Shown here: positions 1-40,632 of the stretch, in pieces
Position numbering within the stretch: the stretch's first letter is position 1
Layout of the letters: every line of letters begins with the position of its first letter
DNA from: a virus
Length of the DNA: 40,632 bases
Direction: 5' to 3' (one strand)
Virus record (IMG/VR): IMGVR_UViG_3300005095_000152
Span: 1-40,632 of that record
Notes under the pieces: generated by a model
Told to the model about the DNA's origin: nothing
Seen by the model: only the letters and a program-made list of their open reading frames with translations
Databases searched by the model: none
Program-made: the position numbers and the translations under genes

Positions 1-91
1 ATAGCCTAATTAAACTTAAAGAAAGGTTAAATTAGACGAAATCCAATTTTAAGCCGTTTAATGATTAACTCGAGTATTTCATCAAGTTAAT
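1..91. other. Terminal overlap identical to 40542..40632 (circular contig)
   Basis: The first 91 bases recur exactly as the last 91 bases. An exact overlap of this odd length is what a de Bruijn assembler leaves on a circular or circularly permuted genome when the k-mer size is 91. A real short terminal redundancy is less likely, because the overlap stops in the middle of a palindrome arm. The unit genome is therefore about 40,541 bp. Confidence 0.9.
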
Positions 92-92
92 C
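63..92. promoter_or_regulatory. 30-bp palindrome, copy A (hairpin or operator)
   Basis: The arms GATTAACTCGA (63-73) and TCAAGTTAATC (82-92) are separated by 8 nt. One position is imperfect: a C/A mismatch when read as plus RNA, but a U-G wobble when read as minus RNA. No U-run follows on either strand, so it is not a classical terminator. It could be an mRNA 3'-end hairpin or an operator, for example for the XRE protein. Confidence 0.6.
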
Positions 93-150
93 TTTAAAAC
101 GGTAATTTGCTGCGTTTTCGTAACTTAGAATCCGAATGTATTGAGTTAAA

Positions 151-1869
151 CTATTGACAACTCAAACATTCGTCATACTGCTGGATAACTTCACGCTCTA
201 CCTTATCCCCAATCTTAGCTTTTTGAGGAGCGGTACTTCTACAATAGTATAATGACTTTAAGCCTTTAGTATGAGCCATCATATGTATATCAAACAAATA
301 CTGCTTATGTATATCTCCAGGTAGAAAGATATTCACACTCTGTCCCTGGTCTACCCAAGGCTGACGAACTGATGCATGTTCGATAATCCATCTCTGGTCA
401 ATCTCATAAGCAGTCTCAAATACTGCCTTGATTTGACTATCCATCCAGTCAAGATTTTGCACAGAGCCCTCATCCAGAACTATAGCTTTCCATTGAGCCT
501 CAACCCAAGCTTCATCGAGACCATTTTGCATAGTGTATTCTCTAAGATATCTATCTAAATGCTGGTTATATCTAACAGTAGTACCAGCTATGTTCTTGTG
601 CATATATACATTAGCTAACTCAGGCTCGATACCAGGAGATACTTCTCCACAGATGATAGAGATACTACTTGTAGGTGCAATAGCCATCATTAGATTGTTT
701 CTTCTACCACTACCCATAAGAGGAGTACCTTTAAGTATTCCAAGCTGCTTAGATGCTTCATTTAGCTTGTCGTGGATATGTTGGAATATCTTTCTATTTA
801 AGCCTGAAGCAATAGCTGAGGAGAATGGAATTAGTTTACTCTGAAGCAGACTATGCCAACCCATTACTCCGATACCTACATTTCTCTCTTCCTTAACAGA
901 CTTGATGGCCTTAGCATACTTTACAGGGTCTGCTTTAGCTAAGAATACATCCAACACAGTATCTTGGAAGTATAATACATCAGAGAGAAACATCTCATCA
1001 TCTTTCCATTCATCCCACTTAAGGAGATTTACACTTGCGAGTGCACATACAGCAGTTCGGTCTGTATCAGTATATTGCATAATCTCTGTGCATAAGTTAC
1101 TCATAGTTACACCTACTCTATTTTCAATATAGCTATCAGGTAGGTACTTGTTGGCATTGTCCGTAAAGAAGATATAAGGCTCACCATTCTCAATACGAGT
1201 AGTTAGTATACGGACAAACAAATCAAAAGCCGATATAGTTTTAACTACTCTACCATCTTTAGGCGATACAAGGTTCCAAGGCTTGTCGTTCTTCACAGCC
1301 TCCATAAATTCATCGCTTAGCTTTACACCGTGATGAATATTTAAGCATCTACGGTTAAGGTCTGCACCAGTAGGTTTTCTTACTTCGATAAACTCCTCAA
1401 TCTCTGGGTGACTTACATCCAGATACACTGCCTGCGAAGCTCTTCTCAAACCTCCCTGAGATACAGCAAGTGTGGAACTATCAGATACCTTAATGAATGG
1501 AATAATACCTGAGGATGTACCTGTCTTACCTACTGGAGCATTAATCTCACGAACTGCTGACCAGTCTGTACCAATACCACCTCCACCAGCTCCAAGGTGA
1601 AAGTTCTCCATATATACATCAAAGATACCTTCTTTACTGTCTTCTACCTCATTCAGGAAACAGCTAATAGGTAAACCTCTATCCGAACCAAGGTTAGCTA
1701 ATTCAGGAGTTGAAGGCATGAACCATTCTTTCTCCATATAGCTAACTATTCTTTCTCTCATCTCAGGATATTCGATGATACTTGCTACTCGTCTGAAAAG
1801 CTGTTCAGGCTTATCTTCATTGTGCAGAAAGTATCTCTCCTGGAGCATACTTAAACCAAAATCAGTCAT
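151..1869 (-). CDS. nrdA: Ribonucleoside-diphosphate reductase, large (alpha) subunit
   Basis: Catalytic subunit of class I ribonucleotide reductase, which reduces NDPs to dNDPs in the cytoplasm for phage DNA synthesis. Visible features are the redox pair C70 (SCFL context) and C275, the N258-x-C260-x-E262 active-site triad (NLCTE), a YY pair in SLYYC near residue 545 for radical transfer, and the C-terminal C568/C571 pair that is re-reduced by a thioredoxin or glutaredoxin. At 572 aa it is shorter than the roughly 700-760 aa usual for cellular enzymes, and I see no N-terminal ATP-cone, so dATP feedback is probably absent. It is the last gene of the xre operon and starts inside the end of the dCMP deaminase gene. 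Its partner nrdB lies in the next operon, across the contig join. No thioredoxin-like gene is seen, so the reductant must come from the host. Confidence 0.96.
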   Translation of the reverse strand: MTDFGLSMLQERYFLHNEDKPEQLFRRVASIIEYPEMRERIVSYMEKEWFMPSTPELANLGSDRGLPISCFLNEVEDSKEGIFDVYMENFHLGAGGGGIGTDWSAVREINAPVGKTGTSSGIIPFIKVSDSSTLAVSQGGLRRASQAVYLDVSHPEIEEFIEVRKPTGADLNRRCLNIHHGVKLSDEFMEAVKNDKPWNLVSPKDGRVVKTISAFDLFVRILTTRIENGEPYIFFTDNANKYLPDSYIENRVGVTMSNLCTEIMQYTDTDRTAVCALASVNLLKWDEWKDDEMFLSDVLYFQDTVLDVFLAKADPVKYAKAIKSVKEERNVGIGVMGWHSLLQSKLIPFSSAIASGLNRKIFQHIHDKLNEASKQLGILKGTPLMGSGRRNNLMMAIAPTSSISIICGEVSPGIEPELANVYMHKNIAGTTVRYNQHLDRYLREYTMQNGLDEAWVEAQWKAIVLDEGSVQNLDWMDSQIKAVFETAYEIDQRWIIEHASVRQPWVDQGQSVNIFLPGDIHKQYLFDIHMMAHTKGLKSLYYCRSTAPQKAKIGDKVEREVIQQYDECLSCQ

Positions 1870-2287
1870 AATGAATAACCTCCTTATTATGTTTGCGTAG
1901 AAACTCTACGCCTGTTAAATCTCTATATTCTGTACCATATACCACCCTATCTACGCCACTTTGAATAAGTAGCTTAGCACACATAATACAAGGACTATGA
2001 GTAATATATATAGTACAACCTCTCATTGCTATACCTTCCTTTGCAGCAAAGCTAATCAAGTTTTGTTCAGCATGTACAACCTCCTCTATAGTTTTATTGT
2101 TCTCATCTTCGCACTTGTTAGGTGCTCCTGATATCGTACCATTATAGCCGATACATAAGATGCGGCCTTCTTTAGCTAATACAGCTCCTACTTGTAGGCG
2201 TTTACATTTAGATTGCTTAGCCCACAGACTTGCTGTACTCATCATAACCTTGTCAAACTTATTCGAAGCAGCAGGTGTCTGGTCCAT
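1862..2287 (-). CDS. Deoxycytidylate (dCMP) deaminase
   Basis: Zinc-dependent deaminase that converts dCMP to dUMP, the substrate of the ThyX encoded elsewhere in this genome. The zinc motif is visible as H72-A-E74 and P-C100-x-x-C103, and a typical C-terminal dCMP/ComEB-like fold completes the 141-aa protein. It overlaps the end of the preceding small gene by 29 nt and the start of nrdA by 8 nt, so the genes are translationally coupled in one nucleotide-metabolism operon. A ComEB-type deaminase of similar substrate is the only realistic alternative. Confidence 0.93.
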   Translation of the reverse strand: MDQTPAASNKFDKVMMSTASLWAKQSKCKRLQVGAVLAKEGRILCIGYNGTISGAPNKCEDENNKTIEEVVHAEQNLISFAAKEGIAMRGCTIYITHSPCIMCAKLLIQSGVDRVVYGTEYRDLTGVEFLRKHNKEVIHYD

Positions 2288-2597
2288 ACTCTTTAGCTCC
2301 TTCCTTCAATTTAAGCTTCTTACCTTTCTTGTATCCTTGAGACTTACCCCAAGCTACAAAATCATCTCGGTTATGCCAAGCCTCATTAACTGTGTAGCCT
2401 CTTGCACCATATGTCTTATATAGTTGCCACTTTTCGTTGTAGCATCTACCCATCAAGCTATGATAGTAATCTCGTAGAGGTATGATAACAGTTCGTTTGA
2501 ATGACTTAACCTCACTATAATGCTTCTCGCATAATTTAGTTTTTCTGTAAGTCTTGACTCTCTTACCCTCGACTCTACATTTAACACAATAGCTCAT
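2259..2597 (-). CDS. Small zinc-finger/HNH-like (AP2-type homing endonuclease-related) protein, truncated
   Basis: The 112-aa protein has an N-terminal CxxC...CxxH putative zinc finger (CVKC, LCEKH). It then shows a segment typical of phage HNH/AP2-type homing endonuclease relatives: RCYN...YKTYGARGY, then W, then F-x-x-W, GYKKGKKL, and finally YGPDTC in place of the usual Y-x-P-E-N-C-R-W. It stops right after this motif, where relatives usually continue, and the RIDN-type residues before it are missing, so it may be inactive or domesticated. Its start overlaps the VRR-NUC stop (ATGA) and its end overlaps the dCMP deaminase start. Function is uncertain; DNA binding is plausible. Confidence 0.6.
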   Translation of the reverse strand: MSYCVKCRVEGKRVKTYRKTKLCEKHYSEVKSFKRTVIIPLRDYYHSLMGRCYNEKWQLYKTYGARGYTVNEAWHNRDDFVAWGKSQGYKKGKKLKLKEGAKEYGPDTCCFE

Positions 2598-2866
2598 ACT
2601 ATATCCTTTATAAGTTCTTCGACATCTTTAACACTACGAACCACTCCAGCAATACCTCCGGCATCGTTAATCTGAGCTATGTTATATTTCTGTAGTTCAG
2701 TAGGTCTGCCTATATCGGTCTTTACTTCAAGTCCTACGAATGTTCCTTCTATGCAAACCAATAAATCAGGTACACCTGACCTACTGGCTTTCATCACATT
2801 AACTACATAGTATCCTTGACCTTGCAGATACTTCTGTATCTTAGCTTGAATCTGCTGTTCACGCAT
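2594..2866 (-). CDS. VRR-NUC domain nuclease
   Basis: This 90-aa protein is a stand-alone VRR-NUC domain, a PD-(D/E)XK-fold nuclease common next to phage helicases and thought to cleave branched DNA. An N-terminal E-x-x-I-Q helix is followed by G-V-P-D34 and by L-E47-V-K49-T, which form the D...E-x-K catalytic core. It ends with the usual helical tail. It lies between the ligase and the HNH-like gene, with a 1-base overlap on the ligase side and a 4-base overlap on the other. With the SNF2-type helicase and the ligase upstream it forms a small DNA repair or recombination cassette. Confidence 0.9.
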   Translation of the reverse strand: MREQQIQAKIQKYLQGQGYYVVNVMKASRSGVPDLLVCIEGTFVGLEVKTDIGRPTELQKYNIAQINDAGGIAGVVRSVKDVEELIKDIV

Positions 2867-3675
2867 TAATCTGACTCCTCCTTATCATCTCTAATGCACT
2901 TAAAGACAGGCTGAATATAGGTATCTAAAATCTGCTCGTACTCAATCTCTATAATCTTACCGATATAGTTATCAGCATTCTGTCTCGTATCAGACGAGTA
3001 GTCTAATCCACTACCCACTTTAACTATTCTACCTTCACTATCTTTAAGTACAAGAGCTCCGATACCTTCACACTTACCTTCACCTTCCTCTACTCCAATA
3101 CAGAGCAGGTCTGCTGTCTTTCTAAACTTTACTTTAATAGTATGATGAACTCTCTTACCTTGCTCGTACTTACCTTTAGGGTCTCTAAGCATCGCACCTT
3201 CCCAACCTTCATTAGCTAACTTCTGAGCATATCTAAGAGCTTCATCGCCTCTCATAGTAACATGCACAGCAGCCCATTTAGGAGCTATAGCTAAGATATG
3301 TCCATATCGCTCTTCGTAAGGTTCGTCGCTTACAAGGTCAAATACCTTGAGGTTAATCTTACTCTCATCTATCTTAGCTTCTTCGCCTTTAGCGAACTTA
3401 GTTCTGAGAGTAGTAAGAATAGCCGACTTCCCTCTATCACCAAGCTTACCTTCACAACCGTACATAAACTCAGCTACCAAGATATAGTTGCCAGGAGTAA
3501 ACTGAATAGGTAGTTCAAACTCTTTACCGTTAGAAGTGAAGAATCTTGTGAACAGACCCTGCTGATGAATCTGTATAAGATGACCATCATACTTAGTACT
3601 AACCATGTAGTACTTCTTAGGGTCAAACTGCTTTGCATCTTTCCCATATGTTTTAGCTTTCATTACTGTAATCAT
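2866..3675 (-). CDS. ATP-dependent DNA ligase
   Basis: Seals nicks in phage DNA through a lysyl-AMP intermediate. Motif I is K28-Y-D-G. The later nucleotidyltransferase motifs are also visible: motif III region around VAEFMYG, motif IV as EGAMLRDP, and motif V in HTIKVKFRK. An OB-fold-like C-terminus (about residues 190-269) follows. At 269 aa it is a minimal phage/Haemophilus-type ligase. Its ATG is preceded by AAAGGAT and overlaps the helicase stop. It is co-transcribed with the helicase and VRR-NUC genes. Confidence 0.93.
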   Translation of the reverse strand: MITVMKAKTYGKDAKQFDPKKYYMVSTKYDGHLIQIHQQGLFTRFFTSNGKEFELPIQFTPGNYILVAEFMYGCEGKLGDRGKSAILTTLRTKFAKGEEAKIDESKINLKVFDLVSDEPYEERYGHILAIAPKWAAVHVTMRGDEALRYAQKLANEGWEGAMLRDPKGKYEQGKRVHHTIKVKFRKTADLLCIGVEEGEGKCEGIGALVLKDSEGRIVKVGSGLDYSSDTRQNADNYIGKIIEIEYEQILDTYIQPVFKCIRDDKEESD

Positions 3676-4862
3676 ACTAATCCTTTTGTGTAGTATTTGT
3701 CGACAAAGTTCTTCTTGTTGACTGCTACTGTTTTATATACTTGATGAGAGATGGCATTCTCTACAAGTATGAAATGGACCTTGATAGGCGTCTCTCTTTT
3801 CATATTAGCTTGACGAGCTCTACGCTGAGTGTACTGAGCTGTACTAAAGTTCATAGAGTAAACTACGAGATGCTCATACATAGATAAATCTACACCTTCA
3901 GCATATGAAGTAGCTTGAAGAATCTGAGCTTTCTTGAAGTGCTTCTCCAACTTAGCTTTTTCACCTATGTAATGATAGAAGATAACTAAGTCTTCAGTAT
4001 CTCCCCAGTTCTCTTTTATGTAGTCGATCTTCTCCTGGTTTTCCAACTCGTAAATTTCTTCCTCAAACTTAACAGTACCACCTTCTATCTGATGTAGTTT
4101 AGTTAAAGTGCTCATAGGTGTATCTGCTACTATCTCAACATCACCTACTTTAATGATACTCTTCTCTTCAAGCTCTCTATATAGTTTGCGAGTATAATCT
4201 GTAAGTTTAACGAAATGAAGCTCATCAGTAGGTTCGTGTTCGAAGCCTAACTCCTTACGAGTATACTTAATGAAAAGATGTTTACATTCATTCCATACTC
4301 TATCTTCCTGTGTATGGTTATACTCTTTAAACTGTCTCCCTCCGATAAATCTTGTACGCTCAATGCCATACTCTTTATGCCACTTGTAGAAGGTAGTGTA
4401 AGCTGCCCAAGGTGACCAGCTGCTAAGTTTGAATTGATGATAAAGCAAGCTATAAGATTGAGCTGAGGGAGTTGCGCTCAGATAGATGATAGGTTTCTTC
4501 TTGGTGAATAGAGCTACATTCTTCCAGATAGTTCCTGGTTTAGGATACTTACTAAGATAAGCGTGGGACTCATCTAAGATTATGATATCATAATCACCGT
4601 GCTGTAGTTTGTGTAGACTATGATAGTTAATCACATCAAACTTCTTGGTAGGTTTATACTTAGCTAAAGTATCGTTCCATCCATCCAGCGCTCTCTTCTT
4701 TGTGATAACTAAACAATTCTTAGCTAAGCTATTCTCGACTGTAAGTATAGCTGTTAGTGTCTTACCTGTTCGCTCTTCCATAGCAAGGTACACTAAACCA
4801 TACTCTCGCAACTTAGCTAAAGCTTGAGTAGCTATCTCCACTTGATGTCTATATGGAGTCAT
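3672..4862 (-). CDS. Superfamily 2 DNA helicase/translocase (SNF2/DEAD-like)
   Basis: Two RecA-like domains are visible. Domain 1 has Walker A in E-E-R-T-G-K-T (about residues 30-37), motif II D-E-S-H and motif III S-A-T. Domain 2 has a motif V region near AEGVDLS and motif VI Y-T-Q-R-R-A-R-Q. The size of about 396 aa fits small phage SNF2-family helicases involved in replication or recombination. An ATG at 4862 with AAAGGAG seven bases upstream is preferred over an upstream TTG at 4868. It overlaps the end of the xre gene and is followed directly by the ligase. The exact substrate cannot be read from the sequence. Confidence 0.92.
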   Translation of the reverse strand: MTPYRHQVEIATQALAKLREYGLVYLAMEERTGKTLTAILTVENSLAKNCLVITKKRALDGWNDTLAKYKPTKKFDVINYHSLHKLQHGDYDIIILDESHAYLSKYPKPGTIWKNVALFTKKKPIIYLSATPSAQSYSLLYHQFKLSSWSPWAAYTTFYKWHKEYGIERTRFIGGRQFKEYNHTQEDRVWNECKHLFIKYTRKELGFEHEPTDELHFVKLTDYTRKLYRELEEKSIIKVGDVEIVADTPMSTLTKLHQIEGGTVKFEEEIYELENQEKIDYIKENWGDTEDLVIFYHYIGEKAKLEKHFKKAQILQATSYAEGVDLSMYEHLVVYSMNFSTAQYTQRRARQANMKRETPIKVHFILVENAISHQVYKTVAVNKKNFVDKYYTKGLV

Positions 4863-5085
4863 ACTCAAGCTCCTTTGGATTGTTGTAGTTATCCAATAGG
4901 ATGTTAAATAGCTCGTAGAATACCTTAGCTATCCTTGCACTTGCTGAACCTACTTTACCTTCAAGATAATGTGAAACCATAATAGGTTGCACTTTCAGCA
5001 ACTTAGCTAAGCGATACTTAGAGAGGTTATTCTCTTTGAGCACTGTATCGGTAGCCTCCTGAATACTCATTCGTCTATATGTCAT
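4849..5085 (-). CDS. Small XRE/Cro-type helix-turn-helix DNA-binding protein
   Basis: This 78-aa protein has a helix-turn-helix pattern (NNLSKYRLAKLL followed by PIMVSHYLEG) like Cro/CI regulators, and an acidic tail. It is the first gene of the xre-helicase-ligase-VRR-HNH-dCMP deaminase-nrdA operon, with AAAGGAG before its ATG and a promoter of the phage-wide type about 25 bp upstream. The upstream region also contains the palindrome 5179..5208, which has a near-identical copy upstream of the dUTPase operon. The protein could therefore bind and co-regulate both operons. That link is an inference. Confidence 0.83.
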   Translation of the reverse strand: MTYRRMSIQEATDTVLKENNLSKYRLAKLLKVQPIMVSHYLEGKVGSASARIAKVFYELFNILLDNYNNPKELEYDSI

Positions 5086-5107
5086 AGTGTCTCCTTTCTG
5101 TTGTTAT

Positions 5108-5136
5108 ATTATAATTATATCCTAATTAACCTTAAA
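5108..5136 (-). promoter_or_regulatory. Promoter of the xre-to-nrdA operon
   Basis: Read on the minus strand: TTTAAG (5136-5131), 11 nt, TATAAT (5119-5114), followed by a second TATAAT one base later. The xre start lies about 28 bp downstream. If the second TATAAT is the true -10, then TTTAAG sits 17 nt upstream, at a normal -35 distance. The same arrangement occurs at most operon heads in this genome. Confidence 0.8.
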
Positions 5137-5178
5137 GATAGGTTAAATTAGACGAAATTCAATTTTAAGCGATTGAAT

Positions 5179-5208
5179 GATTAACTCGAGTATTTCATCG
5201 AGTTAATC
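5179..5208. promoter_or_regulatory. 30-bp perfect palindrome, copy B
   Basis: GATTAACTCGA (5179-5189) and TCGAGTTAATC (5198-5208) are perfect inverse complements around an 8-nt centre. It lies about 55 nt past the dpdA stop and about 43 nt upstream of the xre promoter. Conserved in copy A with one wobble-compatible change. It is either a transcript 3' hairpin or an operator. Confidence 0.68.
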
Positions 5209-5261
5209 TTTAAAACGGTAATTTACCGTGTTTTCGCCTCTTAGAATCTGGATGTATTGAG

Positions 5262-6035
5262 TTAAACCAATCGATTCATATAGTCAAGGTTATCCTCGAC
5301 ATATCTCATTGTATGAGCCGATACATTTCTTACATCGAAGTTTACAGGTTTATCGAACTTGACATATATATCCTGCACCCTCTTCTGATGAATACCATAC
5401 CAGGCTGCAGCTGAAGTATCCCAGCTATTGATAATCCAGTGAAAAGGTTTAACCAGAGCAATCTCCTGAACTGTATCAAGCATACCCAGCATATGTACTC
5501 TACCTACAAGTACATCGCTGTAAACATTAGCTAAAGTGGCTAATACTTTGTAGCGTGCTACCAGTCTATCAATCTGACCAAGCTTGTAAGCTTTAGGAGC
5601 TCCGAGAATAGAGCATCCAATCAAATCAATGTCAGGATTATGCAACGCCCACTGCCAAGATTTATAGTAGCCTTCCGTGTCACCTTCTTCTGACTGAGGT
5701 ACATAGAAAGTCTTGTATCCAGCCTCTTTAAACATAGGAATATACTTCTCAGCAGCCTCTTTAGTTTTCTCCCAATGCTCGCCAGGATAGTCTGGAAGAA
5801 CTATATATGTAGCTCCTACTTCCTCAGCGAGCTCAAGGAGTCTCTCCGGTTCATAAGGTTCTCCAAGTTCGAAAGCTCCATTATCCATAATAGTTTCAAG
5901 AGGCGAACTTTTATAGAACTCTGCATAGCCTTCTACTTTACCTATAAGGTGAGCGAGAACCAGATTAATCTGGCTCGCTCTATGCGCTTCGTGGATCGTA
6001 GCCAAAGGGCTAATATGTGCTAACTTGATACTCAT
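5262..6035 (-). CDS. dpdA: DpdA: 7-deazaguanine DNA transglycosylase (TGT family)
   Basis: DpdA enzymes exchange guanine in DNA for a 7-deazaguanine base. This 257-aa protein has a TGT-like TIM-barrel signature: M-D51-N-G-A-F-E, then V-L-P-D82-Y-P-G-E, an S-I-L-G segment and G-R-V-H-M-L-G. D51 and D82 are the likely catalytic acids, by analogy with tRNA-guanine transglycosylase. It lacks the zinc-binding Cys cluster of bacterial TGT and is much shorter, as expected for phage DpdA. Its ATG overlaps the stop of the QueD-like gene (ATGA), so the two are coupled. With queD, queE and folE it forms a DNA hypermodification pathway against restriction enzymes. The exact DpdA subfamily cannot be assigned by eye. 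Confidence 0.85.
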   Translation of the reverse strand: MSIKLAHISPLATIHEAHRASQINLVLAHLIGKVEGYAEFYKSSPLETIMDNGAFELGEPYEPERLLELAEEVGATYIVLPDYPGEHWEKTKEAAEKYIPMFKEAGYKTFYVPQSEEGDTEGYYKSWQWALHNPDIDLIGCSILGAPKAYKLGQIDRLVARYKVLATLANVYSDVLVGRVHMLGMLDTVQEIALVKPFHWIINSWDTSAAAWYGIHQKRVQDIYVKFDKPVNFDVRNVSAHTMRYVEDNLDYMNRLV

Positions 6036-6385
6036 AGTAAAGGCTCCGCTACTACAATTGCTCCGTTCTCTCCATCTTCAAGAACTTCACAGCTTTTCAA
6101 CTCATAGTTACGAATGAGCATCTCAGCAATATCCTCGCAGCTGCTGTTACCAAAGTCGCACATACGCTTATCTTTGTCATAGAACTCATTCTCAATAGCT
6201 AATTGCATCTCGTGCTTAAGCTTAATGAACTCGATATCTCTATCATTGTGAGTTACTTCCTTCACTGCATTGATGTGAAAGATGTGTCTGTGTGGCGTTG
6301 CAAGATAGTTAACCTCTGCAATATCGCAATTTGCCCAGTGATGTAGGCCCTCAATCTCTAAGTGTACTTTAATGTATTTTCTCAT
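6032..6385 (-). CDS. QueD-like T-fold protein; candidate deazaguanine-tailoring enzyme (DpdL-like)
   Basis: The ATG at 6385 is chosen because it follows the queE stop by one base, with AAGGAAGA upstream. The protein has 117 aa. It carries H15-H16-W, then P-H32-R-H34-x-F-H37, then H46-N-D-R, S-C83-E-D-I-A-E and E-D-G-E-N-G. This looks like a diverged member of the QueD/6-pyruvoyl-tetrahydropterin synthase T-fold superfamily, distinct from the canonical QueD in the same operon. Its position between queE and dpdA, coupled on both sides, and the absence of QueC argue that it acts on 7-carboxy-7-deazaguanine or on the modified base. It could be the decarboxylase step (called DpdL in the literature), giving 7-deazaguanine; I am not certain of the published DpdL sequence. 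Confidence 0.62.
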   Translation of the reverse strand: MRKYIKVHLEIEGLHHWANCDIAEVNYLATPHRHIFHINAVKEVTHNDRDIEFIKLKHEMQLAIENEFYDKDKRMCDFGNSSCEDIAEMLIRNYELKSCEVLEDGENGAIVVAEPLL

Positions 6386-6386
6386 C

Positions 6387-7112
6387 TTATCTTCCTTGTT
6401 CGTCGTTGTAAATTCTAATATGCTGTCTGTCTGAGTATTTAAAACCAAGACGCATACACTCCTCAAAAACCATTCTACTTGTCTGCTCAAGCTGAGCTGA
6501 TGTCTCACCTAACGGCATTAAGTATACATCTGCATAGTACGGTACCTCCTTCAATAGTTCTGAAGCCTCTGCTACATCATCCTCAGAGCCGCATACAAAC
6601 TTAAAGAAGCTATCATCTGTATAGCTAAGTATGTTATTGATAGCTCCAAGGTTGATTCTCTTATGCTCAGGCTCTCCGCTACAAGTAAGTTTTACGCTCA
6701 TAGCAAAGCTAACTCTTTTATAGATAGGCAACCTATCAAAGTCTATTACTTGCGTAGCATTTGTTTCGAACTGAACTTTGTGCCCTCTTGTAGCATAATA
6801 AGTTACAAACAAAGCAAGCTGCTCTACATATAGTGTAGGCTCTCCTCCGGTAACTATTACCATAGGCTTGTCCAGACTTGCTGGATACTTAGGCATCTTC
6901 TCGTTTACCTGCTCTATTAGCTCCTCAACGCTATAAGTCTTCCATTTGCGCCTAAAGCTCTTAGCATCTACGCTGAAGTAAGAATCACAGCCATTAGGTC
7001 CAAAGCCTGGACAAGTTAAGTTACATCCCCCTACTCTGACAAACACAGCAGGGAAGCCGGCATACTTACCTTCTCCCTGCAGTGTGTAGAATATCTCGCT
7101 GATAGGTACCAT
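6387..7112 (-). CDS. queE: 7-carboxy-7-deazaguanine synthase (radical SAM)
   Basis: QueE converts 6-carboxy-tetrahydropterin to 7-carboxy-7-deazaguanine with S-adenosylmethionine and a [4Fe-4S] cluster. The N-terminus has S-E-I-F-Y-T-L-Q-G-E-G, the substrate/SAM signature. The cluster cysteines are C30-x3-C34-x7-C42, followed by a D-S pair. T-G-G-E-P-T is the SAM-binding GGE motif. The spacing differs from the radical-SAM standard CX3CX2C. It resembles campylobacterial QueE, where GCNL-x-C is followed by an insert and then GCDS. Length 241 aa. Its start overlaps the queD stop (TAATG). Confidence 0.93.
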   Translation of the reverse strand: MVPISEIFYTLQGEGKYAGFPAVFVRVGGCNLTCPGFGPNGCDSYFSVDAKSFRRKWKTYSVEELIEQVNEKMPKYPASLDKPMVIVTGGEPTLYVEQLALFVTYYATRGHKVQFETNATQVIDFDRLPIYKRVSFAMSVKLTCSGEPEHKRINLGAINNILSYTDDSFFKFVCGSEDDVAEASELLKEVPYYADVYLMPLGETSAQLEQTSRMVFEECMRLGFKYSDRQHIRIYNDEQGR

Positions 7113-7648
7113 TACTTAGCTCCCATATAGATAGATTGAGACTTAGGAGTTTCATTGAAGATAACACTACTAACTTTGACTCCAAGTCCTGCCATCTTCT
7201 TAGAAGCTATATCATAGAACCAGCGAGCTATCTCCTCCGAAGTAGGGACGAAGTCTACTACTACGAATGACTCTCTTAGCTCATTACCAATCGGGTCATT
7301 GTCCAGTAGAGGAACTATCTTAAACTTAGCTCCTTCATACTCCATATCAATCAACTCTGACTTAGGCGTATTGGTAATCTGCTCAAATAGAGGGTCGTTA
7401 ATGTCGATGATAAATTTATGGTCAATCACCGTATCGATGAACTGCTTGAACCAGTTAAGGTGCTTAAAGTCTGTCACCATACTGCTGTCGTCAAGTGTTT
7501 CACCTTCCAGCTCAATCTTGACACTCATACGATGACCGTGCAGGTGTCTACATACCAAGCAGTTATCTATGCTATACTCTGCATTTAGTTTCTGCGCATG
7601 TACTCTATGACCGTAGTCACACTCGAATTGTTTACTTATTCTCCACAT
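7112..7648 (-). CDS. queD: 6-carboxy-5,6,7,8-tetrahydropterin synthase
   Basis: QueD turns dihydroneopterin triphosphate, the FolE product, into 6-carboxy-tetrahydropterin. The active site is visible: G-H14-R-V-H17, then C33-x3-H37-G-H39, the classic CxxxHGH motif with catalytic Cys and zinc histidines, then T-D-F-K-H, D-H-K-F, P-T-S-E-E and a late glutamate in F-N-E-T. At 178 aa it is longer than the usual 120-140 aa, with an insertion around residues 95-130. It overlaps the end of the DUF5664-PRTase gene by 17 nt and is followed by queE. Confidence 0.93.
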   Translation of the reverse strand: MWRISKQFECDYGHRVHAQKLNAEYSIDNCLVCRHLHGHRMSVKIELEGETLDDSSMVTDFKHLNWFKQFIDTVIDHKFIIDINDPLFEQITNTPKSELIDMEYEGAKFKIVPLLDNDPIGNELRESFVVVDFVPTSEEIARWFYDIASKKMAGLGVKVSSVIFNETPKSQSIYMGAK

Positions 7649-8369
7649 CTTGAACCTCCCAGTAAAATGTTATATAATCATCTGTCATAATCTCTCTTGC
7701 CGCTCTTACATCAAAGTTTTTAGTGTCTGCATTGTATCTCTTGAACAGAGACAGAATAGGATACTGCACAGTAGCTGGCATATACTTTCTGAGTGTGTTA
7801 CCAGTATCTACGATATCATCCACAATAAATCTTTGTGTAATACCGTGCACATCAACAAGGTAATCTTGACCAATAGCTACTATATCTACTCGCTTAACAC
7901 CTTGAATAGTTAAAGCTTCTGCAAGTTTATCTGCTACATACTTGCCGCTTGCAGGGATGTAATGTAGAACCACTCTATCGAAGCTATAAGTTCTAATATG
8001 AGCAGCAAGCTTGCTACATAGTTTATTTACCTCATCCTCAGATACAAATACGTCTGACGACTTAGCTATATCTGCACCTGCATAGTGCTTATTCTTCTTA
8101 TCAAGTGCAAGCAGAAAACCTAAGTTCGTAGCTGCATGCGCAAGGTGAGGTAGACCAGACTCAGGGTCAAAATACTCACCTTTTCTATACGCTTCAAGAT
8201 GTCGCATAGCTGCACCTACGAATCTACCATAATCCTCTTCTTTAGCTTTACGCCAAGCATTGGGAGCATATTTATTAGCTCCAAATGTCAATACTCTACC
8301 TACCTCTTCAATCAGTTCAGTAGGTATAAGCTCAAGTCTGTTTTTGTACTTATCGTTCTTTAGTTCCAT
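7632..8369 (-). CDS. DUF5664 (MazG/MazZ-like dNTP pyrophosphohydrolase) fused to a phosphoribosyltransferase
   Basis: The ATG at 8369 follows AAGGAT and lies one base after the previous stop. A longer reading frame upstream would overlap the preceding gene. Of 245 aa, residues 8-90 match the DUF5664 pattern: R-L-E-L-I-P, F-G-A-N-K-Y-A-P-N-A-W-R, R-H-L-E-A-Y and L-P-H-L-A-H-A-A-T-N-L. This family is related to MazG and to the dATP/dGTP pyrophosphohydrolase MazZ. Residues 125-200 look like a type I phosphoribosyltransferase with the PRPP loop F-I-V-D-D-I-V-D-T-G-N-T (181-192). It sits directly before queD, so a role in purine or deazapurine nucleotide pools is suggested. Substrates are unknown. 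Confidence 0.8.
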   Translation of the reverse strand: MELKNDKYKNRLELIPTELIEEVGRVLTFGANKYAPNAWRKAKEEDYGRFVGAAMRHLEAYRKGEYFDPESGLPHLAHAATNLGFLLALDKKNKHYAGADIAKSSDVFVSEDEVNKLCSKLAAHIRTYSFDRVVLHYIPASGKYVADKLAEALTIQGVKRVDIVAIGQDYLVDVHGITQRFIVDDIVDTGNTLRKYMPATVQYPILSLFKRYNADTKNFDVRAAREIMTDDYITFYWEVQDVENK

Positions 8370-8370
8370 A

Positions 8371-9189
8371 TTACAATCCTTGTACGAATGGGCATTTGCT
8401 GTAGTAGCCACACCAGTCTTTACTACATAAAAAGTATGCATACTTATTAGTTCCTCTGAACAACGCTGGGTCTCCTGTCTCGTAGAACTTCTCTGTCACA
8501 TCAAGAATCTGGTTGATTACATTCTTAGCATAGTCAATCTTAGGAGCTAATGCAAGTCTCTCTACACCTTTACCTCTAATGACATTGTGAATCTCATTGA
8601 AGTTAGATACCTCACCATTCTGTTGTCTTAGCCAGGTATAAGTAGACTGCTGCAGTACATACTTATCTGGACTTGTTTTACGCTTCGTATGCTTAAGGTC
8701 TACTACTCCTCTATCCAAAACAATATCCAGCGTACCTGAGATATCCTCAAACACAGGGTGGTCAAGTTTAACTGTGTATCTCTTCTCTACATCAATAGGG
8801 TCAGTGATAGGCATCAAGTCTTCATAGTAGTCTTTCATACCTTTAATGAGGTCATTCTCATAAGTATAGTAATCTTCACCTTTGCCATACTCAAAGTCAT
8901 TCTCCTCATTTAGCTTCTTCCACTCCTCAGCTACTACATCAGTAAGAAAGCTTACCGGAGGTAGCTGACCGAGCTTAATCTTATCCTTATAGCCCATCTC
9001 TGCACCTTTATGCAAACTCGTACCAGCCACAGCAGCTGCTGCAGGTCTCTGAAAGTCCCCTCTGATTTGAGCTTGGTACCACTGAAATGGACATCCAAGA
9101 AACTGTTGAAGTGACGAAGGTCTAAGTCTTAGCTTGCCCTCATTCTTAATCTTATCTTTTAGCTCTTCTAAATCTACACCGTATAACAT
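8371..9189 (-). CDS. PD-(D/E)XK exonuclease of the RecB/Cas4 type with Fe-S cysteines
   Basis: The 272-aa protein fits the PDDEXK_1 superfamily: G-T-S-L-H-K-G near residue 55, then G-T-L-D-I-V-L-D and V-V-D-L-K-H (about 150-165) for metal binding and catalysis. C33 and the C-terminal C255, C260 and C266 are placed like the four cysteines that hold a [4Fe-4S] cluster in AddB and Cas4 nucleases. It probably works as a replication or recombination exonuclease. AAGGAG precedes its ATG, and its start overlaps the end of the upstream gene by one base. Confidence 0.87.
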   Translation of the reverse strand: MLYGVDLEELKDKIKNEGKLRLRPSSLQQFLGCPFQWYQAQIRGDFQRPAAAAVAGTSLHKGAEMGYKDKIKLGQLPPVSFLTDVVAEEWKKLNEENDFEYGKGEDYYTYENDLIKGMKDYYEDLMPITDPIDVEKRYTVKLDHPVFEDISGTLDIVLDRGVVDLKHTKRKTSPDKYVLQQSTYTWLRQQNGEVSNFNEIHNVIRGKGVERLALAPKIDYAKNVINQILDVTEKFYETGDPALFRGTNKYAYFLCSKDWCGYYSKCPFVQGL

Positions 9190-9641
9190 TATACTCTCCT
9201 TACTCTTTTTGGTTCTGGTAGCTGTTTAAGATACTCATAGAGGTCAAACAGATTATCTACCTTAGCTTCTTCATATACCTGAGCTAATGTATAGTTAGCA
9301 GGGTTAAAGTCCTTCTGCTTAGCTAATACATATAAGTCAATCATCTCAGGCACCTCAATATCTTCGCTCTTTAAGAAGTCCTTAATGAACGGAGCATACC
9401 ATACCAATAGTGTTTCACCTTCAAGTCTATTAGCCAAGACTTTGAGGCTCTCCTCTCTATTCTTACCAAGCTCTTTAAGCTTCGGAATGGGTAGTCCATT
9501 AATATCGTGCATCGCTTCATAGTCGAACTTCGTATCGTCCTTCGGCTGAATAAGTACAGCAGGCTCATCGTTGATAACGTAGCCTATGATGTCGTGCTGC
9601 TCTCTTAACAGTCCCGTTGTTATCAGTTTAAGACTTAACAT
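9189..9641 (-). CDS. Catalytically degenerate DnaQ-like exonuclease paralogue
   Basis: The ATG at 9641 is preferred; an upstream extension to 9716 would only read through the end of the exonuclease gene in another frame. The 150-aa product parallels a DEDD exonuclease: K-L-I-T-T-G-L at the start (position of D-x-E-T-T-G), L-V-W-Y-A-P-F-I-x-D-F-L (position of the N-x-x-F-D motif) and Y-T-L-A-Q-V-Y near the end. All the expected catalytic acids D, E and D and the final H/D appear lost. It overlaps the active exonuclease gene by 14 nt. Probably a duplicate with a structural role; family assignment is tentative. Confidence 0.6.
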   Translation of the reverse strand: MLSLKLITTGLLREQHDIIGYVINDEPAVLIQPKDDTKFDYEAMHDINGLPIPKLKELGKNREESLKVLANRLEGETLLVWYAPFIKDFLKSEDIEVPEMIDLYVLAKQKDFNPANYTLAQVYEEAKVDNLFDLYEYLKQLPEPKRVRRV

Positions 9642-10209
9642 ACTTGTCCACCAATACTTGATATAGCTCTCTTGTAGCTTTAATGTCAGCAATAGCATCG
9701 TGAGCATTATCCCCAAGACTTACACCGAAGTAATCACACATCGTGCCAAGTTTATGATTCGGTGAGCTGATAAGCCCAAGAAAGCTGAGATGTTTAATAA
9801 GAGCAAACACATCAACATCTTTATACTGAAAATAGCTACCGAAGAACTTATGCCCATTATCAGCAAACCAAGCTCTCATAAATCCCATATCAAAGCCACT
9901 GTTATAGCCTACAGGGATGAACTTGTTCTCCTTATCATACTTGTTGATATACTTGTCAAGGAAGCTAATGAACTTATCGAACTGCTCCTGACTACTTGGA
10001 TAGTTCTTAAGCTCCTTAGTTGTCTTACCTGTCACATCTAAAGCCTCCTGGCTCACATCCACCTTACGCTTGTAGCTATAGGGATTAATATCCAGTGCGA
10101 TAGAGTCAACCTCTTCACCATCGATAACTACAATAGCTGCAAGCTGTGTTAGGCCTGCTTTGCTGCTGTCGAGTCCTGTTGTCTCGACGTCAAAATAAAA
10201 TGCCTTCAT
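9628..10209 (-). CDS. DnaQ-like DEDDh 3'-5' exonuclease
   Basis: The 193-aa protein carries all DEDDh motifs: D7-V-E9-T-T-G, Y-N-S-G-F-D107, and H170-D-A-I-A-D175. It resembles the epsilon proofreading subunit and RNase T-like nucleases. Its ATG follows the polA stop directly, sharing a base, so it is coupled to the polymerase gene. The polymerase has its own 3'-5' exonuclease-like domain, so this enzyme may act in recombination, primer removal or host DNA turnover rather than only in proofreading. Confidence 0.92.
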   Translation of the reverse strand: MKAFYFDVETTGLDSSKAGLTQLAAIVVIDGEEVDSIALDINPYSYKRKVDVSQEALDVTGKTTKELKNYPSSQEQFDKFISFLDKYINKYDKENKFIPVGYNSGFDMGFMRAWFADNGHKFFGSYFQYKDVDVFALIKHLSFLGLISSPNHKLGTMCDYFGVSLGDNAHDAIADIKATRELYQVLVDKYVKS

Positions 10210-11888
10210 TAGTTACTCACCTCATATTTATATATATACTCATCCTCGATACTGCCCCAGTTAAGTCCTGCTGTAACTGTTACCGGCATCGGGAGGTCTT
10301 TAATCTTCAAGCTTTTAGATAACTCAGTCCAGCCTTCCAGCATAGAGTCTCCAAGCATCTTACTTGCCACCTCAATCTTTTCAATCGGAGCTTCCCAAAT
10401 CATCGCATCATGGATGACGTTTAGAATCTTAATGTCTTTATGCTCCTCAAGCCTCTCCATAGCATAATGCAGAGCCAGCTTAGTAGCCTCAGCACCCGTA
10501 CCTTGGTTCTGGATATTGTTCAAGTCAGTGAAGATGTTAGCAGTATAGATACGACCCAGAGCTGTGCGAGCTGTTTTGTTCCCTCGTCTGTACTCTCGAA
10601 TGTTTCTCTCCTGCCAAGCTATAATTGTAGGATATAGCTTTCTCCACTTATTACGAATGAACTTAACCTCATCCATTGGCAGGTCTTTACCTGTCAGTGT
10701 AAGAATAATCTTGTGGAATGTGTTGACTCCTGCACCGTACAGCAATCCGAAGTTCGCTGTCTTAGCAATCTGTCTTTCGTCCTTGCTGACCTCGTCCATC
10801 AGTTTGTTATAGATAACACTCGCTGCATAGATATGCAAGTCTACATCCTCACGGAACATCTTCTCCATAACCCTCTCACCAAGCAAAGCACAAATTGAGC
10901 GAAGCTCCAACTGAGCGTAGTCACAGTAGATTAGTGCCTTACCTTCCTCTTCAGTATAACCGAATACCCATTTCAATGCTCGAGGTATCTGCTGAATGTT
11001 CTGCTCTGAACAGTTAAATCTACCTGAACGAGTAGCTACATTAAAGTGACCTCTTACTCTATTATCAGGCTGGTCGAACTTGTCTAAGAAGGTAAGTTGC
11101 TTTCTAAGCTTTCTCTGCAAGCGTACCCAGCCTGCTTCCTGCTGACCGTTAGCCTCCATCTGAGCCAGAGCTAAGTCGTCGCTTTCAGTAGAGTTTAGGT
11201 AAGCTCTAACCTGACGATAACTATTACAGTTAAAGCCTTCAGGCAGCTTAGCTGTTACCTCGGCCAGTCTGTTTGTAGTATCGATGTAGGCTTTAGCTAT
11301 CAACTTTTTATTAACAGGCATACCGTTGAACTGGAAGTCGAGCACATGGTTGATAGTTAGCTTGTCAAGCGTATAACTAAACTGCTCAGTTTCAGTCTCT
11401 ACCTCATACCATAAATCTGGAAGGTAATAAACATCAATAGCAGCGTATTTAAGCTGTTCATCTGTCAATTTGTCTTTTGACCAATTCGACTTCTGTAACT
11501 TCTTTTTATCGCCGATTTCAGCGTATATATCCCTTCTATAATGATGTTCAAGCATTGCATCAAGAGAGAATGTTTTAAGCCAATGAAACTTCAATCTACC
11601 TGCGAGGAATGTATCGTCCCAATTCTTAAAAGTAGCGAAGCTACCTAAGTCTTTTCTGAAGCAGGTTGCATCATACTGGAAGTTATGACACACAATGTGA
11701 GCATCCTTGATGTGCATATATATGTCAATCAAGTCTACCTCTCTTGTATCGAGGATAACTACCTTGTCCCATCCGTCTTGATATAGCTGAACTAATCTGA
11801 TGTTACTGAAGAATTTCTCTGTCTCCGTATCCATAAACAGAAACTTGTCGTTGTCGAGCTGTGGAAGCTCTGTAGTTAGTTTGTACAT
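10209..11888 (-). CDS. DNA polymerase, family A (T7/Pol I type)
   Basis: Replicative polymerase of 559 aa. An N-terminal 3'-5' exonuclease-like domain starts with M-D-T-E-T-E and includes C-H-N-x-x-Y-D. The polymerase domain has motif A D-Y-A-Q-L-E-L-R-S (about residue 320), motif B R-Q-I-A-K-T-A-N-F-G-L-L-Y-G and motif C V-I-H-D-A-M-I-W-E (about 490). In the O-helix the residue after N is F, the deoxy-selective type. AAAGGACAG lies before the ATG, and a hairpin separates it from the upstream gene. The gene is followed by the exonucleases and the deazaguanine genes in one transcription unit. Confidence 0.96.
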   Translation of the reverse strand: MYKLTTELPQLDNDKFLFMDTETEKFFSNIRLVQLYQDGWDKVVILDTREVDLIDIYMHIKDAHIVCHNFQYDATCFRKDLGSFATFKNWDDTFLAGRLKFHWLKTFSLDAMLEHHYRRDIYAEIGDKKKLQKSNWSKDKLTDEQLKYAAIDVYYLPDLWYEVETETEQFSYTLDKLTINHVLDFQFNGMPVNKKLIAKAYIDTTNRLAEVTAKLPEGFNCNSYRQVRAYLNSTESDDLALAQMEANGQQEAGWVRLQRKLRKQLTFLDKFDQPDNRVRGHFNVATRSGRFNCSEQNIQQIPRALKWVFGYTEEEGKALIYCDYAQLELRSICALLGERVMEKMFREDVDLHIYAASVIYNKLMDEVSKDERQIAKTANFGLLYGAGVNTFHKIILTLTGKDLPMDEVKFIRNKWRKLYPTIIAWQERNIREYRRGNKTARTALGRIYTANIFTDLNNIQNQGTGAEATKLALHYAMERLEEHKDIKILNVIHDAMIWEAPIEKIEVASKMLGDSMLEGWTELSKSLKIKDLPMPVTVTAGLNWGSIEDEYIYKYEVSN

Positions 11889-11912
11889 ATCTGTCCTTTA
11901 ATTTTGTTTAGC

Positions 11913-11931
11913 GGCAGGCGGCTAACCTGCC
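11913..11931 (-). promoter_or_regulatory. Intercistronic hairpin between the ssb-like gene and polA
   Basis: GGCAGG and CCTGCC form a 6-bp GC-rich stem around a 7-nt loop, 7 nt past the stop of the upstream gene and 25 nt before the polA start. No U-run follows on the minus strand, so it is more likely an attenuator or RNA-stability element that sets the ratio of the first gene to polA than a full terminator. Confidence 0.55.
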
Positions 11932-11937
11932 TCGTGT

Positions 11938-12438
11938 TTATACTCTTGGTTTAGGTGTGTCAGCTTGTGGTGCTGGCTCCTCTACAACTGTCTCACTCTT
12001 TACTACTGCAGACGGTACCAGAGCCATAAGCTTCTGAATAGCTTCAGTAGGTACACCAAGTCTTACAACTTTAAAGTGCTTCGCTTTAGCTCTTGCTTGC
12101 TTACCGGTCTTCTTGTCAGTGTATTTGTCACCTTTATCCATAACGAACTCAACTGTATAAGCTTCACCAGGTACAATCAGTCCGTTATCAACTTGGTTGT
12201 TGAGTACTGTAGTAAGTACAAACGATTTAAGCTCTGCAGACTCTACAGCTGCGTCAATTGACTTAGCTTCAGGATTGAACGCTACAACTTCTGCTACCGG
12301 GAACTCCCCCCACTCTGAACTGTTACGCTTGTTCTTACCTACAAATACGAAAGTGATTTTATCACCTACCTCTTCGAACTTAAACTCCTGGAAAGGGCTA
12401 CTACCCTTAACTTCTTCTTGCGATTGGATGAATGACAT
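11938..12438 (-). CDS. Possible single-stranded DNA-binding protein
   Basis: The ATG at 12438 (M-S-F-I-Q-S) is chosen because CAAGGAG lies 5 nt upstream; a longer frame would run into the structured leader. The 166-aa product has a beta-rich body (K-I-T-F-V-F-V-G-K, Y-T-V-E-F-V-M-D-K-G, H-F-K-V-V-R-L) that could be an OB fold, and a charged, proline-containing tail (V-V-E-E-P-A-P-Q). The first-gene position just before polA, its own promoter and a long leader fit an abundant ssDNA-binding protein. I do not recognise a specific family signature, so the call is contextual. Confidence 0.45.
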   Translation of the reverse strand: MSFIQSQEEVKGSSPFQEFKFEEVGDKITFVFVGKNKRNSSEWGEFPVAEVVAFNPEAKSIDAAVESAELKSFVLTTVLNNQVDNGLIVPGEAYTVEFVMDKGDKYTDKKTGKQARAKAKHFKVVRLGVPTEAIQKLMALVPSAVVKSETVVEEPAPQADTPKPRV

Positions 12439-12540
12439 AATGTCTCCTTGTGTTAATTTTATTAACCAATCAGCCTCGCCAGCTGAAATGGTTTGTCGAA
12501 GGCCTCTCATATTTGAGGCCCTCTGCAAATCATTTCTTAT
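12439..12540 (-). promoter_or_regulatory. Structured ~100-nt mRNA leader
   Basis: Between the promoter and the SD of the ssb-like gene, three hairpins are visible on the minus strand: GGCCTC/GAGGCC (12501-12520, 8-nt loop), TCAGC/GCTGA (12470-12486, 7-nt loop) and GTTAAT/ATTAAC (12452-12466, 3-nt loop), the last just upstream of the SD. No known riboswitch consensus was recognised. Autogenous translational control by the product is one possibility. Confidence 0.5.
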
Positions 12541-12546
12541 AATATA

Positions 12547-12568
12547 ATTATAACCTAATTAACTTAAA
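12547..12568 (-). promoter_or_regulatory. Promoter of the ssb-like/polA/queDE/dpdA operon, embedded in the end of thyX
   Basis: Minus strand: TTTAAG (12568-12563), 10 nt, TATAAT (12552-12547). The motif spans the last codons (about F-K-L-I-R-L-stop) of thyX, so coding and promoter functions share the same bases. The core TTAATTAGG between the two boxes is identical to that of the 5.1-kb and 40.5-kb promoters. Confidence 0.78.
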
Positions 12569-13225
12569 AAACTCCTTAAATAGATATTTATGCTCTGAAG
12601 GAAGCGCATTGTATACCTCCTGAGCAAGTAGCTGAATCTCCCACAGTGCGTCTTTATGACTTCTCAACATTAAGAAGTTTTGCAGACTGCGAGCATTGAT
12701 AGTCCATATCAAGCTTGTTCTGTAGCTCTCAGGCAAACTATACTTAGCTATATCGTTGCCTATATTTAGCTTGAGAAGCTGTCTAAGTTGCTCCAATGCC
12801 TTAATGTTTGTATTGTTAACATACGATGTCGTTGTCATAACTATGTATTTATAGGCTCGCTGATGGTCCGCTGGGATGTCTACATTGAACGGCTTCTCGT
12901 CTTTAAGCTCCTTGAGAGTATATCTCGTAGACTTGACAGTCAGCGAAGCTATTCTATGTCGTGCAAGCTCCTGTAGCAGAGCTCTACTTACTCCGTCAAT
13001 GTCGAAGCTATACACTAAGTGCTCAAGCACCGACTTGTGCTTCATCTTGTTGCCTATGCGAGCTATTAACTCTTTATCTCTGTCACCTGCCTCAGCTAGA
13101 GCATAAATGCCTTGCTCTCGTACAGCTTCGATGTCTGTATCTCTCTTAGCTTGAATATCTCTACTTTTGCGGATAGCCTCGCTGCATATCCATAGCGGTG
13201 TATGATGCAATAATTCTACTCTCAT
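12548..13225 (-). CDS. thyX: Flavin-dependent thymidylate synthase
   Basis: ThyX methylates dUMP to dTMP using methylenetetrahydrofolate, FAD and NADPH. The 225-aa protein has the signature R89-H90-R91-x-x-S94 continued by L-T-V-K-S-T-R-Y, plus E-H-L near residue 69 and a C-terminal R-S-L-Q-N-F segment for substrate binding. AAAGGAG lies before the ATG. It is the last gene of the primase operon and uses the dUMP produced by the dCMP deaminase and dUTPase encoded elsewhere in the genome. Confidence 0.95.
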   Translation of the reverse strand: MRVELLHHTPLWICSEAIRKSRDIQAKRDTDIEAVREQGIYALAEAGDRDKELIARIGNKMKHKSVLEHLVYSFDIDGVSRALLQELARHRIASLTVKSTRYTLKELKDEKPFNVDIPADHQRAYKYIVMTTTSYVNNTNIKALEQLRQLLKLNIGNDIAKYSLPESYRTSLIWTINARSLQNFLMLRSHKDALWEIQLLAQEVYNALPSEHKYLFKEFFKLIRL

Positions 13226-13370
13226 CTCGTTCTCCTTTTACTCGTTTGATTAGTTTATCTATACATTTAGTTAACTGATACTGCTCAGCTGCCTCGTGTC
13301 TCGTCCTTGCTGTGTATGTGTTAATCTCAGTTCTTAGAACTCGTAACACTCTTAGCTTCTCTTCCTTCAC
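13161..13370 (-). CDS. Small hypothetical protein (GTG start)
   Basis: A 69-aa frame with a GTG at 13370 placed 6 nt after a near-perfect AAGGAGG. A TTG further upstream would be too close to that SD. The product is highly charged and helical (K-E-E-K-L-R-V-L-R, then a K-L-I-K-R-V-K-G-E-R region). It overlaps the preceding gene by 44 nt and thyX by 65 nt. The strong SD is the main support. Function unknown. Confidence 0.5.
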   Translation of the reverse strand: MKEEKLRVLRVLRTEINTYTARTRHEAAEQYQLTKCIDKLIKRVKGERDESRIIASYTAMDMQRGYPQK

Positions 13371-13554
13371 AATCAACCTCCTTGTTAATCTTGAACGGCC
13401 AGCTCTTATCTACTGCACCGTAACTATTAATGAATGTATAATGATAAAAGTCCTCACTATCATCCTCATATACATCAGTCAGCTGACGAACCTTTCCGTC
13501 GCTGAACTCGTAGCACTTACCTATATCACTCGGTCTCAAACTTGATACCCACAT
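13327..13554 (-). CDS. Small hypothetical protein
   Basis: The 75-aa frame starts in the TAATG overlap with the primase stop and has AAGGAG eleven bases upstream of its ATG. The product is W- and D-rich with a central Y-E-D-D-S-E-D-F-Y-H-Y stretch, likely a small beta-fold protein. Co-transcribed between primase/helicase and thyX. No family recognised. Confidence 0.6.
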   Translation of the reverse strand: MWVSSLRPSDIGKCYEFSDGKVRQLTDVYEDDSEDFYHYTFINSYGAVDKSWPFKINKEVDCEGREAKSVTSSKN

Positions 13555-15689
13555 TATTCATCTCCTTGCAGGATAACTAATCCTTTGAATGAGTCTCTCG
13601 GCAGCTCTATGTATGAGATGCTTCTGTTCTTGTCATACTTCTTACCGAAGTCTCTCTTCGGCATAAATCCATATTGCTGCAGCTCTCTTGTAACCTTATT
13701 CGCCGATATCGGGAACTTCTCATTGATTGCCTCAACTATATGTGTGACAGATATGATACTCTCCGATGCCCACTGCAACGGCTCATACCCTATCGCCTCC
13801 TGGAACCTATCCCACTTCTTCTTTCTGATACTCTCAACTATTACTCGCAAGAGTGACTGAGAATCAGACACGAAGACACTCTTAGTCCTACTCTCAGGTG
13901 CTTGAGTATACTTCTCAACCGGTAGGTCCTCAACCTCGCTGTAGAGATAATAAGCGAAGCTCTCCATCTCGTCAGCAATCTTCTGTTTAAAATTAGCTAC
14001 ATCGAACCATTCTTCCTCCTTTAAGCTGCCCTTCGGGCTTGAGATAAAATAACGACGGTCGTCCTCACTCTGAATATCTATAGCTATCTCGTTGGAGCTA
14101 TAGTACTGAGTATTACTATGCTTGTATGTCTGCACCTCGCCGTACATCGGTCTTACACCTACAGAATCAGACGCTGACAGTCTCTTCGATATCGATGTGA
14201 CCTCAGCTCTGTTCATCTTATCATACTCATCGTGCAAGCTAAACAGAGAGTTAATTATCCAGCTGTTGTACTTATCACGAAACTCTATCGGTCCTACCTC
14301 TGCTACCTGGTCCTCACCAACGAGTGCCTTGAGCACGAAGTGGAAGAATAGTGTCTTACCTGAACCACCTATCGGCTCAAAGAGAACTATAACTACAGGT
14401 GAGTACTCGAACTTAGTCAGCTTCCGTCTGAGGAACCCTAACATATACTCAAAGTGTCCATCCTCTGGCCAGAGGTGCTTCATCAAGCTAAGAATAAACT
14501 CTGGCTTGCGATATACTTCTGGCTCTAACTCACCTTGTAGTATTCTGAGATACTTGTTGAGCCTTGCCTCATTAAAGTAGCTCTCGTTGTTCTCCTCGAA
14601 GAACCCTCCAGGCTTTGTTCTGTCGCTTATAGTTACTATATGCTTGACAGTTGTGTACAAGTCCTTAGCTGTCACTCTCTGCCTCATCAGCATTGACAGC
14701 GTCTTAGTATAGAGACTCACATCCTTAAACTTAGTCAGCTTATCCTTAGTCTCGTTATATATCATATAGAGGAACAACACAGGGTCGTACCAAGTAATGA
14801 AGTCATCTCCATTTGCCTTAAAGTGGTACAGTCCTTCCTCCCAGGTATCATCGTAGTTAAAGTCTACATATCTACCTGACCTATAGTTATCGTGCAGAGT
14901 TCTGAACCTACTATCAGGCCATGGATACTCCCACTGGTCGTGCACATACATCAAGTGCTCAGTGTATGCATCCTCGTCTATCGTAGGGTCTGCTGCAAGT
15001 ATTGATGCAACTGACACCAGGTAGTCGTTCCCTTCCCCATCAGGTACATCGTTAGGCTCTATATATCCTTTCCTCTTGTATGCAGACAGATGCCGCAAGT
15101 GCTTCGGAGTCAATCTCTTCCAGTATGCCTCTGACCCTTTTGTTAGTGAAGCGAGCGGTGTCCCTATTGCCGCAGGCGAAGCTATTTTCTGCTTCTGGTT
15201 CTTAGCTCGCACGTTGGATATTGCCATCACGAACACTCTTAGTGCCTCAGGCATCGGAGCTATATCTGAGTCATCTATGACAGTATATCCCTCAGCAGCC
15301 TCCGTCGGCAGGTATATGAGCGCCTCGTCAGTCTGTATATCTAAACTAATATCCTCCGTATGCATCTTCACGCGTTGCACCTTAGCATCGTAGCTATAGT
15401 AATAATGAGCTCCTCGGTGCGTCTTCACCTTGAATGTCTTATGCTCCCCAGCTATGCTATCGATTATCTCCTTGGTCTTCTCATCGTCCATGTCTATAAC
15501 TATTACACCACTCTTCTTACCTGTGATAAGTGCTCCTGCTGGACTTGCTTGCGTGTTACGCTCCTCTGTATACTTCTTCCAGTTGGGCATACCTATTACT
15601 TGCTTCTCGCCCTTCTCATTACGCTTGATAGCCTGCAGTGGTACTGTCCACCAGCCTCTGTCGATGAATGGCTTTATACTTTTATCCAT
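13554..15689 (-). CDS. Bifunctional primase-polymerase / SF3 (D5-type) replicative helicase
   Basis: The 711-aa protein joins an N-terminal archaeo-eukaryotic-type prim-pol domain (V-I-V-I-D-M-D-D near residue 70, then H-R-G-A-H-Y-Y-Y) to a C-terminal D5-like superfamily 3 helicase with Walker A P-I-G-G-S-G-K-T (about residue 440), a downstream acidic H-D-E-Y-D motif, and a wHTH-like tail. Such proteins start and drive replication in plasmids and some phages, often from iteron-bearing origins, which fits the repeats at 18.37 kb. It takes the place of the TOPRIM primase-helicase of T7. Coupled to the gene before it (16-nt overlap). Confidence 0.9.
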   Translation of the reverse strand: MDKSIKPFIDRGWWTVPLQAIKRNEKGEKQVIGMPNWKKYTEERNTQASPAGALITGKKSGVIVIDMDDEKTKEIIDSIAGEHKTFKVKTHRGAHYYYSYDAKVQRVKMHTEDISLDIQTDEALIYLPTEAAEGYTVIDDSDIAPMPEALRVFVMAISNVRAKNQKQKIASPAAIGTPLASLTKGSEAYWKRLTPKHLRHLSAYKRKGYIEPNDVPDGEGNDYLVSVASILAADPTIDEDAYTEHLMYVHDQWEYPWPDSRFRTLHDNYRSGRYVDFNYDDTWEEGLYHFKANGDDFITWYDPVLFLYMIYNETKDKLTKFKDVSLYTKTLSMLMRQRVTAKDLYTTVKHIVTISDRTKPGGFFEENNESYFNEARLNKYLRILQGELEPEVYRKPEFILSLMKHLWPEDGHFEYMLGFLRRKLTKFEYSPVVIVLFEPIGGSGKTLFFHFVLKALVGEDQVAEVGPIEFRDKYNSWIINSLFSLHDEYDKMNRAEVTSISKRLSASDSVGVRPMYGEVQTYKHSNTQYYSSNEIAIDIQSEDDRRYFISSPKGSLKEEEWFDVANFKQKIADEMESFAYYLYSEVEDLPVEKYTQAPESRTKSVFVSDSQSLLRVIVESIRKKKWDRFQEAIGYEPLQWASESIISVTHIVEAINEKFPISANKVTRELQQYGFMPKRDFGKKYDKNRSISYIELPRDSFKGLVILQGDE

Positions 15690-16066
15690 CTCATTGCCTT
15701 CTTGCTGTATAGTCTATAGTTAGTATCCCAGAAGGTTTGCAGCCCTTGATTATCTAATACTTGTGTTAGTCGCTTACTGCTTAGTCCTGGGTAGTTGGCT
15801 CGCAAGCTATCGAGGAGTTCGCTGTAGCTAATATAGTAGCTATCTTTATAGCACTTGTACGGTGCGTATATGTTAGCGTCTTCGACAGCTTCCTCGCTTT
15901 GTAGCTCATCAAGCATAGCTAATACATCATTAGCTAATGTATCAATAGGCTCCGTTACTACCTGTAACTTCTTAGCTTTCCGCTGCAGCTTTTGGACTGC
16001 TGTGCCGTCAAGTACGAATACTTCATCGACCAGTTTCACTGTGTATAGTTCGTCTTCGTGTACCAT
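15674..16066 (-). CDS. Hypothetical protein, first gene of the primase operon
   Basis: The 130-aa protein has GGAGG four bases before its ATG. The N-terminal half is acidic and helical. The C-terminal half (about 75-130) has S-Y-S-E-L-L-D-S-L-R...L-S-S-K-R-L-T-Q-V-L followed by a Y-R-L-Y-S strand, which looks like a winged-helix DNA-binding fold similar to the tail of D5 helicases. It overlaps the primase/helicase start. It may be an accessory initiator or a split-off primase C-terminal domain. No named family recognised. Confidence 0.72.
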   Translation of the reverse strand: MVHEDELYTVKLVDEVFVLDGTAVQKLQRKAKKLQVVTEPIDTLANDVLAMLDELQSEEAVEDANIYAPYKCYKDSYYISYSELLDSLRANYPGLSSKRLTQVLDNQGLQTFWDTNYRLYSKKAMRWIKV

Positions 16067-16092
16067 ATTACCTCCAAATAATGTTATATTTC

Positions 16093-16115
16093 ATTATATT
16101 CTATTATATCTTAAA
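16093..16115 (-). promoter_or_regulatory. Promoter of the primase/helicase-thyX operon
   Basis: Minus strand: TTTAAG (16115-16110), 11 nt, TATAAT (16098-16093), with a second A/T-rich repeat after it. The start of the first gene is about 27 bp downstream. Confidence 0.75.
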
Positions 16116-16276
16116 TCTTGCTTAATGTTCTATTTCCTCCTTATGTAACCACATATCGGACGAAATATAAAGCTTTGCTGATTTTCGATAAAGTCGCTGT
16201 TACAACAAGGTGCTTCCTTTACCTTATAATTATGCTGTAATTATAATATAAAATCCTAAGATTTTAGGTAGGCTTC

Positions 16277-16323
16277 AGACCGAGTTTTACAAGAAATAAA
16301 ATGCAACACTTTTAACACTTTTT
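16277..16323 (+). repeat. Inverted-repeat family element 1
   Basis: Plus-oriented copy: AGACCGA at its left, an A/T stretch, then TGCAAC-A-C and TTTTAACACTTTTT at its right. It pairs with element 2 through a 22-bp arm with one mismatch plus the outer AGACCGA block. The whole unit recurs at 18.54 kb. Confidence 0.85.
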
Positions 16324-16370
16324 TGCCTTATCTATCTCTTTTTTTTCTTATTTTTTTCTTCACATTATAT

Positions 16371-16418
16371 AAAAAGTGTTAAAAGCGTTGCAAATTTATT
16401 TTAGTTATACGTCGGTCT
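16371..16418 (-). repeat. Inverted-repeat family element 2
   Basis: Minus-oriented copy beginning AGACCGA (16418-16412 on the minus strand) and ending in TTTTAACACTTTTT. It begins 11 nt after the stop of the 16430 gene. With element 1 it could form a long cruciform or RNA stem with a 47-nt spacer. Confidence 0.85.
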
Positions 16419-16429
16419 AAAGCTATTAG

Positions 16430-16672
16430 TTATTGCAGCATAGCTTTGAGCAGCATAGCTTTGAGCAGCTTCACCTCCTCATTTAGTTTAGCGTCCGTCT
16501 TGAACTCATCGTCACTCAGGCTGCTGTACACTTCCATCCATTTCCATAGCTCGGCAGCATCACCTCTCACCATCCTCACCTCTGTAGTTATCAGCTTACT
16601 ATCCCAACTAATTCTACTACAGGTAAGTACATTATCCTCAAAAGTGAACATAGTTTTACCATTCTTTATCAT
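16430..16672 (-). CDS. Small hypothetical protein with duplicated C-terminal hexad
   Basis: The ATG at 16672 has GAGGAG six bases upstream, better than an upstream GTG at 16696. The 80-aa protein has a small beta region, W-K-W-M-E, and a helical C-terminus. The last residues repeat as L-L-K-A-M-L-L-K-A-M-L because a 15-bp unit (AGCATAGCTTTGAGC) is tandemly duplicated at 16437-16466. No family recognised. No TTTAAG-type promoter was found directly upstream. Confidence 0.62.
   Translation of the reverse strand: MIKNGKTMFTFEDNVLTCSRISWDSKLITTEVRMVRGDAAELWKWMEVYSSLSDDEFKTDAKLNEEVKLLKAMLLKAMLQ
16437..16466. repeat. 15-bp exact tandem duplication
   Basis: AGCATAGCTTTGAGC occurs twice in direct succession inside the 3' end of the small gene. 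It keeps the frame and adds five residues. A recent slippage event is the simplest explanation. Confidence 0.85.
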
Positions 16673-16797
16673 CAAATACTCCTCATTTAAAATCACGAAA
16701 CAGCATCAAATTCAGATAATCTAATGCTTGCACGATTAATTGCATTAAATCGCACATTAAAGTCAATAAGATATGGTTTCGTCGTTATTAACTTTAA

Positions 16798-16820
16798 TTT
16801 AAGATTTAATATATTATAAC
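16798..16820 (+). promoter_or_regulatory. Promoter-like motif pointing antisense to the 16875 gene
   Basis: TTTAAG (16798-16803), 11 nt, TATAAC (16815-16820) on the plus strand, matching the phage promoter geometry. Downstream on the plus strand there is no plus-strand gene before 20771, so it would give an antisense RNA. The region is very AT-rich and chance is possible. Confidence 0.35.
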
Positions 16821-16840
16821 TATATTATAATAGACTTACA

Positions 16841-16869
16841 AAGAAAAGACAGCCTCCGCAGAGGCCGCC
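16841..16869 (-). terminator. Rho-independent terminator of the 16875 gene
   Basis: On the minus strand, 5 nt past the stop: a 9-bp stem GGCGGCCTC / GAGGCTGTC (with two G-U pairs) around TGCG, followed by TTTTCTTT. It is the clearest intrinsic terminator in the window. Confidence 0.9.
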
Positions 16870-16874
16870 TTGGA

Positions 16875-17357
16875 TTAGTTGCCTGATAGCGCTTCAATCA
16901 ACTCTTCAGCTGTCTCGAAATACTCAGGTGCATCTTCGATATCTGTAATAGTTACCTTCTCATCTTTCATCTTTTCGAGTTCAGCAAGCGCTTCTTTCCA
17001 CTCAGCGACTGTAATCTCTTCATTTTGCAGCTGCTCATCAAGTTCAGCCTTCTTGTTAACAATCTCTGTTCTCTTCTTACGACCGATAGACTCAGCAAGT
17101 TTACATTGATATGCATAATTCTCACCACGCTTACCGAACTCTTCGATTGGCATATATACACCGAAGTATGAACATCTCTTACCGATAACATTACCGTCAG
17201 CATCTTTCACAAGTGTAGAACCTGCAGTTGTACCTTTACCTTTACCTTCGAATAGTGCGATTACATCTTTCACATCTACCTGACCTTCTTTACCGAAAGC
17301 CGACTCAATCATCTCTCTAACCTTAGTTTTGCTCAATGCATATGTTTTAGTTGCCAT
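16875..17357 (-). CDS. Hypothetical protein, monocistronic, probably abundant
   Basis: 160-aa protein. The N-terminus has A-L-S-K-T-K-V-R-E-M-I-E-S-A-F-G and a V-K-D-V-I-A-L-F helix pair. A G-K-G-K-G-T-T-A-G linker and a G-K-R-C-S-Y-F-G-V-Y strand region follow, then a long charged helix (about 95-140, coiled-coil-like). The tail is acidic. TAAGGAG precedes the ATG, a hairpin sits in its leader, and a strong terminator follows, so the gene is a self-contained unit. Clean expression signals suggest high expression, for example of a DNA-binding or host-takeover protein. No family recognised. Confidence 0.8.
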   Translation of the reverse strand: MATKTYALSKTKVREMIESAFGKEGQVDVKDVIALFEGKGKGTTAGSTLVKDADGNVIGKRCSYFGVYMPIEEFGKRGENYAYQCKLAESIGRKKRTEIVNKKAELDEQLQNEEITVAEWKEALAELEKMKDEKVTITDIEDAPEYFETAEELIEALSGN

Positions 17358-17388
17358 AATTTACTCCTTAAGTAATGAATTTTGTTAA

Positions 17389-17411
17389 ACAGTTGGCGAC
17401 TGTTTAATCAA
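17389..17411 (-). promoter_or_regulatory. Leader hairpin upstream of the 16875 gene
   Basis: Perfect 9-bp inverted repeat TTAAACAGT / ACTGTTTAA around a 5-nt centre, about 20 nt upstream of the SD. It has no T-run on the minus strand. It could stabilise the transcript or serve as an operator. Confidence 0.6.
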
Positions 17412-17455
17412 ACTCATTAAGATGATATCAACCGCTCTTTGACGATTGATACCAT

Positions 17456-17478
17456 AGTATCCTCTACCTTTCCTTAAA
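17456..17478 (-). promoter_or_regulatory. Candidate promoter of the 16875 gene
   Basis: Minus strand: TTTAAG (17478-17473), 11 nt, GATACT (17461-17456). The -10 matches TATAAT at four of six positions. It overlaps the stop of the upstream small gene. Weaker than the other members of the set. Confidence 0.45.
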
Positions 17479-17686
17479 CCTTTGTTAAACTAAGACCGAT
17501 TTTGAAAGTTTCTGGATAATCTATATCGAACAGATTAATGTTCTCTACTTCACTACATAGTTCGAGTATTTCACCTACAGTTACATCCTCAGCATACACA
17601 GTGACAGAATCTTCATTTAGTTCCATCTCCCATTCATAGTTATCCGCTAAGTATTCAGCAAGTGTGTTAATATCCATCATCAACAT
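17474..17686 (-). CDS. Small acidic hypothetical protein
   Basis: 70 aa, strongly acidic (N-Y-E-W-E-M-E-L-N-E-D, then E-I-L-E-L-C-S-E-V-E-N). AAAGGATG lies upstream of the ATG, and it has its own promoter of the phage type. Small acidic proteins expressed early often bind host enzymes or mimic DNA. That is only a possibility here. Confidence 0.68.
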   Translation of the reverse strand: MLMMDINTLAEYLADNYEWEMELNEDSVTVYAEDVTVGEILELCSEVENINLFDIDYPETFKIGLSLTKV

Positions 17687-17716
17687 TGTTCATCCTTTAT
17701 GTTTAGTTATAAGAGT

Positions 17717-17739
17717 ATTATACTCTATAGAAGGTTAAA
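17717..17739 (-). promoter_or_regulatory. Promoter of the 17474 gene
   Basis: Minus strand: TTTAAC (17739-17734), 11 nt, TATAAT (17722-17717), with a perfect -10. It overlaps nothing but the very end of the spacer between two small genes. Confidence 0.65.
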
Positions 17740-17745
17740 CTTTAG

Positions 17746-17958
17746 TTAACCCTCTAAGAATATAACCTTCTCTATCTCATATGTCGCATAGTCTAAGATT
17801 AGTTCTTCGAACTCTTCGAAGTCTTCTGCTGACATTATAATATGAGTCTGGTCTCTAATGATATATACTCCAGTAGGTAGTATAGTATTCATCGCCTCTA
17901 TATCGCTAATATATAAGAGATATAATCTTTCATCTCTTTCTTTCGTCTTAGTCTTCAT
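17746..17958 (-). CDS. Small acidic hypothetical protein
   Basis: 70 aa with a basic N-terminus (M-K-T-K-T-K-E-R-D-E-R), a middle strand region and an acidic helix (S-A-E-D-F-E-E-F-E-E-L-I). AGAAAGGAGAACAAA precedes the ATG, an excellent SD, and the phage-type promoter lies about 30 bp upstream. No family recognised. It and the next gene look like separately transcribed early genes. Confidence 0.72.
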   Translation of the reverse strand: MKTKTKERDERLYLLYISDIEAMNTILPTGVYIIRDQTHIIMSAEDFEEFEELILDYATYEIEKVIFLEG

Positions 17959-17987
17959 TTTGTTCTCCTTTCTTTTCTTATACGACC

Positions 17988-18010
17988 ATTATAATATAAC
18001 AATGCTTAAA
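17988..18010 (-). promoter_or_regulatory. Promoter of the 17746 gene
   Basis: Minus strand: TTTAAG (18010-18005), 11 nt, TATAAT (17993-17988). Confidence 0.72.
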
Positions 18011-18156
18011 TTCTTCTTAAATTAGAACAAAATTTTCATTTTCTTTCAAACCCTTATATTAATGAAAATAAATAGCCAAACTTTCCTTACAAACAGGTTA
18101 ATCTAATGTTAAAGTTTTCTTAATATCGAACTACTATGAATAAGTAAACTATTCGA

Positions 18157-18195
18157 ACTTACATTAGGAAAGTCAATCTAATTGACTTACATTAG
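18157..18195. repeat. Direct repeats with 28-bp period around a perfect palindrome
   Basis: ACTTACATTAG occurs at 18157-18167 and 18185-18195. Between them lies AAGTCAAT-CTA-ATTGACTT (18170-18188), a perfect 8-bp inverted repeat whose right arm runs into the second direct repeat. Confidence 0.8.
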
Positions 18196-18227
18196 AACGG
18201 TAAAATTTGGTTATCGAAGCCCGGTAG

Positions 18228-18271
18228 GTTAAGTTTATTGACTGTTGGAGTGTAAGTTAAGTTTATTTACT
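18228..18271. repeat. Second 28-bp-period direct repeat
   Basis: GTTAAGTTTATT-n-ACT occurs at 18228-18243 and 18256-18271, with the same 28-bp period as the pair just upstream. Confidence 0.75.
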
Positions 18272-18372
18272 TTACTGTGTTGGTGTTGGGGTTGGTTGTG
18301 TTGTTTGATGGTGGAGGGAGTCCGCGGCGCCCTTGATGGCCCATATACCTATATATAACAAACCCGAAAATT

Positions 18373-18445
18373 TGACGTGTCTACACAGCACCTAAATTTG
18401 ACGTAGCTACGCAGCACCTAAAGCTGACGTGTTTACACAAGAGCA
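18373..18445. repeat. Three 26-bp iterons with co-varying internal dyads
   Basis: Units start at 18373, 18399 and 18425, each beginning TGACGT. The core dyads are GTGT-CT-ACAC, GTAGCTAC (extended to CGTAGCTACG) and GTGT-TT-ACAC. When one half changes from GTGT to GTAG, the other changes from ACAC to CTAC, so symmetry is kept. Units 1 and 2 share CAGCACCTAAA after the dyad. These look like binding sites for a dimeric protein or small hairpins. Confidence 0.88.
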
Positions 18446-18542
18446 GACTTTAAACTAACTAAGAGAACCACAGGCAGGGCCCTTTCCACGCACCCTATAT
18501 CTAAAGCGTAAACTAAATAAAAAAATTTTTCGTATTCCGAGT

Positions 18543-18589
18543 AGACCGACATTTAGCTAAATTAAATTTGCAACGCTTTTAACACTTTT
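18543..18589 (+). repeat. Inverted-repeat family element 3
   Basis: Plus-oriented copy: AGACCGAC, GCTAAA, TAAATTTGCAACG, then TTTTAACACTTTT. It is closer to element 2 than to element 1. It pairs with element 4 across about 43 nt. Confidence 0.85.
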
Positions 18590-18630
18590 AAGGTAATCTA
18601 TAGGAAAACTAAGAAAATTATAGAAGGCCC

Positions 18631-18668
18631 AAAAAAGTGTTAAATAACTTAATTTTGTTAAAGGTCTA
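18631..18668 (-). repeat. Inverted-repeat family element 4 (shorter)
   Basis: Minus-oriented copy: TAGACC, AAAATTAA, then TTTAACACTTTTTT. The middle part is shortened, and its TAGACC block overlaps the last codons of terL. Same arrangement as element 2 behind the 16430 gene. Confidence 0.65.
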
Positions 18669-20184
18669 ACCCGTTCTTAGGCTTCGGTAGCGAGGAAGAC
18701 TTGATAAGAGGGCTATCAGAGGTAGTGTCAACAACATCAGTAAGTGAAGCATACCTAATAGCATCAGCCATATGAGAATACTGATTATGAAGAGGCTTAT
18801 CTTTCCAAACTCCACGCTTCTCATCCCATTCCTTAGTATAGTTATCCAGTGCATCTATTACCTCTGTACATCCTGCATCTATCCAAGTATTAGTTAGCAT
18901 TTGTCGAACATGTTCAATACCATCCAGTATAGGTACGTTACGAACAATTCTAATGTTGACTCCTAGAGACCTAAATATAGCTCGCCTACTTTTACCTGAG
19001 CCTAACTCCCTCACTTTAAGATCATGAGGGCCATAAACGTGACTATAATCGTAGGTTTTGCTACGCATAATATTTACATAGTGAGCTATAGGTTCACCGT
19101 TATTCACATATTCATCTACTATACGTACTTCACCTCTAAATACTTGGTAAAATACCATGGTAAAGTCATCGTTCATACCTAAATCCATAGCTACGTGAAC
19201 TTTGAGGTTAGGGTCATAGAGATTCTCTACAATGCGTCCAAGCTTGCGTATGCGACGCATCTGGTTAGCATAATAAGTACCATCTCGAGCAGCCTGGAAT
19301 GCCTCTTCGGGTGTGGAAGGGTACTCTTGAGTAATATCGTCACCAAGCTCTCTATACTTAGCTACATAGAAGTACTTCTGTTCTTTATCGAGCGTAATAC
19401 TGAGCTCATCTTCTACTTTGGTAAAGTATTCAGCAAGTTTGTTAGGAATAAGCTGCCTCTCTTCGAGCCTACAATCAGGGTCCTCAGTCCAAGAGATGAA
19501 GATAGGTGCAAAGTCAAGTTCGGAAAATGGACCTTGATGATTCTCGGCTACTTTCCACATTTCATAGAATAGGCCTGACTTACCTTCAGCAGTACTCTCA
19601 ATAGTTACTCTACGCTTACCACCGATGGCTTGAAGAGTACCAGTTTTGAGCTCTTTAGCTTTGTCAGGAAACTTAGCTGCGATTTTACCGAGCTCTGAGA
19701 TATGCAAGTTCTGCAGAGTACCGGAACGGAACGACGTACGAATCATTAGCTTCGAGTTGTTACTAAAGGCATACTCTTTGGAGTTATCTGTAATTAGCTT
19801 AATGCTGAGGAATTCTTTAATCTTAGGGTCCAAGTTATCCCACGCTACTCTACACTTCTCTAATAGCTCAGCTGCTTCATCAAGACCCTGAGCCATGACA
19901 CCGTTGGTTAAGTTCTCATTAAATATAGCTTCGTCGAGGTTATATAATAGGTGATATGTAGAGATACCGACCTGACGAGACTTTAGAATAATTTTACGGT
20001 TGTGCTTTACCTCCGCTACCTTTTTCTGTAGTGGGTTCATTCTAAATAGTACCAGGTCACCTTGTTTATTGATAACCTTGTACAGGTTATTCATTCTCCA
20101 GAGTTTGGAACCAAGGAGCTGAATGAATTCTTCATCTGTAGCAGGTACAGCATCAATGATTGACCAGTCTATGTTAGATTTCAT
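18658..20184 (-). CDS. terL: Terminase large subunit
   Basis: Packaging motor ATPase and nuclease of 508 aa. The N-terminal ATPase has the adenine-binding N-P-L-Q-K region, a Walker A of terminase type I-L-K-S69-R-Q-V-G-I-S-T and a Walker B region near L-H-I-S-E-L. The C-terminal RNase H-like nuclease starts at V-A-M-D-L-G-M-N-D (about residue 332). It overlaps terS by 11 nt. It is on the opposite strand from all other virion genes and is transcribed away from them, which is unusual for podoviruses. Confidence 0.93.
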   Translation of the reverse strand: MKSNIDWSIIDAVPATDEEFIQLLGSKLWRMNNLYKVINKQGDLVLFRMNPLQKKVAEVKHNRKIILKSRQVGISTYHLLYNLDEAIFNENLTNGVMAQGLDEAAELLEKCRVAWDNLDPKIKEFLSIKLITDNSKEYAFSNNSKLMIRTSFRSGTLQNLHISELGKIAAKFPDKAKELKTGTLQAIGGKRRVTIESTAEGKSGLFYEMWKVAENHQGPFSELDFAPIFISWTEDPDCRLEERQLIPNKLAEYFTKVEDELSITLDKEQKYFYVAKYRELGDDITQEYPSTPEEAFQAARDGTYYANQMRRIRKLGRIVENLYDPNLKVHVAMDLGMNDDFTMVFYQVFRGEVRIVDEYVNNGEPIAHYVNIMRSKTYDYSHVYGPHDLKVRELGSGKSRRAIFRSLGVNIRIVRNVPILDGIEHVRQMLTNTWIDAGCTEVIDALDNYTKEWDEKRGVWKDKPLHNQYSHMADAIRYASLTDVVDTTSDSPLIKSSSLPKPKNGLDL

Positions 20185-20674
20185 TGCGCTTCACTCCTTC
20201 AAAGAACGAGAGACTTGTATTGGATATAGCTGTACTATTATTAACTACAACGCTTGGGTTTTTAGAGTTAAAGTACGCATTGCGGATAGCTATGTTGATG
20301 TCGAGAATTGATTTTAGCTCACCTACGGAGCTGTCGACCGAGAGCTTAGTATTAGCTAAATCAAGAATAGCTTGCGCTTGAAGTTGAAGCGTTACATCTA
20401 ACTTCTGTAGACCTTCAACACCTTCAACTGCTTTCTGTATATCTAAATCAAATTGAGGAGCTTTCTCCTTAACCTCTTCAACAGGCAAGGAAGCTAAAAT
20501 TTCTACCTTTTCATCATCCGATATCTCATCCCAACTCTCCCTATAGATACGAGCTTTGAGAGTAGATTCACGAACATTAAATTTAGCTGCGAGCATTCTA
20601 ATATCGGTATTACCGGTTATATATTCGGCTTTTATAGCTGCAGCAAGTTTTGAGTCGATTCTTCTGTATGACAT
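20174..20674 (-). CDS. terS: Terminase small subunit
   Basis: This 166-aa protein has an N-terminal helix-turn-helix (A-A-A-I-K-A-E-Y...I-R-M-L-A-A-K-F-N-V-R-E-S-T-L-K-A-R-I) like many DNA-recognising small terminase subunits, then a helical oligomerisation region with L-D-V-T-L-Q-L-Q-A-Q-A, then a C-terminal tail. AAGGAG lies upstream of the ATG. It is directly followed by terL. The call rests on the HTH and on the position. Confidence 0.82.
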   Translation of the reverse strand: MSYRRIDSKLAAAIKAEYITGNTDIRMLAAKFNVRESTLKARIYRESWDEISDDEKVEILASLPVEEVKEKAPQFDLDIQKAVEGVEGLQKLDVTLQLQAQAILDLANTKLSVDSSVGELKSILDINIAIRNAYFNSKNPSVVVNNSTAISNTSLSFFEGVKRNEI

Positions 20675-20696
20675 TGCCTACTCCTTACTTTTAGTA

Positions 20697-20719
20697 ATTA
20701 TAATCTATTTAAGCTTAAT
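20697..20719 (-). promoter_or_regulatory. Promoter of terS-terL
   Basis: Minus strand: ATTAAG (20719-20714), 11 nt, TATAAT (20702-20697). It shares its first base with the divergent late promoter on the other strand. Confidence 0.72.
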
Positions 20720-20741
20720 TTAAGGTTAAATATGCTATAAT
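20719..20741 (+). promoter_or_regulatory. Main late promoter (structural block)
   Basis: Plus strand: TTTAAG (20719-20724), 11 nt, TATAAT (20736-20741), 29 bp before the scaffold start. It is back-to-back with the terS promoter, so one 45-bp region would fire both virion blocks. Confidence 0.78.
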
Positions 20742-20770
20742 GTACTAAAATAATGTATTGGAGGTTAAAT

Positions 20771-21442
20771 ATGCCGGGTAATCCAGAGGAAAAGGCTGCT
20801 ACCCTTGACAAGAAGTCTCAAGGTCAGAGTACGGAAACACAAGAGGAAATTGATTGGAAAGCTAAGTATGAGGAAGCTGAAAAGCGTCGACGCGACACTC
20901 AAGCTGCCTACACTAAGTCAAGACAAGAGCTTAAAATGCTTAAAGCTGAGCGCGAAGCTTTGGAAAAACAAGTTCTGCAGCTTGACTTGAGTGTGAAGCA
21001 GACTGATGAGCTTGAAGAACTCAAGTTCCAAGACCCTGACAAATGGAGACAAGAGGTTAACCGACTTGAAGAGGAAGCCAAAAAAGCTAAGTTGGAGGCC
21101 CTTAACCAAGCTACAAACGAGGCTAAGACAAAAGCTGAACTTGAGCATAGATTGGAAGTGCTGGAGGAGTTTCAGAAAGCACATCCGGAGGTGCATATTG
21201 ACGATGAAGTTATCGCTAACGACATCCCTCCACGCATCACCAAGAAGCTTGAGAATGGCGAAATTAGCTTCGAAGAATTTCTTGACGAGGTACACGGTTA
21301 TCTGACCACACCTAAGAAAGTAGCTGCAGGAGAAGAACCTCCTAAACAGGTGAATTTAGGTAAAGTGGGCGGTAGAGATACTGCTTCAGAACATGCGGTG
21401 AGTGAGGACATTGTAGCCTCATATCAAAATGAAGTGTACTAA
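20771..21442 (+). CDS. Capsid scaffolding protein
   Basis: The ATG at 20771 is preferred because GGAGG lies 6 nt upstream. The 223-aa protein is almost wholly charged helix: a long coiled coil from about residue 30 to 140 (repeated K/E with L spacing), then a helical C-terminal domain and a short tail. It comes immediately before the major capsid gene, the standard place for a scaffold. Composition and position, not motifs, support the call. Confidence 0.85.
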   Translation: MPGNPEEKAATLDKKSQGQSTETQEEIDWKAKYEEAEKRRRDTQAAYTKSRQELKMLKAEREALEKQVLQLDLSVKQTDELEELKFQDPDKWRQEVNRLEEEAKKAKLEALNQATNEAKTKAELEHRLEVLEEFQKAHPEVHIDDEVIANDIPPRITKKLENGEISFEEFLDEVHGYLTTPKKVAAGEEPPKQVNLGKVGGRDTASEHAVSEDIVASYQNEVY

Positions 21443-21452
21443 GGAGCAATAA

Positions 21453-22565
21453 ATGGCTACAGCAGTAGTAGATATGAATAGCGATTTGGTGAGAAAGAAA
21501 TGGCTGCGTGAAGGACTTATCCAGGGCGCATCTAAATCTATCTTTGGTCCCTATATGGGTAACAGTAAAGATGCAATCGTTTATCAGGCAAATAACCTGA
21601 ATGCATCAGATGGGCATACTGTAGTATTTGACTTTGATGGTAATCTGTCTAACAGAGCTATTAAAGGTAAAGATACAGCAGTTGGTAAAGGTGAACAGAA
21701 GAAAAAGTTCAGTGACAAGATTACAGTTGAGCGTTACAGACTCGTTGTGGACAACGGTGATGCATTTGATGGTGTAAACATTGGCGACTTGAGCATCACA
21801 CAACACAGCAACAGTAGAGCAGGACTGGCCGATCTTTTCATCCGTTTCAAAGACCAGGCATTGATCGATGCTGCACAAGGTAATCTGGGACAGGCACCAT
21901 CACATACTATTGACCTCGGAAGTACATTCGATATCAATAGCTTGACTGACATCGAGACTAAGCTTAAAACTGGTACAGGTTTCACAACTGGTGGTACTCG
22001 TAGACCTCCTGAGCCGTTTAAAACAGCTAACGGACAAAAAATCTGGTTGTTTGCAGTAGATGCGGCTATGGCAGGTAAACTTAAAAAGTCTGCTGGTTAT
22101 CAGTCTCTCGTATATCAAGGTGACGTAAGAGGTAACAACAACCGTGCGATTTCCGGTATCATCGGTAAACTGGGTAATCTTCTTATTGTTGAGTGGGATA
22201 ACTTCTTCGGTGAGACAGATAGTGGTAATCCTTGGGGATTGAACAGTTCAGATATTGAAGTTGCAGGTCTTCGTCAGTATGATGTAACTAACAAAGTGTG
22301 GACAGGACAGCCTAGATTTGATTATAGCTCAGACTTGAAGTCTCGTGGACTTATCCTTGGAGCTGGTGCGCTGCAAATGGCGTTCGGTAAGATGCCTGAC
22401 TATAAGTGGAAAGAGTCGGAAGACTTCGGAATCAAATCTGAGTCCGCGATGGAGTTCTGGATGAATGTCAAGAAGACTAAGCTTCTGGCAGAGAATGGTG
22501 ACTACAAAGCTGCGAAAGTAGCTAACCTTGACTGGGGTGTTGTAGTTGTAGATGTTGAAGTGTAA
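21453..22565 (+). CDS. Major capsid protein (N4-gp56/DUF4043-like)
   Basis: HK97-fold coat protein of 370 aa. The K-K-W-L-R-E-G-L start, the G-H-T-V-V-F-D-F-D-G-N-L-S strand, the K-G-K-D segment and K-K-K-F-S-D-K-I-T-V-E-R-Y-R-L fit the N4-gp56/DUF4043 family of major capsid proteins. AAGGAG precedes the ATG. Codon use differs from the neighbours (more CGT and GGT), as expected for the most highly expressed gene. Confidence 0.9.
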   Translation: MATAVVDMNSDLVRKKWLREGLIQGASKSIFGPYMGNSKDAIVYQANNLNASDGHTVVFDFDGNLSNRAIKGKDTAVGKGEQKKKFSDKITVERYRLVVDNGDAFDGVNIGDLSITQHSNSRAGLADLFIRFKDQALIDAAQGNLGQAPSHTIDLGSTFDINSLTDIETKLKTGTGFTTGGTRRPPEPFKTANGQKIWLFAVDAAMAGKLKKSAGYQSLVYQGDVRGNNNRAISGIIGKLGNLLIVEWDNFFGETDSGNPWGLNSSDIEVAGLRQYDVTNKVWTGQPRFDYSSDLKSRGLILGAGALQMAFGKMPDYKWKESEDFGIKSESAMEFWMNVKKTKLLAENGDYKAAKVANLDWGVVVVDVEV

Positions 22566-22575
22566 GGAGTAAGCG

Positions 22576-22956
22576 ATGGCAGATCTTAGAAGAGTAGGAT
22601 TGAACAACCAGAAGAGAGGTGTAGGTGTAAGCATAGGAGATGCTTGCCCTACAGAAGATAATGTACTGTTTAACCTTCCTCAGAATGTAATGGTTACTAG
22701 TGTAGCTATTGTAACTAAAGAGGCTGATACATCAAGTGGAGCTACTATGGATGTAGAGGTAGATGGTACAGTCATCGGAGATGAGCTTAAAGTAGATGCA
22801 GTAGGTGTAGATAAAAAAGATGCGGCAGTATACTTTGATACAGGAGGAGCTGTAAGTATTAAACCTGGAAGCACTGCACCTGGAGGAGACGGATCAGTTC
22901 GTTTGGTTGTTGAGTATATTGAGCTGGATAAGCTATCTGGTGAGTATACAGACTAG
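22576..22956 (+). CDS. Small capsid-associated (possible decoration) protein
   Basis: 126-aa beta-rich, glycine- and valine-rich protein (M-D-V-E-V-D-G-T-V-I-G-D, A-V-Y-F-D-T-G-G-A-V-S-I-K-P-G). It follows the capsid gene with AAGGAG before its ATG and is followed by a strong hairpin. Size, composition and place fit a head decoration or head-fibre protein. No named family recognised. Confidence 0.6.
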   Translation: MADLRRVGLNNQKRGVGVSIGDACPTEDNVLFNLPQNVMVTSVAIVTKEADTSSGATMDVEVDGTVIGDELKVDAVGVDKKDAAVYFDTGGAVSIKPGSTAPGGDGSVRLVVEYIELDKLSGEYTD

Positions 22957-22992
22957 TTATGTAGCCCTCCTAGGAGGGTTACCTTAACTAGT
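22952..22992 (+). terminator. Strong hairpin after the capsid gene pair (partial terminator or processing site)
   Basis: Outer arms ACTAGTT / AACTAGT and inner arms GTAGCCCTC / GAGGGTTAC around CTAG form a stem of about 16 bp with small bulges. It starts inside the stop codon of the 22576 gene and has only a weak T-stretch after it. It probably reduces transcription or protects the 3' end of the abundant capsid mRNA. Confidence 0.6.
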
Positions 22993-23008
22993 TTGAAAGG
23001 AGAATAAA

Positions 23009-24085
23009 TTGAGCAGAATTGCAGACATACTCCTAAGAGCTAGAGATTCTCTATCAGACCCAAAAGGCCAAAGATGGTCAGACGATAGACTCTTAAGACT
23101 TTTAGATGAGGCACAGAAAGATATAGTTAGAAGAGCGAAGCTACTTAGAGCTAAGACTGTTATATATGTTATTGAAGGGCAAAATACATATAAACTACCC
23201 GAAGATTTACTTCAGCTAACCAGGGTACTGGTAGATGATAGAAAAGTGGACTTAACCAACCATGAGGATTTGGATGAGCGAAACCCTATATGGGAGGTTG
23301 AGGAAGGTGAGATTATAAATGTTGTCATAGATAGACGTAATCGGCATATCCTCAAAACATACAAGATTCCAGTGTATGTAGAAAAGCTAGCTGTGTACGA
23401 ATTTAAAAATGCAGGCTATTTAGAGGATATCACATATCAACCCGATAGCGATTTTGGTATCTTGGTCGATGGTGAGGAAGGAGATAGTTTTACTTCTACT
23501 TGTCCACTAGACCCTACATGCGGTGTAACTTCTGACGGTAAATTGGTTGTTAATGTATATGATGAGGATGGCAATTATATAGGTCAAATTGAGTACGATT
23601 TCGAGCTTGATAGCGATTACGGAGTAGTAGGCGCAATTACTGACCTTTCTAAGGATGTATTAGTTAGAGATAGCACCTATGGGTTTGTATCTGACTTGAC
23701 TGATTTTGAATTTTCTTCTGATTATGGTGTAGTTGTAAGCTTTCAGGATGATGATATAGATGTGGAGAATATGAATTCAGACTTGGGAGAGATTACCGAT
23801 ATTACTGAGTCTGACACTAAACTAATTGTGTATTATACTAAGAAACCTTCTACCATTAAAAGTCTAGATGATGAACTTGAGATAGATAGTTCCTTCGATA
23901 CAGCGTTAAAATATTATATAGTGGGTAAAGCTTTGCGTGATGATATGGATACTATGAATAGGCAAGTTGGTAATGAGGAGCTTCAATTCTACATGAGGGA
24001 ATTAAATGAAGCCATTAAAGATGATATGCATGATTTTGTGCGTGCAGGTAAAAATTATGAAGTAAAATACAGAGGAGGATTGTAA
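23009..24085 (+). CDS. Head-to-tail adaptor with internal repeat insertion
   Basis: The TTG start has AAAGGAG six bases upstream; no better ATG is seen. The 358-aa N-terminus (I-L-L-R-A-R-D-S-L-S-D, R-W-S-D-D-R-L-L-R-L-L-D-E-A-Q) matches the pattern of phage connector/adaptor proteins (DUF6682-like). The C-terminus (D-T-A-L-K-Y-Y-I-V-G-K-A-L-R) is of the same type. Between residues 145 and 266 a module with a repeated D-S-D-Y-G-x-V signature occurs about five times, which looks like inserted short beta repeats exposed on the neck. Confidence 0.78.
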   Translation: MSRIADILLRARDSLSDPKGQRWSDDRLLRLLDEAQKDIVRRAKLLRAKTVIYVIEGQNTYKLPEDLLQLTRVLVDDRKVDLTNHEDLDERNPIWEVEEGEIINVVIDRRNRHILKTYKIPVYVEKLAVYEFKNAGYLEDITYQPDSDFGILVDGEEGDSFTSTCPLDPTCGVTSDGKLVVNVYDEDGNYIGQIEYDFELDSDYGVVGAITDLSKDVLVRDSTYGFVSDLTDFEFSSDYGVVVSFQDDDIDVENMNSDLGEITDITESDTKLIVYYTKKPSTIKSLDDELEIDSSFDTALKYYIVGKALRDDMDTMNRQVGNEELQFYMRELNEAIKDDMHDFVRAGKNYEVKYRGGL

Positions 24086-24690
24086 TGGCGGGTCAAAGAA
24101 TTATTAGTAAACAGTTGGCGGGAGCAGAAGATTTATTGTTGGATGCTTCAGGAGAGTCTACAGTTACTCAACAGAGAGCTGGAGGTATCAAAACTATCAC
24201 AAAAGTTAATGCTGAAAGTATTCCTTTTGAAGGTAAATTTGGCAGGGATGATTTTAAGTCTATAGGAGAGGTGTTAAAGGCTAAAATTGGAGTGGTAGCT
24301 ACAATTGATGAGCTTAAAGCTGCTAATAATGAAATATATTATACAATATATGTCACCGACTCATCCCGAGGAGGGTTATTTGTATACGATGCAGAAAAGC
24401 TTAAAGAAGAAGCTAATGAAGGTACTATATTTGCTTCGCTTTACGACTCTCTAAGTAACAAAGGTTGCTATATTCGGGAATGTAAGGAAGTGGAAGCTGA
24501 GTGGTTTGGAGACTTAAATATGCAGAATACCTACATTAAAGCAGCGAGTTTAGGCTTACCTGTTAAGGTAAGACCAGGCAGCTACACTATTGATGAAGAC
24601 TCCGAAGATTTAAGTGAGTATAAATTTTATAGTTTCGGTGATGTAGAAATTAGTAGTCACAGCACATTGACAGTTACATCTTTAGTGTGA
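24085..24690 (+). CDS. Short tail-fibre/anchor protein, truncated paralogue of the tailspike
   Basis: 201 aa. Residues 1-165 parallel the N-terminus of the 36148 tailspike: I-x-K-Q-L-A-G-x-E-D-L-L-L, G-I-K-x-I-T-K, V-V-A-T-I-x-x-L, V-T-D-x-x-R-G-G, E-G-T-x-F and A-x-W-F-G. It then enters the first turn of a beta-helix (A-A-S-L-G-L-P-V-K-V-R-P-G-S-Y-T-I) and stops. It therefore has the virion anchor without a receptor or enzyme domain. It may be an adaptor for the longer spike, or a remnant of an older one. Overlaps its neighbours on both sides by a few bases. Confidence 0.75.
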   Translation: MAGQRIISKQLAGAEDLLLDASGESTVTQQRAGGIKTITKVNAESIPFEGKFGRDDFKSIGEVLKAKIGVVATIDELKAANNEIYYTIYVTDSSRGGLFVYDAEKLKEEANEGTIFASLYDSLSNKGCYIRECKEVEAEWFGDLNMQNTYIKAASLGLPVKVRPGSYTIDEDSEDLSEYKFYSFGDVEISSHSTLTVTSLV

Positions 24691-24698
24691 GATTGTAC

Positions 24699-25100
24699 AT
24701 GACAGAAGAGAAAATGGTAGAAGTTATCATTGAGCACGACCAAGCTCTAAAGACTGTAGCCAAAGCGATAGATACACTGGCAGAGGAGGCTAAGCAATCG
24801 AATATGAAACTGGATTCTATCGTAGTATCTATGAGTAAGCAGGAGCTGATTCTGGAAAAGATCACAAACATAGAGAACCGTACAAAGGATAGTTTTAATA
24901 GGGTACATGCCAGAATTAAGGATATTAAACAGGTGCAAGATGTAGGTTGTACTCCGTTACAGCTAAGTATTCAAAACAGTTCAGCTATAGCTTCGAGAGT
25001 AGATAAGGTGGAAAAGCACATTATTTGGATTTCTAGAACATTGATCGGAGCTATGGTTACTGGTTCCATAGGTCTGTTATTCTATTTAGTTAAAGGATAA
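24699..25100 (+). CDS. XhlA-like membrane protein: coiled coil plus C-terminal TM
   Basis: About 133 aa from the ATG at 24699 (GTG at 24687 is an alternative). The first 100 residues form a charged helical coiled coil. The end, R-V-D-K-V-E-K-H-I-I-W-I-S-R-T-L-I-G followed by a hydrophobic stretch to Y-L-V-K-G, is one transmembrane segment. This layout is that of haemolysin XhlA-type proteins, which aid holins. The gene sits among the tail genes, far from the lysis cassette, so a virion or entry role is also possible. Confidence 0.6.
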   Translation: MTEEKMVEVIIEHDQALKTVAKAIDTLAEEAKQSNMKLDSIVVSMSKQELILEKITNIENRTKDSFNRVHARIKDIKQVQDVGCTPLQLSIQNSSAIASRVDKVEKHIIWISRTLIGAMVTGSIGLLFYLVKG

Positions 25101-25103
25101 GTT

Positions 25104-27182
25104 ATGCAGTTAAGAACTTTTACAGCTGGCTTAAACACTCGATTAGCTCCTCAACTAATTAATCCTGCGGAGTCGGTAAAGCTGCATAATGTAGACATCA
25201 CCGCAGGCATTTTGCAGCCTATTAAAGGGTTATCTTCTACGAACATTAAAAGTGATAAGTATTTCTATGGCTGGAGAGGTGAATGGTTTAGCTCTATCCA
25301 TTATAGAGATTATTTAGAGTACAGAGACCTGCTGCTGTGGACTGAAGAAGGTACATATCCTAAAAAGTACGATGGTAAAGATATTAGACGTTTAGGTATT
25401 GTGAAACCTAGCAATAAACTTAAGCTTACAGTTACAGAAGCTCCGACATTTGATGCTATAGAAGAACCACAAGCTCATACTATTCCCAATGTTAAGTATG
25501 CTAAATTTGAAAGTACTTCAGGAGGAGATCTGACTCCAGGTGAGTATGAGTATGCGTTTATAAATAAGGAGGAGGGGATAACTTCTAAACCTTACGAAGT
25601 AACTGCTACTGTAAACGATGGAGATAGTGCACTGAAGATTAGCTCTTTTGAAGGAGTGGAAGGTACAGTCTATATATACAGAAAGTACAACGACGAATAT
25701 AGGTTAGTAGGTAGCACTAGCGACGATTATACGGATGATACTTTGGATATATCTTCTAATGAGGTACTTACCGAGAAGGAGATATTTCCGTTAGGTGCTT
25801 TTATGGATTATGCTTATGATGTATATGATGAGGATACAGAACTTAGACATCAAGAGTTTAGATATTTGACATTATCTTCAGAGGAAAAGACATATAAAAT
25901 TACGTTGGGAGCGACAGCAAGCAAGCCTGTTAAACTGTATAGAAAGTACGAAGATGAGTTTATTGAGATTTCCGAGGTTGATGATACTTACGAAATAAGT
26001 GGAGAAGTAAAACCTCCTGAGGAGAAGTATCTATCAGGTATATATCAGTACTGCTATACTTACTACAATGAAGAAGATGGCACAGAGTCCCAACCTTCTG
26101 AATATTCCGATGAGGTGGATATTAATAACGGTATAGTTTATGTGGAAGGTTTAGAGTCCTCTTCAGACGAGCAAGTAACGCATAAACAATTATATCGTAT
26201 GGGTGGGACTTTGACCGTAATGAGTAGAGTGTTAACAACGACAGCAGTTAGATTAACCGACAATTATGCAGATGTAGATATTGATGGTTATATACTGGAT
26301 AGTTTTAATAACAAAGAAGCACCTACAGGGCTACTCTACTTGACAGAAGCTTACGCTATATTCTTTGGAGCTCTGAAAGATAAGTTATGCTTTAGTGAGA
26401 TAGGTAATCCTAATTATTGGTCTGAGTATAATTTTATAGATTTCGATGCAGACATCACAGGTATAGGTGTGGTGCCTAATGGGCTTATAATCTTTACAAA
26501 ACTTAAAACATATATAATTACTGGTACAAACTCCTCCACTTTTGTGAAACATTTAGTTAGTGGAGAGCAAGGCTGTTTAAGCCATAAGTCTATTCAATAC
26601 GCTCAGAATAGTTTAATTTGGGCGTCTAATGATGGACTATGTGCCACAGTAGGAGGTGAAGTTAAAGTAGTGACACAGTTCCAGCTGGGTAAGCTTGTAC
26701 TGGAAGGAATAGAGCAATCTGCTGTTTACGATGAAGTGTACTATGTATTACATAGTGAAGGTATGCTAGCTCTAGATTTTAGGTATGGTAACAGTCTTTA
26801 CACTCTAGACTTTAACTTGCAGTATATGGAAAAGTACCAAGATGAACTATATGGATATAAAGAAGGTTACCTATATAAACTATTTCAAGGAGAGCCTGTA
26901 GAGTGGAGCTATATTTCAGGGGATTTAGTAGATGGAGCAGCTACCGTACATAAGCTATACAATGATTTTTATGTAGCATATGAAGGCTATATAGAGGGGA
27001 GCCTATATATCGATGATTTGAAGGTAGCTGATTTAGAGCTTGAAAGTGAAAGTTTCGCAGTTGCTGATATAGCTATACCTCAGCAATTTCAACGAGGATA
27101 TAAACTTAAAATAGCTCTGCAGGGTACAGGTAAGGTGCACGAAATTGAGTATAAGATAGTAGGTAGACAAAATGGCAAATAG
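25104..27182 (+). CDS. Tail nozzle / stabilisation protein (tail tubular protein B-like)
   Basis: The 692-aa beta-rich protein begins L-R-T-F-T-A-G-L-N-T-R-L-A-P and contains repeated propeller-like segments (E-G-T-V-Y-I-Y-R-K-Y-N-D-E-Y-R-L, then V-K-L-Y-R-K-Y-E-D-E-F) and central strands such as F-F-G-A-L-K-D-K-L-C-F-S-E-I-G-N-P-N-Y-W. These fit the large nozzle or stabilisation proteins of podoviruses. It follows the adaptor and fibre genes. AAAGGATAAGTT precedes its ATG. Confidence 0.75.
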   Translation: MQLRTFTAGLNTRLAPQLINPAESVKLHNVDITAGILQPIKGLSSTNIKSDKYFYGWRGEWFSSIHYRDYLEYRDLLLWTEEGTYPKKYDGKDIRRLGIVKPSNKLKLTVTEAPTFDAIEEPQAHTIPNVKYAKFESTSGGDLTPGEYEYAFINKEEGITSKPYEVTATVNDGDSALKISSFEGVEGTVYIYRKYNDEYRLVGSTSDDYTDDTLDISSNEVLTEKEIFPLGAFMDYAYDVYDEDTELRHQEFRYLTLSSEEKTYKITLGATASKPVKLYRKYEDEFIEISEVDDTYEISGEVKPPEEKYLSGIYQYCYTYYNEEDGTESQPSEYSDEVDINNGIVYVEGLESSSDEQVTHKQLYRMGGTLTVMSRVLTTTAVRLTDNYADVDIDGYILDSFNNKEAPTGLLYLTEAYAIFFGALKDKLCFSEIGNPNYWSEYNFIDFDADITGIGVVPNGLIIFTKLKTYIITGTNSSTFVKHLVSGEQGCLSHKSIQYAQNSLIWASNDGLCATVGGEVKVVTQFQLGKLVLEGIEQSAVYDEVYYVLHSEGMLALDFRYGNSLYTLDFNLQYMEKYQDELYGYKEGYLYKLFQGEPVEWSYISGDLVDGAATVHKLYNDFYVAYEGYIEGSLYIDDLKVADLELESESFAVADIAIPQQFQRGYKLKIALQGTGKVHEIEYKIVGRQNGK

Positions 27183-27669
27183 TACATTTATAAAGGTACC
27201 GTATAATGTAGATGAGCCGGCTACTCTGCGTCGCTTCTTGGAGTTGCTTATAGAGAAGTTAGATGAAGCTTTCGGTAATCGAGGGGGTGAAGGATTTACT
27301 ACAGATGAGGAGTTTAAAGTTACAGCAAGAAATCTATTTGATATAGTAGAGGAGTTGAGTAAGGAGAGTTCTACATATGTAAAACTGGATGGCAGTAGGC
27401 TTATTGAAGCTCCTCTGCAATACGCTAAGAATTATGATTTGCAGCACGACAAAGCTCTAGTATACAAAAAATTTATAGAGGACCAAGCTTATACTAGTAA
27501 CCCTAAACAGGATGGAATAGCTGATATATCTTTGCCTGTGGTAGTTGCCAGTGATGATTACACTAAAGAAGAGCTGCAAGAGTTGGCAAATCAAATTCAA
27601 GATTTACAAGCTACCCTGAACAATATGCTGGAAGCTTTAAGATTATCTAACATTCTAAGGAAAGTTTAA
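27172..27669 (+). CDS. Hypothetical virion protein
   Basis: 165 aa, overlapping the nozzle gene by 11 nt. Mostly helical: L-R-R-F-L-E-L-L-I-E-K-L-D-E-A-F at the start, and a terminal coiled coil (E-E-L-Q-E-L-A-N-Q-I-Q-D-L-Q-A-T-L). Position among tail genes suggests a small tail or fibre-linking part. No family recognised. Confidence 0.7.
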   Translation: MANSTFIKVPYNVDEPATLRRFLELLIEKLDEAFGNRGGEGFTTDEEFKVTARNLFDIVEELSKESSTYVKLDGSRLIEAPLQYAKNYDLQHDKALVYKKFIEDQAYTSNPKQDGIADISLPVVVASDDYTKEELQELANQIQDLQATLNNMLEALRLSNILRKV

Positions 27670-27687
27670 GGTTTAATAGAGTAAAAT
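27665..27687 (+). promoter_or_regulatory. Internal late promoter before the GNAT gene
   Basis: TTTAAG (27665-27670), 11 nt, TAAAAT (27682-27687) on the plus strand. It overlaps the stop of the previous gene and lies 17 bp upstream of the GNAT start. The -10 matches TATAAT at five of six positions. Confidence 0.55.
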
Positions 27688-27704
27688 GTTAATAAGGAGT
27701 ATGT

Positions 27705-28106
27705 ATGTATATCGCAGAAGTAATGAAGAAATTTGCTCCTTTGAACGGAGCTGATATCCCAGTAGCTGATAATATAAATGAATTGGCTGAGGAACTTATA
27801 AGTAACAACAACGTAATAGCTTTGCAGGAAGAGGGTAAAGGAGTGATACTAGGTATACTATACCCTCATTTTCTTAATCCTTCTATGATAGTAGCTCAGG
27901 AGATAGGTTGGTGGGTAGAGCCTGAGTATAGGAATACATCGCTAGCAATTAGATTACTGAAAAAGTTTGAAGCAGAGGCAGCTGATAGGGGAGCTTCTAA
28001 GGTTATTATGATTAGCTTAGAATCTCAGGAGCCTGCTAAAGTAGGTTCTATATATCAACGAATGGGTTATAGGTTGATAGAGCATAACTATATAAAGGAG
28101 ATATGA
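27705..28106 (+). CDS. GNAT-family N-acetyltransferase
   Basis: This 133-aa protein has the GNAT core: a beta strand I-G-W-W-V-E-P-E-Y-R-N, the acetyl-CoA loop region R-N-T-S-L-A-I-R-L-L-K-K-F-E, a strand V-I-M-I-S-L-E, and the final Y-Q-R-M-G-Y-R-L-I-E. Similar GNAT-like genes lie next to ejection genes in T7-like phages. AAGGAG precedes its ATG, and it has its own promoter-like motif. Substrate unknown; it might modify a virion or host protein during infection. Confidence 0.85.
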   Translation: MYIAEVMKKFAPLNGADIPVADNINELAEELISNNNVIALQEEGKGVILGILYPHFLNPSMIVAQEIGWWVEPEYRNTSLAIRLLKKFEAEAADRGASKVIMISLESQEPAKVGSIYQRMGYRLIEHNYIKEI

Positions 28107-28780
28107 TGGCAATTTCAATGGGAGCAGCATTACTAGGTTCGGCAGCTATAGGTGCAGCTACTTCCTATGCTTCAGCAAACGCAGCAGGTGACGCTGCTGA
28201 TGCTTCAGCGGCAGCTCAGGATAGGGCATCGCAGAGAGAGTACGTAGTCGCTATGCGGCAACAAGATTTTAACGAGCAACAATATGCAGACTGGAAAGCT
28301 ATATATGGCGATACTGAGCATAATTTGGGAGAATACTACAATAGATTAGACCCCGACAAATTTGCCTCTTTAGGGCTGCAAAATATTCAAAGAGAGTATC
28401 AGAAGAGCAGTGAGAATGTTCAGCGTACACTAGCGCAGAGAGGTTTGTCAGGTAGTGGTATCGAAGCGGCTAGCTTGACCTCACTAGAGGCGGCTAAAGC
28501 TCAAAGCATGGCTAACACTAGGACTATGGCAGAGGATCAGGTAGCTCAGTCTCAGATGAACTTTTTAGGTTTGGGCTTAGGTCAAAGAACTAGTATTCAA
28601 GGTAATATCAACAATGCGTACAACAATCAGATTGGTGTACTACAAAATCAAGCAAATCAACAAGGTCAAAGATTCCTACAAGCTTCGCAGCAAGAAGCGC
28701 AAGCTTGGAACTCCTTTGGAAATGTAATTGGTCAAGGTATGCAAGCGTATGCAATGAACAGTTACTTGCAGTCTAAATAA
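28103..28780 (+). CDS. Ejection (internal virion) protein, small
   Basis: 225 aa. The N-terminus has an Ala/Gly-rich hydrophobic helix (A-A-L-L-G-S-A-A-I-G-A-A-T-S-Y). A Q/N/A-rich helical body follows with R-T-L-A-Q-R-G-L-S-G-S-G-I-E, a motif typical of podovirus DNA-injection proteins. The ATG overlaps the GNAT stop (an adjacent ATG is equally good). It precedes the large NlpC/P60 ejection protein. Confidence 0.75.
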   Translation: MMAISMGAALLGSAAIGAATSYASANAAGDAADASAAAQDRASQREYVVAMRQQDFNEQQYADWKAIYGDTEHNLGEYYNRLDPDKFASLGLQNIQREYQKSSENVQRTLAQRGLSGSGIEAASLTSLEAAKAQSMANTRTMAEDQVAQSQMNFLGLGLGQRTSIQGNINNAYNNQIGVLQNQANQQGQRFLQASQQEAQAWNSFGNVIGQGMQAYAMNSYLQSK

Positions 28781-28790
28781 GGAGTAGGTA

Positions 28791-30671
28791 ATGGCGAATA
28801 TGGCAGGTGCAGGAATAGCTAATGGAATAGCTGCAGGTTTAAAAGGTTACGTATCAGGTATGATGCAAGGGGAGCAACTTAAGAGAGAAAGGGAAAGAGC
28901 ACAGCAGCAAAAAGCTTTAATGGATTTAAGGCTTCAAGAGGCGCAGTATAATCTAGCAGCTAAGCCTCCTATCGATGATGTTCAGCACCAATATGAATTG
29001 AAGATGCAGCTTTTGGAACAGCAGACTCAGGACGCTTTAAATCAGCTAGCTAAGAAGGATACTTATGAAGCTTTTAGGGCTTATAACGCAGATGGAGATG
29101 TGGAGCATATTAATAGAGCAATTCAAGGTAATAGAGTACTTCAAAATCTCTACCCCGACTTAGCTAGAGTAGATATGGTGGACCCTCAGGGAGATTTGCC
29201 ACTTATTAAGCAAGCAGGGCTATCGCCAGAAGATGTAAACGACCCTAACTTTAAACATAGATATGTAAAAGTTACAAGAAAAGACGGCACTAAATATCTT
29301 ATGGATATGCATCAGCTTCAGGCGGCTACCGGTTATCTCAAACACGCTACTCAAGAGGAATTGGATTTAGCTATTAAAAAGGCTACACTAGCTAGTAAAA
29401 TGAGAGGTAAGCAGTACTCACCTAGTGCCTATGGTAAATTTGTTCAGGACTATAAAAAATATCACCCTGATGCTACTCAGGAGGAGATTGATGCAGCTTA
29501 TGGTGCAAGAGAGCGAACTTCGAAACAGAAGGACTTGGATGCAGCGCAGCAGTACACCAATGAGCTGTTGCAGGAGTTCGGTGGTGAAGATGGGTTCTTT
29601 AATACTGACTTTTCTAGAAGAGAGAATTTAACTAAGGCTTATAAGTATCTTACAGCTATCGAGAAGCTTGAAGGTGTGGAGTTTAGCGAAGCAGAGAAAA
29701 AGAAACTAGATGACATTAGAACGCTGATAGCTCTAGGAGACCCAGCTTCTAAACTTAGCCCAGAGCAGACAGGTTTACTTGATTCTACATTGCATCAAGT
29801 TAAAAAATACATTTATGATAATGTAGATGGTGTAGAAGCTTCATCAGCCTATGCTGCATTTAGAAACAGCGTTAGAAATGCGCTATTTGGTTCGGCTCTT
29901 ACAGATAGCGAAATTAAGAGTTTTAATGAGGCTTTTGGTACTCTTGGAAATCAGACAGGCCCAGTACTGCAGCAATTTAAAACTGCCTTGTCTCAAGTAG
30001 AAGCTAAGCTTGACTCTATAGCTACAATGAAGAACCCTTACTCGGCACATATTAGACTAGGGGCGGATCAAGCTAAGCTGAGAAAAATTGCGGATGCACT
30101 ACAGCAGCGTATCGATTATATCGAGCAAGCTAAGACAGGTAAGGCTAAAACTGGAGATGGTTACTATGCTCCACAAGCTACAAGAACTAGTACATCCTCC
30201 AAAGGTGCTTCTGATGTAGTTAAGCTAGCTGATGACTGGGCACATAAAAAGGTACCTTATAAGTGGGGAGGAAATACTGATAAGGGAGTAGATTGTTCAG
30301 GTTTAGTATGTAATGTATTTTCTAAGAAGGGAGTAAAGCTGCCTCGTACAGCTTGGGGACAAGCTAAATCTAAAATAGGTAAAAAGGTATCATACGATCA
30401 AATACAGCCAGGAGATGTACTGTATCTTAAACCATGGAAAGGTGGTCGTAAATATGCGCCTGTCACGCATGCTGCGATTGTGACAGGATTTACTAAAGAT
30501 GGTACTCCTATCATTACTCACGCAAGTACTACTAAGCATAAGGTAGTCAAGGAGCCGTTATCGGAAGGACGCAGAAAAAGAATTTACAATATCAAACGAT
30601 ATGTAGATGAACCTTCTACCTCATCTACAAGCAAACAAGGTAAGAGAAGACCGTTAGGGGATATTCTATGA
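28791..30671 (+). CDS. Ejection protein with C-terminal NlpC/P60 peptidoglycan endopeptidase
   Basis: 626 aa. The N-terminal 480 residues are helical and Q/A/E-rich with an amphipathic G/A start, as in internal virion proteins. The C-terminal domain from about 485 is NlpC/P60: V-P-Y-K-W-G-G, then D-C502-S-G-L-V (nucleophile), P-G-D-V-L, then T-H560-A-A-I-V-T-G and a later I-T-H-A-S. It cleaves peptide stems of peptidoglycan, so it likely opens a path for DNA entry. AAGGAG precedes the ATG. Confidence 0.9.
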   Translation: MANMAGAGIANGIAAGLKGYVSGMMQGEQLKRERERAQQQKALMDLRLQEAQYNLAAKPPIDDVQHQYELKMQLLEQQTQDALNQLAKKDTYEAFRAYNADGDVEHINRAIQGNRVLQNLYPDLARVDMVDPQGDLPLIKQAGLSPEDVNDPNFKHRYVKVTRKDGTKYLMDMHQLQAATGYLKHATQEELDLAIKKATLASKMRGKQYSPSAYGKFVQDYKKYHPDATQEEIDAAYGARERTSKQKDLDAAQQYTNELLQEFGGEDGFFNTDFSRRENLTKAYKYLTAIEKLEGVEFSEAEKKKLDDIRTLIALGDPASKLSPEQTGLLDSTLHQVKKYIYDNVDGVEASSAYAAFRNSVRNALFGSALTDSEIKSFNEAFGTLGNQTGPVLQQFKTALSQVEAKLDSIATMKNPYSAHIRLGADQAKLRKIADALQQRIDYIEQAKTGKAKTGDGYYAPQATRTSTSSKGASDVVKLADDWAHKKVPYKWGGNTDKGVDCSGLVCNVFSKKGVKLPRTAWGQAKSKIGKKVSYDQIQPGDVLYLKPWKGGRKYAPVTHAAIVTGFTKDGTPIITHASTTKHKVVKEPLSEGRRKRIYNIKRYVDEPSTSSTSKQGKRRPLGDIL

Positions 30672-32521
30672 CAGTAGATATAGATATTCTAAAAGATAGC
30701 TTTCAAATTGGTTACGATACATTCGAAGAGTCTAGAAGGGAAGCTAATGAAGTAGTGGACCTCTATCACAATAGACAGTATACCACTGATCAACTGCAGA
30801 TTTTACACGATAGAGGTCAACCAGCTGAGACGTTTAACGTTATCAAAATGTTCGGTAGAATGCTACTCGGCTATTACTCTACAGTAGTTAACAGAGTTAA
30901 AGTTACACCTAAGCAGCAGGCGGATATTCCTACTGCAAGTATTCTAGGTGAGCTTATCGACTACACGTTTAGAGATAATAACTTCGACGCAGAAGCTGAT
31001 AAGATTAAATTGGACGGCCTGCTATCAGGGTTAATGATTAGCTACATTAATGTAGTTCAGACAGATGAGAAAGACCAGTTTGGTAGACCTATTAATCGTA
31101 TTGAGCTTCAACATGTACCAGCTCACGAAGTTGTGCTTGACCCTATGAGTTCTAAAGAAGATTATTCCGATGCAAGGTTTATACATAGATTCAAATGGCT
31201 GTCAAAAGATGTAGCTGTTCAGTTATTTGGCGAGAAGAAAATTGCGCAGCTTGACTCATACTACAATCACTTGGACATTGACGAAGCTGAGTTTAGTTTT
31301 ACTTATAACGATGAGTTCCAAGGCCGATATAGGGTATTTGATAACTACCTTATTGTGCATACTGTAATCAAGGATGATAACGACAAGACATGGTCAATCT
31401 ACTGGAGTGGAGATGTTATCTTAGATAAGCAAGAGATTACCTATAAGGAGGTTAAATTCCCTTATAGAGTACATAAAATGCATTCGAGCAATAAAGCTGA
31501 GTACTACGGCATATTCAGAGAGGTTAAAGAGACACAGAAAGCTATCAATCAGGCTCTTATCAAAATTCAGCTTATGGTAAATACGCAGAAAGCCTTTGTG
31601 GAGGATGGAGCAGTAGATAACCTAACTGACTTCACTAATGCGTTCAATAGGGTTAATGCTATTATCCCTGTTAAAGACTTGGCTGGTATTCGAGTAGAGA
31701 ACTTGACAAGGGAAGTACTTGATCAGTACACTATCATAGATAAGGCACTGGACAGAATTCAGAGGGTATTATCTATCAATGATAGCTTCCTCGGATTTGC
31801 CTATGCTTCAGACTCAGGTAGAAAAGTTAAACTGCAGCAGAATGCGTCTGTAGTAGCTCTAAGATACATCACTTTGAAAGTGGAGCAATTTTATAGATTG
31901 CTTGGATGGGATATAGCTAATCTCATCAAGCAATACTATACAGCCTATCAGGTAATTAGAGTAGCTGATGAGTTTGAAGGGCATAAATGGATTGAGGTAA
32001 ATAAGCCGATGGAAATCTGGTCTGGTCAATTTGGTCCAGACGGAAAGCCTGTAATGCAATTAGCTTGGGCAGAAGTGCAAGACCCAGCTTCAGGAGAGCC
32101 TATGACAGATGAGGAAGGTAACATTATTGTAGCTCCTATACCTGAGGAGTCTACAGATATAGCTTTCTCTAACGTAGATATTGAAATTAGCTCGGTTAGC
32201 TTCAATGATGAAGATGAGAAGAATCAGCTAATGCTTGAAAGCTTCTTGTCTGGCTCTATTGGTCACATGTTGATGCAAGTTAATCCTGCAGGCTTCTTGA
32301 AAGCAGCAAGTTTATCTGTTAGAGGTCTCAAGTCTAAGTACAGTGACGATATCAGTATGATTCTTGACCAGACAGCTGCACAACTACAAGGAGGTCAGCC
32401 TCCTATACCTGGACAAGGCCAACCTCCTATGGGGCCAGGTCAGGGCCAAGGTCTTGGAATGGGACCAGGTAAGCAGAGTCAAGGACTTAAATTACCAACA
32501 AATACAAATGAGGGAATGTAA
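30668..32521 (+). CDS. Portal protein (P22-like)
   Basis: 617 aa. The signature N-V-I-K-M-F-G-R-M-L-L-G-Y-Y-S-T-V-V-N-R-V, then E-L-Q-H-V-P-A-H-E-V-V-L-D-P-M and V-K-E-T-Q-K-A-I-N-Q-A-L, is that of P22-type portals. The C-terminus is Q/P/G-rich (P-G-Q-G-Q-P-P-M-G-P-G). Its position after the ejection genes and far from the terminase is unusual; in most podoviruses portal precedes capsid. It overlaps the previous gene by 4 nt and shares its last base with the next. Confidence 0.9.
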   Translation: MTVDIDILKDSFQIGYDTFEESRREANEVVDLYHNRQYTTDQLQILHDRGQPAETFNVIKMFGRMLLGYYSTVVNRVKVTPKQQADIPTASILGELIDYTFRDNNFDAEADKIKLDGLLSGLMISYINVVQTDEKDQFGRPINRIELQHVPAHEVVLDPMSSKEDYSDARFIHRFKWLSKDVAVQLFGEKKIAQLDSYYNHLDIDEAEFSFTYNDEFQGRYRVFDNYLIVHTVIKDDNDKTWSIYWSGDVILDKQEITYKEVKFPYRVHKMHSSNKAEYYGIFREVKETQKAINQALIKIQLMVNTQKAFVEDGAVDNLTDFTNAFNRVNAIIPVKDLAGIRVENLTREVLDQYTIIDKALDRIQRVLSINDSFLGFAYASDSGRKVKLQQNASVVALRYITLKVEQFYRLLGWDIANLIKQYYTAYQVIRVADEFEGHKWIEVNKPMEIWSGQFGPDGKPVMQLAWAEVQDPASGEPMTDEEGNIIVAPIPEESTDIAFSNVDIEISSVSFNDEDEKNQLMLESFLSGSIGHMLMQVNPAGFLKAASLSVRGLKSKYSDDISMILDQTAAQLQGGQPPIPGQGQPPMGPGQGQGLGMGPGKQSQGLKLPTNTNEGM

Positions 32522-35118
32522 TGGAAGAGCATGCACCAGACGTAATGGAAGCCCTCAAAGAGGGTTATTCAGTAGATGAGATTAAAGCATACTTAGCTGA
32601 GAACAGAGGTATAGATAATCCTGATGAAGTAGTAAACCAAGCACTACAAGCTAAAGCTCAAGAGGCTTTATCTGAAGGATATGAACCTGAAGAAGTAGCT
32701 AACCATCTAATTCAAGAGAGAGGCATACCTCAAGATTTAGCTTACCAAGTGGTGGGCTTGCAAGGAAGTGAGCAGCCAGCTAATGTAGAACAACCTAATA
32801 CGGAGCAGCCAGTAGAAGAACAACCTGCGAGTGTAGAAGATATGCTTCAAGGTTTGGACCAAGAGCCTGAGTATAGCTTACCTGACGATAGTCAGAATAT
32901 GGACAATATGGCCACTATGACGGGAGAGCAATATCAGCAAAATCAGCTTATGAGAGCCGAGCAACTATCTTCCGATTATAGAACTATTTACGAGAAGTAT
33001 TCTACTATGGGTAAAAGCGTACAGGGTTTATTCGACCCTGAGAAAGCTGCAGAGGCACAAGCAGATGTAGAGAAGCTAAATAGGATTATTGTGGATAGGC
33101 TGAGAGAGCAAAACATTAACGCTTATATTAACCCAGAGACGCATCAGCTTATGATGCAGGATGATAATGGAGTAGTTCACGAAATAACTTCAGACTTCTT
33201 GAGAGATATGGTGAATAGAAAAGGTGAGATAGGTGGAGCTATTGCAGGAGGATGGGCTGGAGCCAAGGTGCCTGGTCCTTGGCCTGTTAAGTTAGTAGGT
33301 GCAGTAGGTGGTTCGGCTCTTGGAGCTATGGCAGGTAGAGGTCTTGATGTATTGGTTCAAGCCAACAACTTGAAAGAGGAGCTTGAAGAAGGACTAATCT
33401 GGAACCAGATGAAGGATGCAGGTGCATTTGATGCTCTTGTTGGGGTTGCTGGCCAAGGTATAGTTAGAGGAGGAATAGGTACAGCCAGAGCGGTTAAGAA
33501 GGCTTACGATTTCCTCCTGAGAGGCAATCCTGAAGGAGCTTATAAGCTAATGAAGGATAGTTTATTCCTTAGTGATGAGGAGGCTAAAGCTGTAGTTAAG
33601 AAGTGGGAGGATTTGAACCAAGCAGAGCTACCAGGAGATGATATCAGAGATAAGGCTCTGGCAGCCAACTTAACTACTCAACCAGGTTCAGAGGGAATAG
33701 TTAAAGCTATTGCAGCTTTACACCCTAAAGCTTCTACAACTATAGCTAATCAGATTAACCAGAGAGCTCAGCAGCTTATTAAGGCTACAAAAGATATCAG
33801 TTTCGACAAGCCGGCTGTAGAGTTCGTTCAAGCTTTGGATAACTATGCTACTGATGTTCAGACTTTCTTTGGTAAGGTAAAAGATTGGGGACTTAAACAA
33901 GTACCTGAGGATTATCATTATGACGTAAACAAGGTAGGCCTTGATAAGCTCAGAGCGATAGCAGAGAAAAATATTGAAGGCCTCGATACTCGAGAGAAGT
34001 TAGAAGCTATGCTTACTAAGATTAGAGACGTGACAGAGGCAGATGATTTTAATAGTTTGCTGGAGCTTCGCAAGCTGGTGAATGACTTTAAGTATAACAA
34101 AAAGCTTGTATCTCCAAGCGACTATGAAGCTGTAAATAGTATACTTAAAGGTATTGATGACGAGATACATAAAGTAGCTCAGCAGATGCCAGATGGTGAA
34201 GCTTGGATGCAGCAGTGGAAAAAAGCTCGCAAGGAATACGCTAAGTTTCAGCGTATGAAGAAGAATGAGTTGGTTAGAGCTTTAGGCATCAAATTCAAAC
34301 CTGATAGCTATGGTAACTTCGACAGAGTGACAGCTAAGAAACTTAACGATAGAAAGTTGATTACTGCACTAACTAAGTATGTAGACGTAGCCGACGATAC
34401 TTTCGAAGAGGTACTTAGTAGGTTGCCTAAGAAGGTGCAAGGTAAGGTTGAAGGTCAAGTGCTTAACGAGCTTGTGGATAAGTATGCTGCAGGTAGTGAA
34501 GGAGGAATGAGAGCTATCCACTTCCCGGAATTGGCGGCAAAGCTTAGAGGTGTAAAATTTAGGTCTCCTAAAGCTAAGCAGTTGAAGAGAACAATCTATC
34601 AGATGTCGGAGCTATTTAAGAATGACCCAAACTTGGCTCGTGTAAGTGGTAATATTAGCTTGCCTCGATTCCAGAGCTACTTAACTACAGACCCTGTAGT
34701 GAGAGCTAAGTTTGAGATAGCTTCTAACTTGTTCAACTATGTTAAGAAGATGGTTCCTGGCGAGATAGCTGATACTTTAGCTTTGGTAGAAAGAGCAGGT
34801 AAGTTACTTGATAATCCACTCAACTTGAAGAGCGTACAGGAGTATATGAGGGCAGTACCTAAAGATGAAAGAGTTCATCAAGAGAAGCTCGTAAGACAGC
34901 TTCAGCAAGCTTGGGCAGCGGCTGGTAGAGGAGCAGACGACTATAAAGTAATTAGCTTAGATAGAGCTGCGGAGGAGCTTAACGATGGAAAGTTGACAGC
35001 TGACAGCTTAACTCCAGATAAGCTGCAGAAACTTAAAGAGAAAGGCTATACGGATATCGTTACAGATGATGGAACAATTAATATTGAAGAGGTTTTGAAT
35101 AATGTGGTGGAAGAGTAG
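32521..35118 (+). CDS. Large ejection/virion protein
   Basis: 865-aa, mostly helical and charged protein. The N-terminus has two repeated UBA-like segments (E-A-L-K-E-G-Y-S-V-D-E-I, then E-A-L-S-E-G-Y-E-P-E-E-V). Near residues 235-285 a Gly/Ala hydrophobic region (G-G-A-I-A-G-G-W-A-G-A, then V-G-G-S-A-L-G-A-M-A-G) could cross a membrane. Size, composition and place after the portal fit a DNA-ejection protein. I do not recognise an enzymatic motif. Confidence 0.68.
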   Translation: MEEHAPDVMEALKEGYSVDEIKAYLAENRGIDNPDEVVNQALQAKAQEALSEGYEPEEVANHLIQERGIPQDLAYQVVGLQGSEQPANVEQPNTEQPVEEQPASVEDMLQGLDQEPEYSLPDDSQNMDNMATMTGEQYQQNQLMRAEQLSSDYRTIYEKYSTMGKSVQGLFDPEKAAEAQADVEKLNRIIVDRLREQNINAYINPETHQLMMQDDNGVVHEITSDFLRDMVNRKGEIGGAIAGGWAGAKVPGPWPVKLVGAVGGSALGAMAGRGLDVLVQANNLKEELEEGLIWNQMKDAGAFDALVGVAGQGIVRGGIGTARAVKKAYDFLLRGNPEGAYKLMKDSLFLSDEEAKAVVKKWEDLNQAELPGDDIRDKALAANLTTQPGSEGIVKAIAALHPKASTTIANQINQRAQQLIKATKDISFDKPAVEFVQALDNYATDVQTFFGKVKDWGLKQVPEDYHYDVNKVGLDKLRAIAEKNIEGLDTREKLEAMLTKIRDVTEADDFNSLLELRKLVNDFKYNKKLVSPSDYEAVNSILKGIDDEIHKVAQQMPDGEAWMQQWKKARKEYAKFQRMKKNELVRALGIKFKPDSYGNFDRVTAKKLNDRKLITALTKYVDVADDTFEEVLSRLPKKVQGKVEGQVLNELVDKYAAGSEGGMRAIHFPELAAKLRGVKFRSPKAKQLKRTIYQMSELFKNDPNLARVSGNISLPRFQSYLTTDPVVRAKFEIASNLFNYVKKMVPGEIADTLALVERAGKLLDNPLNLKSVQEYMRAVPKDERVHQEKLVRQLQQAWAAAGRGADDYKVISLDRAAEELNDGKLTADSLTPDKLQKLKEKGYTDIVTDDGTINIEEVLNNVVEE

Positions 35119-35287
35119 GACTATTTGGTTCTCTATTATACTTGCTATATTAGGTGTAGTAGATACGAACCTGCATCTGTTTAAGGACTTAATAGGTCCG
35201 GAGTATTACGGCTTTGTGGTTACAGGCATAGGTGCAGTGGTTGCTGTACTAAGAGTTGTAACTACTAAACCTTTAAAGGAGCGTTAA
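35102..35287 (+). CDS. Holin-like membrane protein
   Basis: 61 aa with two hydrophobic segments, about residues 8-22 (I-W-F-S-I-I-L-A-I-L-G-V-V) and 34-51 (Y-Y-G-F-V-V-T-G-I-G-A-V-V-A-V-L), and the end R-V-V-T-T-K-P. This is a common small phage holin pattern. It sits immediately before the spanin and amidase genes, which together form the lysis cassette. It overlaps the ejection gene by 17 nt. Confidence 0.8.
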   Translation: MWWKSRTIWFSIILAILGVVDTNLHLFKDLIGPEYYGFVVTGIGAVVAVLRVVTTKPLKER

Positions 35288-35754
35288 TGTTATGGGATAA
35301 GATTAAGAATATAGCTATCGCAGCTTTGGCTGCTCTATCAGCTATCTTATTCGCTTTATTCAAGTATAAAAGCCACGAAAATAAGGTTTTAAGCGAGGAA
35401 AATGCTGAAAAGGATGCTGAGATAGATATCAAGGATTTTGAGGGTGAAATCAAAGATATGAAAGCTAAGACTTTAGAGGAGGCAGATGAGCCTACGGATA
35501 TCAAGCCAGGTAAACTGGTTCTTAGTTTGTTACCTTTATTTCTGTTCGTTGGATGTACTAAGACTGTTTATGTACATCCTAAATTGGAGCTATTACCTAA
35601 AGTGAAGGAGGTGGAAGTTCAGGTAGATAAGAATCTATGTGTCTGCGGTAAAGATTTGGAAGCTATGGTAAAAGGTTATAAGCAGCTCAGACGGAACGAG
35701 AAGTTCTACAGAGCTGAAATCATTAAACTAAATGAAAGGGCTAATCATGAGTAA
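35287..35754 (+). CDS. Spanin-like protein: i-spanin and lipobox o-spanin in one frame
   Basis: 155 aa. Residues 8-26 form a transmembrane helix and 30-65 a short coiled coil, like an inner-membrane spanin. A second hydrophobic segment (L-V-L-S-L-L-P-L-F-L-F-V-G) then ends in C90, a lipobox, followed by T-K-T-V-Y-V-H-P and a C-terminal L-E-A-M-V-K-G-Y-K-Q-L-R-R segment like an outer-membrane lipoprotein spanin. Either the two are fused, or the lipoprotein is made from an internal start (an ATG at residue 58 is possible but lacks a good SD). Between holin and amidase, as expected. Confidence 0.72.
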   Translation: MLWDKIKNIAIAALAALSAILFALFKYKSHENKVLSEENAEKDAEIDIKDFEGEIKDMKAKTLEEADEPTDIKPGKLVLSLLPLFLFVGCTKTVYVHPKLELLPKVKEVEVQVDKNLCVCGKDLEAMVKGYKQLRRNEKFYRAEIIKLNERANHE

Positions 35755-36166
35755 ATGGAGAGGTGTAGTTATTCACTGTAGTGATAGTACTTGGGGTGAT
35801 GCCAAGGAAATCGACAAGTGGCACAAAGAGCGAGGCTGGGCTGGTATTGGGTACAACTTCGTAATTAAGCGAGATGGTAATGTACAACTTGGCCGTACAC
35901 TGAAACGTAATGGCGCTCACGCACGAGGCTGCAATACAGATTATATAGGTATCTGTATGATTGGTAAGCATCAATTCGAAGACGAGCAGTTTAAAGCATT
36001 AACTAACTTGCTTACTTCATTGATAGCTACTTACGGTATTAGTTGGGATAAGATTATAGGTCACTACGCTTGTCCTCACACAAACAAGACTTGCCCTAAC
36101 TTTGATGTAGAGCAGTTCAAAAACAATATTAATAAAGGAAATGCAAAATGGGTGTTAGGAACATAA
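35747..36166 (+). CDS. N-acetylmuramoyl-L-alanine amidase (T7 lysozyme type)
   Basis: Endolysin that cuts the amide bond between MurNAc and L-Ala. The ATG at 35747 has AAAGGG upstream. The 139-aa Amidase_2 protein has zinc ligands H10 (V-I-H), H106 (G-H-Y) and C116 (K-T-C), the catalytic Y36 and K114 equivalents, and no signal peptide, so it depends on the holin. It overlaps the spanin gene by 8 nt and the tailspike gene by 19 nt. The T7 homologue also inhibits T7 RNA polymerase, but there is no such polymerase here. Confidence 0.95.
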   Translation: MSKWRGVVIHCSDSTWGDAKEIDKWHKERGWAGIGYNFVIKRDGNVQLGRTLKRNGAHARGCNTDYIGICMIGKHQFEDEQFKALTNLLTSLIATYGISWDKIIGHYACPHTNKTCPNFDVEQFKNNINKGNAKWVLGT

Positions 36167-38331
36167 AGAAACAGCTGGCAGGTGAAGAGGATTTGCTGCT
36201 AGGTGAAGGTATTGAACAGCAAGAAAGACACAGTGGAATTAAGAATATCACAAAGCTAAGAATAACTAAAGTAGTAGCTACTATTGAAGATATGTTAGCT
36301 TTGGACACTTCCAAATATTTGACCTGTAATGTTACAGATAAACATAGAGGTGGGGTATTTCAATATGATGCTAATAGGGTAGCTGAGAATGATGAAGGTA
36401 CCGTTTTTAATGGCTGGGTTAGGGGAGACATATTCGGTCTATTAAAGGCTACATGGTTTGGAGCTAAACTCGACGCAGATTTCAGTAGTAAAAGTGGTTC
36501 GGATGACACACAAGCTATTAAAAATGCAATAGAGGCAGCTTCACGTTATGGCTTGCCTGTACTTATTGATGCTTATGGATACTGCACGAAACAAATAGAT
36601 ATACCTATGGGCGTTAAACTAGTAGGGACGGGGCATTATTCGTCAGGGTTGCGAGTAAAACACAGCAAGAACGAATCGTCAGTTGTTTTAAAGGGTAGCG
36701 GCAGTGGTGTTGTTAACATGGAAATTCAAGCACATTGTTATGAGAGTAGGGATGCGAACAGTGGGCATCTTGGGAACTGTGTAAGAGTTGGTGATTTTTT
36801 CACGACAGAAGCGCACCAAGAAATCACCGACTTCGAGATAGATATTCTGGCTACACGTACGCAAAGTACCGATGATGATTACAGCGATTCTGCGCCAGCA
36901 GTTAACACCATAGGAAATGTTTCTGGTGGTAAAGTAAAGCTTCGGCTAAAAGGTGGAGATACGACAGGCCATTCAATCGGGTATCAGGCTCATTGGGGTG
37001 GATACAATTCCAATGCAAACCCAGAAGAAGAGCCCATAAAAACATATCACCCAAATAATATCGATGTTGATATTATCGGTGATATTGAAAACTGTAATGT
37101 CGGTGTTGTGTTATCATCGACGTGGAATATGTCAGTTTCCGATTTTAGAATCACACAAAACACATGGGCATTACTTGTACTGCCTGGAGATAATATTAAC
37201 AAGTATGCTGAAGATAGCGTTAAAGACAATATATTCAAAGGGCTTCGCATAGGTCATATATCATCAACAGACATCGGTGACGTAGATTCATCGTCAGAAA
37301 CAGTACTTGTGTCTGGTAGGGGTACATCGAAGTGGGATAAATATAGCGGGACAGACGTATTTGTGCAACATCAATTGGAAATTGACCTGATCGTCGATGG
37401 GATGACGCTAACATCGACAAATGGCAAAAAGAAAGGATGTAGGCTGACTGGCGTAAATGGGAACGTAAAACTTGGGCATGTTGATGCTTTTGACTATGTG
37501 CAATCCTCTATTGAGGAGGAATATTGCTTCGCACACTCACTGTATTCAGTAGGAGGAAACTCTCCGTTTAGATATGAGTATTCAAGAGGTGGCACGATAA
37601 GCGGAGTTAATGTAGAAATGCCTATCGATGGTTATTCACCGTGTTATTTGACTGGGGACATTAGGATCTACACACTTGACGGCAACTTTGCAGCTGGGGC
37701 TACAGAGATCAAACTTACGAGTGTGCTGGAGTCTGACGTGAAGGTACATGAAGGACAAACGATAACAATTGGAACACAAACGGTTACAGCAACAGGTGTG
37801 TCAACATTAATAGATACATTGTTTATTACACCATTACCGAACGACGTGAGCGATGGAGATACGGTGTCTGTATATAGGCTATCAGAGCCAACTGAAGTGA
37901 CCATGAATTCAATCGGTGGAAATTCAGCAATCAAAGCAAACGGCGCAAACACTAAGTTGAAAGGTCAATGCCAAGGCACTGGGAAAATGGGCCTACAAGC
38001 AGAAAGCTTGTGCAATATACAGTCGAATATGCAGGTTGTAGGAAACGGCCAGCGGGGGGACGATAATAAGTATTACGATTACTTTGTTGGTGACGGGTGC
38101 AATGTGTCTATCCACAACCCGATATTCGACAAAAACAAATCAAACTGCATTGCCCATCTTCATCCAATCGGAGCAAGCTTCATTTCCGTAATCGGCGGAA
38201 AATGCCTAAGTGACACAACTGACACTGATGATGGAAATGGGGTCACATCTGATCTTATACACGATTCAACTGGTACAAGGCACCAGTTCTACGGTCTTGT
38301 AGATGCGGACAATAATGTCGTCTCTTATTAA
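36148..38331 (+). CDS. Tailspike/tail fibre protein with beta-helix
   Basis: 727 aa. Residues 1-115 are the virion anchor shared with the 24085 protein. A pectate-lyase-type start follows (D-D-T-Q-A-I-K-N-A-I-E-A-A, P-V-L-I-D, M-G-V-K-L-V-G-T-G), then a long beta-helix with short polar repeats and a C-terminal G-G-K-C-L-S-D-T region. It probably recognises or cleaves a surface polysaccharide. From about 36600 on, the DNA has more CGN, TCG and GGN codons than the other late genes, so the C-terminal part looks recently exchanged. Its stop overlaps the nrdB stop on the other strand. Confidence 0.85.
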   Translation: MGVRNIKKQLAGEEDLLLGEGIEQQERHSGIKNITKLRITKVVATIEDMLALDTSKYLTCNVTDKHRGGVFQYDANRVAENDEGTVFNGWVRGDIFGLLKATWFGAKLDADFSSKSGSDDTQAIKNAIEAASRYGLPVLIDAYGYCTKQIDIPMGVKLVGTGHYSSGLRVKHSKNESSVVLKGSGSGVVNMEIQAHCYESRDANSGHLGNCVRVGDFFTTEAHQEITDFEIDILATRTQSTDDDYSDSAPAVNTIGNVSGGKVKLRLKGGDTTGHSIGYQAHWGGYNSNANPEEEPIKTYHPNNIDVDIIGDIENCNVGVVLSSTWNMSVSDFRITQNTWALLVLPGDNINKYAEDSVKDNIFKGLRIGHISSTDIGDVDSSSETVLVSGRGTSKWDKYSGTDVFVQHQLEIDLIVDGMTLTSTNGKKKGCRLTGVNGNVKLGHVDAFDYVQSSIEEEYCFAHSLYSVGGNSPFRYEYSRGGTISGVNVEMPIDGYSPCYLTGDIRIYTLDGNFAAGATEIKLTSVLESDVKVHEGQTITIGTQTVTATGVSTLIDTLFITPLPNDVSDGDTVSVYRLSEPTEVTMNSIGGNSAIKANGANTKLKGQCQGTGKMGLQAESLCNIQSNMQVVGNGQRGDDNKYYDYFVGDGCNVSIHNPIFDKNKSNCIAHLHPIGASFISVIGGKCLSDTTDTDDGNGVTSDLIHDSTGTRHQFYGLVDADNNVVSY

Positions 38332-39389
38332 AGGTTAACTCTAACCTCCTCCCAAGTACCCTGAGTTCTACCTTTGGTATATTCGGTAACTCTTGTTTCA
38401 AAGAAGTTACCGAACTCAGGAGTATTTAATAGCTCTTCCATCCAAGGGAAAGGATTAATCTCTTGTCCCCAGTTAGCCTTCAGATTCAAACCTTGTAACC
38501 TTCTATCAGCTATATATTCAATGTACATATACATATCTTGCTTGCTGATACCCTTAGTTAATCCTCTCGAAAAAACATAGTCAATATATTTCTTCTCCTG
38601 CTTTACAATTTGACGAGCTGCTTCATAGATACTCGACTTAAGGTCATCTGTCCAGATGTCTGGATTCTCCTTGATGTAAGTAGTAAATAGCCAGCTATTG
38701 TTCTGAACGTGCATTTCCTCATCTCGAATAGACCAAGCTACTACTTGACACATACCAGGCAGCAAGTTAAATCTCTGATAGTTAAGTAGCATAGCAAACT
38801 GACCGAACAAACTAACTCCCTCAACCAATCCTGCATACACAGCAAGCATATAAGCTACATCTCTACGGAAACGATAATCAATCTCAGATTCTATATCCTC
38901 TTCACTTACTTTAGTTATAGCTAATCCAAGCTCGTCAACAATCTCTGCGTGATAGTCTTCAAACTTCTTAACCTTGGCAGCTTCTACATATTCAAGCTTC
39001 TCAGATAATTCAGGAATGCCCTTAAACTCAGCATAGATAGATTCATCAAAACCGAGAGTATCTAATAGATAGCTATAAGCATCGATATGGATATTCTCTC
39101 TATCTGCTTGATTACGAAGCATCATTTGAACTTCTGTAGGTTTAAACAATCTAAGCATAACATCGTAACCACTACCTACCTGAACATCGTTTTGAGTAAA
39201 TAGAAGGAAGATAGCTTTGATAAACTCCTGCTCGTCAGAACTGAGCTTAGCCCAGTCTTTAACATCCTCACCCATCGGAATCTCGTCCTTAGTCCAGTGA
39301 GCTGATTGATGTTGAATGTATCTATCATACGCTTCAGGATATAGAAAAGGTTTATAAGCTCTAATAGCTTCTCCACTAATCAAGTTCAT
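38328..39389 (-). CDS. nrdB: Ribonucleoside-diphosphate reductase, small (beta) subunit
   Basis: Radical-generating subunit for NrdA. The 353-aa ferritin-like protein has metal ligands D68, E98 and H101, with Y105 at the radical position (E-x-x-H-x3-Y, same spacing as E. coli E115/H118/Y122), then E-G-V-S-L-F-G and R-D-E-E-M-H for the second half of the site. The C-terminal tail is short. ACGGAGGTG precedes the ATG and overlaps the folE stop region. It is in the dUTPase-folE operon, next to nrdA on the circular map only across the dUTPase promoter region. Confidence 0.96.
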   Translation of the reverse strand: MNLISGEAIRAYKPFLYPEAYDRYIQHQSAHWTKDEIPMGEDVKDWAKLSSDEQEFIKAIFLLFTQNDVQVGSGYDVMLRLFKPTEVQMMLRNQADRENIHIDAYSYLLDTLGFDESIYAEFKGIPELSEKLEYVEAAKVKKFEDYHAEIVDELGLAITKVSEEDIESEIDYRFRRDVAYMLAVYAGLVEGVSLFGQFAMLLNYQRFNLLPGMCQVVAWSIRDEEMHVQNNSWLFTTYIKENPDIWTDDLKSSIYEAARQIVKQEKKYIDYVFSRGLTKGISKQDMYMYIEYIADRRLQGLNLKANWGQEINPFPWMEELLNTPEFGNFFETRVTEYTKGRTQGTWEEVRVNL

Positions 39390-39390
39390 C

Positions 39391-40050
39391 TTACACCTCC
39401 GTAGTAAACATACAATCTTGGTTTTTTACGCCTCTATACATCTCACAGCTGTGAGCAGCTTCAATAGTTACCTGAACGTGATCATCAGGTACATCGGCAG
39501 CCTCTTTGATAATTCTATGCAGCTGAACAGTGAGGTCCTCTTGCAAGTGGAATCTATTACCTATATAGTTAGCTAACCTCTGAAGCTTGCTGATACCTAA
39601 TACAAAGTCGTTAGGTTTATACTTGATGACAGCCTTACCTACAAAAGGTAGAAAGTGATGACTGCAGGTAGAGATAATTCTAACCTCTTTAGTAATCCAG
39701 TTGCTCCCATTGTTATTAGGGAATTTAGGTAATCGTACAGGCTTACTGAATCTACCACCACCAAGCTCTGTATCGCAAGCTAAGCTATCGCCACACCACA
39801 CTTTAGCTATTCGCTTAGGTGTCTCTGCTGTGTTATCATCTTCCTTGATGAGCATCAGAGCGAATGCCTCTTTTAGCTTCTGCTCAACTAACCATCTCAT
39901 AAGTCTATGAGCATCTTCGGTAATCTCCTGACCAGTCTCGAACACATTACCATCAGCTTTAAACGCTTTAAGCTCTTTATATTCAAAGTATGCCTTCTCT
40001 ACTCTTTCAAGTGACCATCCAAGGTCAGCTGCTGCTTTCTTATTGTTCAT
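39391..40050 (-). CDS. folE: GTP cyclohydrolase I
   Basis: Makes dihydroneopterin triphosphate from GTP, the first step toward 7-deazaguanine. The ATG at 40050 has GGAG six bases upstream, inside the end of the dUTPase-like gene. The 219-aa protein has the zinc triad C129-S-H131-H132 (C-S-H-H-F-L-P-F) and C202 (A-H-S-C-E-M-Y-R-G), and K-P-x-x-F-V-L-G-I-S-K-L-Q-R-L-A typical of FolE. Together with queD and queE it lets the phage make its own deazaguanine rather than rely on host precursor. Confidence 0.95.
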   Translation of the reverse strand: MNNKKAAADLGWSLERVEKAYFEYKELKAFKADGNVFETGQEITEDAHRLMRWLVEQKLKEAFALMLIKEDDNTAETPKRIAKVWCGDSLACDTELGGGRFSKPVRLPKFPNNNGSNWITKEVRIISTCSHHFLPFVGKAVIKYKPNDFVLGISKLQRLANYIGNRFHLQEDLTVQLHRIIKEAADVPDDHVQVTIEAAHSCEMYRGVKNQDCMFTTEV

Positions 40051-40510
40051 TGTAATCTCCTTCATATAGTTTGTATGTATCAGCTTGAGCAAGCATGAAC
40101 TGCCCTACTCTTGCACCTTTAGCTATCTTAGCTGCCCAAGGGGTAGTATTGAAAATAGTTCCGTTAACACCTCCTTTGTATCCTGCGTCATATAGAGCGC
40201 TCTGAACTATTACTCCGTTACGCTGAAGAGTTGAACGACCAATAATCCAGCCACACTCATTCTGAGCCATCTCTACTTTATGTACTGTATCAAACTGATA
40301 TAATGTACCAGGTAGCAGTACAAACGTACCATTTTCATCTGGATAGATTTCGTGCTTGTCTCTATGTACTTTACTATCCTCGTGAAGTTCAAACTCTCCA
40401 GTAAGTGCATATACTCTATCGATACGAATATCCACAGTATGCATCTGCACCATAGCCTCATCTACATTAGTTAGTTTAGTCTTGCCAGACATCTTAATAT
40501 GCTTAAACAT
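40040..40510 (-). CDS. dUTPase / dCTP deaminase family protein
   Basis: 156 aa of the trimeric dUTPase fold. Visible motifs are V-D-I-R-I-D-R near the N-terminus, G-R-S-T-L-Q-R-N-G-V (motif 2), A-L-Y-D-A-G-Y-K-G-G-V (motif 3 region) and G-A-R-V-G-Q-F-M-L (motif 4). It would make dUMP from dUTP, or dUTP from dCTP; the D-A-G-Y-K-G segment fits either, so substrate is open. GAAGGAGAAGCTT precedes the ATG. First gene of the folE-nrdB operon. Confidence 0.88.
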   Translation of the reverse strand: MFKHIKMSGKTKLTNVDEAMVQMHTVDIRIDRVYALTGEFELHEDSKVHRDKHEIYPDENGTFVLLPGTLYQFDTVHKVEMAQNECGWIIGRSTLQRNGVIVQSALYDAGYKGGVNGTIFNTTPWAAKIAKGARVGQFMLAQADTYKLYEGDYNEQ

Positions 40511-40538
40511 AAGCTTCTCCTTCTGTTGTTATATTATA

Positions 40539-40561
40539 ATTATAGCCTAATTAAACTTAAA
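40539..40561 (-). promoter_or_regulatory. Promoter of the dUTPase-folE-nrdB operon
   Basis: Minus strand: TTTAAG (40561-40556), 11 nt, TATAAT (40544-40539), followed directly by a second TATAAT (40538-40533). Part of repeat copy A, and nearly identical to the xre promoter. Confidence 0.8.
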
Positions 40562-40632
40562 GAAAGGTTAAATTAGACGAAATCCAATTTTAAGCCGTTT
40601 AATGATTAACTCGAGTATTTCATCAAGTTAAT

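Follow-up and report, generated by a model that had tools for sequence, protein, structure and literature searches.

Organization of the deazaguanine gene cassette

Four contiguous genes on the minus strand, queD, queE, a gene for a 117-aa protein and dpdA, were analysed in the virus record IMGVR_UViG_3300005095_000152 of IMG/VR, a stretch of 40,632 bases (the window). The first and last 91 bases of the record are identical, and because of this exact direct terminal repeat the record is considered a complete genome, as a preliminary description of the sequence had claimed. The features discussed below are (CDG, 7-carboxy-7-deazaguanine; PRTase, phosphoribosyltransferase):

7648-7112 (7112..7648), minus strand: queD, 178 aa, 6-carboxytetrahydropterin synthase with a complete catalytic set
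7112-6387 (6387..7112), minus strand: queE, 241 aa, 7-carboxy-7-deazaguanine synthase
6385-6032 (6032..6385), minus strand: 117-aa T-fold gene, phrog_17812 family, candidate CDG decarboxylase (DpdL-like role)
6035-5262 (5262..6035), minus strand: dpdA, putative DNA-guanine transglycosylase (257 aa) that groups with those of immuto and CP220 (DpdA3-like)
40092-39391 (39391..40092), minus strand: folE, GTP cyclohydrolase I, in a second operon
8441-7632 (7632..8441), minus strand: fusion of a dATP/dGTP diphosphohydrolase and a xanthine-guanine-type PRTase (PF18909, PF00156, phrog_8995)
5096..5267, no strand assigned: intergenic element directly 3' of dpdA, with 89-93% identity to the element that spans the genome ends

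The adjacency of the four genes, with overlaps or gaps of 1-4 bases, is as previously described: queD and queE share one base (TAATG), a one-base gap separates queE from the 117-aa gene, and the latter overlaps dpdA by 4 bases (ATGA). The location of folE in a separate operon was likewise verified; its neighbours there are a dCTP deaminase/dUTPase-like gene and nrdB. Absent from the preliminary description is the diphosphohydrolase-PRTase gene (PF18909, E = 2.6e-28; PF00156, E = 3.4e-5; phrog_8995, E = 1.7e-5), whose end overlaps the queD start; it is probably a member of this operon, heading or preceding queD, and presumably serves guanine recycling or dGTP control. The intergenic element at 5096..5267, whose genome-end counterpart spans 40521-40632 and 1-151, is a probable operon boundary.

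Family and PDB matches identify FolE, QueD and QueE as the corresponding enzymes of the Dpd system, with residues read for the latter two. The queD product matches PF01242 (E = 8.5e-27) and Wolinella WS1659 (PDB 3jyg, E = 7.7e-50) and retains the entire active-site set (H, C33, H37, H39, D76, H77 and E166); the queE product matches phrog_2076 (E = 5.8e-56) and solved QueE structures (PDB 6nhl, 4njg), with the cluster cysteines C30, C34 and C42 kept in the alignment; and the folE product matches PF01227 (E = 9.9e-34). No match to QueC (PF06508), the enzyme of the preQ0 branch, was found in the complete genome, and no glutamine amidotransferase, QueF or ArcS was detected among 20 further window proteins searched against Pfam (small ORFs left out), in agreement with the original report that QueC and amidotransferases are missing. 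The existence of a QueC-less deazaguanine operon with a T-fold gene is confirmed, and the pathway proposed at the outset (CDG production by FolE, QueD and QueE, insertion by DpdA, no preQ0 step) has good support.

The portal protein and DNA polymerase of this phage are nearest to those of Pseudoalteromonas phage PH1, Edwardsiella phage KF-1 and Vibrio phage VPMS1 (39-57% identity). No annotated que genes are present in the PH1 segment examined, and neither the T-fold search nor the DpdA search gave a match in these relatives, which suggests that the deazaguanine cassette was acquired by this phage lineage.

Structure-based assignment of DpdA and the 117-aa protein

Neither Pfam nor PHROG gives a significant match for DpdA, and the 117-aa protein matches no Pfam or NCBIfam model; the assignment of both therefore relies on structure. 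When the AF2 model of DpdA (pLDDT 94.1) was compared to the PDB with Foldseek, the best 50 matches were all tRNA-guanine transglycosylases (E from 1e-7 to 1e-6). Relatives detected with tblastn (E from 1e-3 to 8e-3) include a Flavobacterium phage immuto protein annotated as 'DNA guanine transglycosylase' and gp056 of Campylobacter phage CP220, and a sequence profile (A2) extended the similarity to E = 1.3e-31 for immuto and E = 1.5e-20 for CP220; residues D51, D82, S142, H181, G184 and D206 are invariant in 13 diverse relatives. Thus, fold and sequence relatives identify a putative DNA-guanine transglycosylase of the DpdA type, homologous to the immuto and Campylobacter phage enzymes, a group that we take to be the DpdA3 subfamily. 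A search for alternative transglycosylases in the relatives with PF01702 gave no match anywhere, records with accepted DpdAs included, so that this model is blind to these DpdAs.

The start of the 117-aa protein at 6385 agrees with the start of the family alignment; a longer ORF of this gene (158 aa, GTG start) extends into queE. The sole family match is phrog_17812 (function unknown; E = 2e-21), sequence matches to bacterioferritin and PYST-C1 being at chance level. In the AF2 model (pLDDT 93.9, pTM 0.84, built from 42 sequences), the long strands and helices follow one another as in a T-fold (strand-strand-helix-helix-strand-strand). Of the PDB structures, E. coli QueD matches the model best (E = 6.4e-6, TM 0.71, 17% identity), and all 25 matches at E <= 0.001 are QueD/PTPS structures. 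A profile comparison of the family with the phage QueD (hhalign, 93.8% probability, E = 1.8e-7) covers the SCE...E motif, pairing SCE with the T/G-S/C-E motif of QueD and E103 with the base-anchoring Glu. The initial classification as a QueD-like T-fold protein is therefore upheld by both model and profile; the refuting result, no relationship to T-fold enzymes, was not obtained.

Among 34 dereplicated relatives, H15, L28, H32, H34, F36, R49, E52, S82, C83, E84 and E103 are invariant, and H46 and an ED motif are conserved as well. H15, H32 and H34 form a predicted zinc site equivalent to the three zinc histidines of QueD, such that the model, the PDB matches and the conservation pattern jointly indicate a T-fold with three zinc histidines, and E103 corresponds to the base-anchoring Glu. 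However, the catalytic Cys27 of QueD (CxxxHGH) is replaced by Leu (L28) in 34/34 sequences, the position being inferred from the motif, PHRH where QueD has C-x3-HGH. Because this Leu is invariant, the protein is unlikely to be a 6-carboxytetrahydropterin (CPH4) synthase. The combined signature appears to be that of a T-fold enzyme that catalyzes a different reaction, with a ligand resembling a pterin or a deazaguanine.

Distribution and gene neighbourhood of the T-fold family

The QueD-like gene had been singled out as the most interesting unknown in the window; it is not, however, peculiar to this phage, but belongs to a large, unnamed viral family that is present in at least about 600 IMG/VR stretches and matches 27 phage records, where the proteins inspected are annotated as 'hypothetical'. 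Across 105 loci, the neighbours of the T-fold gene include FolE (~75 loci), QueE (43), QueD (37), a GT4-like glycosyltransferase (94-96, ~90%), a PRTase (only ~20) and transglycosylase-like families. The latter are of three types: DpdA3-like (7 loci, plus the window and Bakedbeans), a ~520-aa type with DSGGFQ (74 loci) and a ~420-aa type with DSGGLQ (phrog_10773, 15 loci). In profile comparisons, the ~520-aa and ~420-aa types are strongly linked to each other (97.5%, E = 6e-12) and more weakly to DpdA3 (75% and 58%); these links and the TGT-like motifs suggest that both are transglycosylases. After dereplication at 80% identity, a transglycosylase-like (DpdA-like) gene is found within ~6 kb of the T-fold gene in 28/33 clusters, and FolE, QueD or QueE nearby in 30/33. 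The association of the T-fold family with QueC-less transglycosylase modules, which come from at least three lineages, is near-obligate. In many relatives, QueD has kept only one of its three zinc ligands (FCHYDHE or YCHYDHE).

Most lineages with the T-fold gene also have the GT4-like glycosyltransferase, those with DpdA3 being the exception. For one transglycosylase type it is encoded at 25/25 full-flank loci, for another at 23/24; it was not found in the flanks examined of the window phage, phiST, MA9V-3, RHph_I1_18, D479, Ahp1 and Bakedbeans. This association hints at a glycosylated deazaguanine in the relatives; we know of no description so far of such a hypermodified guanine in DNA. Unsubstituted 7-deazaguanine has no oxygen at C7; the options include C-glycosylation at this exposed position, glycosylation of another position, and a T-fold product of a different kind. 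A glycosyltransferase at ~90% of the loci is not easily reconciled with a product that has only hydrogen at C7 and points to one open to glycosylation.

In Faecalibacterium phage Roos, the T-fold gene occurs together with a transglycosylase of the phrog_887 type and a transporter of the queuosine-precursor type (Vut_1), but no FolE, QueD or QueE was found, suggesting salvage; therefore, the substrate of the T-fold protein in Roos need not be self-made CDG. In D479, QueD was not detected. Roos, D479 and the glycosyltransferase-bearing loci do not fit the decarboxylase reading developed below and are the most promising places to search for novelty.

Alternation of the T-fold gene with QueC

Among 37 records selected by T-fold or DpdA3 matches, 32 contain the T-fold gene, and none of these 32 has a full-length QueC; the four full QueC genes of the set (122-180 bits) are all in records without the T-fold gene. 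In the reverse test, the T-fold gene was present in 25/25 records selected only by the other two transglycosylase types (25/25 and 23/24 of the full-flank loci), with a full QueC in 0/25. Conversely, of 12 further deazaguanine phages (9g, CAjan, Dp-1, nt-1, phi38:2, phiSM, HVTV-1, Motura, MaInes, Quesadilla, NCTB and Bipper), none has the T-fold gene, whereas QueC is strong in ten, a weak match in NCTB and absent in Bipper. Overall, canonical QueC was found in 0/57 T-fold virus records and the T-fold protein in 0/14 deazaguanine phages with canonical QueC (57 to 0 vs. 3 to 14, Fisher p = 1.5e-12; DpdA3 records alone, 10/0 vs. 1/4, p = 0.004; the records are related, so both p values are indicative only).

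Partial PF06508 matches, some above the Pfam cut-off, occur in five T-fold records (G005, G007, G025, G031 and D479); these are diverged QueC-like PP-loop proteins that lack VPxRN and YPDC, the essential motifs of canonical QueC (PMC13329287), and were rejected as hidden QueCs. The QueC of immuto has both motifs.

Proposed pathway and alternative explanations

Production of CDG by FolE, QueD and QueE is established biochemistry (PMC13329287, PMC6884629). In the phage, these three enzymes would convert GTP to CDG; the 117-aa zinc T-fold protein, at the place of QueC, would strip the carboxyl group from the free base by C7 protonation and loss of CO2, yielding 7-deazaguanine; DpdA would then exchange guanine in DNA for this base, so that virion DNA would carry 2'-deoxy-7-deazaguanosine (dDG) and be restriction-resistant. 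It is fairly probable that the T-fold protein is a CDG decarboxylase supplying DpdA with 7-deazaguanine; action on CDG, decarboxylation and use of the free base are all inferred, decarboxylation from pathway logic. CDG is the most likely substrate because the T-fold gene replaces QueC and coexists with a full QueD, and decarboxylation is the simplest reaction because no nucleotide-, flavin- or SAM-binding partner is common to all loci. There is a precedent in the tubercidin pathway, which has no preQ0 step and in which a CDG derivative (the ribotide) is decarboxylated by TubF, a UbiD-type enzyme unrelated to the T-fold protein (PMC6112128). The preliminary description left the choice between 7-deazaguanine and 2'-deoxy-7-carboxy-7-deazaguanosine (dCDG) open; the strict alternation of the T-fold gene with QueC across DpdA lineages favours an enzyme that uses CDG and hence dDG, CDG-containing DNA appearing less likely.

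A first alternative is that CDG is inserted as such, with the T-fold protein merely binding, delivering or protecting CDG or an intermediate. QueD, QueE, FolE and DpdA would suffice for dCDG, no other tailoring gene is present here, and minimal systems seem to exist, given that Mycobacterium phage Bipper, for which Hutinet 2019 proposed CDG (PMC6884629), has neither QueC nor the T-fold protein. However, Bipper also suggests that dCDG-type systems manage without this protein, the near-obligate presence of which in other QueC-less systems argues for an essential step, and the predicted metal site and a number of polar residues, all of them invariant, look catalytic. We consider this alternative improbable.

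Similarly unlikely, in our assessment, is a different reaction, whereby the T-fold protein leaves on CDG a C7 group that is glycosylated in the DNA of most relatives, this phage stopping earlier. The prevalence of the GT4-like gene among T-fold loci speaks for such a reaction, as do QueF and QueF-like, T-fold enzymes that modify the C7 group of preQ0, but no cofactor-binding domain or reductase partner was found, the nearest fold is QueD rather than QueF, and in the seven phages without the glycosyltransferase in the flanks examined, the window phage included, the product must be usable without it.

That the T-fold protein is a helper QueD, making CPH4 or joining QueD in a mixed oligomer, would accord with its QueD fold and zinc histidines, which the zinc-poor QueD of many relatives could borrow. 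The catalytic Cys is lost throughout the family, though, and alternation with QueC is not expected of a helper; a composite QueD with a zinc site supplied by the T-fold protein was ruled out by the complete QueD of the window phage and by immuto, which has the same zinc-poor QueD with QueC and without the T-fold protein. Accordingly, the helper role is a distinctly poor candidate. Least plausible of all is that the PRTase domain joins CDG to PRPP, the product entering DNA as a nucleotide, as its fusion to a dGTP diphosphohydrolase within the operon, the recurrence of PRTases near deazaguanine genes of relatives and the CDG-specific PRTase TubE of tubercidin synthesis (PMC6112128) might suggest, given that the phage has a DpdA, with its acidic residues conserved, that few T-fold loci have a PRTase, and that the PRTase motif is (by eye) of the xanthine-guanine type, which fits salvage of guanine released by DpdA.

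Implications

The cassette is a real, complete, QueC-less deazaguanine DNA-modification system of a known kind, and the T-fold enzyme, a CDG decarboxylase under the favoured reading, is its key unproven step. More tentatively, the T-fold protein might define a large unnamed QueC-less branch that draws on three or more transglycosylase lineages and most members of which use the adjacent GT4-like enzyme to glycosylate the deazaguanine in DNA, the window phage being a minimal, unglycosylated version. If the favoured reading holds, uncharacterised viral genes by the hundreds, listed as 'hypothetical protein' in those GenBank records that were inspected, would gain a defined biosynthetic step, the QueD scaffold would have been turned into a probable base decarboxylase, and a simple genome rule, T-fold without QueC vs. 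QueC, would predict the DNA base. The rule and the proposed glycosylation would bear on isolated phages, namely Cellulophaga phiST and Rhizobium RHph_I1_18, which lack the glycosyltransferase, and Synechococcus BUCT-ZZ01 and Pseudomonas PA5oct, which have it.

Comparison with known systems

Cellulophaga phage phiST (gp036-gp042) resembles the window in having QueD, QueE, FolE, homologues of the T-fold protein (gp040) and DpdA (gp042) and no QueC in the record, but differs in the MazG-like and AAA_18 kinase-like genes of its cassette and in its zinc-poor QueD (FCHYDHE). In GenBank, gp040 and gp042 are 'hypothetical'. Phages immuto and CP220 share the DpdA branch, QueD, QueE and FolE with the window, whereas QueC is present and the T-fold protein absent; immuto also carries a QueF-annotated gene and a formyltransferase. 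Phages 9g, CAjan and phi38:2 (QueC or Gat-QueC type) follow the same FolE-QueD-QueE and DpdA logic (PMC6884629) but make preQ0-derived products via QueC, without a T-fold protein. E. coli QueD (4ntm, 4ntk) has in common with the 117-aa protein the T-fold, the three zinc histidines and the base-anchoring Glu; against this stand the low sequence identity, the replacement of Cys27 by Leu in all relatives and the family-specific conservation of H46, R49, E52, SCE and ED.

A counterpart in role is DpdL, which Cui et al. 2023 (NAR) reportedly predicted to be a CDG decarboxylase yielding 7-deazaguanine, with dDG said to be present in phage DNA. This is the role proposed here for the 117-aa protein, which is likened to DpdL by role and matches no NCBIfam model. 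The genomic context expected for DpdL (QueDE present, QueC absent, DpdA present) is that of the window and its relatives. We know of no glycosyltransferase link or association with several transglycosylase lineages from the 2023 DpdL work; besides these two features of the T-fold gene, its alternation with QueC across the family is new here.

Genes adjoining the T-fold gene

The steadiest neighbour of the T-fold gene is a GT4-like (GT-B) glycosyltransferase gene, which was detected in 94-96 of the 105 loci surveyed and was not found in the DpdA3-type loci among them. This association raises the possibility that the deazaguanine is glycosylated. In DpdA3-type phages, an AAA_18/nucleotide-kinase-like domain is fused to the T-fold domain or adjoins it, and in D479, immuto and CP220 a kinase also lies close to DpdA.

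Features near the T-fold gene in related loci and contigs (L-numbers)
L085, 4849-5907: GT4-like glycosyltransferase
L088, 5363-6451: GT4-like glycosyltransferase
L092, 6355-7518: GT4-like glycosyltransferase
L002, 6001-6966; L082, 7302-7799; BFVD A0A8S5V119: T-fold plus kinase-like domain, fused or adjacent
L084 (Faecalibacterium phage Roos), 6001-7899: T-fold gene, then transglycosylase (phrog_887) and Vut_1/YhhQ-type transporter

No FolE, QueD or QueE was found in Roos, and its gene set is apparently a salvage version. T-fold and glycosyltransferase genes, often with transglycosylase genes, also occur on bacterial and archaeal contigs (L153-L155, L157, L158, L164, L165; Magnetospirillum among them), which may represent prophages, virus contamination or a cellular system. 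In L158, a radical SAM-SPASM gene adjoins the T-fold gene.

Variants of QueC, QueD and QueE

Five diverged QueC-like PP-loop proteins (L339, L340, L341, L342, L343) carry SGGxDS and, at the C-terminal end, a cluster of cysteines with ERxWAF after it; they lack the VPxRN and YPDC motifs. In many phages, including phiST, PA5oct (second copy), ACP17, X1 and immuto, QueD is zinc-poor, with F or Y, plus Y, replacing two zinc histidines (FCHYDHE, YCHYDHE); this form occurs both with and without the T-fold gene and therefore needs some other explanation. In the QueE gene of L013 (8685-10532), an intein-like insertion of ~300 residues separates the cluster cysteines.

Intergenic element and phosphoribosyltransferases

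Window, 40521-40632/1-151 (genome ends): intergenic element
Window, 5096-5267 (directly past dpdA): intergenic element, second copy
Window, 7632-8441: phosphoribosyltransferase fused to dGTP diphosphohydrolase
L092, 1447-1905: phosphoribosyltransferase
L085, 7178-7609: phosphoribosyltransferase
L109, 5840-6232: phosphoribosyltransferase

The two copies of the intergenic element are 89-93% identical, each with a minus-strand gene downstream, and probably mark an operon boundary or promoter. Phosphoribosyltransferases recur close to deazaguanine genes, in the window and three relatives; they could recycle the guanine released by DpdA or, by analogy with TubE, the CDG-specific phosphoribosyltransferase of tubercidin synthesis, ribosylate CDG.

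Follow-up and report, generated by a model that had tools for sequence, protein, structure and literature searches.

The window contains two inverted copies of one long inverted repeat of 127–143 bp, each with the potential to form a long hairpin and each located at the 3' end of a leftward gene, behind its stop codon. By window we mean the whole stretch of DNA analysed, a virus record of 40,632 bases, which is probably a circular map since its first 91 bases are identical to its last 91. A first-pass annotation had described four independent 48-bp units arranged as two inverted pairs. All four are present where they had been placed and the pairs are real; however, the first pair (16266–16430, read rightward) aligns with the second (18685–18526, read leftward) end to end and over the whole length. 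Hence, the four arms are one element present twice, in inverted orientation, and not four elements.

The element consists of two complementary arms, each roughly 48 nt, flanking a loop of 41–47 nt. Copy 1 (plus strand; about 16265–16430, core 16277–16419, outer stem to about 16272–16424) has the order A-loop-B, with arm A to the left (16277–16323, plus) and arm B to the right (16371–16419, minus); these arms contain a 22-nt seed region at 100% and match over 40 nt at 78%. Copy 2 (minus strand; about 18538–18672, core 18542–18668) has the order D-loop-C in the opposite orientation, with arm C (18542–18589, plus) as its right arm and the degenerate arm D (about 18631–18668, minus) as its left. 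The two right arms, B and C, are identical at 44 of 48 positions (92%), including 27 nt without change, and all four differences are confined to the A/T linker, while the loops of the two copies are identical at only about half of their positions. The sequence blocks that had been assigned to all four arms are complete in B and C and, with one change, in A, which resembles B and reads TGCAACA. Arm D lacks both the GA of AGACCGA and the entire TGCAACGC block.

Chance similarity in AT-rich DNA can be set aside almost entirely as an explanation, even with the region at about 66% A+T. TTTGCAACRCTTTTAACACTTTTT with ≤3 mismatches occurs three times in the window compared to 0.00 times in shuffles. 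Furthermore, B/C is the best inverted repeat of the window with a score of 36, and shuffled sequences reached no more than 24 (30 shuffles of the whole window) or 26 (500 shuffles of the local 2.6 kb). Both comparisons refute the chance reading. The length of the shared segments relative to chance had been named beforehand as one deciding test for the claim, and alignment and shuffles place the repeats far above chance.

The window is a podovirus whose nearest annotated relatives, judged by major capsid protein and terminase, are Pseudoalteromonas phage PH1, Vibrio phage VPMS1, Edwardsiella phage KF-1 (Kafunavirus) and Dickeya phage Amaethon, in all of which terS-terL reads towards a noncoding stretch that is followed by small early genes and then by primase/polymerase. 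The primase encoded in the window contains both a Prim-Pol and a DUF5906 domain. A pattern search of IMG/VR with the primase and g16875 proteins yielded no close relatives of the early region; weak matches were nonetheless seen in the loci fetched via terL and the capsid protein. Elsewhere in the window (6387–8441, 12548–13225 and 39391–40092) lie genes that encode QueD-like (6-pyruvoyl-tetrahydropterin-synthase family) and QueE-like (radical-SAM, with a score under the Pfam cut-off) proteins, as well as GTP cyclohydrolase I and ThyX. This set resembles a 7-deazaguanine route, which could mean that the phage DNA is modified.

Both copies are located at gene boundaries, and the proposal that the minus-strand arms begin at stop codons is borne out. 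Arm B begins 11 nt past the stop of g16430, a small leftward early ORF (16430–16696, minus) with no family match, while arm D overlaps the stop codon of terL (terminase large subunit; 18658–20184, minus; supported by PHROG terminase matches and tblastn to phage terL), its AGACC lying inside the final terL codons. As had been proposed, the small early genes and the possible origin region lie between the pairs. The starts of the next genes lie roughly 200 to 600 nt beyond the copies, and each copy precedes the upstream region of the next unit. Other boundaries on the same strand of the early region also carry strong hairpins: the gaps 16697–16874 (z −5.1), 17358–17473 (z −7.0) and 5086–5261 (z −4.4), with a classical intrinsic terminator (16846–16871, minus) behind ORF g16875, at a boundary between the two copies. 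One relative (L006) has inverted repeats (10179–10219, 10420–10450 and 10922–10954) unrelated in sequence to the element but alike in layout, starting 21 and 3 nt past the stops of two small early ORFs.

Further repeats were noted in the same DNA. The gap with z −7.0 holds a near-perfect 47-nt palindrome (17373–17419) just upstream of the ribosome-binding site of g16875, and an exact 15-bp tandem duplication (16435–16464) near the 3' end of g16430 adjoins arm B and is translated as LLKAM LLKAM. Two highly similar intergenic cassettes of ~175 bp are located at 5086–5261 and, across the joined ends, at 40511–40541 plus 1–150. Each separates the 3' end of one leftward unit from the next unit's start, with a TATAATTATAATATAAC stretch and a Shine-Dalgarno-like site at its end. 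Boundary cassettes have therefore been duplicated more than once here, and it appears that a hairpin cassette has been duplicated by this phage at boundaries between transcription units.

The proposed ability of the pairs to form cruciforms or hairpins is supported by folding. The transcribed strand of both copies is the minus strand, for which the minimum free energy is −50.8 kcal/mol for copy 1 (z −8.5) and −34.7 kcal/mol for copy 2 (z −3.8); the plus-strand folds are slightly weaker. On the minus strand, copy 1 forms a long, near-continuous inner stem, while the inner stem of copy 2 runs for about 12 continuous pairs and is joined by additional helices. In both copies the stem extends outward past AGACC, but the letters differ, being GCTTC/GCTTT for copy 1 and CGAG/CGGG for copy 2. 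This suggests that complementarity itself has been kept in that part, but the evidence is slight, coming from just two copies, and the D part lies within terL codons. No known structured RNA family (Rfam 15) matched the window at gathering score.

We tentatively favour, at slightly below an even chance, the reading that the element is an RNA boundary or processing hairpin. Leftward transcription through terL or g16430 would produce an RNA that folds into the hairpin, which would then act at the transcription-unit boundary. Most likely, RNase III would cleave the double strand or 3' decay would be blocked, possibly along with some slowing or ending of transcription, and as an outcome terL and the small early gene would be kept apart from the next unit. 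The anatomy alone is demonstrated, and from it we infer any step of cleavage, termination or binding. The reading is based on the far stronger pairing of the transcribed strand than in shuffles, on both copies beginning at the stops of leftward genes ahead of the next unit's upstream region, on outward stems that pair with different letters in each copy, on the strong hairpins (one a classical terminator) at other same-strand early boundaries, on the unrelated inverted repeats directly behind tiny early genes in L006, and on the slightly stronger minus-strand folds. The predicted fold, foremost the long inner stem of copy 1, matches the double-stranded RNA stem of about 20 bp or more expected of an RNase III site.

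Several observations speak against this RNA hairpin. D has lost its pairing with the TGCAACGC block of C, yet B and C are still 92% identical, a pattern more like sequence recognition than pairing alone. The bias of G-U over A-C pairs towards the transcribed strand is only slight, the case for kept pairing comes from two copies with no relative found to carry the element, and the gap 17959–18657 taken whole is not unusually structured (z 0.26). A T-run is absent directly behind either stem. The suggestion that the element is a plain intrinsic terminator found no support: at neither copy is a G+C-rich stem followed immediately by a T-run, the best candidates reaching −1.2 and −1.4 kcal/mol. The broader idea that terL always ends in a terminator was likewise rejected, just 8 of 49 relatives having one, compared to 4% in shuffles.

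A DNA-level function is a doubtful but serious alternative, in which AGACCGA-(18–19 nt A/T)-TGCAACGCTTTTAACACTTTT would bind a phage regulator or an initiator of replication; the sites would form inverted pairs, and copy 2 would lie next to the replication origin. Both blocks are unchanged in B and C, with a linker that varies in sequence but is near-constant in length, and the high B/C identity in spite of the decay of D is the best argument for DNA binding. In contrast, arms complementary over 48 nt and outward stem extensions are not needed for binding. Copy 2 is located in a noncoding stretch (17959–18657) at the plateau of the GC-skew minimum, beside three 26-bp iteron-like direct repeats (18368–18445). 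The stretch also holds the only TTTGGTTA of the window (18206–18213), with the same letters as the priming site of the NrS-1 PrimPol (PMC8718748), a single 8-mer being weak evidence. The third-position skew of terS-terL (−0.04, compared to +0.165 for the early and +0.219 for the late genes) would be in keeping with an origin to the left of terL and is suggestive only; GC skew was rejected as origin evidence, the signal being seen in the window and absent from five relatives. Relatives do retain a repeated DNA dyad in the same place behind terL, but this differs in sequence from the element and has no copy in the window. A distinct proposal, that the arms are promoter repeats each supplying a −35/UP region, is quite improbable. 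It draws on TTGCAA-18-TATAAT (16393–16364), located behind B on the minus strand with 10 of 12 matches, by which B would drive the primase unit; at the same distance behind C the sequence is GGTAAT, which would read antisense into terL, the region has no surplus of promoter matches (16 compared to 12.8 in shuffles), and the arms face each other.

It is also unlikely that the element is the relic of a miniature inverted-repeat transposable element (MITE), although its anatomy is that of a short noncoding element with terminal inverted repeats (127–143 bp, arms of about 48 nt), the repeats being long and the place intergenic as in Correia/NEMIS, ERIC and RUP (PMC2229807). TA is found at three of the four outer ends (TAGACC in B, C and D), which is weak evidence in AT-rich DNA; no target-site duplication beyond this TA was seen at the copies, the searches gave no relative near enough to reveal an empty site, and D overlaps terL codons. 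A mobile element had been among the first suggestions, but just two copies are present and no second genome carrying the element was found in IMG/VR, the GTDB species genomes, phages or plasmids, where all matches were consistent with chance. A dispersed multicopy family was not seen in these collections, a result that is provisional. The exact unit had a single IMG/VR match, within unrelated coding-like DNA, and AGACCGA-N18-26-GCAACRCTTTT was found in 17 IMG/VR contigs, all of which lack the TTTAACACTTTT block and an inverted partner close by, and was judged to reflect chance. One metagenome-assembled genome matched among the GTDB genomes, again without an inverted partner, and phages and plasmids gave no meaningful match. 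A MITE origin is compatible with either function, RNA hairpin or DNA binding.

A different repeated sequence, the AT dyad TWATAAATTTAWTA, occupies the position behind terL in the relatives, in one to four copies and often as direct repeats. Perfect TWATAAATTTAWTA occurs 36 times in 19.9 kb of post-terL DNA compared to 20 times in 758 kb elsewhere in the loci, an enrichment of about 70-fold; with duplicate loci removed, 35 remain in 47 post-terL regions compared to a mean of 0.16 in dinucleotide shuffles. Sites 0–600 nt behind terL include 23527–23656 in PH1 (L122) and 2190–2236 in KF-1 (L124), and the dyad is also carried by L123, L125, L126, L006, L060, L072, L083, L084, L093, L096 and others, with some phages having an extra copy near the terS/scaffold region. 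The dyad has no annotation in the relatives' records examined. It looks like a DNA site, because the flanks generally lack covariation: a covarying hairpin was rejected, as beyond ~8 nt from the centre the flanks overall show no more complementarity than shuffled columns. In the window, the TWATAAATTTAWTA core has no match with ≤1 mismatch, and B and C hold just the half-site AWTAAATTT. The element and the dyad of PH1/VPMS1/KF-1-type podoviruses are alike in being directly behind terL, repeated and dyad-symmetric. They differ in that the dyad is a short AT-rich palindrome, often in direct repeats, whose canonical form is absent from the window.

It is conceivable, but improbable, that copy 2 is the form taken in this phage by an as yet undescribed control site (an origin, a packaging start or an operator) kept behind terL by the PH1/VPMS1/KF-1 group, with copy 1 a second such site before the primase unit and one phage protein acting on both ends of the early cluster. 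The dyad itself is strongly conserved in many related podoviruses and offers a concrete target for mapping an origin, packaging start or late regulation; it may be a more interesting result than the hairpin element. In addition, a conserved noncoding motif, TGTACAA...TATTCGCATGCNCACG...TATAA, precedes the first early genes in PH1, VPMS1, KF-1, ctXG1253 and Amaethon (at about 23035 in L122, 1089 in L123, 2486 in L124, 3782 in L125 and 2829 in L126), and resembles an early promoter, or part of an origin, common to these phages.

T7-type RNase III processing hairpins lie between phage early genes, behind stop codons, and have stems of 20 bp or more. The element is similar in that it can form a long stem between transcription units behind stop codons, but it differs in its large 41–47-nt loop, in the presence of two sequence-sharing copies in opposite orientation and in that its cleavage is predicted. 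With intrinsic terminators, such as that behind g16875, it has in common a hairpin located where a unit ends, and it departs from them in lacking a T-run directly behind the stem and in a much longer stem and loop. Correia/NEMIS, ERIC and RUP, bacterial MITEs of about 100–155 bp, are intergenic and transcribed, with terminal inverted repeats, TA ends and long stem-loops, and NEMIS RNA is cut by RNase III (PMC2229807, PMC10969869). In contrast to these, the element is present as two copies in one phage, has no known relative, has longer arms (about 48 nt) and is only putatively mobile. It shares with them the size range, terminal inverted repeats, TA ends, intergenic place, probable transcription and long stem-loop fold, and it may work like the NEMIS/ERIC-type intergenic hairpins without necessarily being one of them (PMC2229807, PMC10969869).

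Follow-up and report, generated by a model that had tools for sequence, protein, structure and literature searches.

Three 26-bp repeats and a putative stem-loop origin in the non-coding region of a podovirus related to phage KF-1

The plasmid pRN1 of Sulfolobus encodes an AEP prim-pol with an SF3-type helicase, and its origin is a stem-loop of ~100 nt that is conserved in structure and not in sequence (PMC4234260). A putative stem-loop origin has also been proposed for phage BIP-1, and a 47-bp repeat of that phage was discounted as its origin (PMC4234260). The 8-mer TTTGGTTA is the recognition sequence of the NrS-1 polymerase (PMC8718748). The alpha protein of phage P4 has a primase of the Toprim type (PMC4234260).

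The window analysed here is the whole of the IMG/VR virus record IMGVR_UViG_3300005095_000152, 40,632 bases in length and ~60% AT. An identical repeat of 91 bp stands at both of its ends (1-91 and 40542-40632); it resembles the 127-bp overlaps of phage PH1 and of the genomes G001, G009, and G014, and may itself have arisen as an assembly overlap. An intergenic stretch of 166 bp also occurs in two copies with 90% identity, one near the second skew boundary of the genome (copy at 5096-5261, boundary at 4.4-7.4 kb) and the other spanning the record ends (40521-40541, continued at 1-145). The phage is a podovirus and kin to Edwardsiella phage KF-1 (Kafunavirus), Vibrio phage VPMS1, Pseudoalteromonas phage PH1, and Dickeya phage Amaethon. 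Searches of IMG/VR with its prim-pol or its DNA polymerase found no close relatives. The early genes and the terminase genes, TerL (18658-20184) and TerS (20174-20674), point leftward (- strand), opposite to the rightward structural genes. The leftward early genes are headed by a non-coding region with two gaps (16.07-18.66 kb). Gap 1 (17959-18657) is free of ORFs of at least 60 aa and separates these genes, the first of them at 17746-17958, from the TerL stop.

Within gap 1, the earlier note had described three 26-bp units at 18373-18445. The units are real, exactly 26 bp apart, and each contains TGACGT (18373, 18399, and 18425), but their register starts at 18368: the three direct repeats, AAATTTGACGTGTCTACACAGCACCT and two diverged copies, occupy 18368-18393, 18394-18419, and 18420-18445 (18368-18445, + strand). 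Units 2 and 3 are 88% and 73% identical to unit 1. The TRF score of the array, 102, is the top score of the window, and 39 of 52 positions match at lag 26, against maxima of 29-32 for the best of any lag in 20 Markov genomes. The array is the strongest short-lag repeat in the window, beyond chance. No other exact copy of its composite motif occurs within the window, IMG/VR contains neither the exact array nor a longer pattern of it, and no known RNA family in Rfam matches it. The internal dyads of the units had been said to co-vary and to suggest a dimeric initiator or hairpins. The arms GTGT..ACAC are common to units 1 and 3, with the axis at base 14.5, and unit 2 carries CGTAGCTACG, a 10-bp palindrome longer than the earlier note stated, with the axis at 13.5. 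Because the axis shifts by one base, the dyads pair different positions and none of the pairs is kept by compensation; when unit 2 is aligned on the axis of the other two units, only one of its four pairs is still Watson-Crick. Three substitutions converted one short palindrome to the other. Of all 26-mers in the window, 25% have a dyad with arms of at least 4. When either strand of the array is folded alone, the result does not surpass that of shuffles (z -0.43 and -0.25). Given the shifted axis, the single pair kept, the commonness of such arms, and the shuffle-level folding, co-variation is unsupported, and hairpin formation by the array was rejected.

The array had also been put forward as the best origin candidate. 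A better candidate lies 2 kb away in gap 2, the second ORF-free gap, which lies outside the coordinates covered by the earlier note and upstream of the genes at 15674 and 13554. The strongest inverted repeat of the genome is located there (16274-16425), with a stem of ~48 bp, a 47-nt loop that is pyrimidine-rich on the + strand, and a z of -7.9. Its arms are formed by a 48-bp element X. The top stem-loop of the genome falls in the gap 2 region in 10 of 13 genomes, or in 9 of 12 when G013, whose stem-loop is a primer-like artefact, is set aside; the nominal p of 3e-10 is overstated, because the region was chosen after the pattern had been seen in several of the same genomes. The structure in G013 (~14831-14878 after rotation of the genome; it also forms the end of locus L053) is a palindrome of GTTTCCCAGTCACGATC and has the appearance of an amplification primer that stayed in the assembly. 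The stems in the relatives are 19-42 bp long and have unrelated sequences. The preference for the stem-loop over the array comes from its conserved position and from its fit to the pRN1 precedent.

The resemblance to pRN1 and BIP-1 includes the replication protein. As the earlier note had recognized, a D5-type (SF3-like) helicase with prim-pol is encoded (13554-15689, - strand): the 711-aa protein, a candidate initiator, contains the Prim-Pol domain PF09250 and DUF5906, and is homologous to the helicase part of the NrS-1 polymerase (PDB 6k9c, profile E 4e-19). Thus an AEP prim-pol fused to an SF3-type helicase is accompanied, as in the described systems, by a large stem-loop conserved in place and structure alone. 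The prim-pol is only 26-28% identical even to those of its own phage family. Its AlphaFold model (pLDDT 33) is unusable for judging a C-terminal winged-helix DNA-binding domain. A 130-aa protein directly before it (15674-16066, - strand), without a family match, is winged-helix-like by eye only. The stem-loop lies ~0.2 kb upstream of the gene for this protein, i.e., 5' of the prim-pol genes, whereas that of pRN1 lies just 3' of the replication gene. A further difference from pRN1 and BIP-1 is the second conserved gap with arrays at a distance of 2 kb, and the role of the stem-loop is putative here.

Gap 1 contains several other elements, all given on the + strand. Two more pairs of direct repeats, each with a spacing of 28 bp (18157/18185 and 18224/18252), occupy 18157-18271; the pair at 18224/18252 exceeds 300 Markov simulations at lag 28 and had been missed by the earlier note. 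A third copy of element X lies right of the array (18542-18589; 92% over 48 bp, E 4e-14) and links gap 1 to the stem-loop in gap 2; the two gaps have this element in common in this genome only. Also right of the array, a perfect 12-bp inverted repeat with a 43-nt loop is found at 18578-18644 (DNA fold z -3.35). The NrS-1 8-mer TTTGGTTA occurs once in the window, in gap 1 (18206-18213). The homologous prim-pol/helicase makes the NrS-1 system comparable, but a single 8-mer is not significant (chance p ~0.11) and its recognition by the prim-pol is only putative; as proof of an NrS-1-like start site it was rejected, and it serves as a lead only. The NrS-1 polymerase site recurs in one relative (L036, ~910-1190, G009), where ~310 bp of non-coding gap contain it five times in the form TTTGGTTA/TAACCAAA, with some copies within the stem-loop of that gap. 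To the left of gap 1, a search for motifs gave only an apparent shared coding stretch.

The GC skew at 4-fold sites changes sign in the window at 18.69 kb, with a 3-unit support interval of 17.5-19.2 kb. An inflection near 18.4 kb, proposed earlier as a check on the origin, is therefore present at these sites, in this genome only. The fit was never reached by gene permutations (0/2000). The switch is independent of gene strand, because TerL and TerS lie on the leftward strand; their 4-fold skew differs from that of the other leftward genes (p 4e-7). No consistent switch at gap 1 was seen in 12 other genomes, and the skew is thus evidence from one genome. Across the relatives, the 4-fold skew of TerL has a sign that follows the genome strand in both terminase orientations.

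The reading that best accommodates these data is plausible, although its probability is judged to be somewhat short of even: 16.07-18.66 kb may be a replication origin region with the stem-loop as its core and the array, a lineage-specific tandem repeat, as an auxiliary. From the pRN1 precedent, we infer that the NrS-1-type prim-pol/helicase would melt and prime the DNA at 16274-16425. Gap 1 (26-bp repeats, GC-rich block, and element X copy) would be an auxiliary part that binds protein or aids opening and tolerates replacement; any binding at these sites, and any role in initiation, is likewise something we infer. An array beyond chance, the 4-fold skew flip, the element X link, the NrS-1 homologue, and the position of the gap 2 stem-loop all speak for this reading. 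Against it, the skew interval excludes the stem-loop at 16.3 kb, the 12 genomes lack a consistent switch, the two skew boundaries do not face each other across the genome (the second is at 5.9 kb), and element X is shared in one genome. The host replication sites searched for in gap 1 (DnaA box, IHF site, and GATC) are absent. The location of gap 1 beside the terminase in both orientations would also suit packaging.

Packaging is a serious rival for gap 1, considered possible though rather doubtful. Phage cos and pac sites have repeats bound by TerS, as in the lambda cosB type. Gap 1 could be a packaging-initiation site of the pac or cos type, in which TerS/TerL recognize two conserved elements, D and E, and the repeats form a variable arm. 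Element D, the GC-rich GGGGgCTAGGGcCAGTCCgGcc, is found in gap 1 in 49 non-redundant relatives, with log-likelihoods of 257 (width 16) and 389 (width 24) versus ~60-67 in controls (width 16). Where D is clear, each genome has one best match, and the copy in gap 1 exceeds any other in the whole genome by a wide margin; no clear D was found in phages with distant TerL. In 35 of 44 relatives, the core of E, AATAAATTTAT, follows D on its right, nearly always 49-55 bp away, or ~five helical turns (e.g., L031 23450-23560). Compensatory stems around E show a small excess only (5.6 vs 5.1 pairs). As at cos and pac sites, a bipartite site that is conserved in the family stands next to the terminase genes with repeats adjoining it, and gap 1 borders these genes whether they point left or right. 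In a smaller group of relatives, TerS/TerL are inverted and the gap precedes TerS (L001, L006, L036, L037, L111, and L112); among them is L036, whose MCP is the closest to that of the window (79%).

Several observations are at odds with packaging. Contigs that end in gap 1 end within the arrays and not at D, and several genomes close on themselves elsewhere, by 127-bp overlaps; no fixed genome ends at D are seen among contig ends and circular closures, in contrast to cos and pac sites. The arrays are not conserved with TerL (rho 0.06), and skew and element X point to replication. The D copy of the window itself (CCACAGGCAGGGCCCTTTCCACGC, 18468-18491) is weak, with 10.2 bits, and not significant alone. 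The nearest thing to the E core of the family is AAATTAAATTTGC, contained in the element X copy at 18542-18589. With D weak and E changed, the window represents a diverged family member. Comparison with L001 and L006 revealed a G/T-rich and then GC-rich block left of the array (18278-18345, + strand), which may be an alternative place of D. A candidate for separating origin from packaging, G002 as a phage without prim-pol, was rejected: this genome encodes a protein of 806 aa that contains a P-loop-like motif, and it does not clearly lack a prim-pol.

The arrays could also be a by-product devoid of function, made and replaced as a busy control site undergoes slippage or recombination; this is regarded as unlikely. 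The array period ranges from 8 to >100 bp between relatives, and the sequence differs too. L055 has ~four 32-bp copies left of D and L059 has no array there, even though the two are 77% identical in prim-pol, 78% in TerL, and 86% in MCP; nothing is common between them in this respect. PH1 and L055 have an array in common at 47% prim-pol identity. The occurrence of the arrays is less easily explained in this way. As the earlier note had asked of related genomes, repeats recur at the same place: 25 of 45 relatives have them left of D, with sequences swapped or lost among close ones; the corresponding counts are 25/225 for shuffles and 7/520 for windows elsewhere. In 17 of the 25 cases the array ends no more than 30 bp from D, and in the window the units have diverged to 73% with the spacing still exact. 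A GTG strand bias left of D was discarded, since the count over all loci (182 vs 122) is inflated by repeats and only 22/45 loci show the bias.

A classical iteron origin, in which a dimeric phage initiator would bind the three repeats and open the neighbouring AT-rich DNA, is judged improbable. The likeness to P4 ori1 and plasmid oriV is real: at least three regularly spaced direct repeats at ~2.5 helical turns lie beside an AT-rich flank (72-80% AT at 17960-18209, in a genome of ~60% AT). The candidate initiator gene and the skew switch, seen in this genome and not consistently in the 12 others, also speak for this reading. However, the dyads do not co-vary, DnaA boxes are lacking, the array and the initiator gene are not adjacent, and the gap 2 stem-loop is a stronger candidate. 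Furthermore, the repeats do not co-evolve with their supposed initiator: among 25 phages with gap and prim-pol, array similarity is uncorrelated with protein identity (rho 0.07 for prim-pol, 0.06 for TerL, 0.05 for MCP). Together with the contrast between L055 and L059, this disfavours essential specific binding sites for either prim-pol or TerL, and it is the main evidence against the earlier suggestion that the repeats are initiator sites. Operators of a transcription factor controlling the leftward early promoter are hardly to be expected, for although the array lies upstream of the first leftward early gene, ~350-450 bp separate it from the likely promoter (18020-17991; a 9/12 match, no more frequent than in shuffles), and an RNA family match is lacking.

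Under the origin-region reading, the 26-bp repeats are probably accessory and replaceable, and at most accessory. For the family as a whole, a broader picture can be put forward tentatively, with rather low confidence: in a large, mostly uncultured podophage family, an NrS-1-type prim-pol/helicase would start at a stem-loop conserved in structure only (gap 2), paired with a D-~52 bp-E site beside the terminase, and the flanking arrays would be replaced freely, the 26-bp repeats being the version of this genome.

Taken alone, the 26-bp repeats would be one more unproven iteron origin; what surrounds them is more important. Two conserved non-coding sites are present in a family that has cultured members (KF-1, VPMS1, PH1, and Amaethon), one a pair of GC-rich and AT-core elements at a nearly fixed distance with fast-changing arrays, the other a stem-loop conserved in place only. 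The proposal of a stem-loop origin for prim-pol replicons thereby becomes directly testable in laboratory phages, and the family could be used to study how a control site withstands the constant replacement of its repeats.
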